Below are positions 1-37,903 of a DNA stretch of 37,903 nucleotides, piece by piece. The stretch is from Burkholderiaceae bacterium (GTDB lineage Bacteria; Pseudomonadota; Gammaproteobacteria; Burkholderiales; Burkholderiaceae_D): positions 1-37,903 of the forward strand of contig JAKOOD010000070.1 in NCBI GenBank assembly GCA_022701635.1, in the 5' to 3' direction. Under the pieces are notes generated by a model that saw nothing but the letters and a program-made list of their open reading frames with translations, ran no database searches and was not told the DNA's origin. Each line of letters starts with the position of its first letter. Positions within the stretch are counted from its first letter, which is position 1. A program made the translations under genes and the position numbers.

Positions 1-880
1 GCCCTGGTCAATATGTACGGCATTACCGAGACCTGCGTGCACGTCAGCTTCAAGCGCATCAGCAGTGCCGACATCGCCGCCAACTCGAACAATATCGGGG
101 TGCCGATTCCGACCACCAGCACGCTCATCCTGGGCCCCGACCGGCAGCTGTTGCCGGCCGGCGTGGCCGGCGAGATCTATGTCGGCGGCGCCGGCCTGGG
201 ACGCGGGTACCTCAACCGCGCCGAGCTCACCGCCGAGCGCTTCATTCCCCATCCATGGATGGCCGGCGAACGCCTGTACCGCTCGGGCGACCTCGGCAAG
301 CTGCTTGAAAACGGCGAAATGGCCCACCTTGGCCGTATCGACGACCAGGTGCAGCTGCGCGGCTTCCGCATCGAACTGGGCGAAATCGAGGTCCGCCTGG
401 CGGCTTGCCCGGGGGTGCACGAAGCGGTGGTGACGGTGCGCGAGGACGCGCCCGGCGACAAGCGCCTGGTGGCTTACCTGATCGCCGAGCCGGGCGCCGC
501 GCCGGTGGCGGCCGAGCTGCGCCAGCAGCTGTCGGCGGTACTCACCGAGTACATGGTGCCCTCCGCCTATGTCACGCTGGCGCGCTTCCCGCTGACCCCG
601 AACGGCAAGCTTGACCGCAAGGCATTGCCGGCGCCCGACCAGTCGGCGTTGGTAACGCAGCAATACGAAGCGCCCCAGGACGCCGTGGAGCAGGCCATTG
701 CCGCCATCTGGCAAGACCTGCTGGGCCTCGAGCGCGTGGGCCGCAACGACCAGTTCTTCGAGCTGGGCGGCCATTCGCTGACCGTCATCACCCTGATCGA
801 ACGCCTGCGCCAGCAGGGCCTGGTGCTCGAGGTCAAGAACGTGTTCACCGCGCCCACCCTGTCGGCCATGGCGCTGGCCG
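1..880 (+). other. NRPS-1 module 1 (partial A, T): predicted Thr
   Basis: The window enters at core motif A5 (NMYGITET). A6 (GEIYVGGAGLGRGYL), A7 (YRSGDL), A8 (RGFRIELGEIE) and A10 (NGKLDRKALP, bases 601-630) follow, then a T domain with its serine at 775-777. Only the last code positions are readable: 322=M, 330=V, 331=H, 517=K. These equal the end of the classical threonine code DFWNIGMVHK. The condensation domain and the first part of the A domain lie upstream, so Thr rests on four of ten positions. A Thr could supply the hydroxyl for later macrolactone formation, but that is inference. Confidence 0.7.
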
Positions 881-3800
881 TGAGCGCCGGCCAGGCCGCA
901 CCATCGTTCGCCGTCCCGCCCAACCGGATTCCGGCCGGCTGCCAGGCCATCACGGCGGACATGCTGCCGCTGGTCGAACTGGGCGACGATGCCATTGCGA
1001 CGCTGTGCGCCGGCGTGCCCCAGGGCGCAGCCAACATCGCCGACATCTATCCGCTCACCGCGCTGCAGGACGGTATCCTGTTCCACCACCTGTTCGAGGG
1101 CGAGGGCGACGCCTACCTGCTGCGCTCGATGCTGGCCTTCGACGATCGCGCCACCATGGACGCCTTCCTGTCGGCATTGCAGGAGGTGGTCGATCGCCAT
1201 GACATCCTGCGCAGCTCCGTGCACTGGCGCGGCCTGGCGCACGCGGTGCAGGTCGTCCAGCGCGACGCCCTGCTGCCGGTGCACCTGATCGCCGTGCCGG
1301 CCGGTGCCGATCCGATTGTCGAACTGCGCGCTCGTACCGATCCGCGCCGCATCCGCATGGACTTGAACGCCGCACCATTGCTGGCCGCGTATGCGGTCGA
1401 AGACCAGGTCAGCGGCAAGTGGACCATGGCGCTGCTGAACCATCACCTGGTATGCGACCACGTGACGCTCGAACTGATTATCGACGAAATCCGCCTGCTG
1501 CTGCGGGGCGAGGGCGTGCAGCTGGCGGCGCCGCAGCCATACCGGAATTTCGTGGCGCAGGGTCTTGCACAGCCTGCCAGCGAGCACCAGGCGTGGTTCC
1601 GCGCACAGCTGGCCGACATCGACGAGCCCACCGCGCCGTTCGGCATGCTGGACGTGCGTGGCGACGGCGGCGACGTCGCGGCCGTCGAACTGGCGCTGCC
1701 GGCGGAACTGGCGCTGGCGATCCGCGACGCCGCGCGCGCCCATGGTGTGACAGCCGCAGTCCTGTTCCACGTCGCCGTGGCCCAGGTGCTGGGCCAGTGT
1801 TCGGGCCGTGACGACGTCGTGTTCGGCACCGTCCTGTCGGGCCGCCTGCAGGGCTCGGACCACGCCGACCGGGTGCTGGGCATGTTCATCAACACCCTGC
1901 CGGTGCGCGTGTCGCTGGCGGCCGGCAGCGTCCATGACGTGGTCGCGCAGACCTACCAGCACCTGTCGCAATTGCTGGAACACGAACAGGCCCCGCTGGC
2001 GCTGGCGCAGCGCTGCAGCGGCGTGGCCAGCCCGCTTCCGCTGTTTTCGGCGCTGTTCAACTACCGCCATGGCAATGCGCTCGACAGCGCGGCCGGCGAC
2101 GCCGGCATGGGCCTGTCCGGCATCGCGCTGCTGGGCAGCGAAGAACGCACCAACTACCCGCTCACGATCTCGGTCGACGACCTGGGACAGGGCTTTGCCG
2201 TGCATGCGCTGTGCGCCGGCGGCATCGATCCGCGGCGCGTGGCACGCTACGTGCAGCAGGCCGTCGCCGCCATCGTGGAAGCACTGGGCCAATCCGCGCG
2301 GCCGCTGGCGCAACTGTCGGTGCTGCCGCCGGAGGAACTGGCGCTGCTGGTCGAAGGCTTCAACGCCGGCGTCAAGCCGTGCTCGCACGAGCTGCTGGTG
2401 CACGAGCTGTTCGCACGGCACGCCGCATCAACGCCGCACGCAGTGGCGCTGCGCCAGGGCGGCCGGTCGATCACCTACGGCGAGCTCAATCGCCGCGCCA
2501 ACCAGCTGGCGCATCACCTGATCGCGCATGGCGTCGAGCCGGGCGACCGGGTCGCCATCTGCGTGCCGCGCAGCGTCGAGATGGTGACCGGCCTGCTGGG
2601 CATTCTCAAGGCCGGGGCGGCGTATGTGCCGCTGGACGCCGGTTTCCCGGTCGAACGCCTGGCCTTCATGCTCGACGATACCGAGTGCCGTATGGTGCTC
2701 GCCACCGGCACCACCGCGGCGAACCTGCCGCTGGCCGGCCGCGCGCTGCTGTGCCTCGACCAGTGCGACGACTTACTGGCGCAGCGGCCCGACAGCGACC
2801 CCGCGCCGCTTGCTGGACCGGATGCGCTGGCCTACTGCACGTATACCTCGGGCTCGGCCGGCCAGCCGAAGGGCGTGGCCATTGCGCACAAGAGCATCCT
2901 CGGCTTCATGCTGGACGTGGACTACGTCGACTATGCAGACGATTGCGTGTCGCTGCAATACTCGTCGGCGTCGTGGGATGCGCTGACGCTGGAACTGTGG
3001 TCCATGTTGGCCCACGGCGGCTGCGTGGTGCTGTACCAGGGCGTCAATCCGCTGCCGCGCGATGTGGGCGCCGCCATTGCGGCCCATGGCGTGAACCTGA
3101 TGTGGATTACCTCCACCTTCTTCAATGCCATGGTCGACGACGACGTCGCGCTGCTGGCCGGCGTGCGCCAGCTGATGGTCGGCGGCGAACAGGTCTCGGC
3201 CGCGCATGTGCGCAAGCTGCAGCGCGCCTATCCGGACATGCGCCTGGTGAATGGCTACGGACCGTCCGAGTGCACGGTCTTTAGTAGCTGCTACGTGGTG
3301 CCGCCGGCACTGGCCGACGATGTCGAGCAGTTGCCGATCGGCCGTCCGGTGGGCGACCGCCGCATTTACCTGCTCGACCCCCAGGGCCGTCCCGTGCCGC
3401 TCGGCGTGGCCGGCGAACTGCACGTGGCAGGCGACGGCGTGGCGCTGGGCTACCTCAACCTGCCGGCCCTGACGGCGGAGCGCTTCATCGCCGATCCGTT
3501 CGGCGCACCGGGCAGCCGCTGCTACCGCAGTGGCGACCTGGCGCGCTGGCGCGCCGACGGCAACCTCGAGTTCGTCGGCCGCGTCGACCACCAGGTCAAG
3601 CTGCGCGGTTTCCGCATCGAGCTGGGCGAGATCGAGGCGCGCCTCAGGGCCTGCGCCGGCGTGAGCGAATCCGTGGTGATCGTGCGCGAGGACACGCCAG
3701 GCCACAAGCGCCTGGTGGCATATCTGCTGGCCGGCGCCGGCGAACCGCTGGAACCGGGCCGCCTGCGCGAGCAGATGGCCGGGCAGCTGCCGGCCTACAT

Positions 3801-6800
3801 GGTGCCGGCCGCCTTCATCGTCCTCGATGCCCTGCCGCGCACGGCCAACGGCAAGCTCGACCGTAAGGCACTGCCGCAGCCCGACCAGGCCGCGCTTGCC
3901 ATGCGCGACTACGAAGCGCCGCAGACGGCCGCCGAAGCCGCCATGGCCGCGATCTGGAAGGATCTGCTCGGAATGGAGCGGGTGGGCCGCCGCGACCAGT
4001 TCTTCGAGCTGGGCGGGCATTCCCTGCTGGTGGTGGCGCTGATCGAGCGCGTGCGCCAGCAGGGCATGAGCCTGGACGTGCGCACCATTTTCAGCGCACC
4101 GACGCTGTGCGCCATGGCCGCCGCGGCCAGCCAGGCACATGCGCCGGCTTTCGAGGTGCCCGCCAACCTGATCGCGCCCGGTTGCGACGCGATTACGCCG
4201 CAGATGCTGCCGCTGGTCGCGCTCATGCAAGGCGAGATCGACGCCATCGCGCGCAGCGTACCCCAGGGGATGGCGAATATCGCCGATATCTATCCGCTGG
4301 CGCCACTGCAGGAAGGTATCCTGTTCCATCACCTGCTGCGCGGCGAGCGCGACGCCTACCTGTTGCGCTCCGTATTTTCCTTCGATTCGCGCGAACGGCT
4401 GGAACGCTTTGCCTGCGCCATGCAGGCGGTCATCGACCGCCACGACATCCTGCGCACCGCGGTGCGCTGGGAAGGGCTGCGCCAGCCGGTGCAGGTGGTG
4501 CAGCGCGTCGCTCCGCTGCCGATGGAAACGCTGGTGCTGCCGGGGCAGGGCGACGCCCTGGAAGAGCTGCTCGAGCGCACCGACACGCGCCTGCTGCGCC
4601 TCGACTTGCGGCGCGCGCCGCTGCTGGCCTGCTACAGCGCGGCCGATCCGGGCTCGGACCGCTGGTTCCTGGCGCTGCTCAGCCACCACATGGTGTGCGA
4701 CCACGTGACGCTCGAATTCATCGTCGATGAAATCCGCGCTATCCTGGCTGCCGCCGACAGCGGGCAGCCGGCCGTGCTGGCACCGGTGCAGCCTTATCGC
4801 AATTTCATCGCCCATACCCACGCGGTGCCGGCCGAGGTGCATGAAGCATGGTTCCGGGCCCAGCTGGGCGACATCGACGAACCGACCGCGCCCTACGGCC
4901 TGCTCGACATCCAGGGCGACGCCGGCCCGGTCGACGAGGTGCGCGAAAACGTCGCGCCGGCGCTGGCCGCGCGCATCCGCGCCGTGGCGCGCGCCCATGG
5001 CATCAACGCCGCGGTGCTGTTCCACGTCGCAGTGGCCCAGGTACTGGGCCACTGCAGCGGACGCGAAGAAGTGGTGTTCGGCTCGGTGCTGTTGGGCCGA
5101 CTGCAAGGCTCGGAGAACGCCGACAAGGTACTCGGCATGTTCATCAACACGCTGCCGTTGCGCGTTTCGCTCACGGGCCGCAGCGTCAAGGAAGCGGTCA
5201 CCGAGACCTACCAGCGCATGGCCGAACTGCTGGCGCACGAACAGGCGCCGCTGGCGCTGGCGCAGCGCTGCAGTGGCGTGGCCGCGCCGCTGCCGCTGTT
5301 CAGCGCACTGCTGAACTACCGCCACAGCCAGGTCGCCACCGCCCACGACGGCGGCGACGATGCCGACCTGATCCTGGAAGGCATGCGCGTGCTGCGCACC
5401 GAAGACCTGACCAATTACCCGCTGACCATGCGCGTGGACGACATGCCGCACGGCTTCGCGGTGACGGCGCAATGCAGCCGCGGCATCGACGCGCAGCGTA
5501 TCGTGTCCTACCTGCAAACGGCGCTGCAGGGACTGGTCGGGGCGCTGGAAGCGGCGCCGGGCACCAGCATGGCGCAGCTGCCGGTGCTGCCTGCCGCCGA
5601 GCGTAGCCAGGTCATCGACGGCTTCAACGGCGCCGCCCTGGCGCACGGCGAGCAATGGCTGGCGCACCAGTGGTTCGAGCACCACGCCGCCGCCCATCCG
5701 GATGCGCCGGCGGTGGTCTACCAGGGCGCCGCGCTGACCTACTGCCAGCTGAACCGCCGCGCCAACCAGCTGGCCCATCATCTGCTGGCGCTGGGCATCA
5801 CGCCCGACGACCGCGTCGCCATCTGCCTCGAGCGGAGCCTGGACGTGGCGGTGGCCATGCTGGGCGTGATGAAGGCCGGCGGCGGTTACGTGCCGCTCGA
5901 CCCGTCCTATCCGGCCGAGCGCCTGGCCTACATGCTGGAAGACTGCGCCCCCGCTGCGTTGGTGAGCAGCGCGGACCAGCTCGACCTGCTGCCGTGGATC
6001 GCCGCCCCCGTGGTAGCGCTCGACGCCGACGCCAAAAAGATTGCGCGCCGCCCCGAGACCAATCCCGAGATGGCCGCCCTGCAGCCGCAGCACCTGGCGT
6101 ATGTGATCTATACCTCCGGTTCGACCGGGATGCCCAAGGGCGTCATGATCGAGCACCACAACCTGCGCGCCTCGACCCAGGCCCGCTGCGCGGTGTACCC
6201 GCCCGGCCAGCGCTTCCTGCTGCTGTCGTCGATCGGCTTCGACAGCTCGATCGCCGGCATCTTCGGCACCCTGGTGTCGCACGGCACGCTGCACATCGGC
6301 AGCCAGGCACTGGCCCAGGATCCGCGGCGGCTGGCCGGCTACATCGCGGACGAAGGCATCACCAGCCTGTTGTGCGTGCCCTCGCTGGCGCGCCTGATCC
6401 TCGACCATCTGCCCGCTCAAAATGCCTTGCGTGCGCTGATCGTGGCGGGCGAAGCCTGCCCGCCAACGCTGCGCGCGCAGGCGGCGGCACGGGTTCCGGC
6501 ACTGGCGCTGTACAACGAATACGGACCGACCGAGTGTACGGTCTGGGCCAGCCACTGGCTGTGCGGCGGCGATGAGCAGGGGCCAGTGCCGATCGGCCGT
6601 CCGATCGCGGGCACCCGCATCTACATCCTCGATGCCCATGGCCGGCCGGCCGGCGTGGGCGTGACCGGCGAGCTCCATATCGGCGGCGCCGGTGTGGCGC
6701 GCGGTTACCTGTTCCGTCCGGAACTGACCGCGGAACGCTTCGTGGCCGACCCGTTCGCGGGCGTGGCCGGTGCCCGCATGTACAAGAGCGGCGACCTAGG

Positions 6801-9800
6801 GCGCTGGCTGCCCGACGGCAGCATCGACTACCAGGGACGCAACGACTTCCAGGTCAAGATCCGGGGCTATCGTATCGAACTGGGCGAGATCGAGGCACGC
6901 CTGCTGGCCTGCCCGGGTGTGCGCGAAGCGGTGGTGCTGGCGCGCGAAGAGCAGGGCGGCGACAAGCGCCTGGCGGCCTATTTGCTGGTCGACCGCGACA
7001 GCGGCGTGGCGGTGGCGGCCATCCGCGAGCAGCTGGCCGCGGTCATGCCGTCCTACATGGTGCCGTCTGCGATCGTGACCATGGATGCCTTCCCGCTCAC
7101 GCCCAACGGCAAGCTGGACCGCAAGGCACTGCCGGCGCCCGACCAGGAATCGATGGCGGCGCGCCGCTATGCCGCACCCGAAGGCGCGCTGGAACACACC
7201 GTGGCCACGGTCTGGCAAGATCTGCTGGGCCTCGAGCGTGTCGGGCGCCACGACCATTTCTTCGAGCTGGGAGGCCACTCGCTGATGGTGGTCTCGCTGA
7301 TCGAACGCCTGCGCCAGCACGGCCTGACGGCCGACGTGCGCATGGTCTTCAATGCGCCCACGCTGGCCGAACTGGCCGAGGCGCTTGGCCACACACCGGC
7401 CGCCGCCTTTGCGGTGCCGGCCAACTTGATCCCCCATGGCTGCGCCGCCATCACCCCGGCCATGCTGCCGCTGGTCGCGCTCACCGACGAGGCCATCGCC
7501 GGCATCGTGGCCGCCGTGCCGGGTGGGGCCAGCAATGTGCAGGATATCTACCCGCTCGGCCCATTACAGGAAGGCATCCTTTTCCAGCACCTGCTGGAGA
7601 GCGAAGGCGATTCCTACTTGGCGCGCGTGGCCATCGAATTCGACAGCCGCACCAGGCTCGACGCCTTTCTCGGCGCGCTGCAGCAGGTGGTGGACCGCCA
7701 CGACATCCTGCGCACCGCCGTGTTCTGGGAAGGATTGCCGCAGCCGGTGCAGGTAGTGCTGCGCGCCGCGCCGCTGCCGGTGGCCGAGCTCACGCTGGAC
7801 GGCGCCGCCGCGCCGATGGCACAGCTCTTGGCGCAGGTCGACCCGTGCCAGGTGCGCCTGGACCTGAACCGGGCGCCGCTGATGTCGGCTACCATCGCCG
7901 CCGATCCGCACGCCGGCAAATGGCTGCTGGTGCTGCTCGACCATCACATGATCTGCGACCACGTGACGATGGAATTCATCCTGTCCGAAATCCAGCTGAT
8001 CCTGCAGTGCCGGGATGCCGAGCTGCCGCCGGCGCTACCTTACCGCAATTTCATCGCGCTGACCCACTCGGTCAGCTTGGACCAGCACGAAGCCTGGTTC
8101 CGCGAGCAGCTGGGCGATATCGAAGAACCGACCGCGCCATTCGGCCTGTCCGGACCCGATCACGACGAGAGCCGGGTCGGCGCCTGCCAGCAGCACCTGG
8201 CGCAGGCGCTGGCGCAGCGCCTGCGTGCCGCCGCACGCCGGCACCGCACCACGCTGGCGGCGCTGTTCCACGTGGCCTGGGCCCAGGTCCTGGCCACCCA
8301 TACGGGGCGCGACGACGTGGTGTTCGGCACCGTGCTCTCGGGCCGCCTGCAAGGTTCGGAAGGCGCCGACCAGGTGCTGGGCATGTTCATCAACACGCTG
8401 CCGATCCGGATTTCCTTCAGCCAGCGCAGCGTGGCCCAGGTGCTGGAAGAGTCGTACCAGCGCCTGACCACGCTGCTCGGCCACGAGCAGGCGCCGCTGG
8501 CGCTGGCGCAGCGCGCCAGCGGCCTGGCGGCCGGCGTGCCCCTGCTCAACTCCCTGTTGAACTATCGCCACAGCCAGCTGGTGCACACCCCGGACGGCGA
8601 GGTCGACGCGCTCATGGAATGGGAGGGCATGCGCGTGCTGGCAGCCGAGGAACGCGGCAATTACCCGTGCGGGCTGACCGTGGACGACTTGGGCGAGGAC
8701 TTCGCCCTGACCGTGCAGTGCTACCGCGAACATGGGCCTCAGCGGGTATTCGGCTACCTCGAACACGCCATCGTGACGCTGCTCGACGCGCTCGAAAACG
8801 ATCCGCAGCAGCCTTTCATGGACCTGGCGCGCCTGCCGGACGGCGAGTGCCGCCGGCTGTTCGACGAATTCAATGCACCGCCGCGTCCGTTCGCCGGCCC
8901 CACCCTGGTGCACCAGCTGTTCGAAGCCCAGGCGGCACGCCAGCCCGATGCGCCTGCGCTCATCTTCGAAGACCGGCAACTCAGCTATGGCGACCTGAAC
9001 CGGCGTGCCAACGGCATTGCCCACCGCTTGCTGGCGCTGGGCGTGCAGCCGGACGACCGTGTGGCGATCTGCGCCGAGCGCAGCCTGGAGATGGTGATCG
9101 GCCTGCTCGGTATCCTGAAAGCCGGCGCTGCCTACGTACCGCTCGATCCGGCCTATCCGGTCGAGCGCCTGGCCTGGATGCTGGCCGACTGCGCGCCAGC
9201 GGCGGTGCTGGCGCAGGCGGCCCTGCAGGCGACGGTGTGCGACCTGCTGGCACCGGCCGCCGGCGACCGCAGCGTGCATGCGCAGCCGGCCTTGCTGCTG
9301 CTCGACGACGGCGACGTCCACGGCAGCGCCGACAATCCGCAGCTGCCCGCGCTGACCGCGCAGCACCTGGCCTACGTGATCTACACGTCCGGCTCGACCG
9401 GCATGCCCAAGGGCGTGGCGAACGAACATGCCGGCGTGGTCAACCGCCTGCTGTGGGCGCGCGACGAATACCGGATCGACGCCAGTGAGTGCCTGCTGCA
9501 GAAAACCCCGTTCAGCTTCGACGTGTCGGTGTGGGAATTCTTCCTGCCGCTGCTGGCCGGGGCCCGGCTGGTCATCGCCCGACCGAACGGCCACCAGGAC
9601 CCGCACTACCTGGCCCAGCTCATCGCCGGCGCCGGCGTCACCACGGCCCACTTCGTGCCGTCGATGCTGCAGGCCTTCCTCGACAGCGATCCGGCGCCAC
9701 ATTGCCGCGGCCTGCGCCGCGTGCTGTGCAGCGGCGAAGCGTTGCCCCATGCGCTGCAAATGCGCTTCCATGCGGCCTTGCCCGAGGTCGAGCTGCACAA

Positions 9801-10791
9801 CCTGTATGGCCCGACCGAGGCGGCAGTCGACGTCACCGCATGGCATTGCAGGCCCGATGGACGCGCGGGCGTCGTTCCCATCGGCAAGCCGATCGCCAAC
9901 GTGCGGATTCACATCCTCGACCGCTACCTGCAGCCGGTGCCGCTCGGCGTCCCCGGTGAAATCCATATCGGCGGGGTGGCCGTCGCGCGCGGTTACCTGA
10001 ACCGTCCGGCACTGAACGCCGAGCGCTTCATCTGTGATCCGTTCAGCGCCGTACCAGGCGCGCGCCTGTACAAGACCGGCGACCTCGGGCGCTGGCTCGA
10101 AGACGGTGCCATCGACTACCTGGGGCGCAACGACTTCCAGGTCAAGATCCGGGGCTTCCGCATCGAGCTGGGCGAGGTGGAAGCGCGCCTTGTCGAGTGC
10201 GAGGGCGTGCGCGAAGCGCTGGTGCTGGCGCGCGCCGACGCCGACGGCGGCGACCAACGGCTGGTGGCGTATCTGGTGGCTGGCGCGCAGCTGGCGGTGG
10301 CGGCCGTGCGCACGCAGCTGGCGCAGTGCCTGCCGGCCCACATGGTGCCCAGCGCCTTCGTGGTGGTCGACGCGTTCCCGCTCTCGCCGAACGGGAAGAT
10401 CGACCGCAAGGCGCTGCCGGCGCCCGGCAGCGAAGCGGTGGTGAGCCGCCGTTACGAGGCGCCGATCGGCGCCATCGAGAGCGCGCTGGCAGCCATCTGG
10501 CAGGAGCTGCTCGGCATCGAGCGGGTGGGGCGTCACGACCACTTTTTCGAGCTCGGCGGCCATTCGCTGCTGGCCATGCGCCTGCTGATCCGCATTCGCG
10601 AGCAATTCGGAATGGAGGTCGCGCTGGCCAGGGTGTTCCAGACACCAACGATCGCCGCGCTGGGCGAACTGCTGGCGGCGGCGCAGCTGGCGCACTTCCA
10701 TACCGACGAGATTGCGCTGGCCGCGGCCGGCATGGATGACCTGACTGAAGAACAGCTGCTGGCGCTACTGGCCGAGGAAAACCACCAGTGA
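1..10791 (+). CDS. Non-ribosomal peptide synthetase NRPS-1 (3' part, 5' end outside window)
   Basis: Open from base 1 (frame 1) to a TGA at 10789-10791, giving 3596 residues with no start in view. Domain order is A(partial)-T, C-A-T, C-A-T, C-A-T. Each T domain has the phosphopantetheine motif LGGHSL, with attachment serines at residues 259, 1341, 2427 and 3522 (counting from base 1). All A domains end in NGK(L/I)DRKALP, which holds the A10 lysine. All three internal condensation domains are the variant type with HHxxxDH in place of HHxxxDG and a dual condensation/epimerization-like N-terminal motif. There is no thioesterase. The chain ends in an acidic tail, LTEEQLLALLAEE, that resembles a C-terminal docking element, so the peptide should pass to the NRPS encoded 57 bp downstream. 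Codes read by hand suggest Thr, a Val-like residue, an unassigned residue and Ser. Confidence 0.97.
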   Translation, partial: ALVNMYGITETCVHVSFKRISSADIAANSNNIGVPIPTTSTLILGPDRQLLPAGVAGEIYVGGAGLGRGYLNRAELTAERFIPHPWMAGERLYRSGDLGKLLENGEMAHLGRIDDQVQLRGFRIELGEIEVRLAACPGVHEAVVTVREDAPGDKRLVAYLIAEPGAAPVAAELRQQLSAVLTEYMVPSAYVTLARFPLTPNGKLDRKALPAPDQSALVTQQYEAPQDAVEQAIAAIWQDLLGLERVGRNDQFFELGGHSLTVITLIERLRQQGLVLEVKNVFTAPTLSAMALAVSAGQAAPSFAVPPNRIPAGCQAITADMLPLVELGDDAIATLCAGVPQGAANIADIYPLTALQDGILFHHLFEGEGDAYLLRSMLAFDDRATMDAFLSALQEVVDRHDILRSSVHWRGLAHAVQVVQRDALLPVHLIAVPAGADPIVELRARTDPRRIRMDLNAAPLLAAYAVEDQVSGKWTMALLNHHLVCDHVTLELIIDEIRLLLRGEGVQLAAPQPYRNFVAQGLAQPASEHQAWFRAQLADIDEPTAPFGMLDVRGDGGDVAAVELALPAELALAIRDAARAHGVTAAVLFHVAVAQVLGQCSGRDDVVFGTVLSGRLQGSDHADRVLGMFINTLPVRVSLAAGSVHDVVAQTYQHLSQLLEHEQAPLALAQRCSGVASPLPLFSALFNYRHGNALDSAAGDAGMGLSGIALLGSEERTNYPLTISVDDLGQGFAVHALCAGGIDPRRVARYVQQAVAAIVEALGQSARPLAQLSVLPPEELALLVEGFNAGVKPCSHELLVHELFARHAASTPHAVALRQGGRSITYGELNRRANQLAHHLIAHGVEPGDRVAICVPRSVEMVTGLLGILKAGAAYVPLDAGFPVERLAFMLDDTECRMVLATGTTAANLPLAGRALLCLDQCDDLLAQRPDSDPAPLAGPDALAYCTYTSGSAGQPKGVAIAHKSILGFMLDVDYVDYADDCVSLQYSSASWDALTLELWSMLAHGGCVVLYQGVNPLPRDVGAAIAAHGVNLMWITSTFFNAMVDDDVALLAGVRQLMVGGEQVSAAHVRKLQRAYPDMRLVNGYGPSECTVFSSCYVVPPALADDVEQLPIGRPVGDRRIYLLDPQGRPVPLGVAGELHVAGDGVALGYLNLPALTAERFIADPFGAPGSRCYRSGDLARWRADGNLEFVGRVDHQVKLRGFRIELGEIEARLRACAGVSESVVIVREDTPGHKRLVAYLLAGAGEPLEPGRLREQMAGQLPAYMVPAAFIVLDALPRTANGKLDRKALPQPDQAALAMRDYEAPQTAAEAAMAAIWKDLLGMERVGRRDQFFELGGHSLLVVALIERVRQQGMSLDVRTIFSAPTLCAMAAAASQAHAPAFEVPANLIAPGCDAITPQMLPLVALMQGEIDAIARSVPQGMANIADIYPLAPLQEGILFHHLLRGERDAYLLRSVFSFDSRERLERFACAMQAVIDRHDILRTAVRWEGLRQPVQVVQRVAPLPMETLVLPGQGDALEELLERTDTRLLRLDLRRAPLLACYSAADPGSDRWFLALLSHHMVCDHVTLEFIVDEIRAILAAADSGQPAVLAPVQPYRNFIAHTHAVPAEVHEAWFRAQLGDIDEPTAPYGLLDIQGDAGPVDEVRENVAPALAARIRAVARAHGINAAVLFHVAVAQVLGHCSGREEVVFGSVLLGRLQGSENADKVLGMFINTLPLRVSLTGRSVKEAVTETYQRMAELLAHEQAPLALAQRCSGVAAPLPLFSALLNYRHSQVATAHDGGDDADLILEGMRVLRTEDLTNYPLTMRVDDMPHGFAVTAQCSRGIDAQRIVSYLQTALQGLVGALEAAPGTSMAQLPVLPAAERSQVIDGFNGAALAHGEQWLAHQWFEHHAAAHPDAPAVVYQGAALTYCQLNRRANQLAHHLLALGITPDDRVAICLERSLDVAVAMLGVMKAGGGYVPLDPSYPAERLAYMLEDCAPAALVSSADQLDLLPWIAAPVVALDADAKKIARRPETNPEMAALQPQHLAYVIYTSGSTGMPKGVMIEHHNLRASTQARCAVYPPGQRFLLLSSIGFDSSIAGIFGTLVSHGTLHIGSQALAQDPRRLAGYIADEGITSLLCVPSLARLILDHLPAQNALRALIVAGEACPPTLRAQAAARVPALALYNEYGPTECTVWASHWLCGGDEQGPVPIGRPIAGTRIYILDAHGRPAGVGVTGELHIGGAGVARGYLFRPELTAERFVADPFAGVAGARMYKSGDLGRWLPDGSIDYQGRNDFQVKIRGYRIELGEIEARLLACPGVREAVVLAREEQGGDKRLAAYLLVDRDSGVAVAAIREQLAAVMPSYMVPSAIVTMDAFPLTPNGKLDRKALPAPDQESMAARRYAAPEGALEHTVATVWQDLLGLERVGRHDHFFELGGHSLMVVSLIERLRQHGLTADVRMVFNAPTLAELAEALGHTPAAAFAVPANLIPHGCAAITPAMLPLVALTDEAIAGIVAAVPGGASNVQDIYPLGPLQEGILFQHLLESEGDSYLARVAIEFDSRTRLDAFLGALQQVVDRHDILRTAVFWEGLPQPVQVVLRAAPLPVAELTLDGAAAPMAQLLAQVDPCQVRLDLNRAPLMSATIAADPHAGKWLLVLLDHHMICDHVTMEFILSEIQLILQCRDAELPPALPYRNFIALTHSVSLDQHEAWFREQLGDIEEPTAPFGLSGPDHDESRVGACQQHLAQALAQRLRAAARRHRTTLAALFHVAWAQVLATHTGRDDVVFGTVLSGRLQGSEGADQVLGMFINTLPIRISFSQRSVAQVLEESYQRLTTLLGHEQAPLALAQRASGLAAGVPLLNSLLNYRHSQLVHTPDGEVDALMEWEGMRVLAAEERGNYPCGLTVDDLGEDFALTVQCYREHGPQRVFGYLEHAIVTLLDALENDPQQPFMDLARLPDGECRRLFDEFNAPPRPFAGPTLVHQLFEAQAARQPDAPALIFEDRQLSYGDLNRRANGIAHRLLALGVQPDDRVAICAERSLEMVIGLLGILKAGAAYVPLDPAYPVERLAWMLADCAPAAVLAQAALQATVCDLLAPAAGDRSVHAQPALLLLDDGDVHGSADNPQLPALTAQHLAYVIYTSGSTGMPKGVANEHAGVVNRLLWARDEYRIDASECLLQKTPFSFDVSVWEFFLPLLAGARLVIARPNGHQDPHYLAQLIAGAGVTTAHFVPSMLQAFLDSDPAPHCRGLRRVLCSGEALPHALQMRFHAALPEVELHNLYGPTEAAVDVTAWHCRPDGRAGVVPIGKPIANVRIHILDRYLQPVPLGVPGEIHIGGVAVARGYLNRPALNAERFICDPFSAVPGARLYKTGDLGRWLEDGAIDYLGRNDFQVKIRGFRIELGEVEARLVECEGVREALVLARADADGGDQRLVAYLVAGAQLAVAAVRTQLAQCLPAHMVPSAFVVVDAFPLSPNGKIDRKALPAPGSEAVVSRRYEAPIGAIESALAAIWQELLGIERVGRHDHFFELGGHSLLAMRLLIRIREQFGMEVALARVFQTPTIAALGELLAAAQLAHFHTDEIALAAAGMDDLTEEQLLALLAEENHQ
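901..4110 (+). other. NRPS-1 module 2 (C/E-type C, A, T): Val-like residue
   Basis: The condensation domain starts near DIYPLTALQDGILFHHL and carries HHLFEGEGD at 1084-1110. That fits the HH[I/L]xxxxGD motif described for dual condensation/epimerization domains. Its catalytic motif is HHLVCDH (1441-1461), with His replacing the usual Gly. The A domain has the core motif YTSGSAGQPKG (2842-2874), with Ala where Thr or Ser is usual. Its hand-read code is D-A-L-W-M-G-G-V-F-K, which resembles valine-type codes (e.g. DAFWIGGTFK). The T-domain serine is at 4021-4023. If the C domain epimerizes, it acts on the upstream Thr. The substrate call is low confidence. Confidence 0.8.
4141..7380 (+). other. 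NRPS-1 module 3 (C/E-type C, A, T): substrate unassigned
   Basis: The condensation domain is of the variant type. Its N-terminal motif reads HHLLRGERD (4327-4353), where Arg replaces the Gly of HH[I/L]xxxxGD. Its catalytic motif is HHMVCDH (4684-4704). The A domain has the standard YTSGSTGMPKG (6109-6141) and the substrate loop FDSSIAGIF. Its code is D-S-A-L-I-A-E-V-W-K. From memory this is nearest to the bacitracin histidine code DSELTAEVCK and the tyrosine code DGTITAEVAK, but it matches neither well enough to assign. The T-domain serine is at 7279-7281. Confidence 0.78.
7405..10680 (+). other. NRPS-1 module 4 (C/E-type C, A, T): predicted Ser
   Basis: The condensation domain has QHLLESEGD (7585-7611), the dual-domain motif with its first His replaced by Gln. 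The catalytic motif is HHMICDH (7942-7962). The A domain has YTSGSTGMPKG (9382-9414) and SFDVSVWEF. Its code D-V-W-H-L-S-L-V-D-K matches the classical serine code DVWHLSLIDK in nine of ten positions, the exception being a conservative Ile to Val change. The T-domain serine is at 10564-10566. The next condensation domain (start of NRPS-2) is the ordinary L-type, so this Ser is predicted to stay L. Confidence 0.88.
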
Positions 10792-10848
10792 GCGCCCGGG
10801 ACGAAGTGCCCGCAGCACCGACGACATTGCACCTATTGGAGAGTAGTG
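10792..10848 (+). other. Short intergenic spacer between the two NRPS genes
   Basis: 57 bp between the NRPS-1 stop and the NRPS-2 ATG. It holds a clear ribosome binding site near its 3' end. I see no terminator-like hairpin followed by a T-run, so co-transcription is expected. Confidence 0.7.
10838..10843 (+). promoter_or_regulatory. Ribosome binding site of NRPS-2
   Basis: GGAGAG lies 5 nt before the ATG at 10849. A GTG in the same frame at 10846 is also possible, but it would leave only 2 nt to the Shine-Dalgarno, so the ATG is preferred. Confidence 0.75.
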
Positions 10849-31758
<20,910 letters not shown>

Positions 31759-31838
31759 GCCATGCCGCTCCGATGCCGGGCCGCGCGCCACCCGCGCCGC
31801 GGCTTCCCTCAATGCTTTGAAAACAAATAAGGTTTGCC
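31759..31838 (+). other. Intergenic spacer between NRPS-2 and acylase gene
   Basis: 80 bp. A GC-only imperfect hairpin around 31781-31802 has no T-run after it, so I do not call a terminator. The RBS of the next gene is at its 3' end. I see no recognisable promoter. Confidence 0.6.
31829..31832 (+). promoter_or_regulatory. Ribosome binding site of the acylase gene
   Basis: AAGG lies 6 nt before ATG 31839, within an AT-rich stretch (31817-31834) that stands out from the GC-rich surroundings. Confidence 0.6.
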
Positions 31839-34313
31839 ATGTTTGCACGACTGACGACAATCACGAAAGGCGCCCCGCTGCTGACGCGGCTGGTGGTGGT
31901 GCTGCTGCTGCCGCTGCTGATCGGCGGCGCGTTCCTGTTGACCCGGCTGCGCGACAGCTTGCCGGCACAGGGTACGCTGCAGCTCACCGAAGGTGTTTCG
32001 GCCCCGGTGACGGTGCGGCGCGACATCCATGGCGTGCCGCAGATCGAGGCCAGCGCCGACAATGATGCCTACTACGCCATCGGCTACGTACACGCCCAGG
32101 ATCGCCTGTGGCAACTGGAGATGCAGCGCCGCGTGGCCCAGGGCCGCCTGAGCGAAGTGTTCGGCAAGGACAGCGTGCAGCGCGACGTCTGGTTTCGCAC
32201 GCTGGACCTGTACGGCGCCGCGCACTCGGCCTGGCCGGCGCTGAGCAAGCAAGCGCAGGCGTCGCTGACGGCCTACACCGCCGGCGTGAATGCGGGCAGG
32301 GCGTCGCTGGCGAGCCTGCCGCCCGAATTCACCATGTTCGGCCTGCAGCCAGAGCCATGGACGGTGTACGATTCGCTGGCCTGGATCAAGATGTTCGCCC
32401 TGAACCTGGGCGGCAATTTCAGCCGCGAGATGGGCCGCCACCTGGCCAGCCAGAACCTGGATCCGGCCAGTATCGCGGTGCTTTTCCCGGACAATAGCGC
32501 GGGCAACATGATGCTCGCCGATCGCGGCAGCCTAAACGGAAACCTGGGCGGCAACGACGACGGCAGACACCGCGACGCCGCCGGCATGGCGCGCATGCTG
32601 GCGTTCCAGAAGCAGGAACTGAACGCCGGCCTTGGCCTGGGCGCGCGCGGCGTGGGCAGCAACGCCTGGGCGGTGGCGGGCACGCACAGCGCCGACGGCG
32701 GCACGCTGCTGGCCAACGATCCGCACCTGAGCCTGCAAATGCCGTCGCTGTGGTACGTGGTCAACGCCAGGGGCAAGACGCTCGACGTCGGCGGCATGAG
32801 CCTGGTCGGCCTCCCGGTGGTCATTTTCGGCCACAACCAGCACATCGCGTGGGGCGGCACCAACATGATGGCCGACGCTCAGGACCTGTACCTGGAGCGC
32901 ACCGATCCCGCCAACGCCGGCCACTATGCCAGCAACGCCGGCTGGCGCGACTTTGCCACCCGCAGCGAAACGATCAAGGTGCGCGCCGACTTCCCAGCCT
33001 TCCTGCACCCGCGCTACGAGCCGCTGACCGTGCAGGTGCGCGCCAGCCGCCATGGCCCGATCGTCTCGGACATGTTCAAGATGTTCGACCAGCCGGTGGC
33101 GCTGCGCTGGACCGCGCTGGACCCGGGCGACACCAGTTACGAGGCATTTTTCCGCCTCAACCAGGCCGCCGACTGGGCCGGCTTCAAGCAGGCCCTGGCG
33201 TTGCACGTGGCGCCGGCCCTGAACCTGGTGTACGCCGACCGCAAGGGCAACATCGGCTACCTGGGCGCCGGCCGAGTGCCGCTGCGCGCCCAGGGTAACG
33301 GCACCCTGCCGGCCCCCGGCTGGGATGACAGCCACGCCTGGAACGGCTTCATCCCGGCCGACCGGATGCCCCAGGTGTACAACCCGCCATCGGGCTTTAT
33401 CGTCAGCGCCAACAACAGCGTCGTCGGACCAGGCTACCCGTACTTCATTTCGCAGGACTGGGCGTCGCCGACACGCGCCACACGCATCGAGCAGATGCTG
33501 CGCGAAAAAGTGGCGGGCGGCAGGCGCCTGACGCTGGCCGACATGCAGCGCATGCAGGCCGATACGCTGGACCTGGACGCGCGCGCCATGCTGGCAGCGC
33601 TGGTGCAGGTGGCGCCGGCCAACGACGCACAGCGCAAGGCGCTGAACTGGCTCAAGCAGTGGAACGGCGACATGGGCAGCGCCAGCCAGGCCGCCGCCAT
33701 CTACCAGGTCTGGATGCGGCACCTGCGCCGGCAGCTCTTCGACGCCCGGTTCAAGGGCTACTGGAACAAGCCGGAGCAGGGCACCATGCTGCGCGGCCTG
33801 TCCGAGGAGATCCAGGTCGACACCCTGCGCGCCATCGTTACCGGCCAGCAGGCCGGTTGGTGCGGCACTGCCGGCAAGGAAAGCTGCCAGGACGTGCTGC
33901 GCGCCTCGCTGCAGGCGGCCATCGACGAGATCTATGAACTCAAGGGTGACCGCTCGATGGCGTCGTGGTCCTGGGGCGGCCTGCAGACGGCGCTGTACGG
34001 GCACACTCCGTTCAGCCAGGTCAAGCCCCTGGACCGCTTCTTCGAGCGCAGCACGCCCAGCGGCGGATCGGAAAACACGGTCAACGTGGCCGCCTCCACG
34101 TTCGAGGCCAAGAAAGGTTACCGCCAGCACCTCGGCGCCGGATTCCGACAGGTGATCGACATGCAGCCAACCGCGGTGGTCCACACCTACATGAATTCGA
34201 CCGGCCAGTCGGGCAACCTGCTCAGCGCCCACTACGACGACATGGTGGCGCCGTTCTCCAGGGTCGAATTCTTCCAACTCGCAGCACCCGTCCATTCCGG
34301 AGCGCCCAAATGA
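31839..34313 (+). CDS. Periplasmic penicillin acylase/PvdQ-family N-terminal-nucleophile acylase
   Basis: 824 residues, the usual length for penicillin/AHL acylase precursors. Residues about 14-35 form one hydrophobic segment after a basic start, consistent with a membrane anchor or signal. An alpha-chain region follows (HGVPQIEA, HAQDRLWQLEMQRR), then the autocleavage site Gly273-Ser274 in GVGSNAWAV. Ser274 would be the beta-chain nucleophile. His296 falls at beta-chain position 23, as in PvdQ and AHL acylases; penicillin G acylase has Gln there. The conserved Asn pair in VSANNS is at 525-526. The family hydrolyses amide-linked acyl groups. The gene follows the NRPS by 80 bp and its TGA overlaps the exporter's ATG, so removal of a fatty acyl cap from the exported peptide is likely. 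Self-protection or AHL hydrolysis are alternatives. Confidence 0.93.
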   Translation: MFARLTTITKGAPLLTRLVVVLLLPLLIGGAFLLTRLRDSLPAQGTLQLTEGVSAPVTVRRDIHGVPQIEASADNDAYYAIGYVHAQDRLWQLEMQRRVAQGRLSEVFGKDSVQRDVWFRTLDLYGAAHSAWPALSKQAQASLTAYTAGVNAGRASLASLPPEFTMFGLQPEPWTVYDSLAWIKMFALNLGGNFSREMGRHLASQNLDPASIAVLFPDNSAGNMMLADRGSLNGNLGGNDDGRHRDAAGMARMLAFQKQELNAGLGLGARGVGSNAWAVAGTHSADGGTLLANDPHLSLQMPSLWYVVNARGKTLDVGGMSLVGLPVVIFGHNQHIAWGGTNMMADAQDLYLERTDPANAGHYASNAGWRDFATRSETIKVRADFPAFLHPRYEPLTVQVRASRHGPIVSDMFKMFDQPVALRWTALDPGDTSYEAFFRLNQAADWAGFKQALALHVAPALNLVYADRKGNIGYLGAGRVPLRAQGNGTLPAPGWDDSHAWNGFIPADRMPQVYNPPSGFIVSANNSVVGPGYPYFISQDWASPTRATRIEQMLREKVAGGRRLTLADMQRMQADTLDLDARAMLAALVQVAPANDAQRKALNWLKQWNGDMGSASQAAAIYQVWMRHLRRQLFDARFKGYWNKPEQGTMLRGLSEEIQVDTLRAIVTGQQAGWCGTAGKESCQDVLRASLQAAIDEIYELKGDRSMASWSWGGLQTALYGHTPFSQVKPLDRFFERSTPSGGSENTVNVAASTFEAKKGYRQHLGAGFRQVIDMQPTAVVHTYMNSTGQSGNLLSAHYDDMVAPFSRVEFFQLAAPVHSGAPK

Positions 34314-36031
34314 GCCTGTTTTCCATGTTGTCCAAGAAAGCCCCGAACCGGGTGTTCGCCTCCATACTACTGGGCGTGTCGTCGGGCGCCGCTTACGCGC
34401 TGCTCATTCCGCTGATGATCAACGCGCTGCGCCCGGCCGAACCGCGCTTTGCCACCGTCGACAGCGGCCCGGTCGAGGTGCTGTGGCTGCAAGTGGCCAA
34501 CGCGCCGGTGGCGGCGCTGTTCGCGGCCATCTGCCTGTTCATCGTGGTGGCGCGCACCTTGTCCCAGGTGGCGCTGTCGCGGGTGTCGATGAAGCTGGCG
34601 TCCGACCTGCGCATCCAGCTGTATGACCGGATCGCGCGGGCCGCGCTGCCATCGCTGGAAAGAATCGGCGTGCCCAAGCTCGTTTCGGCAATGACGGCCG
34701 ACCTGCCCACGGTGGTGGCCGGCACGCAGCTGCTGCCGGACTTGCTGGTGGCCGGCGTGACCGTAGCCGGCATGCTCGGCTTCCTGCTGTACCTAGACAT
34801 TTCGATCTTCTGGTTCGTGCTCGGCGCCATCGTCTTCGGCATCGTCACCTACCAGCTGCCGATGATCCTGGGCCAGCGTTACTTCATCCTCGGCGGGAAA
34901 AGCCAGGACGCGCTGCAGGAAGCCATCCAGGGCCTGGTGCGCGGCGTGAAGGAACTCAAGCTCAACGACGAGAAACGCGCCGCGTTTTTCGACAGTATGC
35001 TGCTGCGCTACGAAAACGACCTGTTCGAGGCCCAGCAGGGCGCCAACACGGTGATTCGGGTATCGGCCAACTACGGCGAAATGCTGAGCTTTTTCATCAT
35101 CGGCGCGGTCACCTTCATCTTCGTCAACTACCACGCGATCCGTACCGAGGAGCTGCTGGGCGCCATCATGGTGCTGCTGTATATCACCGGTCCGGTGTCG
35201 GGCATGCTGCGCCTGCTGCCGGAAGTCGCGCGCTCCAAGGTTGCACTGCGCCGCGTCAGCGAACTGAGCGAGCGCCTGTCGGACGAGGACATCGGCCCGG
35301 CCGCGGTCACCCGGCTGGAATGGGACACGATCCGCTTCGACCAGGTGTGCTACCAGCACCCGTCGGGCGACGGCGGGAGCGGCGAGGCGGGGGGCTTCCG
35401 GATCGGTCCGATCGACCTCGAGTTCGCCAAAGGCGAAATCACCATGGTCGTGGGAGGCAACGGCTCCGGCAAGTCGACCCTGTGCAAGCTGCTCACGCTG
35501 CACTATCGGGCATCGGGCGGCACGCTGTATTTCGGCGACACAGCCATCGGCAGCGACACCATCGGCACCGCACGCCAGAGCGTCTCGGCCATTTATTCGG
35601 ACTATTACCTGTTCGACCGCCTACTCGGCGTGAAGGTCGACGCGGCCGAGGTGCAGCACTTCCTGAAAGCGCTGCGGCTCGACGGCAAGGTGACTTACGA
35701 GGATGGCAAGTTCTCGACCTTGGCGCTGTCGGACGGCCAGCGCCGCCGCATGGCGCTGCTGGCCGCCTTCATCGAGGACAAGGAACTGTACCTATTCGAC
35801 GAATGGGCCGCCGACCAGGACCCGGTGTTCAAGGAGGTGTTCTACCACGAGGTGCTGCCGGCCCTGAAGGCGCGCGGCAAGGCGGTGGTGGCGATCACCC
35901 ACGACGACCGCTATTTCGACATCGCCGACAAGGTGATCGTGATGGCCGACGGCGTGGTGACCCGGGTCGACCTGCCGCTCGCGCGCGCAGCGGCCAGCGT
36001 CAACCAGTCGATGTTCATGCGCCGCGCATAA
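34310..36031 (+). CDS. Cyclic-peptide-type ABC exporter, PvdE/SyrD-like (membrane domain fused to ATPase)
   Basis: 573 residues from an ATG that overlaps the acylase TGA (ATGA at 34310-34313). An in-frame upstream extension exists but would run deep into the acylase gene, so the overlapping start is preferred. The N-terminal half is hydrophobic with several membrane spans (about residues 15-36, 62-82, 145-185, 245-290). The ATPase half has Walker A GGNGSGKST (382-390), signature LSDGQ (473-477), Walker B ending LFDEWAADQDP (Asp497, Glu498) and switch His531 in THDDRYF. The DEWAADQDP block and the overall layout fit the cyclic peptide export family that includes SyrD and PvdE. It is expected to carry the NRPS product from cytoplasm to periplasm, where the upstream-encoded acylase would act. 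Confidence 0.95.
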   Translation: MSLFSMLSKKAPNRVFASILLGVSSGAAYALLIPLMINALRPAEPRFATVDSGPVEVLWLQVANAPVAALFAAICLFIVVARTLSQVALSRVSMKLASDLRIQLYDRIARAALPSLERIGVPKLVSAMTADLPTVVAGTQLLPDLLVAGVTVAGMLGFLLYLDISIFWFVLGAIVFGIVTYQLPMILGQRYFILGGKSQDALQEAIQGLVRGVKELKLNDEKRAAFFDSMLLRYENDLFEAQQGANTVIRVSANYGEMLSFFIIGAVTFIFVNYHAIRTEELLGAIMVLLYITGPVSGMLRLLPEVARSKVALRRVSELSERLSDEDIGPAAVTRLEWDTIRFDQVCYQHPSGDGGSGEAGGFRIGPIDLEFAKGEITMVVGGNGSGKSTLCKLLTLHYRASGGTLYFGDTAIGSDTIGTARQSVSAIYSDYYLFDRLLGVKVDAAEVQHFLKALRLDGKVTYEDGKFSTLALSDGQRRRMALLAAFIEDKELYLFDEWAADQDPVFKEVFYHEVLPALKARGKAVVAITHDDRYFDIADKVIVMADGVVTRVDLPLARAAASVNQSMFMRRA

Positions 36032-36053
36032 GCGGCTTTCCACTGATGTTTTT

Positions 36054-36060
36054 GAGGAGA
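36054..36060 (+). promoter_or_regulatory. Ribosome binding site of the NTF2-like gene
   Basis: GAGGAGA, 6 nt before ATG 36067. It is a strong Shine-Dalgarno that decides this start over an in-frame ATG at 36046, which would place the site inside the gene. Confidence 0.8.
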
Positions 36061-36066
36061 ACCACC

Positions 36067-36417
36067 ATGGCCAATGAAAAACTTGTGCGCAAGATGTTCA
36101 GCGCGATCGACGCCTGCCGCTTCGAGGAGCTCGAGGAACTGATGCATCCGGAAGCGGTGTACGAACGCCCCGGTTACCAGACCTTTGCCGGGATCGGCCA
36201 GATCGTCGACTTTTACCGGAACCAGCGCGTGATCCGCGACGGCTGCCACGCGATCCTTGATTTCGTGGACGACGCCGGCAGCGCGATGTCGTGCGGTCAC
36301 TTTTTGGGGCGCAAGCGGGACGATTCCGCGGTCGACATCCACTACGCCGAAATCTACCGCTTCCGCGACGGCAGGATCGCCTACCGCCGCAGTTATTTCT
36401 ACACCCCGGCGGTATGA
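36067..36417 (+). CDS. Small NTF2/SnoaL-like protein, function unknown
   Basis: 116 residues with no signal peptide or membrane span, so it is probably cytoplasmic. The pattern fits the NTF2-like (SnoaL/ketosteroid isomerase) fold. It has a helical start (KLVRKMFSAIDACRFEELEELMH), the 'HPEAVYERPG' strand, a G-I-G-Q-I-V-D-F-Y helix, and C-terminal strands ending DIHYAEIYRFRDGRIAYRRSYF. Members of this fold include isomerases, cyclases and hydrolases as well as non-catalytic binding proteins, so the reaction cannot be named. It starts 35 bp after the exporter gene, and its TGA overlaps the ATG of the adaptor gene, so it belongs to the same transcript. A tailoring or carrier role for the peptide is only a guess. 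Confidence 0.85.
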   Translation: MANEKLVRKMFSAIDACRFEELEELMHPEAVYERPGYQTFAGIGQIVDFYRNQRVIRDGCHAILDFVDDAGSAMSCGHFLGRKRDDSAVDIHYAEIYRFRDGRIAYRRSYFYTPAV

Positions 36418-37724
36418 CGATGAACGACGCCACTAACGCACGGGTGTCGCCGCTGCCCTATTCCTACAGCGGCGCCGCGATGGACCGCGTGCTGGCGCGT
36501 GACCCGCGCCGCCGCTGGATCAAGGCCGGTGCCGGCGCGGCCGCTGTGGCTGCCCTGGCGGCGGCCGTCTGGCTGATGCTGCCGCGCGGCTTTGCGGTCG
36601 CCGCAAGCGAACTCGATATCGCTACCGTCGCCGATGGCGTGTTCCAGGACGCGCTGGCGGTGCGCAGCACCGTGGTGCCGCTGTCGTCGGTGTTCCTGGA
36701 CGCCACTGAGGGGGGGCGGGTGGAAGAAGTGCTGGCGCGCGACGGCGCCACGGTAAAGCGGGGCGAACTGCTGTTCCGCCTGTCGAACCCGCAGCGCGAC
36801 CAGGAAGCACTGGCGCGCTCGGCCGATGTGGCCCAGCAGCTTGCCAACCTGTCGACCATGCGCGCGGCGCTGGCCGCTTCTAAGGCCGGCTACCAGCGCG
36901 ACCTGGCCGGCTTCGAGTATGCGGTCGAGCGGGCCGACATCGAACACACGCGGCAGGCCGAATTGGCCCGGCGCGGCTTCGTGTCGGCAGCAGTGCTCGA
37001 CGAGTCGACCGCCAAGCTGTCCCAGCAAAAGCGGCTACTGGCGCAGACCCGGGCCGACGCGACGGCCGAGTTCCGGATCCGGGACCAGTCGATCAAGGAA
37101 TTCGACGCCGCCATCAACGGCCTGAACCAAGGCCTGCGCCTGGTGCGGGCCAGCGCCGAGCAGCTGGCGGTGCGGGCCCCGGTCGACGGCCGCCTGACCG
37201 GCTTTTCGCTGCAGGTGGGCGAATCGGTCAAGACCACCGACCGCGTAGGCCGTATCGACAGCGCCGGCCAGTTCAAGCTGTCGGCCTCGGTCGACGAGTA
37301 CTACCTGAACCGTATGGCGACCGGGCTCAAGGGAAAGGTCGAGCAAGGCGGGCAGGCCTATGCGCTGACCGTGTCGCAGATCAACCCGCAGCTCAAGGAC
37401 GGCCGCTTCACGATGTTGCTGCAGTTCGATGGCGCCGCCCCGGCCGGCCTGCAGCCGGGCAAGAGCCTTGACACCCAGGTCACGCTGGGCCAGAGCGCGC
37501 GCGCGCTGCTGCTGCAGGACGGTGCCTTTTACGCCGACAGCGGCGGCGCCTGGGTGTTCGTGCTCGACGCCGACGGTGGCCACGCCACGCGCCGCAGCGT
37601 CAAGCTGGGCCGGCGCGCGGCAGGCAAAGTCGAAGTCCTGGGCGGCCTTGCCGCGGGCGAACGGGTGGTCGTCTCCGGCTACCGCCGCTTTGGTGAGGTG
37701 GCCAGCCTGCGCCTGAGCGAATGA
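36414..37724 (+). CDS. MacA/HlyD-type periplasmic adaptor (membrane fusion protein)
   Basis: 436 residues from ATG 36414, which overlaps the previous stop (ATGA). An alternative ATG at 36420 would drop two residues. No Shine-Dalgarno is seen, which suggests translational coupling. A single membrane anchor spans about residues 37-57. The two lipoyl half-motifs (GGRVEEVLARDGATVKRGE and VRAPVDGRLTGFSLQVGE) flank an alpha-helical hairpin rich in Ala, Gln, Arg and Glu (about 120-240). Beta-barrel and membrane-proximal regions follow (GERVVVSGYRRF near the end). With the downstream MacB-like ATPase it would form the inner-membrane and periplasmic part of a tripartite pump, comparable to PvdR-PvdT. 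The outer-membrane partner is not in the window. Confidence 0.92.
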   Translation: MTMNDATNARVSPLPYSYSGAAMDRVLARDPRRRWIKAGAGAAAVAALAAAVWLMLPRGFAVAASELDIATVADGVFQDALAVRSTVVPLSSVFLDATEGGRVEEVLARDGATVKRGELLFRLSNPQRDQEALARSADVAQQLANLSTMRAALAASKAGYQRDLAGFEYAVERADIEHTRQAELARRGFVSAAVLDESTAKLSQQKRLLAQTRADATAEFRIRDQSIKEFDAAINGLNQGLRLVRASAEQLAVRAPVDGRLTGFSLQVGESVKTTDRVGRIDSAGQFKLSASVDEYYLNRMATGLKGKVEQGGQAYALTVSQINPQLKDGRFTMLLQFDGAAPAGLQPGKSLDTQVTLGQSARALLLQDGAFYADSGGAWVFVLDADGGHATRRSVKLGRRAAGKVEVLGGLAAGERVVVSGYRRFGEVASLRLSE

Positions 37725-37749
37725 ACACCGGAAACCTTTTTACTTATCC

Positions 37750-37755
37750 AAGGAG
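37750..37755 (+). promoter_or_regulatory. Ribosome binding site of the MacB-like gene
   Basis: AAGGAG, 7 nt before ATG 37763, in a 38-bp AT-richer spacer after the adaptor gene. Confidence 0.8.
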
Positions 37756-37762
37756 TGTTTGA

Positions 37763-37903
37763 ATGTTACAACTACAAAATGTCAGCAAACTGCACCGCGT
37801 CGGCGACCTCGAGACCGCGGCCCTCAACCAAATCAGCCTGCATATCGAGCAGGGCGAGTACGTGGCCATTACCGGCCCCTCGGGCTGCGGCAAGTCGACC
37901 CTG
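37763..37903 (+). CDS. MacB/LolD-type ABC transporter ATP-binding protein (5' part, cut by window end)
   Basis: 47 codons are visible. It starts MLQLQNVSKLHRVGDLET and reaches Walker A GPSGCGKSTL at the window edge. The start and the 'GEYVAITGPSGCGKST' context are typical of MacB/LolD-family ATPases. Position directly after a MacA-type adaptor supports a MacB-like partner. Whether the ATPase is fused to a permease (true MacB) or separate cannot be seen here. Confidence 0.9.
   Translation, partial: MLQLQNVSKLHRVGDLETAALNQISLHIEQGEYVAITGPSGCGKSTL

Follow-up and report, generated by a model that had tools for sequence, protein, structure and literature searches.

The window, meaning the whole stretch of 37,903 nucleotides analysed here, is the entire contig C43 of a fragmented genome (724 contigs, 87.8% complete). 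It carries on the plus strand, in this order, the 3' part of one NRPS gene (NRPS-A), a second NRPS gene (NRPS-B), an acylase, an ABC exporter, a SnoaL-like protein, a periplasmic adaptor and the start of an ABC ATPase. The NRPS-A portion (1..10791) is an open frame that begins inside the A domain of module 2 and holds the motifs of modules 2-5; its 5' part lies on contig C535. NRPS-B (10846..31758) contains six modules and two terminal thioesterase domains; Pfam recognises C-A-T in its first module and Thioesterase twice at its end. The module and domain order of both proteins was assigned by motif.

The acylase gene (31839..34313) encodes an Ntn-hydrolase of 824 aa that is hydrophobic near its N-terminus (about residues 14-32). 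The exporter gene (34310..36031) encodes a protein of 573 aa with Walker A and signature motifs, which scores 373.5 bits against TIGR01194, “cyclic peptide export ABC transporter” (cut-off 286.2). The initial annotation placed the acylase 80 bp after the synthetase and described a 4-bp overlap (ATGA) with the exporter gene; both statements are exact, the NRPS-B stop being at 31758.

Three further frames follow. The SnoaL-like small protein (36067..36417; PF12680, 51.6 bits, cut-off 27) sits between the exporter and the adaptor, and a similar frame occupies the equivalent position in genome G157. The adaptor (36420..37724) matches TIGR01730 with 129.8 bits (cut-off 94.9) and HlyD_3, and its score on the DarC model is below the cut-off; by position it is probably MacA/PvdR-like. 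The ABC ATPase (37763..37903; PF00005, 34.1 bits, cut-off 25) is cut by the contig end and would by position be of the MacB type. The G+C content is about 0.68-0.71 across most of the NRPS and acylase sequence and drops to 0.65-0.66 over the exporter, the SnoaL-like gene and the adaptor (positions 34001-37000 of the window).

The acylase and its nearest relatives

The acylase belongs to Pfam PF01804, Penicil_amidase (716.1 bits, cut-off 21.3); a comparison with PHROGs returned no family. The initial annotation called the protein PvdQ-like, which as a statement of kinship has to be withdrawn. On the PvdQ equivalog model NF051460 of NCBIfam it scores 85.5 bits against a cut-off of 950, and three other acylases of the clade described below score 64-73 bits. 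The nearest solved relative by sequence is a D-succinylase (E 7.6e-75; the best PvdQ entry has 3.7e-17). The fold of an AlphaFold model built from 55 rows (pLDDT 91.5) compares best with the D-succinylase 7eby (Z 43.4, rmsd 2.5, 712 residues, 29% identity), then with the AHL acylase MacQ (Z 35.6 over 623 residues), and with PvdQ at a Z of at most 24.5 over about 481 residues, a value lowered by the form of the PvdQ entries, which are beta chains or a permuted chain. The comparison with PvdQ is best confined to the logic of the pathway and given up as a statement of kinship.

The residues named in the initial annotation are all present: Ser274 (beta-1; codon at 32658..32660), His296 (beta-23) and Asn525/526. 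Ser274 aligns with residue 1 of the solved beta chains and is the predicted N-terminal nucleophile; Asn525, which also aligns with these chains, is the putative oxyanion-hole residue. In an alignment of 55 rows (35 clade acylases and 20 others), His296 and Asn525 occur in 55/55 and Ser274 in 54/55, with Thr in one; in a clade acylase from G197 (L172:1447-3906) Thr replaces Ser at the nucleophile position. The same residues had been taken as features of long-acyl-chain acylases. This does not hold, since the 20 unlinked acylases (those outside the clade) carry them as well, and they do not single out such enzymes. The same alignment draws attention to residues 342-345 (Asn-Met-Met-Ala; 32862..32873): Met-Met-Ala at 343-345 is found in most clade rows and is mostly replaced by other residues in the unlinked acylases, which makes it a possible specificity mark.

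The hydrophobic stretch near the N-terminus suggests a membrane anchor. It is present in 41/42 clade acylases, the exception being a truncated copy, and equally in 37/37 unlinked ones. The genome of the window encodes a second acylase on contig C531, nearest to cephalosporin acylase, and a further acylase fragment on contig C233.

Acylase-exporter loci in three families

Searches with the acylase protein or with an 8-row alignment (whose eight rows score high by construction) covered the window's own family (195 and 392 genomes), its class (369) and its phylum (398); the same queries were run in the families of G196 (247 genomes) and G197 (147 genomes). The 42 high-scoring loci, picked by score and then inspected, were read with their surroundings. 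They comprise nine from the own family, 14 from the family of G196, which includes records named Xanthomonadaceae and Lysobacteraceae, and 19 from the family of G197, which includes a Thalassomonas record. The families of G196 and G197 contributed every match at E <= 1e-200, 33 in all. Of the 41 genomes with a match in the own family, 9 were assigned to the clade and the other 32, with lower scores, were set aside; these lower-scoring acylases have no exporter where their flanks were read. A tree of 79 acylase rows (73 differing; a quick tree without a mixture model) places the 42 clade members on one side of a single branch with SH-aLRT 95.

An exporter homologue lies directly downstream of the acylase in 42/42 loci. 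NRPS domains are found in the stretch read at 39/42; the other three loci are on contigs of 10, 10 and 3.3 kb. The 4-bp overlap of the two genes recurs in 16/42, and the other 26 loci show one overlap of 1 bp, 24 gaps of 1 to 200 bp and one frameshifted acylase. Among 15 control neighbourhoods of other acylases, an adjacent exporter was found in 0/15 and NRPS in 0/15, one of them (L036) having a weak ABC match 7 kb away. The contrast of 42/42 with 0/15 makes the arrangement more than chance. Viewed from the exporter side, nine other exporters of this type in the own family (31-37% identity) have no acylase within 1.5 kb, and five of these nine have NRPS-like matches within that distance.

Several loci deserve mention by themselves. 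The frameshifted acylase copy (G983, L185:16167-19998) still has the exporter gene next to it, and the acylase of G1415 is reported with two in-frame stops. Outside the clade, the acylase L098 of G446 (28% identity) is immediately preceded by such an exporter, so that the order is reversed (L265:16851-20000 into L266), with NRPS sequence about 13 kb upstream; its neighbours look by eye sigma-factor-, FecR- and ExbD-like, which is our presumption. With so distant an acylase and a reversed order, the exporter-acylase pairing may have arisen more than once. For the acylase L083 of G304, also outside the clade, the ABC-ATPase match close to its end is weak (47 bits) and comes from a MacB-type ATPase on the opposite strand.

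A CmlA-type diiron beta-hydroxylase gene occurs near the pair in 10/42 loci at a threshold of 150 bits, including L067:9862-11475 (PF18456), G157, G138, G1296, G1252, G1273, G1376, G1464 and G1443. It is not in the window, whose contig ends before the place that the gene has in G157.

The start of the assembly line

The missing 5' end of the cluster was found on contig C535 of the same genome by a search with the ligase-like protein of G157, whose cluster is syntenic and complete and has an identical order (ligase, ACP, first C domain, NRPSs). On C535 a ligase-like gene, whose product is 79% identical to its G157 counterpart, is followed by an ACP frame that carries a GVDSF site. The next frame, an NRPS, opens with a condensation domain and is broken off by the contig end inside module 2. 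Aligned to the intact G157 protein, this frame stops next to the point where the window sets in, which makes ligase, ACP, NRPS-A and NRPS-B a single line of 5 + 6 modules, as in G157. Lipoinitiation upstream had been set beforehand as a check on the proposal, and the result is positive: the ligase-like protein, the ACP and the first C domain of a lipid-initiated NRPS stand together on C535, likewise in G157.

The G157 ligase-like protein has an AMP-binding fold. The curated FAAL cut-offs of NCBIfam are reached by neither it nor the C535 protein (the best models give 363.4 of 775 and 356.4 of 600 bits), so the ligase function is presumed from similarity and from the adjoining ACP. The first C domain of the window's line has its best solved match in Txo2/Txo1, not in RzmA. 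Further upstream of the ligase, C535 (L065:9252-11943) carries LuxI (PF00765), LuxR (PF03472, PF00196), a DUF4902 gene (PF16245) and a second similar small frame. A set of the LuxI/LuxR/DUF4902 type is also present in G157, and G018 has LuxR and DUF4902 past its NRPS genes.

Residue preferences of the line, read by eye from specificity codes, are weak; they suggest Thr at position 2, Ser at 5, a Val-like residue at 7, Phe at 9, and Ala at both 10 and 11. The code of residue 5 differs between the window's line and G157. We recognised no siderophore residue among these.

A siderophore role was tested and set aside. PF13434 has a match in 21 of the 32 genomes searched and is also found in 12/14 control genomes. 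Six of the matches are strong (174 to 413 bits), and each of these is either on a different contig from the acylase or over 100 kb away from it. A weak partial match of 51 bits is located some 3 kb from the G1518 locus, and the window's own genome (88% complete) gave no match. A TonB-receptor query taken from the G138 locus has a match near 4/42 loci, G138 included, so that some loci may still serve iron uptake.

A recognised lipid-loading start was found in 32/42 loci, 16 with a ligase and 16 with an RzmA-type starter C domain. The ligase lies within the stretch read in 14 of the former; the other two belong to the window's line (C535) and to G196 (contig C20), where the ligase again precedes an ACP and a C domain. 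In the 16 other loci the N-terminal C domain groups with the RzmA starter C domain (support 100 for the set of 17), and in the tree of 94 C domains no internal one falls inside this set; the tree is a quick one without a mixture model, and RzmA is at most about 25% identical to any of its rows. Among the queries that retrieved the first C domains were three such domains; the first C domain of the window's line is not a row. The RzmA starter C domain is a studied lipoinitiator, though the wild type loads a short acyl group (PMC7804268). Two more loci have a ligase-type first C domain with no ligase in view. The remaining 8/42 have no assigned lipid-loading type, and six of these are on short or cut contigs.

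Interpretation and comparison with known systems

From the gene order, the family membership, the lipid-loading genes, the conserved pair, the catalytic residues and the hydrophobic N-terminus, we presume, and regard as fairly probable, that the NRPS yields a lipopeptide, which is exported and then loses its acyl chain in the periplasm to the membrane-anchored acylase. A fatty acid activated by the ligase-like protein would ride on the ACP until the first C domain couples it to residue 1; the NRPS product would be an 11-residue lipopeptide freed by the tandem thioesterases. The ABC exporter would carry it across the inner membrane, the acylase, on the periplasmic face, would use its Ntn serine to hydrolyse off the fatty acyl chain, and the efflux pump encoded next to the pair would carry the free peptide outward. 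The substrate, the periplasmic site, the order of the steps and the free peptide as the end product are all conditional on this reconstruction. The main argument is that the acylase-exporter pair is the constant partner of two unrelated lipid-loading devices, which points to an acyl amide as the substrate. The initial annotation had proposed an acyl-on/acyl-off route beside an NRPS that is not pyoverdine-like. At the genomic level this idea has strong support from the lipid-loading genes on C535 and from the conserved pair; the PvdQ kinship and the residue marks offered for it did not survive. Several points speak against our reading: the D-succinylase is named for a small acyl group, two loci show no ligase in view and eight have no assigned lipid-loading type, the ligase-like protein stays under the FAAL cut-offs, unlinked acylases share the hydrophobic N-terminus, and LuxI and LuxR in the cluster allow a signal-related role.

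The initial annotation took the lipopeptide to be a prodrug. The acylase might instead serve the opposite purpose, the lipopeptide being the active compound and the enzyme disarming it at the producer's own membrane for self-protection or turnover. Glidonin gives a precedent: GdnD, encoded outside the cluster, deacylates glidonins, the acylated forms inhibit the producer and the free ones do not, and its authors liken GdnD to Tem25 of the telomycin cluster (PMC10587159). Against this, the acylase is tied to the exporter in every locus of the clade, often by overlapping genes, which in our opinion fits a step undergone by every exported molecule better than an occasional safeguard. We consider disarming unlikely, although it is the most probable of the alternatives.

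We give much less weight to two other functions. Cleavage of a different bond, for instance one that holds a small acyl group or an amide in a side chain of the peptide, is suggested by the D-succinylase being the nearest solved relative in both sequence and fold; yet the acylase accompanies both the ligase and the RzmA-type starter C domain, and what these unrelated devices share is a lipid-derived N-acyl amide. We find such cleavage very improbable. It is also conceivable, and if anything slightly less probable still, that the enzyme degrades acyl-homoserine lactones made by the cluster's LuxI. LuxI and LuxR genes are upstream of the ligase on C535 and in G157, LuxI directly precedes the acylase in G018, the modelled fold is fairly close to that of MacQ, and PvdQ itself does both jobs (PMC6206403). 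LuxI is, however, near only 3/42 loci (many of the stretches being short), as against 42/42 for the exporter and 39/42 for NRPS.

Returning to export followed by deacylation, it is tempting to generalise. We would put at slightly better than even the chances that the pair of acylase and exporter is portable, separate from the PvdQ family and a second way of tagging, exporting and untagging a product, used for many unrelated nonribosomal peptides in at least three Gram-negative families and with two lipid-loading devices; the fatty acid would then be a transient tag for export or membrane retention, and many predicted “lipopeptide” clusters would yield free peptides. A non-PvdQ acylase with an exporter, serving different peptides, makes the idea of an export tag testable outside the field of iron metabolism. 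Product prediction would change as well: where a lipid-loading start meets this pair, free peptides should be searched for as well as lipopeptides. A literature search of open-licence papers gave, among the matches listed, no paper on this acylase-exporter pair.

The solitary acylases (e.g., L008-L032, 34-42% identity) are similar in Pfam family, catalytic residues and hydrophobic N-terminus; unlike the clade, they are without exporter or NRPS in the 15 neighbourhoods and fall on the opposite side of the tree branch. The nearest solved structure, the D-succinylase of Cupriavidus sp. P4-10-C (7eby), differs from our reading in that its name refers to succinyl. In the pyoverdine pathway, most likely, PvdE exports acylated ferribactin, PvdQ deacylates it in the periplasm, and secretion follows through PvdRT-OpmQ among other routes (PMC6206403). 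The cluster resembles this system (PvdL, PvdE, PvdQ, PvdRT-OpmQ), which likewise combines a lipid-initiated NRPS, a cyclic-peptide-type exporter, an Ntn acylase and an efflux pump, with the steps following the same logic. It differs in that its acylase is no PvdQ by the curated model, the acylase and the exporter form one overlapping gene pair, the cluster has a separate ligase gene and ACP, and its own genome (88% complete) has no full-length ornithine N-hydroxylase match. With glidonin and GdnD, and with telomycin and Tem25 as cited in the glidonin report, it shares an acylase removing a fatty acid from a non-siderophore lipopeptide, here predicted from the genes; unlike in our case, the GdnD gene is about 1 Mb from its cluster and its role is read as detoxification (PMC10587159). 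Pyoverdine, telomycin and glidonin are thus precedents, and the cluster would work like PvdE and PvdQ but with an acylase of another subfamily.
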